Positions 1-64,000 of a stretch of 64,000 nucleotides of DNA are shown in pieces. Location: positions 29,902-93,901 of the forward strand of contig JABDCA010000005.1 in the NCBI GenBank assembly GCA_013288345.1, in the 5' to 3' direction. How positions within the stretch are numbered: the stretch's first letter is position 1; each line of letters opens with the position of its first letter. The DNA is from Bacteroidota bacterium (GTDB lineage Bacteria > Bacteroidota > Bacteroidia > JABEUT01). The notes beneath the pieces are model-generated. The model searched no databases and was not told the DNA's origin. It saw only the letters and a list, made by a program, of their open reading frames with translations. Made by a program: the position numbers and the translations under genes.

Positions 1-2495
1 ATCACCAATGGTGTAGGCTTCACTCCTTCGGCTTCGGCTGTTTACTATGTTACTGGTACCGATGCTAATGGCTGTTCGGCTTCTGCTTCGCTTACCGAAG
101 TGGTTAACCCATTGCCTATTGTTACCGGTACTGCTTCTCCGGATGCTGTTTGCCAGGGCGCTTCACTCTCTCTTTCCGGTAATGGCGCTGCTTCTTATAC
201 ATGGTCGGGTGGGGTTACTAATGGGATTGCTTTTGTTCCTGCTTCTTCGGGCTCTTATTCTGTTACCGGTAAAGATAAAAATGGTTGTCTCGGTTCGGCT
301 GCTGTTAATATTACGGTTAATCCTTTACCGGTTATATCGGCTTCTGCTTTCCCTTCGGCTGTCCTTTGTCAGGGCTCTTCACTCGCTCTCTTTGGGGCCG
401 GTGGTGCTTCTTACTCATGGTCCAATGGGGTGAACAACGGGGTTTCTTTTACTCCTCCTGCTTCTACTACTTATACCGTTACTGGTATCGATGCTAATGG
501 TTGTACCGCTTCTGCTAACATTGCTGTTACGGTGCATCATAAGGTGGTTCCTACTCTTACTTCTAATAACACTACTTGTGGTTTAAAGAATGGTTCTGCT
601 TCGGCTTCGGGTTCTAATGGTATTGCTCCTTATACGTATTCATGGAGTACCGTGCCGGCTTCTTCAACTTCTTTCATCGATAGCCTTGCTCCGGGTACTT
701 ATGTGGTTACGGTGTCTGATTCGGCTAACTGTGCTTCTTCTTCGGCCGTTTCTATTGGTTCTTCTACGGCTCCTATTCTTTCGGTTTCTACTACTAACAG
801 CAACTGTGGCTTTTTAGGTACCGGTTCTGCTTCGGTGGCTGTTACAGGGGGCAATGCTCCTTACCACTATATGTGGAACAATGGCGATACGCTGGCTTCG
901 AACTATAACTTAAGGGCTGCTACTTATATTATTACGGTTACTGATGTGAATGGCTGTTCTTCTTTTGCTCCGGCTATTGTATCTAACCTTAACGGCCCTA
1001 AGATAACTACTCAGTCTATTGTTAATGTAAAGTGTAATGGCTCGCCTACGGGTGCTATTACGGTGGCCGTGTCGGGTGGTAATCCTCCTTATCATTACAA
1101 CTGGTCCAACGGTTCTTCTTCTTCGGCTATCTCGGCTCTCTTTGCTGGGCCTTACCAGCTGGTGGTGTTCGATGCTGACAGTTGTACCAGTGTGGAGAGC
1201 TTTGTAATTACCCAGCCTAATGCTTTATCGGTTTCTTCGGCTTCGGTGAAGGCTGACTGTGGTGTTTCTAATGGCTCTGCTTCGGTGGCTGTTACCGGTG
1301 GCCTTGCTCCTTATTCGTATTCTTGGAACAATGGGGTGTCGGCTAATGTGAATGCTGCTGTTCCGGCGGGTGTTTATTATGTTACCATTATCGATGCCAA
1401 TGGTTGTGCTGATTCTTCTCTTATTGCAGTCTCTAATAAAACGGGGCCTTCGCTGGCTTTATCGCTGTCGGCTAATGCTAGCTGTGGCAGTGGTGGTTTA
1501 ATTTCTGTAGTAGCTACTGGTGGTTCTTTACCTTATGCTTATCATTGGAGCAATGGTGTTACGGCTTCTTCTGTATCTAATGTGCCTGCCGGTAATTATT
1601 ATGTTACGGTTACTGATGGCAAGGGTTGTGTGGGTTCTGCTGACACTTCGGTATCTGAAGTTGTTCCTGCTGCACTTTCGCTTTGTATGGTTACCGTGGA
1701 TCCTTTAGTGGGTAAGCACAACTATATTATATGGGATAAGAGTTTGGCTAAAAAAATATCGCATTACAATATTTACAAGGAAAGTACTTCGGCGGGTGTT
1801 TACTTTAAAATTGATTCTGTTCCTTTTGACAGTGCAGGTATTTATGTCGATCTGCTTTCGGATGCTACGGTGCGTAGCTGGAGATACAAAATATCGCAGG
1901 TCGATTCTTGCGGTAACGAGTCTTCGCTGAGCCCTGCTCACAAGACCATGCACCTTACCGTGAACCAGGGTGTGGGTCATAATATTAACCTGATATGGGA
2001 TAATTACGAGGGCCTCAACTTCTCTACTTATTATGTCTACAGGGATACTATTGCTTCTAAGTTTACCCTTATCGATTCTATTCCTAACAACATATTTACG
2101 TATACCGATAATAAGTTCCCTTATTCTACCAAGCCTTTCTTATACCGTATCGGTATCAGTAATCCTGGTGGTTGTGCTCCGGCTATTGAGGCTATTAACT
2201 ACAATGCTTCTAAGTCGAACACGGGTAACTTTACCTTTAACCCTACTGCAGGTATTGCTGCTATCGATGCGGCCAATGCCGGTTTGTCGGTCTTCCCTAA
2301 TCCTAACAACGGCGTCTTTACTTTTGCTCTCAATACCGACAAGGGTTCTAAAGAACTTAATCTGTCTGTTGTTAATACGCTGGGTCAGGTGGTTATCTCT
2401 CATGTTTACGAGGATGTCCCTGCTGCCTTTACTAAAACTCTTGACCTCTCTTCTTTAGCTAAAGGGGTGTATTTCCTTAAGCTGCAATCCGATAA
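1..2495 (+). repeat. Long direct repeat, copy 1
   Basis: Identical to 4572-7066 at a constant offset of 4571. Identity holds in every reading frame wherever the two copies were compared, so it is at nucleotide level and not only in protein. The left end cannot be fixed because the window starts inside or at the edge of the repeat. The right end is sharp: after 'gataa' the two copies diverge at once. Confidence 0.95.
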
Positions 2496-2529
2496 TAATA
2501 CGCTGTATAATAAAGTAGTAATTCAATAA
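1..2529 (+). CDS. Giant SprB-repeat surface protein with T9SS sorting domain (5' end outside window)
   Basis: The frame is open from the first base, so this is the last 842 codons of a longer gene. It shows Ig-like modules of the pattern 'C.G..L.L...GA.SY.WS.G' (about residues 1-180), then five SprB-like repeats of roughly 75 residues with 'PY.Y.WNNG' cores (about 180-560), an FN3-like stretch with W/Y-rich strands (about 570-740), and a C-terminal type A sorting module with 'SVFPNPNNGVF' and 'KGVYFLKLQSDN'. The known role of such domains is export by the type IX system and attachment to the cell surface; adhesion or gliding is inference. Bases 1-2495 are repeated in the next gene. The stop lies 41 bases before the start chosen for that gene, and no terminator separates them. 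Confidence 0.88.
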   Translation: MTNGVGFTPSASAVYYVTGTDANGCSASASLTEVVNPLPIVTGTASPDAVCQGASLSLSGNGAASYTWSGGVTNGIAFVPASSGSYSVTGKDKNGCLGSAAVNITVNPLPVISASAFPSAVLCQGSSLALFGAGGASYSWSNGVNNGVSFTPPASTTYTVTGIDANGCTASANIAVTVHHKVVPTLTSNNTTCGLKNGSASASGSNGIAPYTYSWSTVPASSTSFIDSLAPGTYVVTVSDSANCASSSAVSIGSSTAPILSVSTTNSNCGFLGTGSASVAVTGGNAPYHYMWNNGDTLASNYNLRAATYIITVTDVNGCSSFAPAIVSNLNGPKITTQSIVNVKCNGSPTGAITVAVSGGNPPYHYNWSNGSSSSAISALFAGPYQLVVFDADSCTSVESFVITQPNALSVSSASVKADCGVSNGSASVAVTGGLAPYSYSWNNGVSANVNAAVPAGVYYVTIIDANGCADSSLIAVSNKTGPSLALSLSANASCGSGGLISVVATGGSLPYAYHWSNGVTASSVSNVPAGNYYVTVTDGKGCVGSADTSVSEVVPAALSLCMVTVDPLVGKHNYIIWDKSLAKKISHYNIYKESTSAGVYFKIDSVPFDSAGIYVDLLSDATVRSWRYKISQVDSCGNESSLSPAHKTMHLTVNQGVGHNINLIWDNYEGLNFSTYYVYRDTIASKFTLIDSIPNNIFTYTDNKFPYSTKPFLYRIGISNPGGCAPAIEAINYNASKSNTGNFTFNPTAGIAAIDAANAGLSVFPNPNNGVFTFALNTDKGSKELNLSVVNTLGQVVISHVYEDVPAAFTKTLDLSSLAKGVYFLKLQSDNNTLYNKVVIQ

Positions 2530-2570
2530 AAATGAATAAAACCTCAACAACAATTTATAGTTATTCTATC

Positions 2571-5500
2571 ATGAAAAAAAATTACCGAAACTCAGCACTT
2601 GCACTTGTTGCATTATTCTGTTTTGCATTTAACATCAATAGTAATGCCCAGGTAATACGTACCGTGGCAGGAGATGGTACCCCAGGCTATCAAAGTGATG
2701 GAGTTCCTGCAACCACTACTGCTCTAAATGCTCCTTTTGGAGTAGCTGTTGATAAAGCCGGCAATATTTTTATTGCTGACCAATATAACCAGAGAATTCG
2801 CGAAGTAGTAAGATCTACCGGCGACATGATATCTTTAGTAGGTAATGGAAGCGCAAGTTTTGGTGGTGATGGGTTCACAAGTTCGTCTGTTTCATTAAAC
2901 TACCCAACAGGTATAGCATTAGATACTGCGGGTAATATATACATAACAGATGTGAACAACTACCGTGTACGGGAAATAGAAAAAACCACCGGAATCATTA
3001 ACACTATAGCAGGTAATGGAGCCTCAGCATATGGTAGCAGTGGTATACCTGCTTCATCAGCAGGCATGTCTCCTCAAGGTATTGCATTAGATGATTCAGG
3101 CAACATTTATTTAACAGATGCTACTGCCCAAATGGTCTATAAAATTTATGCTTCAAACGGCAATTTTGTAAGTATTGCAGGTGATGATACTGCAGGTTTC
3201 GCAGGTGATAATGGCCCTGCAACCGCTGCCAAACTTAATGGCCCTGTTGGATTATCGCTTGATAAGAAGAGGAATATTTATATAGCTGATCAGAACAACA
3301 ATCGCATACGAATGATTAACCAAAATACTGGTATCATAACTACAATTGCCGGAACTGGTAGTACGAATGTAGATTATACTGTCACTAGCAGCAAAGCTGA
3401 TACAAGCGCTATTTACGCTCCTTATGCAGTTGCTGTGGATACTATAACAGGTAATATTTATATAACCGACCCGAATAATGTGGTACGTGTTATAAACGTA
3501 GCAACCGGAATTATTAAACCATTTGCAGGTATTGCAGGTAATGGTAGCTTCGGAGGTGACGGTATGGATGCAACTATTGCTAACTTAGATAGCCCAATGG
3601 GCCTGGCAATTGATGATTCTGATAATGTTTATATGACCGATCAGGGGAATGAAAGAATTCGTGAAATTTTCACAAATGGCCCGGCTATTACCTCTGAACC
3701 TGTCCCTTCCTATGCTTGTAATAGCTCAAGCGCTTCATTTGGTATTACAGCAACAGGTGTAGGTGTTACTTATCAGTGGCTCGTAGATTCGAACTATTCA
3801 GGAAAGTGGGATACACTTAAGAATGCAGGCGTTTATTCAGGTGCCACTACTGATTCATTAAAGATCAGTGTAGTTAATGCTATGAATACTACTGAGTATA
3901 TGTGTATACTAAATAATGGTTTTGATGTTTCGACGGCTGTGTATTTAAATATAAATTCATACCCGCCTATAGCACAATTTAATGGCCTTGTTGATAGTAT
4001 ATGTTCAGGTGCTCAAACCACTATTACTGCTTCTCTCTATTCAGGAGGTGGAGGATACGTTATTAACCCTCACGATCAAAAGAAACCTGTAGTAGTGGGG
4101 CCTACTACCAGTTATCTATGGAATACCGGAGACAGTACTTCCACACTAACAGTAAGCCCACTTGTAACTACTACGTATAGCTTAGCGCTATATCAAAATG
4201 GCTGTACAACTGATACTACCGTAACCGTATACGTTGACAGAGATAAAGTACAAGGTACAGCCTTCCCATCATCTTCTGTTTGCGCCGGTAATAATGTTAC
4301 CGTGTTTGGCAGCGGTGGAACAGGATCTTATTCATGGAGCGGTGGAACTGGCAATGTAAGTAATGGTGTGAGTTTTTCACCTGCTGCTACAGCTACATAT
4401 ACTGTAACCGGTGTTGATGCAATGGGCTGTATATTGCAGAACACTTTTCCTTTAACAGTAAATACACCACCATTTATTATTATAACATCAAACCTTAAGG
4501 ACACCATGTGTGCCGGAGATGTATTATCCCTAACAGCAAGTGGGGCTTCAACCTATAGCTGGAGTAATGGTATCACCAATGGTGTAGGCTTCACTCCTTC
4601 GGCTTCGGCTGTTTACTATGTTACTGGTACCGATGCTAATGGCTGTTCGGCTTCTGCTTCGCTTACCGAAGTGGTTAACCCATTGCCTATTGTTACCGGT
4701 ACTGCTTCTCCGGATGCTGTTTGCCAGGGCGCTTCACTCTCTCTTTCCGGTAATGGCGCTGCTTCTTATACATGGTCGGGTGGGGTTACTAATGGGATTG
4801 CTTTTGTTCCTGCTTCTTCGGGCTCTTATTCTGTTACCGGTAAAGATAAAAATGGTTGTCTCGGTTCGGCTGCTGTTAATATTACGGTTAATCCTTTACC
4901 GGTTATATCGGCTTCTGCTTTCCCTTCGGCTGTCCTTTGTCAGGGCTCTTCACTCGCTCTCTTTGGGGCCGGTGGTGCTTCTTACTCATGGTCCAATGGG
5001 GTGAACAACGGGGTTTCTTTTACTCCTCCTGCTTCTACTACTTATACCGTTACTGGTATCGATGCTAATGGTTGTACCGCTTCTGCTAACATTGCTGTTA
5101 CGGTGCATCATAAGGTGGTTCCTACTCTTACTTCTAATAACACTACTTGTGGTTTAAAGAATGGTTCTGCTTCGGCTTCGGGTTCTAATGGTATTGCTCC
5201 TTATACGTATTCATGGAGTACCGTGCCGGCTTCTTCAACTTCTTTCATCGATAGCCTTGCTCCGGGTACTTATGTGGTTACGGTGTCTGATTCGGCTAAC
5301 TGTGCTTCTTCTTCGGCCGTTTCTATTGGTTCTTCTACGGCTCCTATTCTTTCGGTTTCTACTACTAACAGCAACTGTGGCTTTTTAGGTACCGGTTCTG
5401 CTTCGGTGGCTGTTACAGGGGGCAATGCTCCTTACCACTATATGTGGAACAATGGCGATACGCTGGCTTCGAACTATAACTTAAGGGCTGCTACTTATAT

Positions 5501-7100
5501 TATTACGGTTACTGATGTGAATGGCTGTTCTTCTTTTGCTCCGGCTATTGTATCTAACCTTAACGGCCCTAAGATAACTACTCAGTCTATTGTTAATGTA
5601 AAGTGTAATGGCTCGCCTACGGGTGCTATTACGGTGGCCGTGTCGGGTGGTAATCCTCCTTATCATTACAACTGGTCCAACGGTTCTTCTTCTTCGGCTA
5701 TCTCGGCTCTCTTTGCTGGGCCTTACCAGCTGGTGGTGTTCGATGCTGACAGTTGTACCAGTGTGGAGAGCTTTGTAATTACCCAGCCTAATGCTTTATC
5801 GGTTTCTTCGGCTTCGGTGAAGGCTGACTGTGGTGTTTCTAATGGCTCTGCTTCGGTGGCTGTTACCGGTGGCCTTGCTCCTTATTCGTATTCTTGGAAC
5901 AATGGGGTGTCGGCTAATGTGAATGCTGCTGTTCCGGCGGGTGTTTATTATGTTACCATTATCGATGCCAATGGTTGTGCTGATTCTTCTCTTATTGCAG
6001 TCTCTAATAAAACGGGGCCTTCGCTGGCTTTATCGCTGTCGGCTAATGCTAGCTGTGGCAGTGGTGGTTTAATTTCTGTAGTAGCTACTGGTGGTTCTTT
6101 ACCTTATGCTTATCATTGGAGCAATGGTGTTACGGCTTCTTCTGTATCTAATGTGCCTGCCGGTAATTATTATGTTACGGTTACTGATGGCAAGGGTTGT
6201 GTGGGTTCTGCTGACACTTCGGTATCTGAAGTTGTTCCTGCTGCACTTTCGCTTTGTATGGTTACCGTGGATCCTTTAGTGGGTAAGCACAACTATATTA
6301 TATGGGATAAGAGTTTGGCTAAAAAAATATCGCATTACAATATTTACAAGGAAAGTACTTCGGCGGGTGTTTACTTTAAAATTGATTCTGTTCCTTTTGA
6401 CAGTGCAGGTATTTATGTCGATCTGCTTTCGGATGCTACGGTGCGTAGCTGGAGATACAAAATATCGCAGGTCGATTCTTGCGGTAACGAGTCTTCGCTG
6501 AGCCCTGCTCACAAGACCATGCACCTTACCGTGAACCAGGGTGTGGGTCATAATATTAACCTGATATGGGATAATTACGAGGGCCTCAACTTCTCTACTT
6601 ATTATGTCTACAGGGATACTATTGCTTCTAAGTTTACCCTTATCGATTCTATTCCTAACAACATATTTACGTATACCGATAATAAGTTCCCTTATTCTAC
6701 CAAGCCTTTCTTATACCGTATCGGTATCAGTAATCCTGGTGGTTGTGCTCCGGCTATTGAGGCTATTAACTACAATGCTTCTAAGTCGAACACGGGTAAC
6801 TTTACCTTTAACCCTACTGCAGGTATTGCTGCTATCGATGCGGCCAATGCCGGTTTGTCGGTCTTCCCTAATCCTAACAACGGCGTCTTTACTTTTGCTC
6901 TCAATACCGACAAGGGTTCTAAAGAACTTAATCTGTCTGTTGTTAATACGCTGGGTCAGGTGGTTATCTCTCATGTTTACGAGGATGTCCCTGCTGCCTT
7001 TACTAAAACTCTTGACCTCTCTTCTTTAGCTAAAGGGGTGTATTTCCTTAAGCTGCAATCCGATAACGCAACATTATACAACAAGGTTGTGATTCAGTAA
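2571..7100 (+). CDS. Giant NHL-propeller / SprB-repeat surface protein with T9SS sorting domain
   Basis: 1,509 aa. An upstream in-frame ATG exists at 2532, but the ATG at 2571 begins a clean signal peptide (MKKNYRNSALALVALF, cleavage near NSNA/Q27), so I start here. Residues about 30-380 form NHL repeats ('GIALD..GNIYITD.NN.R.R' several times), a beta-propeller. An Ig-like region follows (about 385-870), with 'SYSWSNG' strands, then five SprB repeats (about 870-1250), an FN3-like region, and a type A T9SS sorting module with 'FPNPNNGVF'. It is expected to be exported and anchored on the surface, probably for binding; the ligand is unknown. Residues 668-1499 are the same as in the preceding gene. 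Codon choice changes inside the gene near 4572: Ala and Gly codons are mixed before it and mostly gct/ggt after it. Confidence 0.9.
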   Translation: MKKNYRNSALALVALFCFAFNINSNAQVIRTVAGDGTPGYQSDGVPATTTALNAPFGVAVDKAGNIFIADQYNQRIREVVRSTGDMISLVGNGSASFGGDGFTSSSVSLNYPTGIALDTAGNIYITDVNNYRVREIEKTTGIINTIAGNGASAYGSSGIPASSAGMSPQGIALDDSGNIYLTDATAQMVYKIYASNGNFVSIAGDDTAGFAGDNGPATAAKLNGPVGLSLDKKRNIYIADQNNNRIRMINQNTGIITTIAGTGSTNVDYTVTSSKADTSAIYAPYAVAVDTITGNIYITDPNNVVRVINVATGIIKPFAGIAGNGSFGGDGMDATIANLDSPMGLAIDDSDNVYMTDQGNERIREIFTNGPAITSEPVPSYACNSSSASFGITATGVGVTYQWLVDSNYSGKWDTLKNAGVYSGATTDSLKISVVNAMNTTEYMCILNNGFDVSTAVYLNINSYPPIAQFNGLVDSICSGAQTTITASLYSGGGGYVINPHDQKKPVVVGPTTSYLWNTGDSTSTLTVSPLVTTTYSLALYQNGCTTDTTVTVYVDRDKVQGTAFPSSSVCAGNNVTVFGSGGTGSYSWSGGTGNVSNGVSFSPAATATYTVTGVDAMGCILQNTFPLTVNTPPFIIITSNLKDTMCAGDVLSLTASGASTYSWSNGITNGVGFTPSASAVYYVTGTDANGCSASASLTEVVNPLPIVTGTASPDAVCQGASLSLSGNGAASYTWSGGVTNGIAFVPASSGSYSVTGKDKNGCLGSAAVNITVNPLPVISASAFPSAVLCQGSSLALFGAGGASYSWSNGVNNGVSFTPPASTTYTVTGIDANGCTASANIAVTVHHKVVPTLTSNNTTCGLKNGSASASGSNGIAPYTYSWSTVPASSTSFIDSLAPGTYVVTVSDSANCASSSAVSIGSSTAPILSVSTTNSNCGFLGTGSASVAVTGGNAPYHYMWNNGDTLASNYNLRAATYIITVTDVNGCSSFAPAIVSNLNGPKITTQSIVNVKCNGSPTGAITVAVSGGNPPYHYNWSNGSSSSAISALFAGPYQLVVFDADSCTSVESFVITQPNALSVSSASVKADCGVSNGSASVAVTGGLAPYSYSWNNGVSANVNAAVPAGVYYVTIIDANGCADSSLIAVSNKTGPSLALSLSANASCGSGGLISVVATGGSLPYAYHWSNGVTASSVSNVPAGNYYVTVTDGKGCVGSADTSVSEVVPAALSLCMVTVDPLVGKHNYIIWDKSLAKKISHYNIYKESTSAGVYFKIDSVPFDSAGIYVDLLSDATVRSWRYKISQVDSCGNESSLSPAHKTMHLTVNQGVGHNINLIWDNYEGLNFSTYYVYRDTIASKFTLIDSIPNNIFTYTDNKFPYSTKPFLYRIGISNPGGCAPAIEAINYNASKSNTGNFTFNPTAGIAAIDAANAGLSVFPNPNNGVFTFALNTDKGSKELNLSVVNTLGQVVISHVYEDVPAAFTKTLDLSSLAKGVYFLKLQSDNATLYNKVVIQ
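4572..7066 (+). repeat. Long direct repeat, copy 2
   Basis: Second copy of the 2,495-bp segment at 1-2495. It covers the second Ig-like part, the SprB repeats, the FN3-like part and almost all of the sorting domain. The last 12 codons after it encode nearly the same peptide (one N to A change), yet ten of these twelve codons differ between the copies. Confidence 0.95.
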
Positions 7101-7122
7101 ATAACAGAAAAATAATTCAACT

Positions 7123-7154
7123 AAAAAGCCCTGCAGAAATGCGGGGCTTTTTTG
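7123..7154. terminator. Bidirectional rho-independent terminator
   Basis: GCCCTGCA (7128-7135), loop GAAA, TGCGGGGC (7140-7147), with one A-G mismatch. A run of A lies on the left and a run of six T on the right, so it can stop transcripts from both sides. It lies between two convergent genes, right at the 3' end of the dehydrogenase. Confidence 0.85.
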
Positions 7155-8111
7155 TTATGCAAGATTTAAACAAGCAAGAATTTTCTTCGCAAGTATCGCC
7201 GCAATCTTTTCATTCGATTCATGAGTCCAGCCGGCAATATGTGGTGTGAGAATTACCTTATCGCTTTTTAAAAGGTATTGAAATGCTTCAGGTAATTTAT
7301 TTTGGTCAAGTCCTTCAAATGAAACCGTTTCGTATTCCAGTACATCAATACAAGCGCCAAGTACTTTGCCCTGTTTCATGGCTTGTACAAGGTCATCGGT
7401 CTTTAATACTTTTCCGCGGGCAGTATTTATAAGGTATATGTTCTTTTCAAATTTTCTAAGGAAAGCACTATCCACCATATAACGTGTTTCATCAGTAAGT
7501 GGAATATGCAGGCTCAGTACATCTGCTTTTTCAAATAATTCTTGCAGCGTAGCCTCTTTCACATATTCATCCGAAAAATTCTTTTTGTATTTGTCGTACG
7601 CTAATACTGTTACACCAAAACCTTTCAGGCGTTGTGCAAAAGCACTTCCCATATTTCCATATCCTATTATACCGACTGTTTTCCCTTGCAGTTCAATTCC
7701 GCGGTTGCCTTCGCGTATCCAATGCCCCTGCCTTACTTCAGTATTGGCCCGGCAAATATTATTGAACAGTGCAAGTAGCATGCCCAGCGCATGTTCGCCC
7801 ACAGCATCACGATTACCTTCAGGTGCATGCAGGCAATGTATTCCGAGCGTCTGGGCAAAATGCACATCAATATTTTCCATACCAGCACCGGCACGGGCAA
7901 TAAATTTCAAGTTAATTCCTTTGCTAATTAGCTCTTTATCTAATTTAATGCGACTACGTATTACAATACCGGTGTACTCAGGCAATTTTGCAGCAATCTT
8001 TTCTTTATCCCATTCGTACTGCAAATCGCAAACCAGCCCTGCTGCTTCCAACTCCTTTTGCAAGCGAGGGTGAACACTATCTATAAACAATACTTTATGC
8101 GAATTTGCCAT
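7155..8111 (-). CDS. D-isomer-specific 2-hydroxyacid dehydrogenase (phosphoglycerate-dehydrogenase-like)
   Basis: 318 aa. The frame allows a start 13 codons earlier (8150), but the protein family begins at 'KVLFIDSVHP', so the ATG at 8111 fits better. The NAD-binding motif 'GIIGYGNMGSAFA' lies near residue 140. The catalytic set is visible: Arg in 'NTARGKVL', Glu in 'CIDVLEYE' and His in 'LTPHIAGW'. 'FIARAGAGMENID' is the usual substrate-loop region. There is no C-terminal ACT domain, unlike the long SerA type. It is an NAD(P)-dependent oxidoreductase of 2-hydroxyacids; 3-phosphoglycerate is a plausible but unproven substrate. Divergent from dxr. Confidence 0.88.
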   Translation of the reverse strand: MANSHKVLFIDSVHPRLQKELEAAGLVCDLQYEWDKEKIAAKLPEYTGIVIRSRIKLDKELISKGINLKFIARAGAGMENIDVHFAQTLGIHCLHAPEGNRDAVGEHALGMLLALFNNICRANTEVRQGHWIREGNRGIELQGKTVGIIGYGNMGSAFAQRLKGFGVTVLAYDKYKKNFSDEYVKEATLQELFEKADVLSLHIPLTDETRYMVDSAFLRKFEKNIYLINTARGKVLKTDDLVQAMKQGKVLGACIDVLEYETVSFEGLDQNKLPEAFQYLLKSDKVILTPHIAGWTHESNEKIAAILAKKILACLNLA

Positions 8112-8208
8112 TGGTAACAAGTATGATATTGCGAAAATAAGACAATACAATAAGAAAAGCGAAACATCGTTTAGTTTTTAGATGTAGATTTATAGCTTCA
8201 AAACACAA

Positions 8209-9381
8209 ATGACACCTCCTAAAAAAAGAATAGCCATACTCGGTTCAACCGGTTCTATCGGGCAGCAAACATTAGATATTGTTCGCGCTAACCCTGACCG
8301 CTTGCAGGTGGAGGTGCTTACCGCACAAAACAATGCCGATCTGCTTATTGAACAGGCAATAGCTTTTGAACCTAATGCAGTTGTAGTAGGCGAAGAAAAA
8401 TATAAGTATGTAAAAGAAGCGCTTCAAAAGCACGATATAAAAGTATTTACCGGCGCTGATGCACTTTGTCAGGTGGTGCAAATGGAAACTGTAGATATAG
8501 TGCTTGCAGCTATTGTAGGCTTTGCAGGTTTACGTTCAACCATTGCTGCTATAGAAGCAGGCAAGCCTATTGCCCTTGCCAATAAAGAAACCCTGGTGGT
8601 GGCAGGAGCATTGGTTACTGCTTTAGCTAAAGAAAAAGGCGTTAATATTTATCCTGTCGATTCGGAACACTCAGCCATATTCCAGTGCCTTGCAGGTGAG
8701 TTTCATAATAAGATAGAGAAGATATACCTGACTGCAAGTGGCGGGCCCTTCAGAGGGAAGGATACAAAATTTCTTTCTTCTGTAACTAAAGCTGAAGCGC
8801 TGAAACACCCGAACTGGAGCATGGGAGCTAAGATCACTATTGATTCGGCAACTATGATGAACAAAGGGCTTGAAATAATTGAAGCGGGCTGGTTGTTTGG
8901 TTTGAAGCCGGAACAGATCGAAGTCATCATTCATCCCCAATCAATTATTCACTCTCTTGTACAATTTGAAGATGGCTCTATAAAAGCGCAAATGGGGCTG
9001 CCCGATATGAAACTGCCTATACAATATGCTCTGTTCTATCCGCAGCGCATTGCATCTACTTTTAAGCGTTTCGATTTTGCTGCTTATCCTTCTCTTACTT
9101 TCGAAAAACCCGATATGCAAACCTTCCCTGCCATTCAACTGGCATACGAGGCTATGAAAAAAGGCGGCAACCTGCCTTGCGTTTTGAATGCAGCTAATGA
9201 AATTGCAGTTGGCGCTTTTCTAAATGATGAAATAAGGTTTAATGATATTCCTGCTGTGGTTGAAAAATGCATGAATAAGGTCAACTATATCGCCACACCA
9301 TCTTTGCCAGATTATATAGCCAGCGATACTGAAGCAAGAAAAGAAGCACAATCGCTGACCAAAAAGAAAATCTCTTTGTAA
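8209..9381 (+). CDS. dxr: 1-deoxy-D-xylulose 5-phosphate reductoisomerase
   Basis: 390 aa, the normal family length. This cytosolic enzyme converts DXP to MEP with NADPH and a divalent metal, the second step of the MEP isoprenoid pathway. The N-terminus carries the NADPH motif 'ILGSTGSIGQQTLDIV'. 'ANKETLVVAG', 'PVDSEHSAIFQCL' (metal-binding Asp and Glu), 'LTASGGPFRG' and 'SATMMNKGLEIIEA' are the diagnostic blocks. The stop codon is followed directly by the ATG of a PAP2 phosphatase, so the two are probably co-transcribed. PAP2 enzymes can act on polyprenyl phosphates, which would link the pair through isoprenoid carriers (inference). Confidence 0.97.
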   Translation: MTPPKKRIAILGSTGSIGQQTLDIVRANPDRLQVEVLTAQNNADLLIEQAIAFEPNAVVVGEEKYKYVKEALQKHDIKVFTGADALCQVVQMETVDIVLAAIVGFAGLRSTIAAIEAGKPIALANKETLVVAGALVTALAKEKGVNIYPVDSEHSAIFQCLAGEFHNKIEKIYLTASGGPFRGKDTKFLSSVTKAEALKHPNWSMGAKITIDSATMMNKGLEIIEAGWLFGLKPEQIEVIIHPQSIIHSLVQFEDGSIKAQMGLPDMKLPIQYALFYPQRIASTFKRFDFAAYPSLTFEKPDMQTFPAIQLAYEAMKKGGNLPCVLNAANEIAVGAFLNDEIRFNDIPAVVEKCMNKVNYIATPSLPDYIASDTEARKEAQSLTKKKISL

Positions 9382-10200
9382 ATGGGTCTTCGGACTAAGG
9401 CCATATACTTATTTATTTTAATAGGATTACTTTCTGTGCGTTCATTTGCACAACAAGACAGCATTTACAGATTACCTCCTGCAAAACTCCTCGACCCTTA
9501 TATTTATTCAGGCTTACTGGATGCGCAAGACCAGATCATAGCGCCCTTTCATTGGAATGGAACACAATGGGCAACATTTGGTGTACTTGCTGCCGGAGAA
9601 TCTGCATTAATATTTGCAGGTGGAGATAAAGCGATACAATCATGGGCACAAAGCCACCGCAACAACACAACAAATTTTATTGAAGGTAACTTCGGCGACC
9701 CTTTTGGCGATGGCCTCTATCCTGCTATACTTATAGGGTCTGCTTATATTTTTGGTTACGCCCTTAAAAATACCCACTTAAAAAAGATGGCACTGTTAAC
9801 AACAAAAACATTGGTAATAAGTGCAGCAACTGCACTTATATTAAAATCAATTGCCGAAAGAGACAGGCCTTTTCAGCATAACCCACCCAACAATTTGTAC
9901 TGGAACGGACCCGTTGGTAAATTAGACCGCAATTCATTTCCTTCGGGCCATACCACAGTGGCCTTTGCAACTGCGTCGGGTATTGCTATGGCTTACCCAA
10001 AGCCTATTATTATTCCTATACTCGCATACAGTTTTGCTGCTGTTACGGCGTATGGAAGAGTAAATGGTAACTGGCACTGGGGATCGGATGTTTTAATGGG
10101 CGCTGCCATCGGATATTTTACATCGAGGCTTATTTATACACACGATAACCTTGGAAAGGCATTACGAAAAGTAAAGCCCATTGTACAGCCTTATCAATAG
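9382..10200 (+). CDS. PAP2-family phosphatase, secreted or membrane-bound
   Basis: 272 aa, starting immediately after the dxr stop. A signal peptide is visible (MGLRTKAIYLFILIGLL, cleavage near SFAQ). The full phosphatase signature is present: 'KSIAERDRP' (K-x6-RP), 'FPSGHTTVAFA' and 'RVNGNWHWGSD' (R-x5-H-x3-D). Several hydrophobic segments lie between. Such proteins remove phosphate from lipid phosphates such as phosphatidate or undecaprenyl/polyprenyl pyrophosphate at the outer face of the membrane. The substrate cannot be told from sequence; placement after dxr makes a polyprenyl substrate attractive. Confidence 0.88.
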   Translation: MGLRTKAIYLFILIGLLSVRSFAQQDSIYRLPPAKLLDPYIYSGLLDAQDQIIAPFHWNGTQWATFGVLAAGESALIFAGGDKAIQSWAQSHRNNTTNFIEGNFGDPFGDGLYPAILIGSAYIFGYALKNTHLKKMALLTTKTLVISAATALILKSIAERDRPFQHNPPNNLYWNGPVGKLDRNSFPSGHTTVAFATASGIAMAYPKPIIIPILAYSFAAVTAYGRVNGNWHWGSDVLMGAAIGYFTSRLIYTHDNLGKALRKVKPIVQPYQ

Positions 10201-10212
10201 ACTCCCGTAAGC

Positions 10213-10839
10213 TTATTCGCCTGTAATTATTTTGTCAGTCGATTTATGTTTCCTTACCTCATGTACCTTGCCAAATACGTGAAGGAATTTTTGTGAGATG
10301 GTGAAAAAGTCAACCCTACCACCTAAGCCAACTAAAGGGTATCTATTTATTACATCATAGCCGCCAAAAAGTGTAAACGACCCAATACCAACAAAGCCGC
10401 CAGCAAAAAAACCTGCCAGCCTGTTTAAGCTAAAATTATTTTCTATCCCTGCATCGCCTAATAATCCAAAGAAAAAAGTTGGATCAACGGTAATTTTATC
10501 ATTCTCATTAAATATAAAATCGCCATAAAACCAGGTATAACCTAAGCCTAAACTTACATTGGGGCTTACAATAGCATCACCATTACTTATTTCGATACTA
10601 CTAAAAGTAATAGGGATTGTTAAGGATCCCATAAGTGTTGCCTTATAGGTAGTATTATAATATAATGTATCGGGCCATTGACTAGGTTTACCCGGCAAGG
10701 CGTTGTTCTTTCCCGAGTCAGGGAATGAATATCCTCTTTTGGTTAAAAATTTAGTATTCGGGTTTCTTGTGTCTTGTTGCCCAATTGCAATTGAACTTAT
10801 AAAAACAGAAAACAATAAAAAGTATAAATAATATTTCAT
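10213..10839 (-). CDS. Secreted protein of unknown function, possibly beta-barrel
   Basis: 208 aa with a signal peptide (MKYYLYFLLFSVFISSIAIG, cleavage before QQD). I do not recognise the family. After a polar N-terminus the rest shows alternating, aromatic-rich strands ('GLGYTWFYGDF', 'FFGLLGDAG', 'SFTLFGGYDV', 'VGLGGRVDFF') with a Gly-rich middle, as in small outer-membrane beta-barrels. It follows the 124-aa secreted protein by 38 bases on the same strand and ends 12 bases from the convergent PAP2 gene. Function is unknown. Confidence 0.65.
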   Translation of the reverse strand: MKYYLYFLLFSVFISSIAIGQQDTRNPNTKFLTKRGYSFPDSGKNNALPGKPSQWPDTLYYNTTYKATLMGSLTIPITFSSIEISNGDAIVSPNVSLGLGYTWFYGDFIFNENDKITVDPTFFFGLLGDAGIENNFSLNRLAGFFAGGFVGIGSFTLFGGYDVINRYPLVGLGGRVDFFTISQKFLHVFGKVHEVRKHKSTDKIITGE

Positions 10840-10877
10840 TATGGAGAATATAATACAGACTATAGGTTACAGCCTGG

Positions 10878-11252
10878 TTATGACTTGGTGCAATTTAACT
10901 TACAGCCAAAGCCTTTTTCCATATCAAGGTATTGTGAATACTGCTGAGAGGTAAGTACTGCTTTTATTTTTGTATCGCGAATCTTGCAGAGTTTCACCGC
11001 TTTTTTATTCATGACAATTGTATCGCCTTTAGCTTTATCACGAGCATACTGCATATTATTTGCAAACTCCTCCTCAACAGGTAAAATTTTATTTATCTCG
11101 TCAGGGGTTATCTTATCCACGTTTTTCTTTACCTGATCAGTTTGTTGTTTGGCAAGTTGCTTATTAGTCATAGTGCCTTTTTCCTGTGCTATAACATTTG
11201 TTGCAAAAAAAGAAAGACCGATAAATAATGACAGGGAAGTTATAGTTTTCAT
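10878..11252 (-). CDS. Small secreted helical protein of unknown function
   Basis: 124 aa with a signal peptide (MKTITSLSLFIGLSFFATNVIA, cleavage before QEK). The mature part is charged and helical ('QLAKQQTDQVKKNVDKITPDE', shortened here), with 'VLTSQQYSQYLDMEKG' near the end. This resembles the periplasmic CpxP/Spy style, in which helices carry a 'LT..Q...Y' phrase, but the resemblance is weak and no family is claimed. There are three Cys near the C-terminus. The upstream region holds a possible copy of the regulatory motif described at 15074. Confidence 0.7.
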   Translation of the reverse strand: MKTITSLSLFIGLSFFATNVIAQEKGTMTNKQLAKQQTDQVKKNVDKITPDEINKILPVEEEFANNMQYARDKAKGDTIVMNKKAVKLCKIRDTKIKAVLTSQQYSQYLDMEKGFGCKLNCTKS

Positions 11253-11289
11253 ATGTAGAGTTTTAAAAAATTAATTCAATTAATATGTG

Positions 11290-11350
11290 GCAAAATTGAC
11301 TATAACAGGCTTTTAAAGTGTTATACATCTATTGATACTATTCATATATA
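11290..11350 (-). promoter_or_regulatory. Weak copy of the TTACAT-type promoter module
   Basis: Read on the plus strand: gcaaaattga at 11290, GTTATACATC exactly 30 bases on at 11320 (7 of 10 match to GTTACATAAC), and a poor second repeat at 11341. The spacing equals that of the two strong sites at 15074 and 51311. It lies 38 bases upstream of the 124-aa secreted protein. Taken alone this would not be significant. Confidence 0.3.
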
Positions 11351-11381
11351 TCACAGCTATATTTCTGTTTATATTTAATTA

Positions 11382-12257
11382 CTATTTCACGTGTATTCTG
11401 TGTCTTTTCTTTTCGTGCAGGTTTACCACCCACATACCGGTTGCAAAACCAACACAAGAACCCATAAACTCATCAGAAGCCCAATGTTGCACTTCATACA
11501 CACGCGCAAACAGTGTAAAGCAAGCAGGCACAAACGACATTATTTTCCAAAACGTTGTATTAGCATTCCGGAACATTACTGTAGATAGTGCAAAAGCACT
11601 GGTTGCATGTCCGCTAGGCATAGACTCAAAAGCATTATTAAATTTAAAATTACCCGGATGGAATACAAATGGGCCCAGGTCATTATATGGCCTGTATCTT
11701 CCAACACCTATTTTAAGCACTTCGGTAAATAATTCAGAATAGGCACCGGCTTGCAATAATTCAATAGCTATTCTTTTGGCTTTATTATTATGGGCTAAAA
11801 TTCCATACATGCCAAAAATGGCCGTTAATGAACCAATGGAATACCATTCGCCATAAACTCTGCCGGCCACAACCGGAATACTATATAAATAACGCTGTTT
11901 GCCAAGTGCCAAATTAGTTATACGTTGGTCAAATGGCATAAATGCAGCTGTGCCTGCCAATACCAATCCAACCCTTACCCAGTCTGCCGGGTGCCACCTG
12001 GCTGGGCCCTCAATAAAAAGTACTGTCTCATGCCCAAACTGACGAAGGCCGTAGTACTTCATATCTAATTTCTTTTCCTCTGCAGAATCCGCAGCTGTTT
12101 CTTTCCTTGTTACCGTATCAGCAACAACTGCATTAACAAGTTTTTGAAACTTTGTTGTATCCTTTCTGGGTACAGTATCTTTTGTTGTTTCCTGGGCAAA
12201 AGAATTTGTTGAAGTAGTTATAAAAAATAAAAGAAGTAACCTTATTATATGTTTCAT
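11382..12257 (-). CDS. PAP2-family phosphatase
   Basis: 291 aa with a signal peptide (MKHIIRLLLLFFITTSTNSFA, cleavage before QET). The complete signature is present: 'KIGVGRYRP' (K-x6-RP), 'MPSGHATSAFA' and 'RVYEVQHWASD' (R-x5-H-x3-D). A polar, Lys/Asp/Thr-rich stretch of about 50 residues separates the signal peptide from the membrane domain. Expected action is removal of phosphate from a lipid phosphate on the periplasmic side. It starts 11 bases after the DUF3943 gene ends, so it is the last gene of a run that begins with another PAP2 gene at 15039. Confidence 0.88.
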   Translation of the reverse strand: MKHIIRLLLLFFITTSTNSFAQETTKDTVPRKDTTKFQKLVNAVVADTVTRKETAADSAEEKKLDMKYYGLRQFGHETVLFIEGPARWHPADWVRVGLVLAGTAAFMPFDQRITNLALGKQRYLYSIPVVAGRVYGEWYSIGSLTAIFGMYGILAHNNKAKRIAIELLQAGAYSELFTEVLKIGVGRYRPYNDLGPFVFHPGNFKFNNAFESMPSGHATSAFALSTVMFRNANTTFWKIMSFVPACFTLFARVYEVQHWASDEFMGSCVGFATGMWVVNLHEKKRHRIHVK

Positions 12258-12268
12258 TGTGGTTATAA

Positions 12269-13903
12269 TTAGTTATAATGCCCACGGCGTTGCGGGTCTT
12301 CAAAGTAAAACTGAATAAATATTTTTTGTTCAGTTTGCACTGCAATATATGTTGGTGAACCTTCCTGGTAATGTGCCTGAGAATACAAGTAGTACTCGAA
12401 CCCAACACTCATAGATTTATAGACCTGCAAGGTAATTTTAGGTTTTAGGATACCAATGGAATTATTGCCAAGCGTGGGAGCACCCACAATTTCTCCTTGG
12501 CCTGTATTATTAAAAAGATGTATCATATAATAATAGTACGTAATACCAACAGTAGCCACTTTACCCAATGAAAGAGAGCTTTCTGCTTTAGCCTCCCAGC
12601 CATACCCAAAACTATAATCGCGGAATTGAGAAGTATCTGTAATTGGGCCCGTACTATTACCTGCCAGTGGCACTAACCCCACATGCACATTGGTATATAG
12701 GTTTGAAGTTTTGCCAATTGGTACTTTAGAAAAAACGCCTCCTCCAATTGCAATTGTCGATAACTCAAAGGTTGTATTGTCCCAATAGTCGTAATACAAA
12801 AAGCCTGCTTTGAGAAATGAAACATTTCCACTTTGCGAATTGCTACCGAATAAGAAACCGTAACCTGTTACATTATCAATTATCTTTCTTCCTACGCCAA
12901 TATCTGTTTCTACTCTTAATTTAAAAAAGTCAAACGGGTTACGCAATCTTTCTTCAAACGGATTACCATAATCGAACTGCACATTCACCATTTCACTTGT
13001 CTTTCCCGATAGAATAGCGTTTGAACGGTCATTTATAGCATGTATTCCGCCATACAGACTTATGTTCAATGGTTCCTTCTGATAAATTTCTTTATTGGTT
13101 GTTCTAAATGTTTTGCCTTGTATTAACCTGTTAAAGCCACGCATCGGGTCAATTAGCCCGGCTAATATCTCACGGAAAACTCTTTCTCTTCCATGGGTGC
13201 GGTCGTCAAGTACATTTGAACTGATGCGGTAAAGTATTTCTCCTAAAAGAATACCGTCCACTGTTGTATTCACTATATCTTCCCTTTCAGGTGTGCCATT
13301 CTCTCCGAATATTTTCCACATATAGCTACCTACAAGTGCAAAAGGAGCTGAGGCCCAGAAATTATAACCATTGCAGCGTGCATCGTTAAAATAAAAGTTA
13401 CCCATTATAGGATGCGATAGAAAGTTATTTCCAAATCTGTCCTGATCCCACTCCCAACCCGGGCCCCAGGGGAATCCTGCTCTCAACGTGCGATTCCAGC
13501 TGATAACATTCACCTTTGAAAATCCCAGGTTTAATATTCTGCTGTCAATTAAACTCAGCGCCAGGTTATCTCCGCATACTTCTAAAAATGGCCTCCATAG
13601 CGAATACTTTTTGTTATATACCGAATCATCTCTCAATAGATCGCCATACTTATTCTGCACAATGGTATCAACCTTCGAAGACTTTTGAGGTTGGCTTCTT
13701 ACCGAATCCGGGCCAATAGAATCAGAATGCAGTTTTATTTTTGCCGCCTTTATATCCTTTAACTGTTGATCTGCATTACCCAAGTTACGGTTAATGGTAT
13801 CGAGTTTGGCAACGTGCTTTGTTGTATCAGGCGCAACGGTATCTTGCCCTATAAGGCATTTTGCAGTAAGAATGAATAGGGCCGAAAAAAGTATAGTTCT
13901 CAT
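12269..13903 (-). CDS. DUF3943 domain protein, outer-membrane associated
   Basis: 544 aa with a signal peptide (MRTILFSALFILTAKCLIG, cleavage before QDT). A polar region to about residue 100 is followed by the conserved DUF3943 block: 'FPWGPGWEWDQDRFGNNF', 'HPIMGNFYFNDARCNGY', 'FGENGTPEREDIVNTT' and 'LLGEILYRIS'. The C-terminal half is strand-rich ('YGFLFGSNSQSG', 'FSFGYGWEAKAE' style) and ends with an aromatic strand, like an outer-membrane barrel. The function of DUF3943 is not known. Here it sits between two PAP2 phosphatases and a 50-aa membrane protein, which suggests a role in envelope lipids (inference). Confidence 0.82.
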   Translation of the reverse strand: MRTILFSALFILTAKCLIGQDTVAPDTTKHVAKLDTINRNLGNADQQLKDIKAAKIKLHSDSIGPDSVRSQPQKSSKVDTIVQNKYGDLLRDDSVYNKKYSLWRPFLEVCGDNLALSLIDSRILNLGFSKVNVISWNRTLRAGFPWGPGWEWDQDRFGNNFLSHPIMGNFYFNDARCNGYNFWASAPFALVGSYMWKIFGENGTPEREDIVNTTVDGILLGEILYRISSNVLDDRTHGRERVFREILAGLIDPMRGFNRLIQGKTFRTTNKEIYQKEPLNISLYGGIHAINDRSNAILSGKTSEMVNVQFDYGNPFEERLRNPFDFFKLRVETDIGVGRKIIDNVTGYGFLFGSNSQSGNVSFLKAGFLYYDYWDNTTFELSTIAIGGGVFSKVPIGKTSNLYTNVHVGLVPLAGNSTGPITDTSQFRDYSFGYGWEAKAESSLSLGKVATVGITYYYYMIHLFNNTGQGEIVGAPTLGNNSIGILKPKITLQVYKSMSVGFEYYLYSQAHYQEGSPTYIAVQTEQKIFIQFYFEDPQRRGHYN

Positions 13904-13909
13904 GATCCG

Positions 13910-14062
13910 TTATACCTTTCTGCCTTGTATTAATCTTAATACTACAGCTATAAGTGCAATAAAAAGTAATATGTGAATTAATCCTCCGGCATTATATCCA
14001 ACATATCCGATAGCCCATAGTATTATTAATATAACAGCTACTAAGTAAAGTAAGTTTCCCAT
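13910..14062 (-). CDS. lmo0937-like small membrane protein (50 aa)
   Basis: Translates to a 50-aa protein starting MGNLLYLVAVILIILWAIGY and ending VVLRLIQGRKV. It is almost entirely two hydrophobic segments with a Gly-rich turn ('GYNAGGLIH') and a basic C-terminus. This is the pattern of the lmo0937 / DUF5670 family, short membrane proteins often found beside stress genes in Bacteroidota. It lies 53 bases after the PAP2 gene at 14116 and six bases before DUF3943, so it is inside the operon. Confidence 0.8.
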   Translation of the reverse strand: MGNLLYLVAVILIILWAIGYVGYNAGGLIHILLFIALIAVVLRLIQGRKV

Positions 14063-14115
14063 GATATTTTTTGTTTTTTAAATTGTGATTACTGAATTAT
14101 TTGATCGTGATAATT

Positions 14116-15039
14116 TTAGTTTGTTGATGTTGTACTTGCTATACCTGAAGTATTGTTAGCAGGTGTTTCATGTGTAGGCAATGTCCAACACATACTCAGG
14201 CCCGATGCGCCCGGTATAGCCATCATACCCAGTGTAATGCCTTTGCATTTAAATTTGTGTAATTCGGGCAGAACAATACCGACTACTGCACCAACTGTAA
14301 GGCCCACCATATCATCTGATGGAAAATGCGCCAGCGCTTTTACTCTTAAATATCCCATAACTACCGGTGGAACTAATGCAGCGCCATACAAAAGAACTTT
14401 GCTTGCATCGGGGTTATAATCGCAATATACTTTCGCAGCAAAAAATGAAGTAAATGCAACTGATGCAGTATGGCCACTATATGCCGAATTGCGGTTGTTG
14501 CCTGAAGTCTGATCGCCTAAAGGAAGCTGGGAGTAGTATGTAATTGGGCGGTACCTGTTTTGAAAAGTCGGGCCAAACCAGCTATAGTTATATACTGTGA
14601 ATGTAATAACGTGCCCTTCGCCATACATAAATAGAATCGGGAGCCAGTCTTTTTTTATCTTCTTATCGAAAATGAGTAATGCCGGAAGAATAACAAATAC
14701 GGGTGGTTCAACCTCATCAGATAATTTGCTATACATTAAATGCTGACTAGGATTCTGGTGCAATGCCCATCTGTCAATAGAGTTAATTACACCCGGATTT
14801 AAGGCGGCTAATTCAGCACTGCTAAGGCTTGGTTTATTTTTAATTCTTCCAATTGCAGGATAGTCGGTAGCTAAGCCACCGGCTATTATAATGCTGCCAC
14901 TAATGTAACTTACGTGGTATATTTTTTTCCTGGGAATACTATCTACCGACTGGCTAAATGCGGTAAGGCTAAAACCTAATCCTATTATAAGAGATAATAA
15001 CTGTTTAGTAAAAACTGATTTGATAATTTTAATGATCAT
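14116..15039 (-). CDS. PAP2-like protein with altered motifs
   Basis: 307 aa with a signal-like hydrophobic start (MIIKIIKSVFTKQLLSLI) and about five hydrophobic segments. The third motif is intact: 'RVKALAHFPSDD' (R-x5-H-x3-D). The first reads 'FQNRYRP' without the usual Lys six residues before RP, and the second reads 'SAYSGHTAS', with Tyr in place of the Pro of PSGH. The catalytic His and Asp are kept, so activity is possible on a different substrate. It is the first gene of the operon 14116 - lmo0937 - DUF3943 - PAP2, and its promoter region carries the strong module at 15074-15134. Confidence 0.8.
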   Translation of the reverse strand: MIIKIIKSVFTKQLLSLIIGLGFSLTAFSQSVDSIPRKKIYHVSYISGSIIIAGGLATDYPAIGRIKNKPSLSSAELAALNPGVINSIDRWALHQNPSQHLMYSKLSDEVEPPVFVILPALLIFDKKIKKDWLPILFMYGEGHVITFTVYNYSWFGPTFQNRYRPITYYSQLPLGDQTSGNNRNSAYSGHTASVAFTSFFAAKVYCDYNPDASKVLLYGAALVPPVVMGYLRVKALAHFPSDDMVGLTVGAVVGIVLPELHKFKCKGITLGMMAIPGASGLSMCWTLPTHETPANNTSGIASTTSTN

Positions 15040-15073
15040 GAAAATGATTTTATAATTGATTTATTTTAATGTG

Positions 15074-15134
15074 GCAAAGGTGCCTGCCTTTGTCTGTAAA
15101 AGCTTTACATAACTCTGTTAAAGAGTTACATTTT
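15074..15134 (-). promoter_or_regulatory. Promoter module with paired TTACAT repeats
   Basis: On the plus strand: gcaaaggtgc (15074-15083), TTTACATAAC (15104-15113), GTTACATTTT (15125-15134). On the minus strand the first block reads GCACCTTTGC, a -7-like element about 35 bases before the PAP2 start at 15039; the two repeats fall in the -35 and -55 region. The same blocks with exactly the same spacing (30 and 21) stand before the CsbD gene at 51311. The layout suits an activator that binds two direct repeats on one face of the helix. Confidence 0.7.
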
Positions 15135-15186
15135 TTACTTATAAAGTCTAGGATTGCTTTAATGTATTAGTGTGTACTAATACGTA

Positions 15187-15978
15187 TTATTTGCTTTTAG
15201 CATTAGCGCCCTGAAGCTTCATGATCCTTTTGGAGATCCAAAAACATCCGAAAGCAAAAAAGGGCGCACATAATACATCTACCGTGTAGTGAACATGTTG
15301 TACCAACAATAAAAACCCAACAGATACTACTGCAAATAAAATATAGTACTTATCTACTTTTTTTACTGAGCATAGGTATAGTATAAATAAAGTAGCCGTA
15401 TGGCCCGAAAAGAAAAGGTCGCGTGTAATGCACCTCGAGCCATACATTAAATTACAAATAGGATCTTTAAGTTCTATTAATCCGGCTGGGGCAAAAAAGC
15501 GGGTTATACTAATTGTCAGCATACGGGCAATAAGCAAAAAACTAAGGGCCATAAGCGCTGTAGTAAACATTCTTGGGTTGCTAATACACCTTAAAACGCA
15601 TAGAATAATAACACTGGACATAAAGAACGTTATAGGAATAGAAACATTTTTTGCCGGCAGCCATTTTAAGAACAAGTCATTTAATAATACTCCGGTTTTA
15701 CTATCCTGTATGTAGTTAAAGAAATAATTAGTGCTAAATAGTATAACAGGTAGTATTAACAATATAAGCACAAAGGTTCTTCTAAAAGACTTGCTGCTCC
15801 ATTCATTATGCCAGTTGTCTCTTACTAATCTGCCGTATGTTCTTACCTTATATTCTCCCCAAGCTATTATACCGGGGTGCAAAGCAGGCAAAATTGCTTC
15901 AACTTGGCCATTAACATGATTTGAAATGACAGTTACCGGATGTAGTGGAAGGTCGAATTTATTTGTATATGTTTTCAT
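15187..15978 (-). CDS. Sphingomyelin-synthase-like PAP2_C membrane enzyme
   Basis: 263 aa, about six membrane segments. It carries the two hallmark motifs of the sphingomyelin synthase-like branch: 'RDLFFSGHTATL' and 'HVHYTVDVLCAP', giving the His, His, Asp triad. Known members move a phospho-head group between a phospholipid and ceramide, or hydrolyse such lipids. Bacteroidota make sphingolipids, so a head-group transferase is plausible, but the substrate is inferred only. A close paralog lies at 42946-43608. This copy has an extra polar N-terminus of about 45 residues ('HPGIIAWGEYKVRTYG'). Confidence 0.82.
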   Translation of the reverse strand: MKTYTNKFDLPLHPVTVISNHVNGQVEAILPALHPGIIAWGEYKVRTYGRLVRDNWHNEWSSKSFRRTFVLILLILPVILFSTNYFFNYIQDSKTGVLLNDLFLKWLPAKNVSIPITFFMSSVIILCVLRCISNPRMFTTALMALSFLLIARMLTISITRFFAPAGLIELKDPICNLMYGSRCITRDLFFSGHTATLFILYLCSVKKVDKYYILFAVVSVGFLLLVQHVHYTVDVLCAPFFAFGCFWISKRIMKLQGANAKSK

Positions 15979-16028
15979 GATTCAAGGCTTTTAGCAATTA
16001 CAGGAATATATCTCCTGTTTTTCATACT

Positions 16029-16089
16029 GCAAATATTGGCCTTATCGCCCCCATAGCTATTGTACTAAGTCAGCAATATGTTACATCAT
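16029..16089 (-). promoter_or_regulatory. Weaker copy of the paired TTACAT promoter module
   Basis: On the plus strand gcaaatattg at 16029, a degenerate attgtactaa at 16059 (30 bases on), and GTTACATCATT at 16080 (21 bases further). The geometry is exact and the distal repeat is strong; the proximal one matches at only 4 of 10 positions. It is upstream of the sphingomyelin-synthase-like gene that starts at 15978. Confidence 0.35.
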
Positions 16090-16178
16090 TAACACCTTGG
16101 TGAACCAGTTAGCTTATATAGAGCAAGCCATTTACAAAAAATAAGGGGCTTTAAACGGGGTGAGAATGAAAATTGAGG

Positions 16179-16186
16179 TAACTTTG
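16179..16186 (+). promoter_or_regulatory. -7 promoter element TAACTTTG
   Basis: Matches the Bacteroidota consensus TAnnTTTG, 16 bases before the rseP start. No clear TTG at the -33 position. Confidence 0.5.
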
Positions 16187-16202
16187 CACCTTATTTATTT
16201 TT

Positions 16203-17522
16203 ATGGACACACTTATTAAGATATCGCAATTCCTACTTGGCCTTTCTATACTTATTATACTTCACGAAGCAGGACACTTTTTTACAGCCCGTTTTTTCAA
16301 AATTAAAGTAGAGAAATTCTACCTCTTCTTCGATCCATGGTTCTCGCTTTTTAAGTTCAAAAAAGGCGATACAGAATATGGGATAGGTTGGCTACCCTTG
16401 GGTGGTTACGTTAAAATATCGGGCATGATAGATGAGTCGATGGATAAGGAAGCTATGAAACTGCCTCCTCAGCCATGGGAATTCCGCTCGAAACCGGCCT
16501 GGCAAAGGCTTATTGTGATGATAGGCGGTGTTACTGTAAACGTATTGCTTGCGGTAGTAATTTATTGCATGGTGTTATTTGTGTGGGGCTCAGAATACCT
16601 TCCTACCCAAAATGTAAAGTATGGTATTTACTGCGACAGCACTGCTATTAGAATGGGCCTTAGAAATGGAGACCTAGTACAAACTGTTGATGGAAAAACG
16701 GTAGAGAACTTTGATAAGCTTGCACTTACCATAATTATGGATAAGGCAAAATCTATACAGGTACTGCGCAACGGACAAGCGCAAAACATCCCGATAACTG
16801 ATAATGATATTTCGCAAATACTTAAGAATCCTCTTGAGTTCATTCAGATTCAATATCCGTGTGAGGTAGATTCAGTAGTGCCGGGTATGGCTGCTGCAAA
16901 TGCAGGCCTTAAAAAAGGTGATAGGATTGTGAAGCTCGATACGCTTTCAACTCCTTATTTCCAGGAGTTTAAAACTGCTTTGGTAAAAGACAGCAATAAG
17001 GATGTTATGCTTACAGTCAATTCAGGTGATAATATAAAAACTTTAACTGCACATGTAAACAACAAAGGAGCATTAGGTTTTGTTCAGAGGGACCCATCTA
17101 ACTATTTTGTAACTGTTAAAAAGAAGTACAGTTTTTTCGAAAGTATTCCTGCAGGGCTTAATATGTCCATAGAAAGTCTTAAAGGTTACATAAAACAGGT
17201 TAAGGTAATTTTTACGGTTAAGGGCGCTGCCAGCCAAATCAGCGGATTTGGCGGTATAGCTAAAGCTTATGGCAGTACATGGAACTGGCAGCATTTTTGG
17301 TTGCTTACAGCATTCATATCTATTATGCTGGCATTTGTAAATATATTGCCAATACCTGCATTAGATGGCGGCCATGTTATCTTCCTGCTTTACGAAATGA
17401 TTACCCGCCGCAAGCCAAGCGATAAGTTTTTAGAGTATGCACAATGGGCAGGAATGATAATACTGCTTTCACTTATTCTATTTGCAAACGGTAACGATGT
17501 ATTCAAGCTCTTTCATAAATAA
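16203..17522 (+). CDS. rseP: Site-2 protease RseP (RIP metalloprotease)
   Basis: 439 aa, normal length. The zinc motif is 'LHEAGHFFTARF' in the first membrane segment (HExxH), and the second metal site is 'NILPIPALDGGHVIF' near residue 385. PDZ domains lie between (about 125-290), with 'GMAAANAGLKKGDRIVKLD'. The enzyme cleaves membrane proteins such as anti-sigma factors or signal-peptide remnants within the bilayer. The next gene starts on the base after the stop. In this window anti-sigma partners are not evident. Confidence 0.95.
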   Translation: MDTLIKISQFLLGLSILIILHEAGHFFTARFFKIKVEKFYLFFDPWFSLFKFKKGDTEYGIGWLPLGGYVKISGMIDESMDKEAMKLPPQPWEFRSKPAWQRLIVMIGGVTVNVLLAVVIYCMVLFVWGSEYLPTQNVKYGIYCDSTAIRMGLRNGDLVQTVDGKTVENFDKLALTIIMDKAKSIQVLRNGQAQNIPITDNDISQILKNPLEFIQIQYPCEVDSVVPGMAAANAGLKKGDRIVKLDTLSTPYFQEFKTALVKDSNKDVMLTVNSGDNIKTLTAHVNNKGALGFVQRDPSNYFVTVKKKYSFFESIPAGLNMSIESLKGYIKQVKVIFTVKGAASQISGFGGIAKAYGSTWNWQHFWLLTAFISIMLAFVNILPIPALDGGHVIFLLYEMITRRKPSDKFLEYAQWAGMIILLSLILFANGNDVFKLFHK

Positions 17523-18371
17523 ATGACCAAAGCTATCTGTCATAGAATTCTTTTAGCAGTATCGTTATTCGCAGCTCTATCTGTTTCCGCACAGCAGTCA
17601 AACTCACGTGGTAGTGCAGCATCAAAAGATACTTCTATGAACAAATATTTGGGTTCAAGGAAGGACACAACCATGTCGCATAAAATATTGCTGATTCCTT
17701 TTGAATCTAAAATGCTAATGTCGGAAATTGGAAAAGAGATAAATGCAAAAACACACTTGAGCTACGCAGCTATTACAAGTGAACTCCGCCAGGAGCTTGA
17801 TTTGGCAATGTACGCAACCCTGCGCAGGAGTTGTGTTACAGTCGATCTGCTTGATGGCAGGCAACGCTCTGATTCTATGTTGGCTTTTATTTATGGCTCT
17901 ACCAGCTATAGTTATGATATAGTACCCGGCACCGCACCCGATGCCGGAAGCAAGGATAAAAACCATACCGGCCGTTATATTAACAATGGCCAGGTAGAAG
18001 TGCCTGTAGATTATAGCGAGCGGTTTATGAATGTAAGTTTATTAAACCCTAATTTATTAAGCATTCTCAGCGCCCGTTATGGCACTGATACCTATGTTTT
18101 TATTAACGAGCTTGATATAAAGAATGTAGATAACAATGCAACCAACCTATCTGATGAAACATACCGGAGACAGGTAGTAGTTCACTATTCAATACTTGAT
18201 AATACAGGACATTACGTAAGCAAAGGAGTAGCAACAACCTACTTTCCATTTAGCGAAGATGAACCTAAAGAAATTGGAGAAAAATACTTTACTGCCGTTG
18301 GCCGCAACCTGATGAAAAACTATATACAAGGCCTTAAAGCAGATAAATTAAAAGAAGAAAAGAAAAAGTAA
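17523..18371 (+). CDS. Secreted protein of unknown function
   Basis: 282 aa with a signal peptide (MTKAICHRILLAVSLFAALSV, cleavage near SAQ). The mature part begins with a Ser-rich linker, then 'KILLIPFESKMLMSEIGKEI', followed by a mixed alpha/beta domain ('YGTDTYVFINELDIKNVD'). It ends in a Lys/Glu-rich helix. I do not recognise a named family. The ATG directly follows the rseP stop, so translation is likely coupled. A periplasmic role with rseP is possible but unproven. Confidence 0.75.
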   Translation: MTKAICHRILLAVSLFAALSVSAQQSNSRGSAASKDTSMNKYLGSRKDTTMSHKILLIPFESKMLMSEIGKEINAKTHLSYAAITSELRQELDLAMYATLRRSCVTVDLLDGRQRSDSMLAFIYGSTSYSYDIVPGTAPDAGSKDKNHTGRYINNGQVEVPVDYSERFMNVSLLNPNLLSILSARYGTDTYVFINELDIKNVDNNATNLSDETYRRQVVVHYSILDNTGHYVSKGVATTYFPFSEDEPKEIGEKYFTAVGRNLMKNYIQGLKADKLKEEKKK

Positions 18372-18422
18372 TAAATTCGGGTAAAATTTAACCCTACAGA
18401 TTAATTCCCTAAATAAAATATC

Positions 18423-19988
18423 ATGAAAACAGCAGAATTAAAAGATACACACGGAATAGGAAAAGTATTAGATGAATTAGGGCTTTCGGGCATAATGAAC
18501 GGAGCCACGACCGGAGAAAATTGGATCAAAACATCGGGTGATGCATTAGATTCCTATTCTCCATGTGATGGTGCCCTTATAGGGCAAGTGAAACAAGCTA
18601 GCGCTGCTGATTACGAAGAAGTAATGAAAACAGCCTGCAAAGCATTCCCGGAATGGAGAATGTGGCCTGCACCAAGGCGCGGCGAAGTAGTAAGGCAAAT
18701 GGGCGATGCACTTAGGAAGTACAAAGAACCATTGGGCAAACTGGTATCGTACGAAATGGGTAAAAGCTACCAGGAAGGCCTTGGCGAAGTACAGGAGATG
18801 ATTGATATATGCGACTTTGCAGTTGGCTTATCGCGCCAGCTTTATGGCTTAACCATGCATTCAGAAAGGCCATTGCACCGTATGTACGAGCAATACCATC
18901 CATTAGGGCCAATAGGTATTATAAGCGCATTTAACTTCCCTGTTGCAGTATGGGCATGGAACGCCATGCTGGCTATGGTTTGCGGAGACGTTTGTATTTG
19001 GAAACCATCGGAAAAAACCCCGCTTACTGCAGTAGCATGCCAACATATAATTGCACCTGTGTTAAAGAAAAACAATGTGCCTGAAGGTGTTAGCTGCTTA
19101 ATTATTGGCGATTATAAAATTGGCGAACTCTTAAGTAAGGACACACGTGTTCCGCTTGTTTCGGCAACCGGTTCTACACGTATGGGTAAAAAAGTTGCTG
19201 TAGCAGTAGGCGAGCGTTTAGGCCGTTCGTTACTTGAACTAGGTGGCAACAACTCTATTATACTTACACCCGATGCTAATTTAAAAATGGCAATTACCGG
19301 TGTACTATTCGGCGCTATTGGAACAGCAGGACAACGCTGCACCACTACCCGCCGCCTTATTATACACGAAAGTATTTACGATAACCTGAAAGCATCATTA
19401 GAGAAAGCATACAAACAAGTACGCATTGGTAATCCGTTAGAAGAAGGTGTGTTGATGGGCCCACTTATTGATAAAGATGCGGTAAAAAATTATACCGATG
19501 CAGTTACAAAAATTACTGAGCAAGGTGGTAAAGTTATTTGTGGCGGTAAAGTGTTAGATGGCCCGGGATATGAATCGGGTTGCTATGTACTGCCAACTAT
19601 AGCTGAGGTTAAAAACGAATACCCTATAGTGCAACATGAAACATTTGCGCCTATACTTTACCTTATTAAATACAAAACTATAGACGAAGCCATTGCATTG
19701 CAAAATGGTGTACCACAAGGGCTTTCGTCTTCTATATTCTCAAATAACATATTAGAAACCGAAAAATTCCTTTCACATTCCGGTTCCGATTGTGGTATTG
19801 CCAATGTTAACATTGGTACATCGGGCGCTGAGATAGGTGGCGCATTTGGTGGCGAAAAAGAAACCGGTGGTGGCAGGGAATCTGGCTCTGATGCATGGAA
19901 AAATTACATGCGCAGACAAACCAACACGCTGAATTTCAGTACACATTTGCCACTTGCACAAGGCATTAAGTTTGATATAGGAGAGTAA
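18423..19988 (+). CDS. Aldehyde dehydrogenase, ALDH7 (alpha-aminoadipic semialdehyde) type
   Basis: 521 aa. Catalytic Cys sits in 'GTAGQRCTTTRRL' and the general-base Glu in 'LLELGGNNSI'. 'ISAFNFPVAVWAWN' and 'VSATGSTRMGKKV' are the NAD-binding blocks. The phrases 'GNNSIIL' and 'CTTTRRLI' are typical of ALDH7A1 / L-piperidine-6-carboxylate dehydrogenase, which oxidises aminoadipic semialdehyde in lysine breakdown. It is NAD-dependent and cytosolic; there is no signal peptide. No other lysine-degradation gene is nearby. Confidence 0.9.
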   Translation: MKTAELKDTHGIGKVLDELGLSGIMNGATTGENWIKTSGDALDSYSPCDGALIGQVKQASAADYEEVMKTACKAFPEWRMWPAPRRGEVVRQMGDALRKYKEPLGKLVSYEMGKSYQEGLGEVQEMIDICDFAVGLSRQLYGLTMHSERPLHRMYEQYHPLGPIGIISAFNFPVAVWAWNAMLAMVCGDVCIWKPSEKTPLTAVACQHIIAPVLKKNNVPEGVSCLIIGDYKIGELLSKDTRVPLVSATGSTRMGKKVAVAVGERLGRSLLELGGNNSIILTPDANLKMAITGVLFGAIGTAGQRCTTTRRLIIHESIYDNLKASLEKAYKQVRIGNPLEEGVLMGPLIDKDAVKNYTDAVTKITEQGGKVICGGKVLDGPGYESGCYVLPTIAEVKNEYPIVQHETFAPILYLIKYKTIDEAIALQNGVPQGLSSSIFSNNILETEKFLSHSGSDCGIANVNIGTSGAEIGGAFGGEKETGGGRESGSDAWKNYMRRQTNTLNFSTHLPLAQGIKFDIGE

Positions 19989-20156
19989 TAGTTTCTTATT
20001 CTCATCTTACAGTCCTTAAAAAAATTAAGGTAGAGTATGTCATTTCCGCGACATACAGTACACCTTTGTTGACCTACATCAATTTAGTTGTTGTTGCTAT
20101 TGATGACCTTTGTAGCACAGGATTACAGTACATTTTTCTTATCATCAATTTATGTT

Positions 20157-21227
20157 ATGCGCAAAACATACATTGTCTTATTAACAGGTCTTTTAAGTTT
20201 AACCTCACCCTTACGGGCGCAGGTTTATTCTATTGCTAATGCTGCATGGACCAGTACTTCGGCATGGTCAACCATTGGTTGCGGTGGCGCAAGTTGCGGT
20301 TGTACACCTGGTGATCCGGTAATAATTTGCTCGGGTACCACTATAACCTTTACCGGTGCTTTTAGTGTTGGCCCTGGTGCAACTATCTCAACACTAACTA
20401 TTAATACTGGTGGTAAGCTAATTGTAAATGGCGATGTAGATTTTAAAAAGAACAGTACTGTAACTATAAATTCAGGAGGTGCACTTGTAATAAATGGAAA
20501 CTTTACCAATAATAATAACAGCACAGGTATAACCGATAATGGCGGCATGTCAATAAGCGGTACGGGTACATTTGGTAATGGTTCCACGGTTACAGGCAGT
20601 GGAGCGGTTGTAGTTTCAGGCTCTACATCGGGAGCCGGTACTGTTTTTGGGACCAATACAGGTTGTACTAACTGCTCATTACCAATTAGTTTATTGTTTT
20701 TTACAGCCTCCTATAACAATGATGCTGTAGCCCTTTCGTGGGCCACTGGGACTGAAATTAATAACAGCTATTTTACAATAGACAGAAGCGTTGATGGCGT
20801 TTCATACACTACAATTGATTCAGTAAAAGGTGCAGGCAACTCAACAGCAGTACTTAATTATTCTGCGATTGATTATACTGCCGGTGCGGGCATTAATTAT
20901 TACAGACTGAAACAAACTGATTATGATGGCAATTCTACTTACCCGGGTATGGCAATTGTGTCAGTTGACAAACCTGCTATCGGAATTACATTAATTCCAA
21001 ATCCGGCCAAAAACTTTTGTGCAATTTCTTTTGCCAGTAACTCTATTGAAAATTTTAGCTTGTCGGTTTACGATTGCACCGGGCGGCAAGTAATAACTAA
21101 AAATGTTGAAACAGTAAAAGGCTATAATACAATTCAGCTTGATATATCCTCTCTTTCGGTAGGTCTCTATTTTATTACGCTACCCGTTAATACATCTGTT
21201 CTTAAGGCAAAGCTCCTTAAAAACTAA
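20157..21227 (+). CDS. Secreted T9SS cargo protein with beta-solenoid-like repeats
   Basis: 356 aa. The frame opens at 20088, but the signal peptide starts at the ATG at 20157 (MRKTYIVLLTGLLSLTS, cleavage after LRAQ). Residues about 25-170 are Gly/Ser/Thr/Asn-rich short strands ('TINTGGKLIVNGDVDF', 'GNGSTVTGSGAVVVSG'), like a solenoid. Then comes an FN3-like module ('SWATGTEINNSYFTIDRS', 'YYRLKQTDYDGNSTY'), also present at the end of the 2,170-aa protein downstream. The C-terminus is a type A sorting domain ('LIPNPAKNF', 'LSVGLYFITL'). The binding target is unknown. Confidence 0.85.
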   Translation: MRKTYIVLLTGLLSLTSPLRAQVYSIANAAWTSTSAWSTIGCGGASCGCTPGDPVIICSGTTITFTGAFSVGPGATISTLTINTGGKLIVNGDVDFKKNSTVTINSGGALVINGNFTNNNNSTGITDNGGMSISGTGTFGNGSTVTGSGAVVVSGSTSGAGTVFGTNTGCTNCSLPISLLFFTASYNNDAVALSWATGTEINNSYFTIDRSVDGVSYTTIDSVKGAGNSTAVLNYSAIDYTAGAGINYYRLKQTDYDGNSTYPGMAIVSVDKPAIGITLIPNPAKNFCAISFASNSIENFSLSVYDCTGRQVITKNVETVKGYNTIQLDISSLSVGLYFITLPVNTSVLKAKLLKN

Positions 21228-21529
21228 AAACGGATTTATTTATAATTATAATGGTAGTTATAATACATATATGTCTTTAACACAGTGCATTAGGTTAGGT
21301 AAGAAAAAACACAACATTGATTAACTCATAAAATAGCCCTGAATCCCGTAACTTTGTTGGGGTTCTGTCGTTTAAATACATCTAGGGATATTATATGTTC
21401 AGTAATAAAATAGGAGTACACTTTGATAATGAACTCTTTACAATACCTCACGGTTGTTTTTTATCAATAAGCTAGTGGCTTATGCTTTTTTAACGTTCTT
21501 CTGATATAATCCTCAATATCAATTTGTTA
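21228..21529 (+). promoter_or_regulatory. 302-base intergenic region with one promoter-like element
   Basis: No gene of reasonable length. TAACTTTG at 21349-21356 matches the -7 consensus, about 174 bases before the start of the giant protein gene, which would give a long leader. No clear -33 element, terminator or RNA family was recognised. Confidence 0.35.
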
Positions 21530-24500
21530 ATGGTCAAAAAATATTTAAAATTCTTATTAAGCATCTCGCTTTTCTTGTTCCTTGGGGCAGGCAATCTGGC
21601 TTTTGGCAATGGCCAAACCTTTACAGCCAAAGCTAACGGCAACTGGAATGCAGCAGGTACTTGGACCACAGCAGGCGCTGAAACCTACCCTGGCCAGGAT
21701 GGGTCAACCAATGATATTGTTATTATCCCCAATTTTAATGTAACGGTAAACATCATAAATGCCACCTGTGGTACAATTGAATTTACCAATGCAGGTGGCA
21801 GTATCAAATTGGGTGCAGCAGCAGACCAGTTAACTGTTGGCTCAGGCACAGCAGGCCAAATATACGGCACCACAGCAGGCACTGTAACAGTTAATGCAGG
21901 GTCGTTAATTATAAATGGTTATATAAACGAAACCACAGCAATTGCAGTAGCTGTTACTTCCGGCAGCGCTATTTTGAACGCAGCCACAACCACTACTACT
22001 ATGTCTGCCAATGCAGCTATTTCATTAACATCAGGAAGTATTAAATTTAACGGAGCTCTTACACAATCGAACGGAACAATAAGCACCAGTTCAGGAACAA
22101 TATCTTTTAATGGCAATGTAACGCAATCAGCCGGAACAATTTCAGGTACAGGAACTTCTATTATAAACTTTGCAACAGGTACAACTGTTGCCCAATCGGG
22201 AACAGGTGTTATATCCTGTACCAGGGGAGCATTAAACTTTAACGGTACTTGCGTAGTTACTCAAACTGTAAGTAAAATTACCTGTACCGGTAGCGGAGCA
22301 GTAACTTTTGGAGGCACAGTTACACAATCGGGGGCAGGTACTATTAGCAATACCAGTAGCGGAATTATGACTTTTAATAATACCGTTTTGCAATCATCTA
22401 CAGGTACAATCAGCACTGCAAGTACAGGTACATTAAACTTCAATGCCAATGTTACGCAATCAGCAGGCGGTACTATTTCGAGTTCAAATACTTCTGTAAT
22501 TAATTTTGCAACCGGTATCACGGTTCTGCAATCGGGCTCCGGAACTATTTCATGTACCAATGGCAGTATAAACTTTAACGGCACCTGCACTTTTTCGCAA
22601 CCTGCAGCAGCCACAGGTCTGCTTAATTGTATAAATGGTGGTTCCATAAATTTCAGCACTACCAGCACTTTTTCGCAGGTTGCCACCGGAGCTACAGCTG
22701 AAGTTGCAGGAACAGGCACAATGACATTTGCCAACACAGCAGGCTTTACCCATAACGGGCTTATTGAAGTGCAGGGCGGCACCATTATTTTCGATGGCCC
22801 TGTTACTACCGCAGCAAGTGCAACCATTGAAAATATAACTACTGCAGGCGCGCTTACTTTTGCAGAAGGATATACCGACAACGGAACATTTAACTGCAGT
22901 ACAAAAAGCACAACCATTAAATTCGGTGGCAATGTTACCTGCGCAACCGGCGCTACATTTACATTTTTTAAGACTTCCACTACCACCTTTACAGGAAATT
23001 TTACCACTTCACCTACCCTTACTCCACCTACAGCCGGTGTAACTTTTGGTAATGTAATAATAGGTGTAGGTGGTAACGGTGTAGATGTAACACTTGCCGC
23101 ATCTATTTCGGTTGCCGGCACATGGGCCAATAACAGTGGCGTAGTTGGCTGCTTAACAGGCGCAACATCTGATGTTACTTTTACAAGTACTGCAACTACA
23201 ATTGGTGGTACAAACGGAACTACCTTCCCACACAATGTTAATATTTCAAACAGCGCTGCAATAACATTTAGTTTGCCAACTGCAGCAACAAATAAATCAT
23301 ATACTGTTACCAATAATCTAAATTTAAATACTGCAGGAAATGCTACCAGTATGACCTTGGCAGCCAACACAACCCTTACAGTAACCAATACCCTTACAAC
23401 TGCAGCAGGTTCCTCAACTGGCGACATTGTTTTAAAAGCAGGTTCTACACTTACAGCAACTACCGTTATTATTAGTGCCGCAACCGGGAACACAACTATA
23501 ACACAAAATGCAAATACTACTTTTTCGGCTACCACTGCTACCATCAATCAGCCTGCGGCCAATAACACTACAAACGACTGGAAGGTTAACAGTGGCACTG
23601 CATCTATAACCACACTAAACTTTATAGCTTCATCTAACACCGCCAACAGGGTAATATTAATGGCAGTAACTACAGGCACGCTTAATGTAACTACAGTTAA
23701 TTATAGTGGTGGTATAAATACAGTTCCTACAAGCGTTCTGTGCGAGCAAATAACCCTTACTACCGGTACCATTAATTTTACCAATTCAGTAGCTGAAACC
23801 AGCGGAACTATATCGGTTACAACAGGTACTATTAATTTTAATGGAGGTTATGTTATTTCAGGAGCAAATTCAATATTTACAAATACAGGTGCTGCCAATA
23901 TTAAGTTTGGCGGGAATTTTACTTGCAGCGCCACTAAAACTCCAGGCGTAACATTTTTCAGTTCTACTTCCAGCGCCCTTTCCAGTACAGAAACATTTAC
24001 AGGTAACTCAACCGTTACACCAACTACTCAAATTACGTTTGGTAACCTTACTATTAATAGTTCGGAAACTGTAACGCTAAGCGGTGCAGGTATTACTGTT
24101 AAAGGCAACTGGATAGACAATGGAACATTTACGGCTGGCAGCCAGGCAGTAACCTTTAGCGCCAACTATACTCCACAAACCCTCACTGCCTCAAGCGGTA
24201 CAGAAACATTTTATGGACTCACAACTAATTTAGCAGCAGCAGCAGATGTGCTGCAACTCGCCAGTACCAATGTGCTTGTTACCAGTTTGCTAACCATGAC
24301 ACAGGGCGATATAAATTTGAATACCAGTACACTTCAGGTAGGTAATGCATCAAACGCTGTAACAACTCTTACTTATACTGCAGGCACAGCTTATGGCGGT
24401 ACATTTGCAAGATGGTGGCCCATTGGCGCAATTACCATAGCCGGTAGTAGTTATGGTTTATTCCCGGTAGGAATTCAGGGTACCACAAGGAAACTTACCA

Positions 24501-27500
24501 TTGTATCATCAGTATCGCCTACCAGTGCAGGATTAGTTTCTGCAATACATAACGACCCACCCCCGCTTGAAACAATTATAGCAGATATTTTTACCGATAA
24601 CTTAGGTAATGCGGTTATTGATATTTCGGTAGAAAACACTACCGTTACTACCGATGGAAGTGGTGGTGTAGGTGGCACATTTACAGTAATGGCAACATAT
24701 GGTGGGTTTGATAACCCGGGAGGAACTGCCACCATTAATGACTATTCGCTTGAAACCTATACAAGTTCGGTAAACGGATATACTTCACTTGTAACTACCG
24801 GTGCCGAAACTAACGGAGGAACAGTAGCCACCCCCACTGTGCAACGCGCAGGGTTGGCTGTAAAAGCAGGAGCAATTGATAATGCACACCCGGGTATTGC
24901 TAACGTTTACGTTTGCGGCACTAAAAATATTGAAACTCCAATTGAAGCTATCTACTATTCTGTTAATGCTGCAAGTACTTCGTGGAGTAGTGCAACAGAA
25001 TGGTCTATTACAGCAGGCGCGGTTGCCTGTCCATGTGTTGCAGTACCAAGTACTGCAGGTTCCTTCATCATACAAAATGGCGATATTGTTAGCTTACCTG
25101 CCGGGACCACTACATGCGGTAATCTTCAAATTAAAGCCGGTGAACTTACCAATGCAGGAGCCAGTACATTAAATGATAACGGGATACTTTATACCACTGC
25201 AGGCGCTACTGCATACATAAGCACCAATGCTACATCTACACTTAATGTAACAGGTACGGCCTCGTTCCTGGGTTCGGGAACTTATGCCATGGGTGCGCTT
25301 TCGTCAGGCGGAGCAGGTTTAACTGTCGGAGCGGGAGCTACTTCAGTTACTGCAAGTGGTAACGTTACAGTAACCGGTGGCATTAGCATAAACGCAAACA
25401 CAACTTTATCAGGAGCAAACACATTAACTGAAACAGGTGATGTAACAATAGCCAGTGGCACTACACTTACTACCGGAACAGGTGTAGCATCTGTAATAAG
25501 TGGTAACCTTACTGTAAGTGGTACACTTGCTGTAGGTACAGGCGAATTAACACAAAGTGGCGCTGCTGTAGCCCTTACGGGTACAGGCTCAATTACGGGA
25601 ACCGGTATTTTCCAGGTTAAAAATATTACAACATCTTATACTATTAATTCCTCTGTAAATATGTCTATTGCGCCTGAGTTTTTAATTACCGGCGCTATAA
25701 CCATTTTAAATAATGGTTTTATTAATTTAACCAATGCAACTAATAGTCTCGATGGTTCTGTAGTAGGGTCAATATGGCAGCAGCAGCCTAACTCAACATT
25801 GAAAATTAGTGGCTCAACAATTCCGTTTTCTACAAATGGTGTGTTAGATCCATCAGCCTTTAAGCCTAATCTGGTAGCCTACAACAAAGCCGGCAATCAA
25901 ACTATTGCAGCTCCGGGTGGTAGTAATGCACTATGCAGTTGCGCTGCTTACGATTCGCTCACTGTTGCTATCTCGGGTACCAAATCAATAACAAGTAATA
26001 TTAGTGTTGGTTCTGGAATAACCATTAACGATGCAGCTATTTTGAGTGAAGGAACACATATTCTATCTGACCTGAATAGTTTTGGTTTGTCAGGTGCAGT
26101 TTTAAAAATGAACGGAAGTGCATCACCTGAGTCAGGGCTTGCTATAACAAGAAGCTCTTCGGGTACATACCCCGAGCTTACCGGCGCATACATATTAAAT
26201 GCTGGCCTTATAGCCATAACTGCTACAGGCGTTGGTACAGTTGTAACCTTACAGCCGTTACCTTCCGGCAGCAGTGCAGGTTATTACAACTTGCTTTTAG
26301 GTGGCAGCGCTTCATTTAACTTATCTCAAGGTGGTAATGGAACTAGTCTGGCCGATAGCCTTACTATTGAGAATAGTGCAACGCTGTCAACTATTGCAGG
26401 TGGCCTTACGGTAACATCGGCACTTAATTATACCAGCTCAGGTGCTACTACACTTGATGATGCACTAACTGTGCCCGGCAATACAACAATTTCGGCCGGG
26501 ACCCTTGGGTTAGGGTCTAAATTTATTGCAGGCGCAGCAGGTACCGCACAAACTGCTACGGCAGGAAATGTTACTATTACAGGCACAGGAACCTTGAATG
26601 ACAATGGAAATGAAATTGATATTTCAGGAAACTGGACACAAAATACCGGAGCAACTTATACCTCGACAGGACTGGTAGTATTCAATAGCGATTCTACTCA
26701 AGCAATTGGCGGAACAATAGCAGCTAATAAGTTCTTTGATCTCACAATTAATAATTCCATTCCATTTTCTTCTTCTACTTATGCAGTAACACTTGGCACG
26801 CCTGTTACTGTAAAAGATAATTTAGGATTAACCCTGGGTGTATTAAATTCTACCGGAACCAATCTCTTGACAATTGGCCAATCAGGTGTTTACCCTGAGG
26901 CTACGTCCGATCCGGGAAGTATCACTTCGTATGTGGATGGGCCTATGGCAGTGTATGGGCCCGATCCTTTTACCTTCCCTGTGGGCAACCAGGGTATCTA
27001 TGCACAATTATCAATTGAAGGTGGAGGAGTAAGCAGCGCAAGTACGTTTAGTAATGGTATCGATAATGGTACAACCGCTACTAAATTCCAAGGCCAATAT
27101 AGCCTATCAGCTTCACCAAATTATAGTACAGCCAGCTATATAGATGGCAATGGGAATGTAGGATTTGCAGCTTCACCCGTGCAGGATTATAATAATGAAG
27201 GGTTAGATCATACAAGCCAAATTGAATATTGGACATTAAATAATTTATCAAACCTTGGGGAGCAGAATTATGTGCTGATGACATCTAATTATCCTGCCCA
27301 AAGTGCTATAACAAATCTGTCCGATCTGGCTGTTGCACATTATGATTTAGCCTCGCCGGGAACAGGCCTTTGGGAAAATATAGGACCTGATCTTGCTGGC
27401 TCTGTAGGGTCAACTGTAACAGCAGAATCAAGCATAGAACTTACTGATTTGAATATTAACCCTATACTTTCCTGGGGTTCAAAACACGGGCCTAATGCAT

Positions 27501-28042
27501 TGCCTATACAACTCACAAGCTTTACTTCAGTCTGCCAGAATTATACTGCTTTGCTGCAATGGAGCACAGCTACTGAAAGCAATAACGATTATTTTACCAT
27601 AGACAAAACACAAGATGGCAATAACTACCAAACTATAGCCATTGTAAAAGGTGCAGGAACAAGCGTCACGCCTCATAATTATTCTGCTGTAGATGAAAGC
27701 CCATATAGTGGCACAGCTTACTATCGTATATCTCAAACTGATTTTGACGGAAAAACAACCGGGCTAAATACTTCAGTATATGTTCCCTGCGAAAATGAAA
27801 ACCAGATAAATGCTTTTGCGGTAAATACTTCTATTACTGCTGAAATAAATGCAACTGAAAGCGGGCCTTATACTTTGGTTCTGTATAATACTCTTGGGCA
27901 GGCAGTATATACCAAAACCATTAATGCATCACTGGGGCTTAATGCTTATACCCTTTTACCTAACACAGGTAATGGCCTTTATGTATTACGTATTACAGGC
28001 AAAAATTCTGTTTACACTAAAAAAATGGTTTTGGGCTATTAG
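21530..28042 (+). CDS. Giant (2,170 aa) repetitive secreted protein, T9SS-type cargo
   Basis: Start taken at the ATG at 21530; the TTG two codons earlier is less likely. Signal peptide VKKYLKFLLSISLFLFLG, cleavage near AFG/NGQ. About residues 30-1980 are low-complexity Thr/Ser/Gly/Asn strands repeating phrases such as 'SGTISFNGNVTQSAGTIS', 'INFATGTTVAQSG' and 'TFTGN', as expected for a long right-handed beta-solenoid. An FN3-like module ('LLQWSTATESNNDYFTIDK', 'YYRISQTDFDG') follows near 2000, then a C-terminal sorting-like module ('TLVLYNTLGQAVYTK', 'NGLYVLRITGKN', 'KKMVLGY') that lacks the usual PNP phrase. Probable surface adhesin or matrix fibre; function inferred. Confidence 0.85.
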   Translation: MVKKYLKFLLSISLFLFLGAGNLAFGNGQTFTAKANGNWNAAGTWTTAGAETYPGQDGSTNDIVIIPNFNVTVNIINATCGTIEFTNAGGSIKLGAAADQLTVGSGTAGQIYGTTAGTVTVNAGSLIINGYINETTAIAVAVTSGSAILNAATTTTTMSANAAISLTSGSIKFNGALTQSNGTISTSSGTISFNGNVTQSAGTISGTGTSIINFATGTTVAQSGTGVISCTRGALNFNGTCVVTQTVSKITCTGSGAVTFGGTVTQSGAGTISNTSSGIMTFNNTVLQSSTGTISTASTGTLNFNANVTQSAGGTISSSNTSVINFATGITVLQSGSGTISCTNGSINFNGTCTFSQPAAATGLLNCINGGSINFSTTSTFSQVATGATAEVAGTGTMTFANTAGFTHNGLIEVQGGTIIFDGPVTTAASATIENITTAGALTFAEGYTDNGTFNCSTKSTTIKFGGNVTCATGATFTFFKTSTTTFTGNFTTSPTLTPPTAGVTFGNVIIGVGGNGVDVTLAASISVAGTWANNSGVVGCLTGATSDVTFTSTATTIGGTNGTTFPHNVNISNSAAITFSLPTAATNKSYTVTNNLNLNTAGNATSMTLAANTTLTVTNTLTTAAGSSTGDIVLKAGSTLTATTVIISAATGNTTITQNANTTFSATTATINQPAANNTTNDWKVNSGTASITTLNFIASSNTANRVILMAVTTGTLNVTTVNYSGGINTVPTSVLCEQITLTTGTINFTNSVAETSGTISVTTGTINFNGGYVISGANSIFTNTGAANIKFGGNFTCSATKTPGVTFFSSTSSALSSTETFTGNSTVTPTTQITFGNLTINSSETVTLSGAGITVKGNWIDNGTFTAGSQAVTFSANYTPQTLTASSGTETFYGLTTNLAAAADVLQLASTNVLVTSLLTMTQGDINLNTSTLQVGNASNAVTTLTYTAGTAYGGTFARWWPIGAITIAGSSYGLFPVGIQGTTRKLTIVSSVSPTSAGLVSAIHNDPPPLETIIADIFTDNLGNAVIDISVENTTVTTDGSGGVGGTFTVMATYGGFDNPGGTATINDYSLETYTSSVNGYTSLVTTGAETNGGTVATPTVQRAGLAVKAGAIDNAHPGIANVYVCGTKNIETPIEAIYYSVNAASTSWSSATEWSITAGAVACPCVAVPSTAGSFIIQNGDIVSLPAGTTTCGNLQIKAGELTNAGASTLNDNGILYTTAGATAYISTNATSTLNVTGTASFLGSGTYAMGALSSGGAGLTVGAGATSVTASGNVTVTGGISINANTTLSGANTLTETGDVTIASGTTLTTGTGVASVISGNLTVSGTLAVGTGELTQSGAAVALTGTGSITGTGIFQVKNITTSYTINSSVNMSIAPEFLITGAITILNNGFINLTNATNSLDGSVVGSIWQQQPNSTLKISGSTIPFSTNGVLDPSAFKPNLVAYNKAGNQTIAAPGGSNALCSCAAYDSLTVAISGTKSITSNISVGSGITINDAAILSEGTHILSDLNSFGLSGAVLKMNGSASPESGLAITRSSSGTYPELTGAYILNAGLIAITATGVGTVVTLQPLPSGSSAGYYNLLLGGSASFNLSQGGNGTSLADSLTIENSATLSTIAGGLTVTSALNYTSSGATTLDDALTVPGNTTISAGTLGLGSKFIAGAAGTAQTATAGNVTITGTGTLNDNGNEIDISGNWTQNTGATYTSTGLVVFNSDSTQAIGGTIAANKFFDLTINNSIPFSSSTYAVTLGTPVTVKDNLGLTLGVLNSTGTNLLTIGQSGVYPEATSDPGSITSYVDGPMAVYGPDPFTFPVGNQGIYAQLSIEGGGVSSASTFSNGIDNGTTATKFQGQYSLSASPNYSTASYIDGNGNVGFAASPVQDYNNEGLDHTSQIEYWTLNNLSNLGEQNYVLMTSNYPAQSAITNLSDLAVAHYDLASPGTGLWENIGPDLAGSVGSTVTAESSIELTDLNINPILSWGSKHGPNALPIQLTSFTSVCQNYTALLQWSTATESNNDYFTIDKTQDGNNYQTIAIVKGAGTSVTPHNYSAVDESPYSGTAYYRISQTDFDGKTTGLNTSVYVPCENENQINAFAVNTSITAEINATESGPYTLVLYNTLGQAVYTKTINASLGLNAYTLLPNTGNGLYVLRITGKNSVYTKKMVLGY

Positions 28043-28114
28043 TTATTTTTTCGCTTCCCATTTTTTAATATTTCACTATAAATATTGCATCAGGCAGGCT
28101 TACAAGCTTGTAAA

Positions 28115-28144
28115 TTGTCCATTCTGCCAATATTTTTAACTTTG
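28115..28144 (+). promoter_or_regulatory. Promoter TTG-N19-TAACTTTG
   Basis: TTG at 28115-28117 and TAACTTTG at 28137-28144 with a 19-base spacer, a good Bacteroidota -33/-7 pair. The element ends 21 bases before the isomerase start and argues against longer starts of that gene. Confidence 0.65.
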
Positions 28145-28165
28145 CAAGCCTATTACTCCGCAGTG

Positions 28166-29149
28166 ATGATGAATGATTTAATAAACGGATTCCCTAAGCA
28201 GTTGGAAGAAGCAGTTGGCATAGCCCAAAATGCTAAGCTTACCAAGCCTAAACATGTTATTAATAAAGTGGTAATATGCGGCCTTGGCGGCTCGGGCATA
28301 GGTGGCACTATTTTAAAAGAAACCATTCAACATCAGGCTACTGTACCTATTGAGGTAATGAAAAGTTATACACTTCCGGCTTATGTTGACGAGCATACAC
28401 TGGTAATTTGTTCATCTTATTCCGGTAATACTGAAGAAACACTTGAATCGTTTGCTGAAGCAAAAAAACATAATGCACATATAGTATGTGTTACGTCAGG
28501 TGGCAAAATGCTCGAGCTGGCTAAAACAAACGGTTACGATGCTATTGTTATACCGGCAGGTATGCCACCCAGAGCTTGCCTTGGTTATTCATTAACACAA
28601 CTTTTTAAAATACTAGAGTTCCATGGCATAGCGCCTTCTTACTCTGCTCAAATACTTTCCTCTGCAAAGCTTCTGATAGAACATCAGGCATCGTTAATGA
28701 AAGCGGCACAACGCATGGCAGAAATTTTAGTTGATAAAACACCTGTTATATATAGTACCTCGTTACACGAAGGTGTGGCTATCAGGTTCAGGCAGCAGTT
28801 AAACGAGAATTCCAAAGTGCTTTGCTGGCATCATGTTATACCTGAAATGAACCATAACGAACTTGTGGGCTGGAGCCAGGAATATCCTAACATAGCAGTA
28901 CTACTTTTCAGAGATACTGAAGAACACCCTCGGAATGAGATACGTATAGAGTTATGCAAAAAAATATTTGAAAATTTTGCCCCGGTAGTACTTGAAATAC
29001 CATCTAAAGGTAAAAGCCCGCTTGAGAAAAAACTTTACTGGATATATTTTGGCGATTGGGTATCGTGGTACTTATCAGAAATAAGGAAAGTTGATGCTAC
29101 CGAAGTAAAAGTTATTGACCAGTTAAAAAAAGATCTGTCCGGTAAATGA
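28166..29149 (+). CDS. Bifunctional phosphoglucose/phosphomannose isomerase (SIS domain)
   Basis: 327 aa. Two adjacent ATGs (28166, 28169) follow a good promoter; a longer frame back to 28085 would overlap it. N-terminal SIS domain with 'VICGLGGSGIGGTIL' and 'CSSYSGNTEETL', then 'GMPPRACLGYSLTQL', and the second SIS domain with 'STSLHEGVAIRFRQQ' and 'IPEMNHNELVGW', which carries catalytic Glu and His. This is the short pgi/pmi type that interconverts glucose-6-P or mannose-6-P with fructose-6-P in the cytosol. Its 3' end overlaps lipB by four bases (ATGA). Confidence 0.92.
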   Translation: MMNDLINGFPKQLEEAVGIAQNAKLTKPKHVINKVVICGLGGSGIGGTILKETIQHQATVPIEVMKSYTLPAYVDEHTLVICSSYSGNTEETLESFAEAKKHNAHIVCVTSGGKMLELAKTNGYDAIVIPAGMPPRACLGYSLTQLFKILEFHGIAPSYSAQILSSAKLLIEHQASLMKAAQRMAEILVDKTPVIYSTSLHEGVAIRFRQQLNENSKVLCWHHVIPEMNHNELVGWSQEYPNIAVLLFRDTEEHPRNEIRIELCKKIFENFAPVVLEIPSKGKSPLEKKLYWIYFGDWVSWYLSEIRKVDATEVKVIDQLKKDLSGK

Positions 29150-29886
29150 ACCGTAAGGTTGCCTTCAGAGACATTGGCAATATTGACTACAAAGAAGCCT
29201 GGGACTACCAGGAAGTATTATTCAGAGAGGTAGTAGATAAAAAATTGGCAAACCGCCAGTTACCTGACCAAGAACAACAATTTACAGGCAATTACCTTAT
29301 TTTTTGCGAGCACCCTCATGTATTTACGGTAGGAAAAAGCGGCAAAGAAGAAAATCTTTTAATAAAGCAGGAACAGCTTCAGCAGCGGAACATTGCTTAT
29401 TACAAAATAAACAGGGGCGGAGATATTACCTACCATGGCCCCGGACAATTAGTTGCCTACCCCATTTTAAACCTCGATTACTTTTTTACAGATATACATA
29501 AGTATATGCGCTGCCTCGAGGAAGCAGTAATACGTATGCTTGCCGAATACAATATTAAAGGCGAACGCCTGAAAGGCATGACCGGTGTATGGCTCGATGT
29601 TGACCACCCGGCTAAAGCGCGTAAAATATGCGCTATGGGTGTACGCACCAGCCATTGGGTTACCATGCATGGCTTAGCCCTGAATGTGAATCCCGATCTG
29701 CAATACTTCTCGCTTATTATACCCTGCGGAATAACCGATAAAGCCGTTACCTCAATGGCTAAAGAGCTTAAATATGAGCCCGATACCGTGGAAGTGAAAG
29801 CAAAGCTAAAAAGGCATATTGCAGAGGTATTTGAGTTCGAATATTCGGATTCAGTGATTAGCAAGAGCGAGGATACTTGCGCCTAA
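29146..29886 (+). CDS. lipB: Lipoyl(octanoyl) transferase
   Basis: 246 aa. Moves octanoyl from acyl carrier protein to lipoyl domains of 2-oxoacid dehydrogenases and the glycine cleavage system. Diagnostic blocks are 'EHPHVFTVGKSG', 'INRGGDITYHGPGQLVAYP' (RGG-x-TYHGPGQ), 'CAMGVRTSHWVTMHGLALNV' and 'IPCGITDKAVTSM', which holds the catalytic Cys; the Lys of the family is also in 'RKICAMGV'. Overlap with the upstream isomerase implies one transcript. No lipA in this window. Confidence 0.95.
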   Translation: MNRKVAFRDIGNIDYKEAWDYQEVLFREVVDKKLANRQLPDQEQQFTGNYLIFCEHPHVFTVGKSGKEENLLIKQEQLQQRNIAYYKINRGGDITYHGPGQLVAYPILNLDYFFTDIHKYMRCLEEAVIRMLAEYNIKGERLKGMTGVWLDVDHPAKARKICAMGVRTSHWVTMHGLALNVNPDLQYFSLIIPCGITDKAVTSMAKELKYEPDTVEVKAKLKRHIAEVFEFEYSDSVISKSEDTCA

Positions 29887-30015
29887 TGGGCATTCTATCC
29901 ACCAACAGGGTGAAAAATATAGGGTTGTTCTGAAAAAATTACAAATGAATCTGGTTTTGTTTATTTTTGAAATGATAAATTAATCTTAACCACCTTTTTT
30001 ACAACACAATAAAAT

Positions 30016-31194
30016 ATGAAAACCACTCTTTTTCTCATTTTTGTTTTTAATTCTGTTTGTATAACCGCCATAGCACAAGATGGGTTTACAGATAAAACAG
30101 AAGCCAAAAACACAAAGCATGATACTGTCAAGGAAGGCAAGTGGCTTGAGTACAGAGATAGCTTGTTTAAACCTACTACTGACTTAAATGCCCCATACTA
30201 TATCCTTATAGAATACTTAAATGGTAAGCCTCAGGGCATCTCTCATGAGTATTACAAAAACGGGAAATTGTATGCTGAAATTCCTCATGCCAATGGTAAA
30301 CGGAATGGAATGATAAAATCGTATTACGAAAGCGGCAAGCTGAAATTTGAAAACCCTTATACTGACGACAAAACAAATGGGGTTAAAAAAGCATACTACG
30401 AAAACGGCAATGAAAAGTATGATGTTCCTTTTATCAATGGTAAAAGAGAAGGCGTAGAAAAAGACTATTATGAAAGCGGTAAGGAGAAGGGAGAATTTTT
30501 TTATGTGAATGATAGTTTAAATGGTAATAGCAAACGGTATTACGAAAATGGAACTTTACAGCAAGAAGCTATATATACTAATGGCAAAAGAAATGGAATA
30601 GAGAAGGATTATTACGATAATGGAGTGTTAAAGGGCGAGTATTTTTACGTAAATGGTAAAACCAATGGCACCAATAAACAATATTATGAAACCGGAAAAT
30701 TAAAATACGAAACGCCCTGTACCGAAGGCAAAAAGAATGGACTACAGAAGGAATATTATGCCAACGGTTTTGTAAAGGGCGAGTATCCCTATACAAACGG
30801 AAAAACCAATGGCACAATTAAAGAATATTATGAAAGCAGTAAAATAAAATATGAAACACCTTGTACAGATGGCAAAAGGAATGGCCTGGCGAAAGGATAT
30901 TACGAGAACGGGAAACTGAAAGGTGAATATCCATATATAGATAGTTTAGAAGTTGGAGTGGAGAAGGATTATTATGAGAGCGGTAAATTAAACTGGGAAA
31001 TACCATTTACTGCAGGGAAGAAAAATGGAGTGCAGAAAAGTTATTACGAAGATGGAACGCTAAAAGGCGAGTACCCTTACGTGAATGGTATTGAAAATGG
31101 GGTGGAAAAATTTTATAATAGCAAAGGCAAACTGCTTGACGAAACCCCTTATACCGATGGCAAGGCCGGCACTACAAATCACGTTAGCAAATAA
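30016..31194 (+). CDS. Secreted MORN_2 (YwqK-like) repeat protein
   Basis: 392 aa with a signal peptide (MKTTLFLIFVFNSVCITAIA, cleavage before QDG). After about residue 75 it consists of some 13 copies of a 23-residue repeat, 'G.EKDYYE.GKLK.E.PY..GK.N', the MORN_2 pattern. Databases often label these 'toxin-antitoxin YwqK antitoxin'; nothing here supports a toxin-antitoxin role. It probably forms an elongated beta-hairpin solenoid in the periplasm or on the surface. A much larger relative is at 56493. Consecutive repeats differ, so no recent expansion is evident. Confidence 0.85.
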   Translation: MKTTLFLIFVFNSVCITAIAQDGFTDKTEAKNTKHDTVKEGKWLEYRDSLFKPTTDLNAPYYILIEYLNGKPQGISHEYYKNGKLYAEIPHANGKRNGMIKSYYESGKLKFENPYTDDKTNGVKKAYYENGNEKYDVPFINGKREGVEKDYYESGKEKGEFFYVNDSLNGNSKRYYENGTLQQEAIYTNGKRNGIEKDYYDNGVLKGEYFYVNGKTNGTNKQYYETGKLKYETPCTEGKKNGLQKEYYANGFVKGEYPYTNGKTNGTIKEYYESSKIKYETPCTDGKRNGLAKGYYENGKLKGEYPYIDSLEVGVEKDYYESGKLNWEIPFTAGKKNGVQKSYYEDGTLKGEYPYVNGIENGVEKFYNSKGKLLDETPYTDGKAGTTNHVSK

Positions 31195-31236
31195 CTACTT
31201 TGCCTTAACACATCATTTATAGTAAGCCAAATTGAT

Positions 31237-32181
31237 TTATTTTTTCTTTTTAGCAGGCGTAGGTTCTATAGCTTCATTCAATGCCTCCATATCCTTGTCT
31301 CTTAATGATTCCCAAGCTTCATGATGGCTTACATATATAATATGCTTAGTCACCGGGTCTGCAATAGACATGTCACCACCCACTCCCTCCAATACAAAGC
31401 AATAGTTTTTGGCATTAGGTGAATTAATAAGCTTTGCAATGTCAGAATCAGGCATTATTTTATACTGATATTTGTACATAGCAAGTACTTTCTCTGGCAG
31501 GCCCACTTTTACATTTAATTGAGGTATAAGTAAAGTGCGCCACTTTAATGTTTGCGGATCCTGGCTAAAGAAGTCCTTCATTTCCTCCTGGGGGTCATTA
31601 AATGCATTGTATGTTGCCATATTAATACTTACCTTATTTTTAATCAATATATTAATATCATCTACAATATTTTGCATAACATATTTAAGCCCCCAGTAAA
31701 CCGTCTCCCTATGTATAAAGGGAAAGGTGCTACAAATTATTAAGTTTTGCTCAAAATCAGGATTCAGATTAAAGCCTCCCCTGCATACGTAAATAGTTGT
31801 GCATATAAAGTCACTTTTATTTTGCTCTCCTAGGCGGTAAGCGGTTGTATTGCTATAACCCTCAGATACATAACTGTTTAACGGAGATTGAATAACATAC
31901 TTCTGAGTTTTCATGCCCATTGGAACAATGAAGTACTTGGTTTTATCTTTAAAAGCTGCTTTTATTTCTTCCTGTGTAAGCGCTTCAACATTCGTAAATG
32001 CCCAATACTTCTTTGTATCAGCTAAAAGACTGTCATCAAATGCTCTATCACCTGTTGGAACAACATAAAGAGTGGATGATAGTAGGCCATCAATCATTTT
32101 TGAGTCGTAAGAATAACGAACGTTTTGTGCACTGGCAATTCCACAAAGTATCGAGAGGGAAAGAAGTAGTTTGTTTTTCAT
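31237..32181 (-). CDS. Secreted protein of unknown function
   Basis: 314 aa with a signal peptide (MKNKLLLSLSILCGIASA, cleavage before QNV). I do not recognise the family. The mature part is mixed alpha/beta, with 'YFIVPMGMKTQKYVIQSP' and 'PDSDIAKLINSPNAKNYCF' and a Lys-rich end ('TPAKKKK'). 'NYCFVLEGVGGDMSIADP' looks like a buried strand pair. Convergent with the MORN_2 gene, 42 bases apart, and divergent from the M13 peptidase gene across about 250 bases. Confidence 0.7.
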   Translation of the reverse strand: MKNKLLLSLSILCGIASAQNVRYSYDSKMIDGLLSSTLYVVPTGDRAFDDSLLADTKKYWAFTNVEALTQEEIKAAFKDKTKYFIVPMGMKTQKYVIQSPLNSYVSEGYSNTTAYRLGEQNKSDFICTTIYVCRGGFNLNPDFEQNLIICSTFPFIHRETVYWGLKYVMQNIVDDINILIKNKVSINMATYNAFNDPQEEMKDFFSQDPQTLKWRTLLIPQLNVKVGLPEKVLAMYKYQYKIMPDSDIAKLINSPNAKNYCFVLEGVGGDMSIADPVTKHIIYVSHHEAWESLRDKDMEALNEAIEPTPAKKKK

Positions 32182-32358
32182 TTGAAATGGTGGTTTGAGG
32201 ATAGTAAATGTATTAAATATCTTATTAGGTGTAAGTATATCCGTTTATTGTAAGCGAAAATCTACTATTGGTGGTTAAAAAGCACAAAACACTAGGCTTA
32301 CTCCAGTTTTTTAACACTTTTTCACCTTTTTCGCACATATTAAGAGCTAAAACAGTAA

Positions 32359-32366
32359 TAGATTTG
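32359..32366 (+). promoter_or_regulatory. -7 promoter element TAGATTTG
   Basis: Matches TAnnTTTG, 69 bases before the M13 peptidase start. The -33 position has no clear TTG. Confidence 0.4.
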
Positions 32367-32435
32367 CAAGAATTATAAAATGCGCGATGATATTATTTAA
32401 TTGTTAAATTGCGCCCTTTAATTTATCTATCTAAA

Positions 32436-34529
32436 ATGAAAAAAGTGAATTTTTATGGCCCTGCCATCTGCCTTACACTCGGTTTAGCAATGCTTGGCAC
32501 ATCGTGCAAACACGAAACCGATGCTGAAAAATACAAAGGCGAAGTTGGCCTGGTTAACTTTGATACAACTGCCAAGCCGCAGCAAGATTTTTACCAGTAT
32601 GTAAATGGTAGCTGGCTAAAGAACAACCCTATTCCTGCCAGTGAAGCAGCATGGGGAAGTTTTAATGTGCTTAACGATAGTATTGTTGCACGTTTAAGGA
32701 AACTATTGGAAACTGCCGGCGCTAATAAACAAGCTGCTGCAGGTTCTACCGAACAAAAAGTAGGTGATCTGTTTTTCTGTATGATGGATTCAGTAGACCT
32801 GAACAAAAACGGAATTACTCCTTTAAATGATGAATTAGGCAAGATAAATGCCATATCTGATAATAAATCGCTTTGGGCTGAGGCAGCACGCCTTATGAAA
32901 ATTGGCCCCGATGTAATGTTTGGAGCCGGTGTTGAACAAGATGCCAAAATAAGCTCGAAAGAGGTATTTACTATTGGCCAGGGTGGTATGACCCTTCCAT
33001 CGAAGGACTACTATATAGAAGATGCACCTATGTACAAAATGCTTAGGGGTAAATTTTTGGAGTATGCTACCAACATATTTGTACAAATGGGCGAATCAGC
33101 TGATGCTGCCGCTAAAGATGCACAAAAGGTATTGGATATAGAAACCCAAATGGCACATTCATCTATGTCGCGTATTGAACAAAGAGATATCACTGCTCAA
33201 TACAACAAAATGCCAATGACCGAATTGGCAAAGGTGACCCCGAATATTGATTGGGCAACCATATATGACGTATTTGGTGCAAAATCTATCGATACTGTTA
33301 TTGTAGCTCAGCCTTTGTTTATGAAAGAGCTTAGCGATATGACCAAATCAGTTTCGATGGACGACTGGAAAACCTACATGCGTTTCCACCTTGTGTCGAG
33401 CGAAGCAAGCAAGCTGAGCGATACCTTATCAAAAATAAGTTTCAACTTCTGGGGCAAAACCTTCCAGGGCATAAAAGAACAACAACCACGTTGGAAACGT
33501 TCGGTAGAAGGTACCAGCCGTTCATTAGGCGATTTACTTGGCCAGCTTTATGTTGCTAAGTACTTTAGCCCTGAAGCTAAGGCAAAGGTGAACGAAATGG
33601 TTACCAATGTTATTGCAGCTTACAAGCAACGCATTAACCAGGTAGCATGGATGAGCCCTGAGACTAAGAAATACGCAATTGCTAAGCTTGATAAAATCAC
33701 TCTTAAGCTTTGCTATCCTGATAAATGGAAAGATTTTTCTGCACTCGAAATTAAGCGCGATGCATGGGTGTTGAACTCTTTCAGGATAAACGAATTTGAA
33801 TTTAACTTCGATATGAATAAACTGGGCAAACCGGTTGATCGTACCGAATGGGGCATGTCGCCACAAACAGTTAATGCATATTACAACCCTTCTATGAACG
33901 AGATCGTGTTCCCTGCAGCTATCATGCAGCCTCCTTTCTTCGATCCTAACAGGGACGATGCAATGAACTACGGTGGTATGGGCGCAGTAATTGGCCACGA
34001 GCTTACCCACGGTTTTGATGATGAAGGTTGCCAGTTTGATGCTGAAGGTAACATGCACAAATGGTGGACCAATCAGGATTCAGCACAGTTCCATAATAAG
34101 CTGCAAGTGCTTATCAAGCAGTTTAATGGCTATACCGTTGATTCGATGAACGTAAAAGGTGAACTTACTATTGGCGAGAACACTGCCGATTTTGGTGGAT
34201 TGACCATTGCTTACACTGCACTTCAAAACGACTTGAAGGAACACCCTGAAGGAGTTGTAGATGGTTTTACACCTGAACAAAGGTTCTTTATTGCATGGGC
34301 ACAGGCATGGAGGGAGAACATCCGTCCTAACTACCAAAGGCAGTTAATTAATACCAACCCGCACTCGCCTACTATTTTCAGGGCTAACGGACCTCTTTCT
34401 AATATGCCTGAATTCTATAAAGCATTCAGCGTATCGAGCAACGAGCACAACCCGGAAGTTAAGAGCTTTGAAATTAAACCAGGCGATGGCATGTATAGGG
34501 CCGATAGCGTTAGAGCTTCTATTTGGTAA
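32436..34529 (+). CDS. M13-family zinc metallopeptidase (neprilysin/PepO type), lipoprotein
   Basis: 697 aa. A TTG at 32409 is in frame but the ATG at 32436 begins a lipoprotein signal with lipobox 'MLGTSC' (Cys near residue 24), so the mature enzyme is a lipid-anchored envelope protein. The zinc site is 'VIGHELTHGFDDEG' (HExxH) with the third ligand in 'TIGENTADFGGL' (ExxxD). 'NAYYNPSMNEIVFPAAIMQ' is the substrate-binding NAYY motif of the family. The C-terminus ends 'VRASIW', which takes the place of the usual C-x-x-W end. It cleaves short peptides; natural substrates are unknown. Confidence 0.95.
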   Translation: MKKVNFYGPAICLTLGLAMLGTSCKHETDAEKYKGEVGLVNFDTTAKPQQDFYQYVNGSWLKNNPIPASEAAWGSFNVLNDSIVARLRKLLETAGANKQAAAGSTEQKVGDLFFCMMDSVDLNKNGITPLNDELGKINAISDNKSLWAEAARLMKIGPDVMFGAGVEQDAKISSKEVFTIGQGGMTLPSKDYYIEDAPMYKMLRGKFLEYATNIFVQMGESADAAAKDAQKVLDIETQMAHSSMSRIEQRDITAQYNKMPMTELAKVTPNIDWATIYDVFGAKSIDTVIVAQPLFMKELSDMTKSVSMDDWKTYMRFHLVSSEASKLSDTLSKISFNFWGKTFQGIKEQQPRWKRSVEGTSRSLGDLLGQLYVAKYFSPEAKAKVNEMVTNVIAAYKQRINQVAWMSPETKKYAIAKLDKITLKLCYPDKWKDFSALEIKRDAWVLNSFRINEFEFNFDMNKLGKPVDRTEWGMSPQTVNAYYNPSMNEIVFPAAIMQPPFFDPNRDDAMNYGGMGAVIGHELTHGFDDEGCQFDAEGNMHKWWTNQDSAQFHNKLQVLIKQFNGYTVDSMNVKGELTIGENTADFGGLTIAYTALQNDLKEHPEGVVDGFTPEQRFFIAWAQAWRENIRPNYQRQLINTNPHSPTIFRANGPLSNMPEFYKAFSVSSNEHNPEVKSFEIKPGDGMYRADSVRASIW

Positions 34530-34550
34530 TATTTTTTGATTCCATATTGG

Positions 34551-34582
34551 GTGTCCCAAGCTATTAGTATAGCTTGGGACAC
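34551..34582. terminator. Strong hairpin after the M13 peptidase gene
   Basis: A perfect 14-bp stem, GTGTCCCAAGCTAT (34551-34564) and ATAGCTTGGGACAC (34569-34582), with a TAGT loop. Only a short, broken T-rich stretch follows, so it could be a terminator or an mRNA 3'-end stabiliser. Confidence 0.6.
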
Positions 34583-34656
34583 TTCATTTAAGGGAGTTCC
34601 TACTAAATGAATATAAATTACATTGCTTATTGATACCTCTAATTAATAAGGTATTG

Positions 34657-34664
34657 TATATTTG
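34657..34664 (+). promoter_or_regulatory. -7 promoter element TATATTTG of the tRNA gene
   Basis: Perfect TAnnTTTG, 15 bases before the first base of tRNA-Ser. Confidence 0.6.
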
Positions 34665-34679
34665 CAGCCTTGATTTTCA

Positions 34680-34766
<87 letters not shown>

Positions 34767-34777
34767 AAATATAAAGC

Positions 34778-34805
34778 AACCCCACTTTTGTGGGGTTTGT
34801 CTTTT
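34778..34805 (+). terminator. Terminator of tRNA-Ser
   Basis: AACCCCAC, loop TTTT, GTGGGGTT, then TGTCTTTT. Begins 13 bases after the tRNA. Confidence 0.85.
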
Positions 34806-34910
34806 ATAAGCGAAAGCAGAAAACTTGTTTTCGGAATGAAGTGAAATAAAAGACAAAAACCGATAAGGTTGCTTTTTATTTAAGCCTCCTACAATGGGAT
34901 CACCGAAGGT

Positions 34911-34925
34911 AATCCCTCTCTCCGC
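34911..34925 (+). other. Fragment of a tRNA-Ser 3' end
   Basis: aatccctctctccgc resembles the last bases of the tRNA (T-arm and acceptor end), with two bases of the CT run missing. The rest of a tRNA cannot be folded here. It may be a decayed second tRNA-Ser or an integration scar; a second terminator follows at once. Between 34806 and 34910 nothing else was recognised. Confidence 0.45.
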
Positions 34926-34941
34926 TTAATCATATATAAGG

Positions 34942-34973
34942 GCTACAGAAGAAAACTTCTGTAGCTTTTTTTT
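34942..34973 (+). terminator. Second rho-independent terminator
   Basis: Perfect stem GCTACAGAAG (34942-34951), loop AAAA, CTTCTGTAGC (34956-34965), then eight T. No gene on this strand lies between it and the tRNA terminator. The following 200 bases up to 35184 hold no recognised element. Confidence 0.85.
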
Positions 34974-35183
34974 GAAATCAGTCAAATCTTGAGTTGATGC
35001 GAAAACTTTGACAGTCAATCGCGTCCAATAATTATATTCTGAGTTAACGTGAGCTTATTCTAAAAAAAATGAAACCTACCCCTTTGCTGTAAAGAATAAA
35101 GACTAATTTACAACCATAAAATTCATCTATACCAATAAGGCAGGAAGGATTATTATTTTAAACAGTTCAAAACCCCAAAACTC

Positions 35184-35834
35184 ATGAAAAACTTTTATTC
35201 GAATTTAAGAAAATTGATGCCGGTTGCTGTTCTAGCAATTATCATTTCAATGCTTGCCTCTTGTTCATCATCAAACCAATTCGCGTCTTCCTTTTCCAAG
35301 AGGAAATACATGGCAGGTCATTATGCCGACCCTATTGCCAAAGTGAAGGTTGAAACCGGGAATACTGTAAACGTAGCCTCAAGTGATACCAGGAAAGTAG
35401 TAAGTACTGGTATAACTGTAAAGAATGAGGATGCCAATACATCAGAATCGTATACTGTTGTTGGCCAAAAATCGGACAATTCTAGGGCAGTTACCCCTGG
35501 CCAATCATCAAAACATTCATTGCATAACCTGACTAATAAGGCAGTCGTAGCTGTTATTGGTAATAAAAACGCAAACACAATTGAACAAAGCTCCGCCATT
35601 TATTACAGTCCGAATTCTTTAGAAAAAATTGCAGGCGATGGTGGTGGACACCATCACTATCTGGGAGCATTTTTTCTTTGCTTGCTTCTGGGGTTGATCT
35701 TTTTACTGTTAGCAGCAGTAAGTGTTGTTGGCGGCTCTGCTGCAGGGTTAGGTTTGTTTGCAATATTAGCTTATGTAATGTGGATAGCAGCCCTTGTTTT
35801 CCTGATTCTTTGGATTGTAAGTTTAGTTTCTTAA
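35184..35834 (+). CDS. Lipoprotein with C-terminal membrane segments, unknown function
   Basis: 216 aa. N-terminal signal with lipobox 'SMLASC' (Cys near residue 27), followed by Ser-rich 'SSSNQFASSFSKRKYMAGHY'. The middle is polar with many Asn/Ser/Thr. From about residue 155 it turns into two strong hydrophobic segments ('FFLCLLLGLIFLLLAAV', 'FAILAYVMWIAALVFLIL') after 'GDGGGHHHY', so both ends would be in a membrane. The architecture is common in Bacteroidota but I cannot name a function. A strong terminator follows at 35874. Confidence 0.75.
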   Translation: MKNFYSNLRKLMPVAVLAIIISMLASCSSSNQFASSFSKRKYMAGHYADPIAKVKVETGNTVNVASSDTRKVVSTGITVKNEDANTSESYTVVGQKSDNSRAVTPGQSSKHSLHNLTNKAVVAVIGNKNANTIEQSSAIYYSPNSLEKIAGDGGGHHHYLGAFFLCLLLGLIFLLLAAVSVVGGSAAGLGLFAILAYVMWIAALVFLILWIVSLVS

Positions 35835-35873
35835 TATAAAAAAGAGAAAGAGCAGACCCTCTCTCGGTTGATA

Positions 35874-35910
35874 AGAGAAAACCCTGCAATATTGCAGGGT
35901 TTTCTCTTTT
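35874..35910. terminator. Terminator formed by a perfect palindrome
   Basis: 17-base arms AGAGAAAACCCTGCAAT (35874-35890) and its exact complement (35891-35907), then TTT. A/T runs on both sides make it usable from either strand. Confidence 0.85.
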
Positions 35911-35953
35911 TAAATTAGCCTTTTATTCACTTTCAATCCTACTAAATTAAATT

Positions 35954-36349
35954 ATGGAAATTAAACGCAACGGAACACACCCATCGGGTAAAGGCCCGAC
36001 TGAATATTTTACAGGCTCAGTAAGTATTGATCCGCTTTTTAGCCCACCAGATCCGGCACGTGTGGCTATGGCATGGGTAACGTTTGAACCGGGCGCACGT
36101 ACAGCATGGCATACACATCCGCTCGGGCAGACCTTAATTATTACTTCAGGTTCCGGTTGGGTGCAGCGCGAAGGTGACGCAATTGAAGAAGTCCACCAAG
36201 GCGATGTGGTATGGTTTGCGCCGGGCGAAAAGCATTGGCACGGAGCTACAGCTACTACCGCAATGAGCCATATTGCTATTCAGGAAAAACTTAATGGTTC
36301 ACCGGTTGATTGGATGGAACATGTTACAGACCAGCAATACAGTAAGTAG
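35954..36349 (+). CDS. Cupin-domain protein
   Basis: 131 aa, one cupin fold. Metal-binding motif 1 is '[17 protein letters not shown]' with two His and a Gln, and motif 2 is '[15 protein letters not shown]'. The family includes (R)-mandelonitrile lyase-like and carboxymuconolactone-associated cupins, usually Mn- or Fe-binding. The sequence is short with no extra domain, so the reaction is unknown. It stands alone between two terminator-like regions and has no signal peptide. Confidence 0.85.
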
Positions 36350-36359
36350 GCTGTTTATA

Positions 36360-36548
36360 TTATCTCATAAAAAAATACTCCGCCACCAATACAGTAGCCA
36401 AAATAGTTGAGAATATAACTGTATATATCCACAAAAAATAGGCTACAGGATGAAGCCCGCTATTAACTTCAGCATTGATTACTTTGTCGTTACTGATACT
36501 TCTTTCAGCAGAAGCTGAAAATCCGTTGTGAGCAAGAGTTGCGTTCAT
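36360..36548 (-). CDS. Small single-pass membrane protein, unknown function
   Basis: 62 aa. A polar, Asn/Ser-rich N-terminal half ('MNATLAHNGFSASAERS') is followed by one hydrophobic helix ('VAYFLWIYTVIFSTILATVL') and a short charged end. No homologous family is recognised. It is directly downstream of a perfect Crp/Fnr-type palindrome at 36617-36636, next to a Crp/Fnr gene, which makes it a likely target of that regulator and supports it as a real gene. Confidence 0.6.
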   Translation of the reverse strand: MNATLAHNGFSASAERSISNDKVINAEVNSGLHPVAYFLWIYTVIFSTILATVLVAEYFFMR

Positions 36549-36616
36549 TGTTTTTGTAATTTAATAGTTGCGCTATAGTTTTAATACTACAATGTTACGC
36601 ACAAGATACCCGGCAG

Positions 36617-36636
36617 ACTGTGACTTTTGTCACAGT
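36617..36636 (-). promoter_or_regulatory. Crp/Fnr-type palindromic operator
   Basis: ACTGTGAC-TTTT-GTCACAGT, eight perfect base pairs of dyad symmetry with the core TGTGA-N6-TCACA known as the Crp consensus in Proteobacteria. It is 69 bases upstream of the 62-aa gene and just after the 3' end of the Crp/Fnr gene. No T run follows on either strand, so a terminator is less likely. Confidence 0.7.
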
Positions 36637-36673
36637 GCCTTATAAACGATTTTACTAAAAAGGGAAAGGGCTA

Positions 36674-37381
36674 TTAGTATAAAACGTTGGCTTTACCAAC
36701 TAGTTTTTGCAGGTCAAGTATTTTTATTTTTTTGCCCTGAAGTTCAATACTTTTTTCTTTATCGAATTCTGAAAGAAGCCGTGTCGCTGTTTCACGTGCA
36801 GTACCAACAATACTAGCCAGTTCTTCACGTGTTATAGATACATTTATCGTACATCCATCTGCTTCGTAGCCATAAAATTCTTTTAAAAGAAGTATGCCTT
36901 GCGCCAGCCTTTCTTTAACCGATTTGTGTGCAATATCGGTAATGGCTTGTTCTGCAACTTTCAATTCGTTGGCAAAAAGCTTTATAATTTTAGTGGCAAG
37001 CATAGTGTTTTTCTCAACCAATCCTGTAAATACTTCTTTAGGTATAAAGCATATAGCCGAATCTTCTATTGCAGTGGCCGAGCATGAATACTTATCGCCG
37101 CTTAGTATTGCCCTATAACCCATTACATCTCCATTTTTACACAAATGTATTATCTGCTCTTTACCATCAGCACCAACCTGCGTTACCTTTATTTTGCCAT
37201 TATTAATACAATACAAACCATGAGGGTATTTACCTTCTTCAAAAATTACATTACCCTTTTTATAAACCATGCAGCTTTTCGAAACCTCAATAGATTGGGT
37301 ATCATCTAAACCTAATTCACTGAAAATAGATTTGTAACGGGCTTTACAGTAGTAACAGCTATCTTTTACTAATTCAGACAT
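36674..37381 (-). CDS. Crp/Fnr-family transcription regulator
   Basis: 235 aa. A cyclic-nucleotide-type sensor domain (about 35-150, 'GKIKVTQVGADGKEQIIHL', 'YRAILSGDKYSC') leads into a winged helix (about 165-235, 'TREELASIVGTARETATRLL' as recognition helix). N-terminal Cys pair 'CYYC' at 9 and 12 with another Cys near 37, and 'YC' and 'LC' further on, leave open an iron-sulfur or redox sensor as in Fnr, but the spacing is not the E. coli one. It ends 70 bases before its likely operator. Confidence 0.9.
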   Translation of the reverse strand: MSELVKDSCYYCKARYKSIFSELGLDDTQSIEVSKSCMVYKKGNVIFEEGKYPHGLYCINNGKIKVTQVGADGKEQIIHLCKNGDVMGYRAILSGDKYSCSATAIEDSAICFIPKEVFTGLVEKNTMLATKIIKLFANELKVAEQAITDIAHKSVKERLAQGILLLKEFYGYEADGCTINVSITREELASIVGTARETATRLLSEFDKEKSIELQGKKIKILDLQKLVGKANVLY

Positions 37382-37389
37382 AAGGAAAA

Positions 37390-38355
37390 TTAAACCTTTT
37401 CGGCAATAACAATCATCTCTTCACCTATTTTAAGTGTAGAAAGAGAGTTGTAAATAATATCGTGCACTATCATCATTAGCTTCAGTACCCATTTAGGCCT
37501 ATTGGTGGTTTTATTAAAATATTCCTGTCTTTCGGCAGAAGATATTTTGGCCTCTTTGTTTTTGCCACCTTTCATTTTCTTTACCCAAGGCAAAATACTA
37601 TACATGAGTAACAGCTTTAATTCTATTGACGATTCTATTGTTCTAACCTTAAAGCCGTTTTCCTCTAATATTTTGGTCATGGTTGGTTTAGAGAAATAGT
37701 TAACGTGGTCGAGGCCCATCATGTTCCATTTAGCCTTTTGGCGTTTGGCAAAAAAACTATCTATTTGAGGGACCTGTATCACAATATAGCCGCCTTTCTT
37801 AAGCATGCTGTTGCATTTTACTACCACTTTCTTACATTCGTCAATATGTTCCAGCACATCCCACATGGTAATCATATCATAATAACCCTCTTCCACTTTC
37901 ATATCGAAAAAGTCCATCTTGTCAACAGGCAGTTTCAAATCTTCTTTGGCATACCGGTATGGCATTTCCGATATTTCAATACCATACACATCATAGCCCA
38001 GCTGGCGACCTGCTTCTAGAAAGTGGCCCCAACCTACTCCAAGGTCAAATAACTTACCGTCTTTTTTATATTTCCGTAAAAGCTTATACCTGAGGAAATG
38101 CCTTTGTAGTTTCAGCCAATCATTCCCTTTACGGACCTGCTCCAGTACTTTTTCATCCTTATAATTGGCGTAGGTAATATCCTTACGGAAATACCATGGC
38201 AAAAAGACAAACGAACATACACTGCACCTAACTATCGTCAAGTCATCCTTCTCAAAAGCAGCTTCGAACTTTTTAGGGTCTTTATTGCCGCATACCTTAC
38301 ATTCAATACCTTCTAATACCTCGGGCTTTACCATACAAATATCTGTCTCTGGCAA
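37390..38355 (-). CDS. SAM-dependent methyltransferase with N-terminal zinc ribbon
   Basis: 321 aa. An N-terminal Cys4 ribbon ('CKVCGNKD' and 'CSVCSF') precedes a class I methyltransferase fold: motif I is 'KLFDLGVGWGHFLEAG', the acidic end of strand 2 is 'DVYGIEIS', and 'MITMWDVLEHI' is motif IV. The layout is that of C- or O-methyltransferases of surface-polysaccharide sugars. It lies eight bases upstream of the Crp/Fnr gene and probably shares its transcript. No sugar-modification genes are nearby. Confidence 0.85.
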   Translation of the reverse strand: MPETDICMVKPEVLEGIECKVCGNKDPKKFEAAFEKDDLTIVRCSVCSFVFLPWYFRKDITYANYKDEKVLEQVRKGNDWLKLQRHFLRYKLLRKYKKDGKLFDLGVGWGHFLEAGRQLGYDVYGIEISEMPYRYAKEDLKLPVDKMDFFDMKVEEGYYDMITMWDVLEHIDECKKVVVKCNSMLKKGGYIVIQVPQIDSFFAKRQKAKWNMMGLDHVNYFSKPTMTKILEENGFKVRTIESSIELKLLLMYSILPWVKKMKGGKNKEAKISSAERQEYFNKTTNRPKWVLKLMMIVHDIIYNSLSTLKIGEEMIVIAEKV

Positions 38356-38436
38356 ATATAAGGGTTTCTAATTGTAGCTCTGTATATTACTAATGCTTTT
38401 ATCCAACAGATGCTTATTACAGTGCAACCAAACGGG

Positions 38437-38444
38437 TACTTTTG
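38437..38444 (+). promoter_or_regulatory. -7 promoter element TACTTTTG
   Basis: Perfect TAnnTTTG, 31 bases before the start of the sigma-factor fragment. It would drive sigma expression if the inversion were reversed. The -33 position is not convincing. Confidence 0.5.
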
Positions 38445-38475
38445 CGTTATTGAGTAAAGTAGATATTTAAGCATA

Positions 38476-38657
38476 ATGACCGAAAGTGAACTTTTGGATA
38501 GAATAAAGAATAACCCATCTGAGTTTTCGGAATTTTTTACAATATACTACAAACCAATTTTTGGGTATATACTCCGACGGACCGGAAATTTTGACAATAC
38601 AGCAGATATTGCAGCAGACACTTTCTTTAAAGCATTTAAAAATATTAACTCCTTTTC
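38476..38657 (+). pseudogene. 5' half of an ECF sigma-factor gene
   Basis: Encodes about 60 residues of sigma region 2: 'FFTIYYKPIFGYILRRTG', 'DIAADTFFKAFKNINSFS'. The frame then leaves the family and stops at 38694. The 3' half, with the same 'KAFKNINSFS' overlap, lies at 39696-40104 on the other strand. Joining 38657 to 40071 (minus strand) keeps frame and gives 185 aa. The N-terminus and promoter look intact. Confidence 0.85.
38625..38657 (+). repeat. 33-bp inverted repeat, left copy
   Basis: Begins ctttaaagcattt and ends ctccttttc. It is the exact reverse complement of 40072-40104. The match ends cleanly on both sides (t/a at the outer edge, g/t at the inner edge). It codes for 'FKAFKNINSFS' of the sigma factor. 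Confidence 0.92.
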
Positions 38658-39012
38658 GCTGAAATTTGGAGTGAACCGCCATGTCGTAAATTAAAACTTC
38701 AGAGTATTCAGCATAGTACATAGGTAGCTCAAATGCTGTAAAGCCACCAATAACTTCACCATTACAAATTGCCACAAAAACTATAAAATGGGTATTGTTG
38801 AGCAGTTTTTCTAAATAGGCTTTTTTAACCGGCGTGTAGTTTCCCATTTCAAAAACCTCATAAAACAGCTTATTTAGGTTTTCAAAAAGCAACACATCTT
38901 TTTTTCCAAGGCGTTTTATTCGAACAGCGTTACTCATACTAACGACATAGATTGATATATCTAAAAATACAAAAGATATTTCAACCAAAGTAATAAATGC
39001 AGTATGATTGAA

Positions 39013-39246
39013 CTATTTGTCTTTGGTACCTCTCATGGTTAAATAAGCAATTAAGGAATAGACAGCTCCAATAATCAGTAAGCTGAAGACAAAATTCATA
39101 AGGATATCACTGACTGAGTGGCCTTCGTTATTGATTTGGATGAATGTATACACTGAGTAAGCAATTCCGCATAATAAAATCAACCAGCCAATTATGGATA
39201 CAGGGATAAAAAATATTCCATTTCGTTTGAACCAAGGTAAGCGCAT
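39013..39246 (-). CDS. Small two-helix membrane protein
   Basis: 77 aa from the ATG at 39246 (longer frame to 39318 overlaps the neighbour). 'MRLPWFKRNGIFFIPVSIIG' begins with a basic tail, followed by two strong hydrophobic segments ('GWLILLCGIAYSVY', 'FVFSLLIIGAVYSLIAYL') and a charged end 'RGTKDK'. No known family. It lies inside the inverted segment, downstream of the sigma 3' half and the 139-aa membrane gene, in the same direction. Confidence 0.6.
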   Translation of the reverse strand: MRLPWFKRNGIFFIPVSIIGWLILLCGIAYSVYTFIQINNEGHSVSDILMNFVFSLLIIGAVYSLIAYLTMRGTKDK

Positions 39247-39257
39247 ACTAGTATAAT

Positions 39258-39677
39258 TTAAAGTGAATAGATTATTAAAATAAGAATTGAAAAAAGTATT
39301 ATCAAAACATTGAACCATACTTCCTTGAACAAACTAATGTTAATCGAGTTTCCCAATGCATTGTATACTTTCCGTATGCTGAAGAAATTTAGAATAATGA
39401 AGACTGTGGGAACAATTAGAAATAATAGTATGGATAAATATTTTTCTTTACTACTGAATTCATGAATGCTTGTGATAAGTGTTGCTTGGGGCATAAAAAG
39501 AGTTTTCATGCAAAAGGCAGCAATTACATATAATGGAATACTTAACCACCACCAGCTTAACGCTGAGTTGTCTTTTGCTTTTATAATGGTATTTGCTAAC
39601 ATATCCTGATGTTTTAATTCCGAAATTTCGGGTTTGGCCATTTTAAGTAAGCTGTCTTCAAAATTTTGCAGTTCCAT
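39258..39677 (-). CDS. Membrane protein beside the split sigma factor
   Basis: 139 aa from the ATG at 39677. A soluble N-terminus of about 45 residues ('MELQNFEDSLLKMAKPEISE', 'HQDMLANTIIKAKDNSA') is followed by four hydrophobic segments. A short cytosolic head before a membrane part, placed right after an ECF sigma gene, is the layout of many anti-sigma factors, but no anti-sigma domain is recognised. It starts 18 bases after the sigma 3' half ends. Conditional role only. Confidence 0.6.
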   Translation of the reverse strand: MELQNFEDSLLKMAKPEISELKHQDMLANTIIKAKDNSALSWWWLSIPLYVIAAFCMKTLFMPQATLITSIHEFSSKEKYLSILLFLIVPTVFIILNFFSIRKVYNALGNSINISLFKEVWFNVLIILFSILILIIYSL

Positions 39678-39695
39678 AATCAATAATGCTAATAG

Positions 39696-40104
39696 TTAAA
39701 TTTGGTTGCATTTTTGACGAAGTTTTTCCATCCCTCTTGATAGTAAGGATTTTAATGTTCCTTCGTTAATGCTCAGTATTTCAGCAATTTCCTTGTTGTC
39801 TTTCCCTTCAAAATACCTCAACGATATTACTTCCTGATATTTTATCGAAAGCGTTTTCAGTTCTTTAAGAACCGTTAAAAACTGTTCATGCTTTTGCAGT
39901 TCTAATTCCATTTCTTTTTTATCTTCCAAAAGAAGGCTCTGAAAATGGGTATTGTTTTCAAAATCTATTTTCTCAAATAATGAATTATGTTTTTGTTGGT
40001 GTCTGAAATACTGATTCACTTCGTTAGTAGCAATTCGGTAAAGCCAAACTTTAACTGAAATGCCCCGATAAGAAAAGGAGTTAATATTTTTAAATGCTTT
40101 AAAG
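39696..40104 (-). pseudogene. 3' half of the ECF sigma-factor gene
   Basis: In frame from the inverted repeat: 'FKAFKNINSFSYRGISVKVW', then 'LYRIATNEVNQYFRHQ', a linker, and the region 4 helix-turn-helix 'NKEIAEILSINEGTLKSLLS' followed by 'RGMEKLRQK'. A TAA stop lies just upstream at 40108, so no full protein can be made in the present orientation; an internal GTG at 40019 would give 107 aa without region 2. The left half lies at 38476. Confidence 0.85.
40072..40104 (-). repeat. 33-bp inverted repeat, right copy
   Basis: Exact reverse complement of 38625-38657. 1,414 bases lie between the two copies. Everything between them reads in the minus direction. Confidence 0.92.
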
Positions 40105-40181
40105 TTTTACAAATCGACAGGAGGTAAAGCAGAAAAGGTTGTACATTTTAATTATACATTTACTAAATAAAGTTTATCATC

Positions 40182-40565
40182 ATGAAAGAATACATGCTCC
40201 TCATTCGCAACACCGGCGATAGTAAAGCCGGGTTTACACCTGAAGTTCACAAAGAATTTGTGAGCAAATGCGAAGTTTATATTGGCAATCTTAAAAAAGA
40301 AGGGAAGCTGGTGGCAGCACAGCCATTGGTAAGGGAGGGGAAAATAATATCGGGCACTAAAGGAGCCTGGAAAGAAAAACCATTTTATGTTGCTGATGAA
40401 ATACAAGTTGGGTATTACCACATACTTGCTAAGGACATGGATGATGCAATTGCTATTGCAAAAGGCAACCCTGAGTTTGAATATACTATTACCGCTAGTG
40501 TAGAGGTACGCCCCATAAAAATGAAAGAAGAAGTAACCGGGTTTACTTATCCTAAAACCGTTTGA
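40182..40565 (+). CDS. YCII-related domain protein
   Basis: 127 aa. It starts 'MKEYMLLIRNTGDS', and has 'GKLVAAQPLVREGKI' and 'GYYHILAKDMDDAIAIAKGNPE', the YCII / DGPF pattern of small alpha-beta proteins. Related proteins are often encoded beside ECF sigma factors, and here a split sigma gene lies 77 bases upstream, although a functional link is only inferred. Cytosolic. Function of the family is poorly known; YciI itself shows weak hydrolase activity in other species. Confidence 0.85.
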   Translation: MKEYMLLIRNTGDSKAGFTPEVHKEFVSKCEVYIGNLKKEGKLVAAQPLVREGKIISGTKGAWKEKPFYVADEIQVGYYHILAKDMDDAIAIAKGNPEFEYTITASVEVRPIKMKEEVTGFTYPKTV

Positions 40566-40596
40566 TTATGTGTAAATAAGCATACCTTTGTTTAAC

Positions 40597-41064
40597 ATGA
40601 CTACTACTATTACACTATCGCCCATTGCTTACGTAAAAAATATGCGTAATGATATGAGCGACGACCATTGGGGCAACGTACTATCTGAAATTACAATTGT
40701 TGATGAGTTGCCTGAAGAATGTATTGAAGGCATTGAAGCTTATTCTCACCTGGAAATTATATACCACTTCAATAAAGCAGATGAGTCAAAGACCATGAAA
40801 GGAGCTGCACACCCGCGCGAAAATAAGGCATGGCCAAGGGTAGGCATATTTGCGCAACGCAAAAAAGACAGGCCAAACCATCTTGGCGCTACCATTGTTA
40901 AACTTCTATCACGAAAAGGCAGAACACTTATAGTATCACAACTTGATGCTGATGATGGAACCCCTGTGCTGGATATTAAACCGGTTGTTAAAGAATTTTT
41001 ACCACAGGAAGAAGTTAAACAGCCGGCGTGGGTTAGCCAGTTAATGAAAGATTACTGGAAATAA
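40597..41064 (+). CDS. trmO: TrmO-type tRNA methyltransferase (YaeB/UPF0066)
   Basis: 155 aa. An in-frame TTG at 40588 is less likely than the ATG at 40597. Core motifs: 'HPRENKAWPRVGIFAQR' and 'RPNHLGATIVKLL', then 'LDADDGTPVLDIKPVVKEF'. In E. coli the family uses SAM to methylate N6 of t6A37 in threonine tRNA. This protein keeps the N-terminal barrel domain and lacks the C-terminal domain of the 235-aa E. coli type; short forms are common. The gene is 31 bases after YCII. Confidence 0.8.
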   Translation: MTTTITLSPIAYVKNMRNDMSDDHWGNVLSEITIVDELPEECIEGIEAYSHLEIIYHFNKADESKTMKGAAHPRENKAWPRVGIFAQRKKDRPNHLGATIVKLLSRKGRTLIVSQLDADDGTPVLDIKPVVKEFLPQEEVKQPAWVSQLMKDYWK

Positions 41065-41067
41065 ATT

Positions 41068-42174
41068 TTATTCCTTCTTTTTCAGCGTAGTTTTCCGCGG
41101 ACCAAAGATCTTTAAAGGATTGCTGTTCTTATCTGTGAATTCGCTACCCAGAAAATATCCAAATGCTTTGGCTTTAGGGCGATGATCAAGCAATACTTTT
41201 AAAATTGCTGTTAACGGAATTGCCAATATCATTCCGGCAGTACCCCATAATTGTCCACCAATAAGTAATACTACTATAGCTACAAAAGGGTTTATACTTA
41301 CACGCCGCCCTACAATTTTAGGTGTAATAAAATTCGACTCAAGGAATTGCACTGTAAAAAATACTGCTGTAACGCCCACTGCAGGCAAAACAGAATCGTG
41401 TGTAATTAACGTATATGCAACTGGTAATAAGGCACCTATAAATATACCTATGTATGGTATTATAGTAAGCGTTGCCGCAAAGAAGGCAAAGAATACGGCA
41501 TGATCAATACCTATAATAAGCAGGCCAATAGTATTTAAACTGCCAATTATAAGAATAACGGTAAGCATTCCCAATAAGTAATGCTGAACCAGTTTTTGAA
41601 TATTACTTATAATACCTGTGGCTTCATCACGCTTTTCAAGTTCCATTAAAGCAAAAGCAAAGTCTTTAAAATCGCTGTTGTAGAGTAAAAAACAAAAAAC
41701 ATAAACACCAATTAATAAAAGTGTGCTGAAAATATTAGTTGTAGTAGCAATGGTACCCGATAATAAGTCGCCACTATAAGCCATAAGCTTTACTTTGGCA
41801 TTAATCATCCAACCTGTAAAGGTGGCATCCTCTATCTGCCAATGTGTATACATATAAGTTTGTAAGTGGCTCAGTTTTTCACTCATTTTATTGCTCAGGC
41901 CACCAAGGTCTACTAACACACTTGTAATTTCCTTGCTTATGAAAAGAATAGCAATGGTTATTATACTTAGCACTATTAACATTGTAATAATTACAGATAA
42001 TACACCAGGCACTTTCCACTTAACAAGTCTTTTGTAAACCGGGTACAGCAATAATGATAGCAGCGCAGCTATAATTATTGGCAGTAGAAAATCCTTAGCA
42101 TATATGAGTATAATGGCACCCAATACTGCTATGAGGAGCCAACACGCTAATTTAATTGTAAGAGGAAGTTTCAA
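41068..42174 (-). CDS. AI-2E family transporter
   Basis: 368 aa with about eight hydrophobic segments and a long amphipathic central region (about 85-140). Family marks include 'LPIIIAALLSLLLYPVYKRL', 'IPYIGIFIGALLPV' and 'FITPKIVGRRVSINPFVAIV', plus 'LWGTAGMILAIPLTAILKVL' at the end. Members export or exchange small solutes; AI-2 (autoinducer) export is known only for one member. The last gene of its strand here, three bases from the convergent trmO. Confidence 0.9.
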   Translation of the reverse strand: MKLPLTIKLACWLLIAVLGAIILIYAKDFLLPIIIAALLSLLLYPVYKRLVKWKVPGVLSVIITMLIVLSIITIAILFISKEITSVLVDLGGLSNKMSEKLSHLQTYMYTHWQIEDATFTGWMINAKVKLMAYSGDLLSGTIATTTNIFSTLLLIGVYVFCFLLYNSDFKDFAFALMELEKRDEATGIISNIQKLVQHYLLGMLTVILIIGSLNTIGLLIIGIDHAVFFAFFAATLTIIPYIGIFIGALLPVAYTLITHDSVLPAVGVTAVFFTVQFLESNFITPKIVGRRVSINPFVAIVVLLIGGQLWGTAGMILAIPLTAILKVLLDHRPKAKAFGYFLGSEFTDKNSNPLKIFGPRKTTLKKKE

Positions 42175-42249
42175 AATAGATACATGTTATTTAGAACAAA
42201 GGTATGAAATCAGTTTGTTTGTGTAACTTTAACAAATAAATATAACTCT

Positions 42250-42606
42250 ATGGAAAATAATACTGACCAGCCTTTAAAAGCACTTAAGGAACAGGTTACC
42301 GAATATATAGACCTGAAAACTGAACAAGCACGCCTTGGCCTTATAGAAAATAGCGCTAAGGTTACTGCTTATTTATCAAGTGCCCTTATCATTACTGCAT
42401 TAGTAATGTTTTGTCTGTTATCTCTGCTTGTTGCAGGTTCTTTCTTTCTTGGCCAATGTTTGCATAGTTACGGCATGGGCTTTCTTATTTCTGCCGGTGT
42501 CTATTTGCTGCTCTTAATACTCTTTTTATCTATGTGGCGCAAAAAGTCAGAGACGTCCATCATCAACAAAATAATTAAACTAACTAATAGCGATGGAAAC
42601 AACTAA
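42250..42606 (+). CDS. Phage-holin-like (Holin-X) family membrane protein
   Basis: 118 aa. An amphipathic N-terminus ('LKALKEQVTEYIDLKTEQAR', then 'LGLIENSAKV') precedes two hydrophobic segments with a 'SYGMGFLISAGVYLLLL' turn. This matches the family called phage holin / Holin-X, chromosomally encoded in many Bacteroidota, where lysis is not its job and a stress or envelope role is suspected. Its 3' end overlaps the next gene by 14 bases. Confidence 0.75.
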   Translation: MENNTDQPLKALKEQVTEYIDLKTEQARLGLIENSAKVTAYLSSALIITALVMFCLLSLLVAGSFFLGQCLHSYGMGFLISAGVYLLLLILFLSMWRKKSETSIINKIIKLTNSDGNN

Positions 42607-42916
42607 CGTATATAACCTCGAATCGCTGCAAAAAAGAAAAGCAGAGGTTACCATTCTTTGTAAGGAAAAAGAAAAAGAGATTGGTTCGCAGATAGATTAT
42701 ATAAGCGACAATATGGGCTCCATTGCATTGCGTACATTTATTGGTGGAAGGTGGAAGAAGGATCAGGGTGCAAAAGCAGAAATTATCAGCTTACTTGTGT
42801 CGGAGGGAGTAGAGACTGCAATAGAAATTCAGCAGGACCCTCACCAAATTAAAGACAAGTTAGTAGGCTTTGTAAAAAAAGCTGCAGCCGGTATTATTGG
42901 GCTGTTAGTTAAATAA
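42593..42916 (+). CDS. Small protein paired with the holin-like gene
   Basis: 107 aa. A charged coiled-coil-like N-terminus ('LQKRKAEVTILCKEKEKEIG') is followed by 'NMGSIALRTFIGGRWKKDQ' and a C-terminal hydrophobic amphipathic end 'KAAAGIIGLLVK'. I do not recognise the family. Overlap of 14 bases with the membrane gene suggests a two-protein unit in which this protein binds the membrane from the cytosol. Confidence 0.65.
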   Translation: METTNVYNLESLQKRKAEVTILCKEKEKEIGSQIDYISDNMGSIALRTFIGGRWKKDQGAKAEIISLLVSEGVETAIEIQQDPHQIKDKLVGFVKKAAAGIIGLLVK

Positions 42917-42945
42917 CCAACATCAAGGCAGAAAATAAAATTCGT

Positions 42946-43608
42946 TTATGCCAAGTGGCTTTCAAGGCCATCTAAATACGCGTTCTGGTATCCTATAAAT
43001 TTCTTAGCTGTCCAGAAGCAAGCAAAGGCAAATATAGGTGCACATACCACATCCAATGTATAGTGTACGTGTTGTATAAGGAGCAAAATGGCAACCGATA
43101 CGGCAACAAATAATAAATAGAATCTATCAGGCTTTTTGAATGAGCACAGGTAAAACAGACAAAGCAAGGCTGTGTGGCCCGAATAAAAAAGGTCTCGTGT
43201 AATAAACCTGTTCTGGTATAGCATACTGCCCATCGGATCTCTTAATACTATTAACCCAACAGGGGCCATAAACCCGGTAATACTAATTGTTATCATACGC
43301 AAGGTTAGTTGCAGTATCATGGCAAAAAGGAACGTAATAAGCATATTTGGGTTAGGAATTCCGCGAAAAGCAAATAAGCAGGCAGCGCTAAACATTAGTA
43401 TTACTATATACGCAGAAACATCCATTGCCGGAAGTCTTTGTAATAACCAATCATTCAATACTACTCCTTCTTTGTTATCCTGAATATGATTGAAAAAGAA
43501 AGAAGTAAATATCATTGCAATAGTAAGCAATACTAAACCAAAAATAAAGTTCATTCGGAATGCCTTATGGTTCCACGCGTCTATCCAATTCTGCTTGATC
43601 ACTTCCAT
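42946..43608 (-). CDS. Sphingomyelin-synthase-like PAP2_C membrane enzyme, paralog
   Basis: 220 aa, about six membrane segments. 'RDLFYSGHTALL' and 'HVHYTLDVVCAP' give the His, His, Asp set of the sphingomyelin-synthase-like group. It is closely similar along its whole length to the enzyme at 15187 ('FFNHIQDNKEGVVLNDW' versus 'YIQDSKTGVLLND'), but lacks the longer N-terminus. It is the last gene of the efflux operon, 15 bases after the second ABC permease, which suggests that the transporter and this enzyme act on related lipids (inference). Confidence 0.82.
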   Translation of the reverse strand: MEVIKQNWIDAWNHKAFRMNFIFGLVLLTIAMIFTSFFFNHIQDNKEGVVLNDWLLQRLPAMDVSAYIVILMFSAACLFAFRGIPNPNMLITFLFAMILQLTLRMITISITGFMAPVGLIVLRDPMGSMLYQNRFITRDLFYSGHTALLCLFYLCSFKKPDRFYLLFVAVSVAILLLIQHVHYTLDVVCAPIFAFACFWTAKKFIGYQNAYLDGLESHLA

Positions 43609-43623
43609 ACTTACGGTAATATC

Positions 43624-44742
43624 TTATGTCGTCTTTCTATAGTTCAGTACTGCCCATGTATTAAGTACAAGACCGATTAAAAATACAAATAATATGTGCA
43701 TCCTTATATCGTGTATGCCACTACCCTTAATAACCACCATTCGCATAACATCAATAAAATAGCTTATAGGGAACAGATGTGTTATTACCTGCGCCCAACC
43801 CGGCATACTGTCAATTGGTGTATACAGCCCACTCATCATATTAAATACCATCATAAACAGAAACATGATAGAATTAGCCTGTTGCTGGGTTTGAGAATAG
43901 GTAGAAATAAGCAAGCCAAAGCCGAGTATGGCAAATAAAAACACATACATAAACAGGTACAGAACAGCAATATTGCCCAAGGGCTTAATGCCGTAAATTA
44001 CCCACGAAAACAATAAACCAAAACTGAAAACAACAGTACCTACAGCCAGGAAAGGGATAAGTTTACCCAAAATGAATTCGTATTTTTTAATAGGAGTTAC
44101 GTTAATCTGCTCAATGGTTCCCATTTCCTTTTCTTTTACAATATTAAAAGCCGCCGATAACCCTGCAATACCTGTAATAAGCGATACCAATATGGCAGGA
44201 ACCATATATATATAATAGGTTAAACTCGGGTTATACCAATACGAAGAGACTACATCAATAGTAGGCATTGTATTCGTTCTGCCGGGTTGTATCCATTGCA
44301 ACCGTAAGTTGTTATTATAATCGGCAATGATACCGCTAAGGTACCCAAAACCAATACTGGCCTTTACACCGTTAATTGCATTTACCTGTATGGCAATCTT
44401 CTGATTATTTTCGCGGATCATGTTCTTTTCGAACCCTGATGGAAACTCAAGCACCAGGTCGGCTTTATCATTTTCAATAAGTGCACCTGCCTTCGAATTA
44501 AAGTCAGTGTAATCGGCCAATTTAAAATAACCCGATGACAATATTTTATTTGAAAGTTGTTGCGACACTGTTGAGTGATCGTGATCGACAATGGCAATAT
44601 TTATATTTTTAATGGTGTAGTTAGCAGCCATTGGCAATAAAATAAGCTGTATGGCAGGGGCAATAAAAAGCCTTCCAGTAAAACCTTTATCACGGAACAT
44701 TTGCCTGAACTCCTTCTGCATTAAGAATCGTAACGCTCTCAT
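43624..44742 (-). CDS. ABC-2 type permease (YbhR-like)
   Basis: 372 aa. One N-terminal membrane helix ('APAIQLILLPMAANYTIK'), a large periplasmic domain (about 45-175), then five or so membrane segments. The motif 'VKEKEMGTIEQINVTPI' is the diagnostic cytosolic loop of ABC-2 export permeases, and 'MSGLYTPIDSMPGWAQ' lies between the last helices. It is paired with the permease upstream, whose stop and this start overlap (TAATG). Confidence 0.9.
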   Translation of the reverse strand: MRALRFLMQKEFRQMFRDKGFTGRLFIAPAIQLILLPMAANYTIKNINIAIVDHDHSTVSQQLSNKILSSGYFKLADYTDFNSKAGALIENDKADLVLEFPSGFEKNMIRENNQKIAIQVNAINGVKASIGFGYLSGIIADYNNNLRLQWIQPGRTNTMPTIDVVSSYWYNPSLTYYIYMVPAILVSLITGIAGLSAAFNIVKEKEMGTIEQINVTPIKKYEFILGKLIPFLAVGTVVFSFGLLFSWVIYGIKPLGNIAVLYLFMYVFLFAILGFGLLISTYSQTQQQANSIMFLFMMVFNMMSGLYTPIDSMPGWAQVITHLFPISYFIDVMRMVVIKGSGIHDIRMHILFVFLIGLVLNTWAVLNYRKTT

Positions 44743-45848
44743 TATTCCAACCGTATTTTAAAGTTTCTAAGACTCAGGCCTGTAAAGAATACTGCCATAC
44801 CTGCAAGAATGAGTGTTTCCTTCCAGATGGAAGCGAAGCCCAGTCCTTTTAACATAACAGCCTTTACTATAACATAATACCAGCGTGCAGGAACAATATT
44901 TGAAATTACCTGCAACACCACAGGCATGTTTTCTATCGGGAACAAATACCCGCTCAATAACATGGTTGGCAACATCATGCCAAGCATTGAGGCAAACATA
45001 GCCGATTGCTGCGATGAGGTAATAGTGGATATAAACAGGCCCAGTGCAAGAGCTGTCAATATCAACAAAGTACTTTCAAAAACAAGAAGCAACACACTGC
45101 CTTTTATAGGCACATCGAGCGCATATACACTTAATACAAGTATAACACCCAGGTTAACTATCGATAATACAAGGTATGGGATCGCCTTTGCAATAATTAC
45201 CATTAACGGCTTAACAGGCGAAACTAAAAGTATCTCCATTGTGCCTAATTCTTTTTCTCGTACTATAGATACAGAGGTCATCATAACACAAACCAATAAC
45301 AATACCATTGCCATTACACCGGGCACAAAGTTGGGTGCACCCTTCAGGTCGGGGTTATACAACATCCTCACCTCAGGTACAATGGAATAAGGGGCCGACA
45401 TGGTTGGAGAAAGCTGTGCCTGGTAATCGGCAACAATGGTAGTAATGTAACTTGAGAGTTGAGTAGCCGTATTCGGATCCGATGCATCAGCTATAACCTG
45501 TATAGATGCTTTATTTAAATGCAGCAGGTCGGTATTAAAATTGACAGGAAATACAACAGCCAGTTTTATTTTGCCTTCTTTAAAAGCCGCATCAATGGCA
45601 GAGGGAGTCATTAATGTTTTTTGAACGCTGAAGAATTTACTACCCTCTATCTTATTTATAATTTGCTGCGATGCCACATCTTTAGCATTATCTACCACAA
45701 CAATATTGGCATATTTAATTTCGTTGGTAAGGGCAAAACCAAAAAGAACAATTTGCACAATTGGGAAGCCAAAAAGCATAACCAGCGTTTTCGGATCTCT
45801 CCAAACGTGTATAAATTCTTTTCTTATGAATGATAGTAACTGTTTCAT
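44742..45848 (-). CDS. ABC-2 type permease (YbhS-like)
   Basis: 368 aa. Same architecture as its neighbour: N-terminal helix with 'FGFPIVQIVLFGFALTNE', a periplasmic domain, and the loop 'VREKELGTMEILLVSPV'. 'MLLSGYLFPIENMPVVLQ' lies near the end. With the permease downstream and the two ATPases upstream it forms an ABC exporter of the YbhFSR type. The N-terminus carries 'FIRKEFIHVWRDPKTL', another family mark. Confidence 0.9.
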   Translation of the reverse strand: MKQLLSFIRKEFIHVWRDPKTLVMLFGFPIVQIVLFGFALTNEIKYANIVVVDNAKDVASQQIINKIEGSKFFSVQKTLMTPSAIDAAFKEGKIKLAVVFPVNFNTDLLHLNKASIQVIADASDPNTATQLSSYITTIVADYQAQLSPTMSAPYSIVPEVRMLYNPDLKGAPNFVPGVMAMVLLLVCVMMTSVSIVREKELGTMEILLVSPVKPLMVIIAKAIPYLVLSIVNLGVILVLSVYALDVPIKGSVLLLVFESTLLILTALALGLFISTITSSQQSAMFASMLGMMLPTMLLSGYLFPIENMPVVLQVISNIVPARWYYVIVKAVMLKGLGFASIWKETLILAGMAVFFTGLSLRNFKIRLE

Positions 45849-45857
45849 TTTTAAAAT

Positions 45858-46604
45858 TTAATCAGCTGATCGTTTTGCTTTTCTTGCCAGTTTATAAAAT
45901 ACCTCATCCATGTTTGATGCCGAAAATGTTTTTCTCAAGCCTTCAGGCGAATCGAGCGCTTCTATTTTACCATCTACCATTATAGATACCCTGTTGCAGT
46001 ATTCAGCCTCATCGAGATAGTGTGTAGTAACAAATATGGTAATGCCTTTATCGGCTGCATCATATATCAAATCCCAAAACTGGCGGCGCATAGCAGGGTC
46101 AACGCCTCCTGTAGGTTCATCTAAAAAAACAATTTTTGGTTGATGTACAATAGCTACCGAAAACGAAAGTTTTTGTTTCCACCCTAATGGCAAAGAACTT
46201 ACTAGTTTGTCCGCTTCATTATGTAAGCCAAGCCGTTCAATAAGCTCCCCGCTTTTTTCTTTTATCTGCTTATTGCTTAAGCCATATATGCCTCCGTAAA
46301 ATTCAATATTCTCTTTAACAGAAAGATCTTCATACAATGAAAATTTTTGACTCATATAGCCAATGTTCTGCTTTATCTCGTCAGGCTGTTTAAACACATC
46401 GTAGCCCGCCACCATAGCCTCGCCCGAGGTAGGTATAGATAAACCGCAAAGCATACGCATAGCGGTAGTTTTACCGGCTCCGTTAGCGCCCAAAAAACCA
46501 AATATTTCGCCTTTGTGAACGTCGAATGTAATTTCATCCACCGCCACAAAATCGTCAAAGCGTTTGGTTAGCTTATTTGTCCTTATTACTATTTCCTTGC
46601 TCAT
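45858..46604 (-). CDS. ABC transporter ATP-binding protein
   Basis: 248 aa; an ATG two codons earlier at 46610 is also possible. Walker A 'GANGAGKTTAMRML', Q-loop 'GYMSQKFSLYEDL', Walker B 'KIVFLDEPTGGVDP' and H-loop 'TTHYLDEAE'. The signature is 'LPLGWKQKLSF', a form normal for the second half of YbhF-like ATPases. It overlaps the preceding ATPase gene by about 30 bases. In E. coli these two domains are one protein. Confidence 0.93.
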   Translation of the reverse strand: MSKEIVIRTNKLTKRFDDFVAVDEITFDVHKGEIFGFLGANGAGKTTAMRMLCGLSIPTSGEAMVAGYDVFKQPDEIKQNIGYMSQKFSLYEDLSVKENIEFYGGIYGLSNKQIKEKSGELIERLGLHNEADKLVSSLPLGWKQKLSFSVAIVHQPKIVFLDEPTGGVDPAMRRQFWDLIYDAADKGITIFVTTHYLDEAEYCNRVSIMVDGKIEALDSPEGLRKTFSASNMDEVFYKLARKAKRSAD

Positions 46605-47511
46605 CTTCATGTTTTAATAAACGTATAAAGCAATCTTCCACAGTAGGTTCTATTGCTTTAAACTCAACGTCTGTATGTCCCTTTTCCTGTAAGTATTTTC
46701 TTACTTGCTCTTCGTTAGTTGTTATTGACAAATGCAAATATTCGCCGAAGGTGTAGCAGTTTATGGTGCCTTCGTATTTACGCAAGTCAAGTAACAAGTG
46801 ATATATAGAATTTGCCTTAACACCATATAGTTGTTCCGGGTAAGCTTTAATAGTAGCTTCGGGAGATGCTACAGATAACACTTTGCCATTAAGAATAAGC
46901 CCTATGCGGTCGCACATAGTTGCTTCATCCATATACGAAGTAGAAACCATAATAGTTATTCCCTGTTGCTTCAGGCGTTTAAGCATTTCCCAAAATTCAC
47001 GGCGAGAAACCACATCGACACCTGTTGTTGGTTCATCTAAAAACAATACCTCAGGTTTATGTATCAGCGCGCAACAAAGTGCGAGCTTCTGTTTCATACC
47101 ACCTGAAAGCTTTCCAGCACGGCGGTCTTTAAATGGTTCTATCTGTACGTAAATATCTTTTATCAGGTGATAGTTCTCTTCTATAGTGGTTTTGAATACC
47201 GTTGCAAAAAAATCAAGGTTCTCTTCCACTGTCAAATCCTGATATAATGAAAACTTACCCGGCATATAACCCACTATACCGCGAATGGCCTTAAAATCTT
47301 TAACCACATCTAAACCGCCAACCGTTGCAGTTCCCTTGTCGGGCAATAAAAGTGTTGTAAGCAAGCGGAAGATGGTGCTCTTACCTGCTCCATCGGGGCC
47401 AATAAGTCCGAATATTTCACCTTTCTCTACCGTAAGCGATACATCATCTACCGCAAGAACAGTGCCCTTGTTATATGTCTTGGTTATATTATTTAATGTG
47501 ATCGCGTTCAT
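46573..47511 (-). CDS. ABC transporter ATP-binding protein with C-terminal extension
   Basis: 312 aa. Walker A 'GPDGAGKSTIFRLL', signature 'KLSGGMKQKLALC', Walker B 'VLFLDEPTTGVDV' and 'VSTSYMDEATMCD'. The last 80 residues form the DUF4162-like end common to drug-export ATPases ('EYLHLSITTNEEQVRKYLQ'). It corresponds to the first half of YbhF and runs into the second ATPase gene by overlap, which suggests coupled translation and a heterodimer. Confidence 0.93.
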   Translation of the reverse strand: MNAITLNNITKTYNKGTVLAVDDVSLTVEKGEIFGLIGPDGAGKSTIFRLLTTLLLPDKGTATVGGLDVVKDFKAIRGIVGYMPGKFSLYQDLTVEENLDFFATVFKTTIEENYHLIKDIYVQIEPFKDRRAGKLSGGMKQKLALCCALIHKPEVLFLDEPTTGVDVVSRREFWEMLKRLKQQGITIMVSTSYMDEATMCDRIGLILNGKVLSVASPEATIKAYPEQLYGVKANSIYHLLLDLRKYEGTINCYTFGEYLHLSITTNEEQVRKYLQEKGHTDVEFKAIEPTVEDCFIRLLKHEDEQGNSNKDK

Positions 47512-47530
47512 TTATTTTCTCGTCGCAGTA

Positions 47531-48436
47531 TTATTTCTTGTCAGCAAATTGAACTTCACCATACATACCTATCTTCAGGTATCCATCATTCACCACTCTT
47601 ATTTTTATAGCGTATACAAGGTCAGCGCGTTCATCTTTTGTAGGGATTGTCTTAGGTGTAAACTCCGATTTATCAGATATCCAATAAATGGTACCTGTAT
47701 AAGTGCTGTATTGCTTTGCACCTTTATCTGTCCTAACTGTTACCTTTTGCCCCAGCTTTACCAGCGATAATTGCGAGCCTGTTACGTATGCCCTCAATAT
47801 CAATGTGTCGGTTTCCGCAATTTTATACAAAGCCTTGCCCGGTGCTGCTATTTCATGGTCTTCGGCATATTTGGTAAGTACGGTACCATGTACAGGGTTT
47901 ATTATACGGCACTTGGTTAATTGATCATTCAGCTGATCTATCTGGTGTTGAAGAGGCGCAACATTCTTTTGTATTGTTTCAGAAGTAATACCCAATGTAG
48001 ATTTTTGTGCTTCAATTTGCTTGTTAAGCATATCTACTTGTGTGTTCGCATCATCTACCTGTTGTTGTGTAGCAGCATTTTGCTTAAACAAGTTGTTCAT
48101 CCTATCCTGGTTCTTTTTAGCCTCATCTAACTGCGATTGCATAGCTGCTACCTGCACAGGTATATCGGGTGTTTGGCTGGTAGTTGATGCTATTTGCGCT
48201 ACTAGTTGCTGCTTTTTTTCATAAAGCTGTACACTATCTATATATCCTAAAAATTGTCCGGGTTGAAGTGTTTGTCCTTCCTCTACATTTAACTGCATAA
48301 TGGTTCCGGCAGATTCTGTTGAAACAATAGTTTCAACCGATTCAAATGCTCCTGCTGCATCAAAATTATTTTCGTTGTTGTTGCACGAGGCAAATATCGC
48401 AGCTGTAGCTATGGCGATAATTGATACTTTTTTCAT
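47531..48436 (-). CDS. HlyD/YbhG-like membrane fusion protein, lipoprotein
   Basis: 301 aa. The frame goes up to 48490, but the ATG at 48436 starts a lipoprotein signal with lipobox 'IFASC', and this avoids overlapping the TolC gene. The lipoyl halves ('IMQLNVEEGQTLQPGQ' and 'IINPVHGTVLTKYAEDHE') flank a coiled-coil hairpin (about 95-170, Gln/Lys/Asp-rich with 'QQQVDDANTQVDMLNKQI'). It connects the ABC pump to TolC in the periplasm. Confidence 0.9.
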   Translation of the reverse strand: MKKVSIIAIATAAIFASCNNNENNFDAAGAFESVETIVSTESAGTIMQLNVEEGQTLQPGQFLGYIDSVQLYEKKQQLVAQIASTTSQTPDIPVQVAAMQSQLDEAKKNQDRMNNLFKQNAATQQQVDDANTQVDMLNKQIEAQKSTLGITSETIQKNVAPLQHQIDQLNDQLTKCRIINPVHGTVLTKYAEDHEIAAPGKALYKIAETDTLILRAYVTGSQLSLVKLGQKVTVRTDKGAKQYSTYTGTIYWISDKSEFTPKTIPTKDERADLVYAIKIRVVNDGYLKIGMYGEVQFADKK

Positions 48437-48455
48437 CTCTCTAAAATTTAATTTA

Positions 48456-49727
48456 TTAATTACCTGATGTATTCTGATAGTTGTATTCATCCATTAACAA
48501 TTGTACCTGATGAAGTAATAAGCTTTGCTTGGCCTGATCTTCAGCATCAAGCTGACTTATATAATCATGCACGGTTATAACGCCATTATCGACTTGCGCT
48601 TTGGCAGCAATTTTAACAGAAGTGCGCTTACCTATTATGTCATTATCCTTGCTTATCATTTGCTGCAGTTTTATCATATCAGCGCTTTGCTGCTTAAGTG
48701 TAATGCGTGTATTAAATATAAAGTCATCTTTTTGCACATCAATACTTTGCTTGTCAAGATCAAGCAACTGCCTTTGGTTTTTAAGTGTGTAAAAACCACC
48801 GAGTGACCAGCTTAACCTGAACCCGGTTATGTAATACCATGCAGGGTTAGCATCAAATCCGTTTAAGCCTGGTAATGCATAACCACCCTGAAAGAAGTAC
48901 AAGAACTTAGGCCTGTTTGCAGCATTCAGCATATTTTCCTGCACATCGTCTGTTTTTTTCTGGAACTCATAAAAAGAAAGTTCCGGCCGGTGGATGCTAT
49001 CTAATATTTTCATTGGACGTGGTGTTTCAAGTACAGTATTTTCATCTAATGTCCGGTTCATGAAAATGCTCAGCATATCTAAATATGCTTTTTGCGATGC
49101 TTTTAAGTTCAAGGCATTCTGTTGCTGTTGCAGTAATTCAGCTTGTAGCTCTTCAAGGCTGCTGTTTAACGCAGTACCGCTGTTTACTTTCGCCTGTGCA
49201 TTATCAATGCTACTTTGTACATCCTTTTGTGTAAGGTCGTTTTGTTTTAATTGTTCACCAATAAGTAATGCTCCAAAAAATATCTGGTTGATACGGTCCT
49301 TTAATGAATATAACTGCACCTCAATATTTTGCTCCTGCATATCAGCACTTGCAGACTGCGATGCTTTTTGCTGCTTTATAATACCGCCATCATAAATGGT
49401 CTGATCAAGCTCACCGTGCACATTAAACTGGCCCTTTGTTGGTGTAGGAAAACTTAAATTTTTAAATGCTGGGGGAAGTCCTGTCAGCGCAATGCTTGTA
49501 ACTGCTGATTGGTAAGTAGCCTGTCCGTTAAAATTTACCTGAGGCAAATATCCTTTTGCAGCGTTAGACACATTATAATCTTTTGTTTTCTCGATTAAGC
49601 CCTTTTGCTTGATCAAAGGGTAATTTTGCCTGGCGCGAGCATAGCAGGTATCAATAGTTAAAGATGCCTGCCCCTGTGCAAAAATGCTGATTATACTTGT
49701 TGCTCCTATTAGTAATAACTTCTTCAT
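48456..49727 (-). CDS. TolC-family outer-membrane efflux protein
   Basis: 423 aa with signal peptide (MKKLLLIGATSIISIFAQG, cleavage before QAS). Two long helical halves with 'YNVSNAAKGYLPQVNFNGQA', 'QSSIDNAQAKVNSGTALNSS' and strands 'GFRLSWSLGGFYT' form the usual OEP repeat pair. It supplies the outer-membrane duct for the adaptor and ABC permeases downstream. Gap to the adaptor is 19 bases. Confidence 0.9.
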   Translation of the reverse strand: MKKLLLIGATSIISIFAQGQASLTIDTCYARARQNYPLIKQKGLIEKTKDYNVSNAAKGYLPQVNFNGQATYQSAVTSIALTGLPPAFKNLSFPTPTKGQFNVHGELDQTIYDGGIIKQQKASQSASADMQEQNIEVQLYSLKDRINQIFFGALLIGEQLKQNDLTQKDVQSSIDNAQAKVNSGTALNSSLEELQAELLQQQQNALNLKASQKAYLDMLSIFMNRTLDENTVLETPRPMKILDSIHRPELSFYEFQKKTDDVQENMLNAANRPKFLYFFQGGYALPGLNGFDANPAWYYITGFRLSWSLGGFYTLKNQRQLLDLDKQSIDVQKDDFIFNTRITLKQQSADMIKLQQMISKDNDIIGKRTSVKIAAKAQVDNGVITVHDYISQLDAEDQAKQSLLLHQVQLLMDEYNYQNTSGN

Positions 49728-49784
49728 TGTATATATTCTTTAAATGCCTTGTATCCCGGTTGTTGTATTACGACGTTTATAAAA

Positions 49785-50402
49785 TCATTTTACCTTTAAC
49801 ATAGCTTCAATCCATTTCGGAATAAGCTTTTTTCTCTCCTGCATAAGTTCATTGAATTCTTTTTGAGTAAACCCGTTAGCGCTCTGAAACATGCGGTGAG
49901 CTACAAAAGGAAATATAGTAAGCCCGACTATATTCAAAATAAGGTTAGCAGGATTTATATTTTCAATCTTTCCCTTTTTTATTGAATCCTGAACCTGTTC
50001 CATAAAATAAGAATTCATAAATTTTCCCCTCATTTTCATCCTTTGGTCATCAATACGTGAATTCCGGATAACAAAAAGTGGCATATCGGGGTTTACTGAT
50101 AGAATATCGATATAATTAGCAACTAACACTTCAATTTTTTGTTCCAGACTGGTTTCTTCGTTATCCACTATTTTGGTGATCACCTCCATAAACTTCGCCA
50201 TATTCTCCTTCATTATTATTACAAACAAATTTTCTTTGCTTCGGAAATAATAATTTAAAAGGGCCAGGTTTATGCCTGCTTCTTTAGCAATGTCGCGTGT
50301 TTTAACAGCGTCGAAGCCTTTTTCTGTAAATAACTTACGCGCTGCGGAAAGTATCTTCTCCTCTGCGCCGTCAGTCTTTTTTTTCTTTTTTACAGTTGCC
50401 AT
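49785..50402 (-). CDS. TetR-family repressor of the efflux operon
   Basis: 205 aa; the ATG at 50402 (MATVKKKKKTDG) is preferred to 50420, because the -7 element lies at 50420-50427. N-terminal helix-turn-helix: 'ILSAARKLFTEKGFDAVKTR', 'DIAKEAGINLALLNYYFRSK'. The rest is the ligand-binding helical domain, like CecR of E. coli. It is the first gene of the operon, so it most likely represses itself and the pump. A 17-bp palindrome covers its -33 region. Confidence 0.92.
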   Translation of the reverse strand: MATVKKKKKTDGAEEKILSAARKLFTEKGFDAVKTRDIAKEAGINLALLNYYFRSKENLFVIIMKENMAKFMEVITKIVDNEETSLEQKIEVLVANYIDILSVNPDMPLFVIRNSRIDDQRMKMRGKFMNSYFMEQVQDSIKKGKIENINPANLILNIVGLTIFPFVAHRMFQSANGFTQKEFNELMQERKKLIPKWIEAMLKVK

Positions 50403-50419
50403 CTCATTGAAATATAGCA

Positions 50420-50466
50420 CAAAGGTATATTTATTTTTTTGATTTAAACAAATGATTAAATCATTT
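50420..50466 (-). promoter_or_regulatory. Promoter and operator of the TetR/efflux operon
   Basis: Minus strand -7 element TACCTTTG (50420-50427) and -33 TTTG (50449-50452), spacer 21. The palindrome AAATGATT-A-AATCATTT (50450-50466) sits on the -33 element, a typical TetR operator position. Confidence 0.65.
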
Positions 50467-50470
50467 TATC

Positions 50471-50499
50471 AAAAAAACAGGTAATAGATTGATTACCTG
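50471..50499 (-). terminator. Terminator of the CsbD operon
   Basis: On the minus strand CAGGTAAT, loop CAATCT, ATTACCTG, then seven T. It sits 50 bases after the last small gene and directly upstream of the TetR promoter. Confidence 0.85.
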
Positions 50500-50548
50500 A
50501 TGGTAAATTATTGCTATTCTTGTTGAAGGAGGGCTTGTAATTGGTCAA

Positions 50549-50638
50549 TTACTTTTTGCGCCATACGTGCAGGGCCTTACCCAGCACTACAACTACCAGG
50601 GCAATACTCAAAATACCCCACCATGTCCAGTTCCACAT
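50549..50638 (-). CDS. Possible 29-aa single-pass membrane peptide
   Basis: Translates to MWNWTWWGILSIALVVVVLG ending KALHVWRKK: a Trp-rich start, a hydrophobic helix and a basic tail. It lies in the direction and spacing (18 bases) of the small-gene operon and before its terminator. No relatives are known to me; being short, it could be chance. Confidence 0.4.
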   Translation of the reverse strand: MWNWTWWGILSIALVVVVLGKALHVWRKK

Positions 50639-50656
50639 ATCTTTATTATTAATGAT

Positions 50657-50851
50657 TTATGCTTCGTCTTTTGTGGTACGTATAAGGCCAATACCCGACA
50701 TAAAGAAAACAACCCCGAGTACGCCATATATAGCAATCGCTTTCATGTCATGAGTACTGTCGGCAGCATTTATAAATACTATAGCAGCATATATTAGGCC
50801 ACCTATACCAAGTAAGGTAAGTAGTGCGCCAAAGATTCTTTTTAAATTCAT
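50657..50851 (-). CDS. Small two-helix membrane protein
   Basis: 64 aa. Two hydrophobic segments ('IFGALLTLLGIGGLIYAAIV' and 'AIYGVLGVVFFMSGIGLI') joined by a polar loop with 'DSTHDMK', basic N-terminus, charged end. The pattern is common among small Bacteroidota membrane proteins next to CsbD genes. Second-last gene of the CsbD operon, 12 bases after its neighbour. No assigned function. Confidence 0.7.
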   Translation of the reverse strand: MNLKRIFGALLTLLGIGGLIYAAIVFINAADSTHDMKAIAIYGVLGVVFFMSGIGLIRTTKDEA

Positions 50852-50863
50852 TGTGTATATGTA

Positions 50864-51085
50864 TTAAGCGTTTGCTTTTTTGTTGGTAGCAATTATAAGA
50901 ACCCCGCCAACCAAAAGAACTGCACCCACTATTGGCGACCATTGAATGGTATGGTTCTCATCATGCTTTATTTGCAGGTTACCTATATCAACTACATTTT
51001 TAGTGGTAACATAATTAAATCCTGTATAAGCCATCATTAGTACGCCTATTATAAGCAGGGCTATTCCTATTGATCTGCGCTCCAT
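50864..51085 (-). CDS. Small two-helix membrane protein
   Basis: 73 aa. Helix 1 'SIGIALLIIGVLMMAYTGFN', a loop of about 30 residues with 'VDIGNLQIKHDENHTIQW' facing one side, helix 2 'IVGAVLLVGGVLIIAT'. Membrane topology places the loop outside or inside as a small domain. Starts two bases after the CsbD gene ends, so the genes are translated together. Confidence 0.7.
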   Translation of the reverse strand: MERRSIGIALLIIGVLMMAYTGFNYVTTKNVVDIGNLQIKHDENHTIQWSPIVGAVLLVGGVLIIATNKKANA

Positions 51086-51087
51086 AA

Positions 51088-51273
51088 TTAAAGTGATGCA
51101 ATAAGTTTCTGAAGTTCTTCCTTGGTTTTACCAAGTTTTATCTGGAGTTTTCCAAACATCTCGTCTTGCTTGCCTTCAACAAGCATCAAATCATCGTCAG
51201 TTAAAATGGCAAATTGTTGTTTAAGCTTGCCTTTTTGCTCGTTCCAGTTTCCTTTTACTTCAGTTGTGTTCAT
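51088..51273 (-). CDS. CsbD-family stress protein
   Basis: 61 aa. Begins 'MNTTEVKGNWNEQKGKLKQQ', the CsbD core (VKGNW..QKGK.KQ..), followed by 'LTDDDLMLVEGKQDEM' and a helix ending 'EELQKLIASL'. CsbD-like proteins are small, hydrophilic and induced by general stress in many bacteria; their action is not understood. First gene of a small-protein operon, controlled by the module at 51311-51371. Confidence 0.88.
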   Translation of the reverse strand: MNTTEVKGNWNEQKGKLKQQFAILTDDDLMLVEGKQDEMFGKLQIKLGKTKEELQKLIASL

Positions 51274-51310
51274 ATTTTTTAGTTTTAATTAAGTGCATGA
51301 ATTATATAAT

Positions 51311-51371
51311 GCAAAGGTGCGTCCATTAGTCGCCAAAAGGGTTACATAACCTTATCTATAAGTTACATAAT
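51311..51371 (-). promoter_or_regulatory. Promoter module with paired TTACAT repeats
   Basis: On the plus strand gcaaaggtgc (51311-51320), GTTACATAAC (51341-51350) and GTTACATAAT (51362-51371). Spacings of 30 and 21 equal those at 15074-15134 and the first block is the same ten bases. The CsbD start is 37 bases downstream on the minus strand. Confidence 0.75.
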
Positions 51372-51411
51372 TCACCGACCATAGTATTTAGTGTTCACTA
51401 CTCTATATGTG

Positions 51412-51473
51412 AATTATGTAAGTATTTCTGTTAGTTCTGCAACAATGCTTATTTCAGAAACCATGAGTTTTAC
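51412..51473 (+). promoter_or_regulatory. Possible divergent copy of the module before DUF748
   Basis: Read in the plus direction: attatgtaag at 51413, gttctgcaac at 51434 (8 of 10 to GTTATGTAAC, 21 bases on) and a TTT-containing element at 51464-51473. The fit of the last element is poor and it would leave a leader of almost no length. Confidence 0.3.
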
Positions 51474-51479
51474 CCCTTC

Positions 51480-53822
51480 ATGAAATTAGCCAATACAAAA
51501 CTGAAAAAGACCTTACTCATATTAGGAAGCATCCTGATTATAGTTCCCATAATTATTATCATATTCATTTCGCCTATTACCAAGTATATGGTCGAAAAGT
51601 ATAGCGTAAAATATACGGGCAGACAGATTAAAATGAAATGGGCCTACGTAAACCCCTTTACCGGTTATGTTCATTTCAGCAACTTTACAGTATTTGAAGC
51701 GCAGAACGATAGCACATTTTTTTCAGCAGATGGTGTAAGCGCCAATTTTTCACTTCCTAAAATGCTTTCGGGTACATACGAGATATCAAGCCTTACGCTT
51801 GACAAACCCAAAGGGATAATTATACTGAATGCCAGGAATGATTTTAATTTTTCCGATCTCATTGAAAAATTCAAACCCGATTCCATTTCAACAGGGCCTC
51901 CACTCCATTTTAATATTCTGAATGTAAAAATAAACGATGGCCTATTTTATTTTCACGATACACTAATACATATACATTACTTTATAAAAGATGTAAATTT
52001 CGAAAGCACAGGTAAATGGTGGAACGTAGATACTATTGTTGGCAAAATTTCTTTTGCTGCAGGTATTGGCACCGGAGATATGAAAGCCAATTTCAGTATT
52101 AATTTAAAGACTTCTAATTACACCTATTCATTGCTGGTACATAATTATAATATGGCCATTATTGATCAGTACATGAAAGATATAGTAAACTATGGTACCT
52201 TTTCAGCAAGTTTAGAAGCTGACTTAAAAGCTAAAGGAAATTTAAAGGATGAGGATGATTTAGATACAAAGGGACGAATTGTAGTAAACAATTTTCATTT
52301 TGGTAAAAGCCCCGGTAATGACTATTTATCATTCGATAAATTTTCGTTGGTAATTGATGAAGTTAACCCGGAGCATCATTTATATCATCTGGATTCACTA
52401 ACGCTTGTTCACCCTTATTTCAAATACGAAGAATATGATCGCCTGAATAATATAGAAACCATGTTCGGAGAAAAAGGCGGAAACGTTACCGCCGTTAATA
52501 ATGATAAAAACCGGTTTAACCTTGTAATTGAGCTTGTGCATTATTTGACCAATGTTTCGAAAAATTTCTTTCAAAGTGCGTACAAGATCAATACACTTGC
52601 TATTAGCCGTGCCGATATTTTATTTAATGACTATTCTTCAAGCGAGAAGTTTTCACTTCAAGCAAGCCCATTATATATTACAGCCGATTCAATTAACAAG
52701 AAACATGGCAAGGTGAATTTTTCTATAAAATCGGATATTAAGCCTTATGGGAAAATGTCGGTATATGCTACAATTAACCCAAGAGATAGTGCTGATTTCA
52801 CAGTGAGTTATCATCTTACCGGTGTACCGGTTTCTGTTTTTAATCCTTATACTATTTCATATACATCCTTTCCGTTTGATTGCGGAACTATTAATTTGAA
52901 TGGAGACTGGAATGTGAAGAATGGCTACATACAAAGCGAAAATCATCTTTTGATCATTGACCCTCAGCTAGCTGAACGGCTTAAGAATAATGATACCAAA
53001 TGGGTACCGATGCGCTTAGTTATGGCATTGGCCCGCAACCGGAGCAATGTTATTGACTATTCCATTCCTGTATCAGGCAATTTAAAAAATCCGTTATTTA
53101 ATTTAACCAACGTAATAGTCACGGCTTTAAAAAACATTTTTGTAAAACCACCTACAGCACCTTATGGCCTTAAAGTGAAAAATCAGGAAAAGGAAATTGA
53201 GCAATCGCTTACCCTGAAGTGGGAAATGAGGCAAAGTAAAATGCTACCTAAGCAAGAAAGGTTTATGAAAAAACTGGCAAAATTCTTAAAAGATAACCCG
53301 GATGCATCTATAGTTATATCGCCACAACAGTATGAGAAAAAAGAAAAGGAATACATTTTATTTTTTGAAGCCAAGAAAAAATATTACTTATACTGTCATC
53401 CTCAAAAATCTCCAGTCCTGAGTGAAAGTGATTCTGAAAAAGTAACTAAAATGTCGGTAAAGGATTCTCTATTTATAAGTTATTTAAACAAACACCAGTC
53501 AAGTGGGTTGGTTTTTACAGTGCAGGATAAATGCCTGAACTTAGTAGGATTAACTTTATTAAATAACAGGTTTAAGCAATTAAATAAAGACAGAAAGGAT
53601 GCCTTTATTTCATGCTTTAACGGAATGGGGGTTGATAATAAGATAACCTTTACTGCTGCAGAGAATACGATTCCCTATAATGGATTTTCGTTTTATAAAA
53701 TAAAATACAAAGGAGAGCTACCGGGTTATTTGCTGCGTGCCTATAAAGAAATTGCTGCGCTGGATGATGAATCGCCAAGGGAAAAATATAAAGAAGACCG
53801 AGAGAAAATTAAAACGGATTGA
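51480..53822 (+). CDS. DUF748 domain protein (AsmA-like envelope protein)
   Basis: 780 aa. N-terminal membrane anchor ('LLILGSILIIVPIIIIIF', about residues 11-28) and a very long strand-rich periplasmic part with the AsmA-like N-terminal phrase 'AYVNPFTGYVHFSNFTVFE' and the DUF748 repeat 'SFDKFSLVIDEVNPEHHLYH'. C-terminally a helical region ('MRQSKMLPKQERFMKKLAKF') is followed by a small globular end. Relatives are thought to shuttle lipids between membranes. It is divergent from the CsbD operon and may share its control. Confidence 0.88.
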   Translation: MKLANTKLKKTLLILGSILIIVPIIIIIFISPITKYMVEKYSVKYTGRQIKMKWAYVNPFTGYVHFSNFTVFEAQNDSTFFSADGVSANFSLPKMLSGTYEISSLTLDKPKGIIILNARNDFNFSDLIEKFKPDSISTGPPLHFNILNVKINDGLFYFHDTLIHIHYFIKDVNFESTGKWWNVDTIVGKISFAAGIGTGDMKANFSINLKTSNYTYSLLVHNYNMAIIDQYMKDIVNYGTFSASLEADLKAKGNLKDEDDLDTKGRIVVNNFHFGKSPGNDYLSFDKFSLVIDEVNPEHHLYHLDSLTLVHPYFKYEEYDRLNNIETMFGEKGGNVTAVNNDKNRFNLVIELVHYLTNVSKNFFQSAYKINTLAISRADILFNDYSSSEKFSLQASPLYITADSINKKHGKVNFSIKSDIKPYGKMSVYATINPRDSADFTVSYHLTGVPVSVFNPYTISYTSFPFDCGTINLNGDWNVKNGYIQSENHLLIIDPQLAERLKNNDTKWVPMRLVMALARNRSNVIDYSIPVSGNLKNPLFNLTNVIVTALKNIFVKPPTAPYGLKVKNQEKEIEQSLTLKWEMRQSKMLPKQERFMKKLAKFLKDNPDASIVISPQQYEKKEKEYILFFEAKKKYYLYCHPQKSPVLSESDSEKVTKMSVKDSLFISYLNKHQSSGLVFTVQDKCLNLVGLTLLNNRFKQLNKDRKDAFISCFNGMGVDNKITFTAAENTIPYNGFSFYKIKYKGELPGYLLRAYKEIAALDDESPREKYKEDREKIKTD

Positions 53823-53823
53823 T

Positions 53824-54435
53824 TTATAGGGTCAATTTCTTCTTCGCATTATATAAGTCTGTTAACTTCTGTTTCTTCTCACTCCACTCCTTATCAATCA
53901 TACCAAAGTATGCTGAGTTTCTATTGGTGCCATTATCGCGTATCAGGTCGTTTCGTAAAATGCCTTCGAACTGTGCCCCAATTTTTGCAATAGCTTTTCT
54001 CGATCGTACATTATTTTCATCTGCCCTTAGCTGAACGCGAGCAGTCTTCAAGGTTTCAAAACAATACGTAAGTAATAATAACTTACATTCCAGGTTAACT
54101 TCGGTGGCCCAATACGTAGGATGCAACCAGGTAGCGCCAATTTCCAGTTTCCTGTGCTTTGGTTCGATTTCTAAAAACCTGGTGCTGCCTATTAGTTTCT
54201 TATGTTGTTTATGAAAGATTGCAAATGGGTATTGGTTTCCATCTTCTCTTTCAATTAAAGCAAGGTTCAAAACTTCTAACATTACAACAGAGTCTGTATT
54301 ATCTGAAAGAGAAAATTCCCATATCCTTTTATCTTTTGCCAGAGTATCAAGTTCAGCAAAATGGTTTTTCTCTAATGAAATCAGCTCTACTGTTTCACCG
54401 GTTAAAGTCAATGGGTAGGGTATCCAGTTGGCCAT
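53824..54435 (-). CDS. GNAT acetyltransferase, RimJ/RimL type
   Basis: 203 aa from the ATG at 54435; a longer frame to 54507 adds a non-conserved tail. 'LTGETVELISLEKNHFAEL' is the start of the domain, 'STRFLEIEPKHRKLEIGATW' is strand 4, and 'RVQLRADENNVRSRKAIAKI' the C-terminal part with the Asn-Ala-Ser-like helix. The acetyl-CoA loop is less obvious than in classic members. Substrate unknown; small-molecule or protein N-terminal acetylation is possible. Confidence 0.85.
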   Translation of the reverse strand: MANWIPYPLTLTGETVELISLEKNHFAELDTLAKDKRIWEFSLSDNTDSVVMLEVLNLALIEREDGNQYPFAIFHKQHKKLIGSTRFLEIEPKHRKLEIGATWLHPTYWATEVNLECKLLLLTYCFETLKTARVQLRADENNVRSRKAIAKIGAQFEGILRNDLIRDNGTNRNSAYFGMIDKEWSEKKQKLTDLYNAKKKLTL

Positions 54436-54673
54436 AAATTTTTCAGATTTAAGTATGACAAAGGTAAAATAAAGAATGTCAGCTAAAGGTTTTAGCAATT
54501 TGGTCACATACTATTGATATTCAATATATTACATTCATTTTGCTATAAATTTTAGCATTAAAATTCTATTGTATTTCATTGTTAATTTACAATAATTAGC
54601 CTCAAGTATCAATGACAGAATGGCATAATTAGGTTTACGTACATAGAGTGAAAGATACTTGTCAATTTTTCGG

Positions 54674-54704
54674 TTGTATGGGGTTTGGGTATAGCTTACT
54701 TTTG
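54674..54704 (+). promoter_or_regulatory. Promoter TTG-N20-TACTTTTG of ada
   Basis: TTG at 54674-54676, TACTTTTG at 54697-54704. It ends 15 bases before the ATG at 54720 and excludes the GTG start at 54648. The mRNA leader would be very short. Confidence 0.55.
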
Positions 54705-54719
54705 TCAAAAACCAGTACA

Positions 54720-55772
54720 ATGCTCGAGCCCGATATAATGTATAAAGCCCTTGTTGATAAGGACCCAACTTATGAGGGTTTATTTATTGCAGCCGTAAAG
54801 ACAACCGGCATTTTTTGCCGCCCTACATGCACAGCTCGTAAGCCAAAGCGAGAGAATGTAGAGTTCTTTGAAAGCTCTAAAGAAGCTATATTACACGGAT
54901 ACAGGGCCTGTAAGACATGTTCGCCATTAGAGAAACTTGGTGCCACTCCACCGCTCATTAAAAAGATACTGGATGAACTGAACGAGGACCACTCATTGAA
55001 ATTTAAAGATTATGACCTCGTTAAAAGAGGCATTGAGCCCAGCGCATTACGCAGGTGGTTTAAAAAGAACCATGGTATAACCTTTCATACCTACCAACGT
55101 ATGCAACGCATTAATTCAGCATTCAGTAAAATACACCGAGGCGAAACCGTTGCTGCTACAGCATTTGATAGCGGCTATGAATCGTTGAGCGGTTTTACAG
55201 ATTCCTTTACTTCGTTGGTTGGCAGTGCTCCATCGCAAAGTAAAAACACACAAATAATAACCATGTGCCGCTTCGAAACTCCATTAGGGCCCATGTTTGC
55301 CTGCGCTACCGAAAAAGGCATTTGCCTGTTAGAGTTTACCGACAGGCGTATGCTTGAGACTGAACTTAAAGCCCTATCAAAACAGCTAAAAGGAACAGTA
55401 CTACAAGGCGACAGCAAGTATTTTGAACCTTTAAAAAAACAGCTTACTGAATATTTTGAAGGCAACCGAAAGGAATTTGATATTCCGCTTGTGCTTATAG
55501 GTACTGACTTTCAGAAGAAAGTATGGGAGGAGCTTTTGCGCATACCCTATGGTACAACGCGCTCATATAAACGCCAGGCAATGGCCTTAAATAATTTAGA
55601 AGCCATACGTGCAGTTGCAGGCGCCAATGGCATGAACAAAATTGCTATTATAATTCCATGTCATCGTGTAATAGGCGAAGATGGAAGCCTTACCGGTTAT
55701 GGAGGCGGGCTTTGGAGAAAGAAGCGATTGTTGGATATAGAACAATCGCAGCTAAAACTAATGATAGAATAA
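54720..55772 (+). CDS. ada: Ada: methylated-DNA-responsive regulator and O6-methylguanine-DNA methyltransferase
   Basis: 350 aa. The N-terminal Ada zinc domain has 'IFCRPTC' and 'YRACKTC' (four Cys, the first two about 33 and 37, the methyl-acceptor set). An AraC-type helix-turn-helix follows (about 95-170, 'ALRRWFKKNHGITFHTYQRM', 'VAATAFDSGYESLSGF'). The C-terminal domain (about 180-345) holds the active site 'IIPCHRVIG'. It repairs methylphosphotriesters and O6-methylguanine and, once methylated, switches on its own gene. Start chosen after the promoter; the ATG at 54738 is also possible. Confidence 0.95.
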   Translation: MLEPDIMYKALVDKDPTYEGLFIAAVKTTGIFCRPTCTARKPKRENVEFFESSKEAILHGYRACKTCSPLEKLGATPPLIKKILDELNEDHSLKFKDYDLVKRGIEPSALRRWFKKNHGITFHTYQRMQRINSAFSKIHRGETVAATAFDSGYESLSGFTDSFTSLVGSAPSQSKNTQIITMCRFETPLGPMFACATEKGICLLEFTDRRMLETELKALSKQLKGTVLQGDSKYFEPLKKQLTEYFEGNRKEFDIPLVLIGTDFQKKVWEELLRIPYGTTRSYKRQAMALNNLEAIRAVAGANGMNKIAIIIPCHRVIGEDGSLTGYGGGLWRKKRLLDIEQSQLKLMIE

Positions 55773-55781
55773 AGGCCCGAT

Positions 55782-56360
55782 TTAGTTATGTGCCACATCT
55801 TTCCTGATGCGGCTAAGCGATTCAGGTGTTATACCCAGGTATGAAGCGATCATTTTTTGAGGCACCCTTGATGCAACAGTTGGGTACATCTTCATAAATT
55901 CAACATACCGTTGTTCCGCACTTGCACTTAATAAATTTACCACCCTTTTCTGCATAGCTTTAAAGCTATTTTGAAAAAGCCCTTGTAGCATTTGTGCCCC
56001 TGCAGGCAATATTTCTCCAAGTTTTTCATTAAAATCTCTTTCGCTCAGCAGCACTTGCGTATCGTCAACTGCATCAATAAAAAACATAGCAGGTTCCTGC
56101 TTTACCAAACTATTCTGTTCCGATATCCACCAGTTTTCAGGTGCAAACTGAATGATGTGTTCTTTTCCGTTTTTATCAATTACATAGCTTCGCAAGCAGC
56201 CTTTTACTACAAACATATTGTACTGGCATACTTCGCCCTCTCTCAATAAAATGGCGCCTTTGGTAATGGTTTTAGGTATGCACAAGGAACTAATGGCCTT
56301 AAACTGCTCATCAGTAAAGCTTACCTTGCCTTTTAAATATGCTTTAAACACCTCCACCAT
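55782..56360 (-). CDS. Crp/Fnr-family regulator, short form
   Basis: 192 aa. A cupin-like sensor domain ('ILLREGEVCQYNMFVVKGCL', 'KNGKEHIIQFAPENWW') is followed by a compact helical DNA-binding end ('QKMIASYLGITPESLSRIRK'). There are no Fe-S-type Cys clusters. This short form without a nucleotide-binding signature is very common in Bacteroidota, with unknown ligand. It is convergent with ada by nine bases, and is a candidate binder of one of the palindromes in the window. Confidence 0.9.
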   Translation of the reverse strand: MVEVFKAYLKGKVSFTDEQFKAISSLCIPKTITKGAILLREGEVCQYNMFVVKGCLRSYVIDKNGKEHIIQFAPENWWISEQNSLVKQEPAMFFIDAVDDTQVLLSERDFNEKLGEILPAGAQMLQGLFQNSFKAMQKRVVNLLSASAEQRYVEFMKMYPTVASRVPQKMIASYLGITPESLSRIRKDVAHN

Positions 56361-56492
56361 ATTGGCAAAGATACTAACGATATTTATTATCAGTATACTT
56401 CATTAAAAAATAGCATTTCTATTCAAAAGCATACAGGCGGCTTGGCAGAGGATAAAAATGCTACCTTAGAGCTTTCAATAAATACCATTTTT

Positions 56493-59400
56493 ATGCCGAT
56501 ACGAAAGAGGGGTAACACATTTATACCGGGTATTTTATTTGCCTTATTAAGCATCTGCAATTATTCGAGCGCACAAAAAGCTGTACCACTTATCAATTCG
56601 TATAAATTACTTACAAAAGGCCTTGCACTTATTGATACAGGCCAGTATGATAAGGCATCTGACTTGTTCGAACAGATCTCGCGTAACGACACTAACTATG
56701 CACTGGCCATTTACGAAGATGCCATAAGCCGCATATCGGGAGGTGAAGATAGCCTGGCAGTGGGCATTTGCCGCAAAGGCATTGCATTACATACAGAGTA
56801 TAGTTCTGATTTCTATAAGTTCCTTAGCAGCGCTTATATAAATATGGACAAAGATGATGACGCCATTAAATTGCTTAAGGATACTGCTATTCCGGCTTAC
56901 CCGAATGTTTACCTCTTACAGTATTCTATGGGACTCGCCTATTACAAGTCGCACAAATACGATAGTGCCATTGCATGTTTTGAGAGGTCCATAAATCTTA
57001 ACATCTTTCATGCATCAAGTCATTACTACCTGGGCAAGTGCTGCCTCGAACAAGGCCGCATGATACCCGCTTTACTTTCGTTGCAATTTTATCTTCTGCT
57101 CGAACCCGCAACATCGCGTTCCTTTGCTACAGTGCAGCTAGTTGAACAAGTAACAGAAGGCAAATACGATTATAATAAAGCCACCGTAGTTGATCCATCG
57201 AAATACAACGATGATGCTTTTGCCGACCTTGATCAGATAATAAAATCGAAGATTGGGCTGAGCGATGATTATAAAGCAAAGACAAAGGTTTCATTTGGCG
57301 TTATAAAACAATGCCAATTAATGCTGGAGAAACTCACCTATACACCCAATACCAATAATTTTTGGATGGAAGAATATGTTCCTTTCTATAACACTTTGCA
57401 AACAAAAAATTACTTTGAACCCTACGCCTATTACATAATGGGTTCAGTTAATAACGACGACCTGCAAAAAGATATTAGTAAGAACAAAAGAAAAATAACT
57501 GACTTTACCGACTGGGCCGGAAAAATGCTTGCCGAAAAACGCGATAAGCGTGAGGTTACAGTAAGCGGCGTTAAAAAAACACTTACCTGTATATTCTACG
57601 ATAATAACCTGCCTGAAGGTGTAGGTGAAGAGAATGCAAAAGGAAAATCAATTGGTGATTGGCTTATATATAATCGTTATACAGGGAATATAGAAGCAAA
57701 AGGATCGTTTAATGCTAACGGAAATAAAGAAGGCGAATGGGTGTATTATTATTTTGATGGCGCCCTGAAGGAGAAAAGTAATTATGTTGATGATAAGCAT
57801 GAAGGTGTTTCAGAAGTATGGTATAGGAATGGAGCACAAAAAGGCAAATACACATATCATAATGATAAACTTAATGGCGAAGTATCGGAATACAATGCAT
57901 CGGGCATACTTACTACCCATGGCAATTATGTAAACGATAAACCCACCAGCGAGTTTACTATCTATTATAATGATGGGAAAACCCATTATACATCAAACTA
58001 TACTGATGCAGGGCTAGATGGAGAGCTAAAAGAATTTTACATAACTCATCAACTTACACTTTCATCTGTGCTTAAAAATGGTAAGAAGAATGGCACTGCA
58101 ACCGATTTCTGGCCTAATGGAAAGATAAAAGATGAAGTGGGCTATATTGATGATTATGCCACCAATACCTTTAAATATTATTACGAGGATGGTACCCTGA
58201 ACAAAGTAGGCGCTTATGGCAACAATGGTAAAGAATTTGGACTATGGACAACCTTTTACCGCAATGGTAAAAAAGAAGAAGAATATACTTTTAATAAAAA
58301 CGGTGAATGGAATGGGCCCGATTCCCGTTATGATGATGATGAGGTAAAGTATGCCGAAATGGAATACAAGAATAATGAACTACAGCATATAATTTATTTT
58401 GACAAGAGTGGCAAAACCATATTTGAAACAAGTATATCAGGTGGGAAACTGGAGCAACAGAATTTTTACCCAAACGGAGTAAAGATGAATGAAGGAGAAA
58501 CGGTGTATGGCAAAAAAACAGGGAAGTGGAAATTTTATTCGGTAACGGGAGCCTTAACAAATCAGGAGTCTTATAAAAATGGTTTGCTCGATGGTATGCG
58601 AACAGATTATTATGCCGATGGAAAAGTAAAAGATTCGCTGAACTATACCAGAGACTCAGCCAGTGGCTTATATCATGAATATTTTGAGAACGGGCAGTTA
58701 ATGACAACCGGATGGTTTGTAGGTGCATCTAAAGAAGGTGATTGGTATTATTATAATGCACGCGGCACACTTACTTCTCATATCTATTATCTTGATAATA
58801 CACTTTATGGCTACGCCGATTATTATGATGTTAACGGCCGCCTTTCATCGGAAGAGCTTACCAATAGCCTTGGTTATTTTGATAAGGCATGGATATATGA
58901 CACTACCGGAACTAAGGTTGTGTATACCTATATATCCGATAAAGGTAATGGCACCTATAAACCTGCTTATGCTAACGGGCAGTTAAAAATAGAACGCCCT
59001 TATATTGCCGGTAATGTAGATGGACATCAAAAAGCATATTTCTACAATGGCAAACTGAAAGCAGAAGGTGATTTTTTGGGTGGTAGCCGTCAGGGTAAGC
59101 TTATCAATTATTATAATAATGGAAATGTGGAATCGGTTTTCAATTACGATATTGGAAATGCAACAGGCCCTGCAACAAGGTATTTTGAAAATGGCAAGAC
59201 CAAATTCGAAGAGAATTTTTTAAGCGATAATGAAGATGGCACTTATAAAGAGTACTATAAAAATGGCAAGCTCCGCCGCATTGGGCAATACAATGACGGA
59301 GAGAAAGATGGAGAAACGAAATTCTATTTTGAAGACAGTACCATTTATTGTTTTGCATGGTATCACAATGGATTAATAACCGGCTATTCGTACCCGGGTA

Positions 59401-59816
59401 AAGATGGCAACCTTGTTGCTACCATCCCTATTGATAAAGGAACAGGTAATATGGTTTGTTACTATGCCAACGGCACAAAATCGCTCGAATGTAAATATGA
59501 CAATAGCGTATTCGATGGCAAAAGAATCATGTATACTCCTGCCGGGAAAGTGTATGAAGATGAGAATTACCAATCGGGCGATGAAAACGGACTGCAGAAG
59601 TATTATTATGCTGATGGCAAATTAAAGGCCGAAGAGAATTTTTATCTGGGTGATATGGATGGAACTTCAACTTACTATTATGAAACAGGCAAGCCGGAGC
59701 ATACCGAGAATTGGGTGCTAGGTAAGCGTCATGGCGCATTTAAATATTATGACGCATCGGGGAAATTGATTAAAACAACCATCTACTATAACGATGAGGT
59801 TGTTACAGAAAAGTAG
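56493..59816 (+). CDS. Large secreted TPR / MORN_2-repeat protein
   Basis: 1,107 aa. An in-frame TTG at 56442 precedes, but the ATG at 56493 starts a signal peptide (MPIRKRGNTFIPGILFALLS, cleavage near SSAQ). TPR-like helices at about 40-240 ('LLQYSMGLAYYKSHKYDSAI', 'HYYLGKCCLEQGRMIPALLS'), then a central linker, and from about 390 to the end some 25-30 MORN_2 repeats ('GEWVYYYFDGALKEKSNYVD', 'KYYYADGKLKAEENF'). Likely a long periplasmic or surface solenoid with a peptide-binding head. It leads the operon with the DUF3857 genes (four bases apart). Confidence 0.85.
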   Translation: MPIRKRGNTFIPGILFALLSICNYSSAQKAVPLINSYKLLTKGLALIDTGQYDKASDLFEQISRNDTNYALAIYEDAISRISGGEDSLAVGICRKGIALHTEYSSDFYKFLSSAYINMDKDDDAIKLLKDTAIPAYPNVYLLQYSMGLAYYKSHKYDSAIACFERSINLNIFHASSHYYLGKCCLEQGRMIPALLSLQFYLLLEPATSRSFATVQLVEQVTEGKYDYNKATVVDPSKYNDDAFADLDQIIKSKIGLSDDYKAKTKVSFGVIKQCQLMLEKLTYTPNTNNFWMEEYVPFYNTLQTKNYFEPYAYYIMGSVNNDDLQKDISKNKRKITDFTDWAGKMLAEKRDKREVTVSGVKKTLTCIFYDNNLPEGVGEENAKGKSIGDWLIYNRYTGNIEAKGSFNANGNKEGEWVYYYFDGALKEKSNYVDDKHEGVSEVWYRNGAQKGKYTYHNDKLNGEVSEYNASGILTTHGNYVNDKPTSEFTIYYNDGKTHYTSNYTDAGLDGELKEFYITHQLTLSSVLKNGKKNGTATDFWPNGKIKDEVGYIDDYATNTFKYYYEDGTLNKVGAYGNNGKEFGLWTTFYRNGKKEEEYTFNKNGEWNGPDSRYDDDEVKYAEMEYKNNELQHIIYFDKSGKTIFETSISGGKLEQQNFYPNGVKMNEGETVYGKKTGKWKFYSVTGALTNQESYKNGLLDGMRTDYYADGKVKDSLNYTRDSASGLYHEYFENGQLMTTGWFVGASKEGDWYYYNARGTLTSHIYYLDNTLYGYADYYDVNGRLSSEELTNSLGYFDKAWIYDTTGTKVVYTYISDKGNGTYKPAYANGQLKIERPYIAGNVDGHQKAYFYNGKLKAEGDFLGGSRQGKLINYYNNGNVESVFNYDIGNATGPATRYFENGKTKFEENFLSDNEDGTYKEYYKNGKLRRIGQYNDGEKDGETKFYFEDSTIYCFAWYHNGLITGYSYPGKDGNLVATIPIDKGTGNMVCYYANGTKSLECKYDNSVFDGKRIMYTPAGKVYEDENYQSGDENGLQKYYYADGKLKAEENFYLGDMDGTSTYYYETGKPEHTENWVLGKRHGAFKYYDASGKLIKTTIYYNDEVVTEK

Positions 59817-59820
59817 AGAA

Positions 59821-61761
59821 ATGAGAGTAGAGAAATTAATACACGGCAAGTTTACAATTGCACTAAGCCTGTTACTGCTTTCGTTTCATAGCTATGCACA
59901 AAAGGATAATGTATATACTCAACTACGGAAGGAATACTCAAATGAAAATGCAGTATTTGTTTCGAGAAAAGAAAATGTGGAAATAAAATTCGAGAAAGAC
60001 GAATTAGTGGTGTATTCTAAAATGTATGAAGAGCTACTATTACTGACTGACAAAACCAGTGAATATATTGACCGTAATGTATATTGGTCGAGTTTTTCAG
60101 ATATTGAGGACCTTGATGCACGCAGCCTTATACCCGATGGTAATGGCTACAAGACAATGAAGGTAAAGAACTTCTCGAAGACAAATGAAATTTCGGAAGG
60201 TACTTTTTACGATGACTCTCGCTCTTACCAATTTGTATTCCCGGGCCTTACTAATGGTGCACGTGCCATACTTTCCTATACCGAAAAACTAAAGGACCCT
60301 CATCTTTTCGGGCGCTTTTATTTTAATTCATTTGCCCCTTCTCAAGATGTGGAATACTCCGTTACATTTCCTTCGAACGTAAAGATCCATTATAAACTAT
60401 TTCATGTGAACGACAGTGCATTGCAATTTACCACCAAAATAAGCGGCAAGAACACCACCTATACCTGGAAAATGCATGGCGTAAAGAAAATAAAATCGGA
60501 AGAATCTGCACCGAACTACACCTATTTTATACCTGGCATTATAGTACTTATTGACCAGTATACGCTCAATAACAAAACAGTAAAGGTGTTGAGCGACACC
60601 AGTGATTTTTACAATTGGGATTATAGTTTTGTGAAGAATGTAAATACTGCCATACCGCCTGCAGTAAAGCAATTAGTAGATTCCATAACCACAGGCGCCA
60701 CCGATAACCTTGATAAAGTAAGGCGCATATACTACTGGGTGCAAAACCAGGTTACCTACATTGCTTACGAAGATAGCCTTGGTGGTTTTATACCCCGCGA
60801 AGCCGGTTTGGTATGTTCTCGCCGCTTTGGAGACTGTAAAGACATGGCCAGTACATTAGTTGAAATGATTCAGGCAGCAGGGCTCGAAGCACATCAAACA
60901 TGGATCGGTACCCGCGATATTCCTTATTCGTTTGAAGATGTTCCCTCGCCTACTTCAACCAACCATATGATATGCACATATGTACAGGATGGCAAGTATT
61001 ATTTCTTAGATGCCACCGGAAAAAATGCACCTTTTGATTTCCCTACATCCATGATACAAGGCAAACAAGCCTTAATAGGTATGGGCGAAGGTAAATACAA
61101 GATAGTAAGGGTTCCGGTACTAGATACCAACCAGAATATTTATGCTGATAGCGTTCACTTGCAATTAGATAAGACTATCATTAGAGGCCATGGCAAATTA
61201 AAAATGAGCGGTTACTATAAAATATTACTTGGTTATCGCTTGCAAAATATTGATAAAATAAATGAACATAAGTACTTAACTGCTATACTGCAAAAGGGAA
61301 GTAATAAATTCAGCCTGGATAGTTCTTCGTACGACAATCTTATTGATCGGGATAAAGATTTTGCAATAAACTATGCATTCAGCCTGGAAGATTATGTAAA
61401 ACAAAATGGCAATGAGCTTTATATAAACATGCAATTACAAAAAACGTACATGAATGACCTGCTGGATGCCGACAGGGAAGCACCACGTGAAATTGATTTT
61501 AAATCGATCGACAAAAACATCAATACCCTTGATATACCAAAGGGGTACAAGGTTTCATACCTGCCTGAAGGCGCAAACTATAATTCCACTATTGGTGGTT
61601 TTAAAATAAACTATGTTGTTAAGGGTAACGTAATTATAAATGAAAGCTATATTTATATAAATACGCTGATGGTTTACCCGAAGGACTTTGCTGAGTGGAA
61701 CAAAATGATACATGCCCTTTCGCGTGCCTACAACGAATCTGTAACTTTAGTAAAACAATAA
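59821..61761 (+). CDS. DUF3857 / transglutaminase-like secreted protein
   Basis: 646 aa from the ATG at 59821, four bases after the preceding stop. Signal peptide (KFTIALSLLLLSFHSYA, cleavage before QKD). DUF3857 domain at about 40-220 and transglutaminase-like core at about 285-400. The catalytic Cys is in 'RRFGDCKDMASTL', the His in 'STNHMICTYV' and the Asp in 'YYFLDATGKN'; all are intact. Such proteins are periplasmic or surface-bound, and the reaction (peptidase or cross-linking) is unknown. Confidence 0.88.
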   Translation: MRVEKLIHGKFTIALSLLLLSFHSYAQKDNVYTQLRKEYSNENAVFVSRKENVEIKFEKDELVVYSKMYEELLLLTDKTSEYIDRNVYWSSFSDIEDLDARSLIPDGNGYKTMKVKNFSKTNEISEGTFYDDSRSYQFVFPGLTNGARAILSYTEKLKDPHLFGRFYFNSFAPSQDVEYSVTFPSNVKIHYKLFHVNDSALQFTTKISGKNTTYTWKMHGVKKIKSEESAPNYTYFIPGIIVLIDQYTLNNKTVKVLSDTSDFYNWDYSFVKNVNTAIPPAVKQLVDSITTGATDNLDKVRRIYYWVQNQVTYIAYEDSLGGFIPREAGLVCSRRFGDCKDMASTLVEMIQAAGLEAHQTWIGTRDIPYSFEDVPSPTSTNHMICTYVQDGKYYFLDATGKNAPFDFPTSMIQGKQALIGMGEGKYKIVRVPVLDTNQNIYADSVHLQLDKTIIRGHGKLKMSGYYKILLGYRLQNIDKINEHKYLTAILQKGSNKFSLDSSSYDNLIDRDKDFAINYAFSLEDYVKQNGNELYINMQLQKTYMNDLLDADREAPREIDFKSIDKNINTLDIPKGYKVSYLPEGANYNSTIGGFKINYVVKGNVIINESYIYINTLMVYPKDFAEWNKMIHALSRAYNESVTLVKQ

Positions 61762-61763
61762 AC

Positions 61764-63758
61764 ATGTTGCGAAAAATATTTCTTCTGGTTCTGTCCGTTT
61801 GCTTATATACAGGTTCATTTGCTCAGTTTGAAGTATCTAAACCGCAGCCTGAATACAAAAACTATAACTGGGAAGAAACTCCTAAGCTACATGAACTGTC
61901 AGCCGCTGAAAAAAAGAAAAACGAGGTAGTGATAAAAGACAAACGCATATTGGAATATTACTTCGATGCTTACGATACCCTTTCATTATATGTCACACAC
62001 CATTTTATAGTCCGTGTTAATTCAGATAAAGCCATAGAAGAAAACAATACTGCCTATATACAATTGGGCGAAGGCGTTAAGGTAATTGACCTGAAAGCCC
62101 GTGCCATTGCTAAAGATGGTAAGGTAACTTTGCTTAACCCTAAAAATGTAAAAGACGTTGATAATTATCAAAACTCCGGGCCATACAGGATACTTGCCAT
62201 TGACGGTATTGAAACCGGCGGAGAGGTGGAATATATATATACCGTAAGACGCCCTATACATATATATGGTACGGAATATATACGCAGAACCGCTTTGCAT
62301 AAACTGGTTGAAGTTGATATTTACTCACCAAAACAGTATGAGTTCCTGGCCAAAAGCTATAATGGCTTCCCTGATATGGTGACAGATTCCACTATAGATA
62401 CTAAACGACATCTTTTTTCAATTGGCCACAATATTGAAGGTTTTGACAATGAAGAATTTTCGGCGGCAGATGGCGCTTTAATGCGTTTAGAATATATACT
62501 TGCTTACGATAAAGTTAAAGATCCTGATACCCGATTGTATTCATATAGCGAGTTCTGCGCTAAAATATTTGACATACTTGATAAAGGAAGCGATAAGCAG
62601 GATTTGAAAACAGCTGAAAAAGTAATTGATACGATGAAGCTTAAAAAGTTTTCGGACGAGGATAAAATACGGCATATTGAAAGTGTAATTAAGGGCACCA
62701 TTGTTGTACGTGCAGATGTAGGTGGAGATAAGAGCGGAACACTCCCTGTAATATTTAAAAATCATGTATGCGATGAACTCGGAATAATGAAAGTATATCA
62801 TTTACTATTCAATGCCGCAGGTATTAAACACCAAATTGTTATGACGTCCGACAGATTCGATAAGCCTTTTGATGGTGATTTTGAGTCACGGACCTATTTG
62901 CAGAAATTCATGCTCTACTTCCCAGCTACTAATAACTACATTGCACCTACTGAAGTTGCATCACGCTATGGTTTTGTTCCGGCTGAATGGATATGCCAGA
63001 AAGGGTATTTTATGCATTCGCTTACTATTGGTAAAGATGTGCAAACAGGTGTTGGCCAGGTGCGTGATTTGCCTTGCAACGATTATAAAAAAACCACCGG
63101 TGAAATATATGCCGATGTAAAGTTCGACCTGGAATTGGGGGTTGTTAATCTTCACTTTAAACAAACCTTTTCGGGTTACGAGGCATATGCGTTCCAGCCA
63201 TTTTACAATTACCTGGCCGACCAGGACAGGAAAGATTTTACAGATAAGCTCTTCAAATCGATATTTGAAGATGCAAAGCCTACTAATGTAAAAGTATATG
63301 GCTATAATGAAAACGATATTTTCCGTAACCCATTTGTTATTGAAGCTGATTTCAGCACCAACAGTGTACTGGAAAAAACAGGTAATAAATACCTGTTTAA
63401 GGTTGGAGAATTGATTGGGCCTCAAAGCCAGTTATACCATGATTCGGTAAGGCACACACCTATTGAAAACAGGTATAACCACGGTTATCACCGCGAAATT
63501 AAATTCACTCTTCCCGATGGATATAAGGTAATGAACTTAGATGCTGTGAATATGGATGTGTATGATGGCAAAGCTACTGATGCACATACTATGGAGTTTC
63601 ATTCCTATTATAAAACAGATGGTAATACTGTAACTGTTTATTGCGACGAATACTATGCACAACTGCGTTACCCTATAACTATGTATGAGCAGTTCAGGAA
63701 TGTGATAAATGCTTCAGCAGATTTTAATAAAGTAGTGTTCTTCTTAGAGAAAAACTAA
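61764..63758 (+). CDS. DUF3857 protein with degenerate transglutaminase core
   Basis: 664 aa from the ATG at 61764, two bases after the preceding stop. Signal peptide (MLRKIFLLVLSVCLYTGSFA, cleavage before QFE). DUF3857 region at about 45-220 ('YFDAYDTLSLYVTHHFIVRV'), then a core resembling the previous protein: Cys kept in 'NHVCDELGIMKVYHLLFNAA', but in the region of the catalytic His it reads 'TYLQKFMLYFPAT', and in place of the Asp phrase 'NYIAPTEVA'. It is probably a non-catalytic partner of its neighbour. Similar paired genes are common in Bacteroidota. Confidence 0.82.
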   Translation: MLRKIFLLVLSVCLYTGSFAQFEVSKPQPEYKNYNWEETPKLHELSAAEKKKNEVVIKDKRILEYYFDAYDTLSLYVTHHFIVRVNSDKAIEENNTAYIQLGEGVKVIDLKARAIAKDGKVTLLNPKNVKDVDNYQNSGPYRILAIDGIETGGEVEYIYTVRRPIHIYGTEYIRRTALHKLVEVDIYSPKQYEFLAKSYNGFPDMVTDSTIDTKRHLFSIGHNIEGFDNEEFSAADGALMRLEYILAYDKVKDPDTRLYSYSEFCAKIFDILDKGSDKQDLKTAEKVIDTMKLKKFSDEDKIRHIESVIKGTIVVRADVGGDKSGTLPVIFKNHVCDELGIMKVYHLLFNAAGIKHQIVMTSDRFDKPFDGDFESRTYLQKFMLYFPATNNYIAPTEVASRYGFVPAEWICQKGYFMHSLTIGKDVQTGVGQVRDLPCNDYKKTTGEIYADVKFDLELGVVNLHFKQTFSGYEAYAFQPFYNYLADQDRKDFTDKLFKSIFEDAKPTNVKVYGYNENDIFRNPFVIEADFSTNSVLEKTGNKYLFKVGELIGPQSQLYHDSVRHTPIENRYNHGYHREIKFTLPDGYKVMNLDAVNMDVYDGKATDAHTMEFHSYYKTDGNTVTVYCDEYYAQLRYPITMYEQFRNVINASADFNKVVFFLEKN

Positions 63759-63761
63759 GCC

Positions 63762-64000
63762 ATGAATATTGAAGATATCCGTGCCTTTTGCAAAAAGCTA
63801 CCCGCAGCAACCGAAGATGTAAAGTGGGAAAATGACCTGTGCTTTTGTATTGGTGGAAAGATATTTTGTGGTGTACCTCTCACGGGTGAGCTAAGTGTTA
63901 CATTTAAAGTAACACCTGAAGAATTCGATGAGCTATCAGTACATGAAGGTTTTATACCCGCTCCTTACCTGGCCCGCAACAAATGGGTTTGCCTGAAAGA
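63762..64000 (+). CDS. YjbR/MmcQ-family protein (3' end outside window)
   Basis: The first 79 codons are present, three bases after the upstream stop, so it belongs to the same run. It begins 'MNIEDIRAFCKKLPAATEDV', then 'KWENDLCFCIGGKIFCGV', 'VTPEEFDELS' and 'IPAPYLARNKWVCLKE', the usual YjbR/MmcQ fold (CyaY-like, DNA-binding-like). These are small cytosolic proteins of about 115-120 aa; function unclear. Confidence 0.85.
   Translation, partial: MNIEDIRAFCKKLPAATEDVKWENDLCFCIGGKIFCGVPLTGELSVTFKVTPEEFDELSVHEGFIPAPYLARNKWVCLK

Follow-up and report, generated by a model that had tools for sequence, protein, structure and literature searches.

An ECF sigma-factor gene in the genome of a Bacteroidota bacterium lies in two halves on opposite strands, with a segment of 1.4 kb between perfect inverted repeats separating them, which raises the question of whether the cell turns this gene on and off by DNA inversion, whether the segment was turned over only once, or whether the arrangement arose in the DNA before it was sequenced. 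A preliminary description of the locus had listed an on/off inversion, a fixed inversion with duplication of one end, and an assembly chimera as explanations and had given the first of them the headline. Based on the surrounding 64,000 nucleotides (the window; GC content of 39.1%), on a comparison with relatives, and on the rest of the assembly, we agree that the segment is inverted and find that both the fixed inversion and the chimera fit, but no support for the reversible switch. The 1.4-kb flip, which breaks the sigma gene and an acetyltransferase gene, looks like a one-off inversion, most likely an amplification chimera.

The split sigma gene and its orthologues

Comparison of the two arms (Table 1) verified that they are exact reverse complements (33 nt, 100% identity) with a spacer of 1414 nt, just as they had been described. 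For a perfect 33-bp inverted repeat in the window, the chance expectation is about 1e-10 pairs. The contig is continuous across the inversion and free of Ns, only one orientation is present in the assembly, and the 33-mer occurs at only two places, the arms themselves, in the 2.99-Mb genome. Reversal of positions 38658-40071 resulted in a single open sigma frame of 185 codons, and the rejoined protein revealed the domains Sigma70_r2 (PF04542) and Sigma70_r4_2 (PF08281), with TIGR02937 also above its cut-off. It contains sigma-70 regions 2 and 4, lacks region 3, and is about 185 aa long, which is the make-up of an ECF sigma factor; both the in-frame joining and the two regions had been recognized correctly. 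The upstream element was likewise found where it had been reported: TACTTTTG begins 39 nt upstream of the sigma ATG, leaving 31 nt in between, and one relative (L029) carries a TAnnTTTG element at an equal distance upstream of its sigma gene.

Table 1. Features of the inverted locus (positions refer to the window)
Feature	Position	Strand	Remark
5' part of the ECF sigma gene (region 2), original orientation	38476..38657	+	orthologues in L028, L029, L030, L031
Left arm of the 33-bp inverted repeat	38625..38657	+	native sigma coding sequence
Inverted segment, with the N part of GNAT, both membrane-protein ORFs, and the 3' part of sigma, all minus	38658..40071	-	relatives' gene order sigma-ORF-ORF co-directional
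N-terminal part of the GNAT acetyltransferase (MSNAV...HSKFQRKG), cut at the inversion breakpoint	38658..38937	-	adjoins left arm
Small membrane protein ORF, third gene of the sigma operon; 101 aa from listed start	39013..39318	-	
Conserved 141-aa membrane protein ORF after sigma; possible anti-sigma factor	39258..39683	-	
3' part of the sigma gene (region 4); its minus-strand reading takes in the right arm	39696..40104	-	
Right arm of the 33-bp inverted repeat	40072..40104	-	sigma sequence replacing GNAT core (net loss of 77 nt)
GNAT gene, C-terminal end (FYKSTGGKAEKVVHFNYTFTK stop), beyond the inverted segment	40105..40170	+	

A comparison with close relatives, as proposed in the preliminary description, was performed with L030 (same genus), L028, L029, and Mucilaginibacter arboris (L031). 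All four carried an unsplit sigma orthologue with about 70% identity, followed in the same direction by a membrane protein gene (about 141–150 aa) and a smaller one (75–100 aa), and these downstream genes correspond to the ORFs that lie between the arms in the window, there on the opposite strand. Since sigma is unsplit in these relatives and shares an operon with its two downstream neighbors, the orientation in the window is the derived, inverted one. Apart from that, the conserved operon consists of the ECF sigma gene, the membrane protein of 141–150 aa, for which no Pfam family was detected above cut-off, and the small membrane protein, whose length, counted from the listed start, is 75–79 aa in three of the four relatives. 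The sigma factor and the larger membrane protein may form a sigma/anti-sigma pair.

The arm itself encodes KAFKNINSFS of the sigma factor and aligns with KAYTHINNFT in L004, and an inverted partner of the repeat region was not found in any of the four relatives. The 33 bp are ordinary native sigma coding sequence and not a recombination site; a conserved recombination site was rejected on the grounds of 0/4 relatives with a partner and of the uniqueness of the 33-mer in the genome.

A broken acetyltransferase gene at the far breakpoint

Though the inversion that splits sigma had been seen before, a second broken gene at its other end had been overlooked, i.e., a GNAT acetyltransferase gene with an internal deletion. 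Its C-terminal end (ALKFYKSTGGKAEKVVHFNYTFTK) starts within the right arm and continues past it. The gene is whole in four orthologues of the same genus, all of which have 32 codons from QRK (or QRT) to AL/V.FY, and at this stretch the window contains 19 nt of sigma sequence instead. With net 77 nt of the core missing and the 33-bp sigma piece in place, GNAT is out of frame, and its reading after reversal ends ...QRKGVNIFKCFKVLQIDRR stop. The lost part presumably comes after the start of the acetyl-CoA-binding motif. Flipping would hence repair sigma but not GNAT, which is dead in both orientations. In NCBIfam, the nearest family is AAC(3)-I, for which the relatives scored 110–115 bits against a cut-off of 200, so that no resistance function is claimed for this gene.

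This second gene bears directly on the reading of the locus as a reversible intragenic inverton, in which site-specific recombination at the 33-bp repeats would turn sigma on and off. Repeats of invertons typically measure 10–40 nt (PMC11892184), a range into which the perfect 33-nt arms fall, flipping opens the sigma gene, and tyrosine and serine recombinases are encoded elsewhere in the genome; beyond the length of the arms and the reopened sigma frame, however, nothing speaks for a switch. An invertase close by is common for invertons, if not obligatory, and the window contains none: as previously noted, it harbors no recombinase gene, all matches to the profiles PF00589 and PF00239 lie outside it or on other contigs, the closest one being separated from the right arm by about 41 kb, and a local invertase was therefore rejected. 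Nor would reversal be lossless, as GNAT stays broken whichever way the segment lies. Since GNAT is dead in both states and the repeat is neither conserved nor found a second time beyond its two arms, the on/off switch is unsupported, and the junctions are moreover of the template-switch type (see below). A true switch is unlikely; we regard the inverton as very improbable, and an inversion within the ECF sigma coding sequence that toggles the whole sigma regulon by means of a trans-acting recombinase encoded at another place in the genome is hardly to be expected. Two further candidates were a switch alternating between two functional genes, which the loss of GNAT function in either state speaks against and which was rejected, and an intact second allele, which was looked for elsewhere in the bin and not found.

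The locus is like invertons (Jiang 2019 and, for intragenic ones, Chanin 2024, as cited in PMC11868660) in having 33-bp inverted repeats that flank a segment which, once reversed, yields an open gene. It differs from them by the lack of a nearby recombinase, by a repeat that is gene sequence unconserved as a repeat, by a second gene that is dead in both states, and by the single orientation in the assembly.

Anatomy of the junctions

The arm has GAAAAGGAGTT at the left junction, where the equivalent codons of the GNAT orthologue of G001 read GAAAAGGAGTA. This orthologue, which stands in the comparison for the strain's own ancestral GNAT, carries GAAAAGGAGT, an identity of 10 nt with the left junction. 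On the right side, AATGCTTTAAAG of the arm stands against CATGCTTTGAAG in the GNAT gene of G005, a similar sequence that may represent the second short homology. Taken together, 33 nt duplicated on one side, net 77 nt lost on the other, and short homology resemble the footprint of two polymerase template switches and not that of a recombinase site. A new strand copying sigma would leave its template after ...AACTCCTTTTC and anneal to its match GAAAAGGAGT on the other strand, within the downstream GNAT gene. From there it would be extended in the reverse direction across the operon and the 33 bp of sigma already copied, until a second hop at CTTTAAAG returned it to the 3' end of GNAT. As the outcome of these two hops, 1.4 kb would be inverted, 33 bp of sigma duplicated as an inverted repeat, and the GNAT core deleted.

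The same anatomy, perfect arms included, would also result from two steps in the cell, in which a 33-bp sigma piece replaced the GNAT core and a later homologous or replicative exchange between the arms inverted the segment, repeatable at low frequency. This would require two events where one suffices, and 33 bp are short for homologous recombination, so that we rate it as the least probable of all readings.

A double template switch, or an equivalent short-repeat inversion with duplication and deletion, may on the other hand have occurred as a single event in the living cell, killing both sigma and GNAT. In cells, inverted repeats that are not identical are known to acquire perfect arms and an inverted spacer through template switching (PMC8604942), and the present locus is like those cases in that perfect arms would have arisen together with a spacer inversion by two polymerase hops. 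It differs from them in its spacer of 1.4 kb, the cellular spacer inversions comprising only a few bp, and in the net loss of 77 nt. The continuity of the contig at the site and the fact that an intact second copy of sigma or GNAT was not found in the bin are in favor of an event in the cell. Since the halves of both genes are undecayed, i.e., free of stops and other decay, such an event would need to be very recent, and the signs of multiple displacement amplification (MDA) in the same assembly make an origin in vitro cheaper. We therefore hold the one-off event in the cell to be possible, if tentatively so.

Signs of amplification in the assembly

In our preferred reading, a single double template switch gave rise to the split sigma gene, most likely in the course of MDA prior to sequencing (probability of roughly 0.58). 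The sequences show the anatomy, the ancestral order of the genes, and the deletion in GNAT, from which the switching and its occurrence in the tube are inferred. Of the chimeras formed by phi29 polymerase in MDA, 85% are inverted, most are joined at 2–21 nt of complementarity, and deletions accompany them (Lasken and Stockwell 2007, PMC1855051); MDA molecules with multiple inversions occur as well (PMC13265396). At the locus, the inverted segments are likewise less than 10 kb apart (1.4 kb), a deletion lies between them (net 77 nt of GNAT compared with the four orthologues), and the left junction displays 10 nt of identity with the GNAT gene of G001, with a similar short stretch also likely at the right one. 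A further likeness to these chimeras is that inverted duplicates are present at three gaps of the assembly under study. The difference is that the published chimeras have one junction and two segments, while here two linked junctions close a full inversion.

Scaffold gaps with edges overlapping by exactly 95 bp were identified in the window's genome (L044, L063, L073, and L081) and in its sibling G005 (L159), and such exact overlaps are an assembler k-mer signature. G005 is attributed to a REPLI-g study (PMC7065516), in which MDA-amplified pools of sorted cells were assembled by SPAdes with the options -sc -k 25,55,95; its unclassified Bacteroidetes had an average GC content of 39.97% and 2.4 Mb. 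In addition, three N-gaps of the window's genome were found to carry inverted duplicates of 44–77 bp of sequence 0.7–6.3 kb distant, as expected for MDA chimeras at contig edges. The genome thus looks MDA-amplified, and on the basis of the 95-bp overlaps and the gap-side duplicates, an in-vitro origin of the inversion is the likeliest, followed by a one-off inversion in the cell. Some observations argue against an MDA chimera: the final contig must have retained both of two coupled hops, the site has no N-gap, a like footprint is known from living cells (PMC8604942), and in 2.27 Mb of the genome no further case of this sort was seen that is interior and single-copy.

Template switching by a polymerase in amplified DNA can thus mimic an intragenic phase-variation switch, with perfect repeats and a gene that is open after reversal. 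It is exposed by determining which gene the far end of the inversion cuts, together with a comparison with relatives, and surveys of invertons in single-cell or mini-metagenome assemblies need this check.

Other repeats in the genome

Further long inverted repeats in the genome were judged by the length and copy number of their arms and, in some cases, by the genes around them. Arms in multiple copies mark several of them as repeat families, and three are situated at N-gaps. A 50-bp inverted duplicate of a neighboring gene (L075:512-561 and 1296-1345, on the window's own contig C5) lies where an ABC-permease-like gene ends, beside a gap of 10 Ns, and resembles an inverted amplification chimera, and two others, of 77 bp (L141:1721-1797/5275-5351) and 44 bp (L147:2605-2648/8904-8947), are located directly at N-gaps. 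One pair flanks a putative IS1595-like transposase gene, and another, with 29-bp arms in three copies, surrounds an ORF of 433 codons.

Within the window, positions 1-2495 and 4572-7066 form a near-perfect direct repeat of 2495 bp, which covers the C-terminal part of two adjacent large secreted-type proteins and stems either from a tandem duplication of recent date or from the assembly. Furthermore, a family of short palindromic repeats (GCCACGACCTTTAGGTCGTGGC) was detected in L098 (2799-3484, 7801-7828, and 11521-11654), with about 8 copies in the stretches read, and a second repeat family, GTCATTGCGAGGAACGAAGCAATCTC, in L108 and L150.
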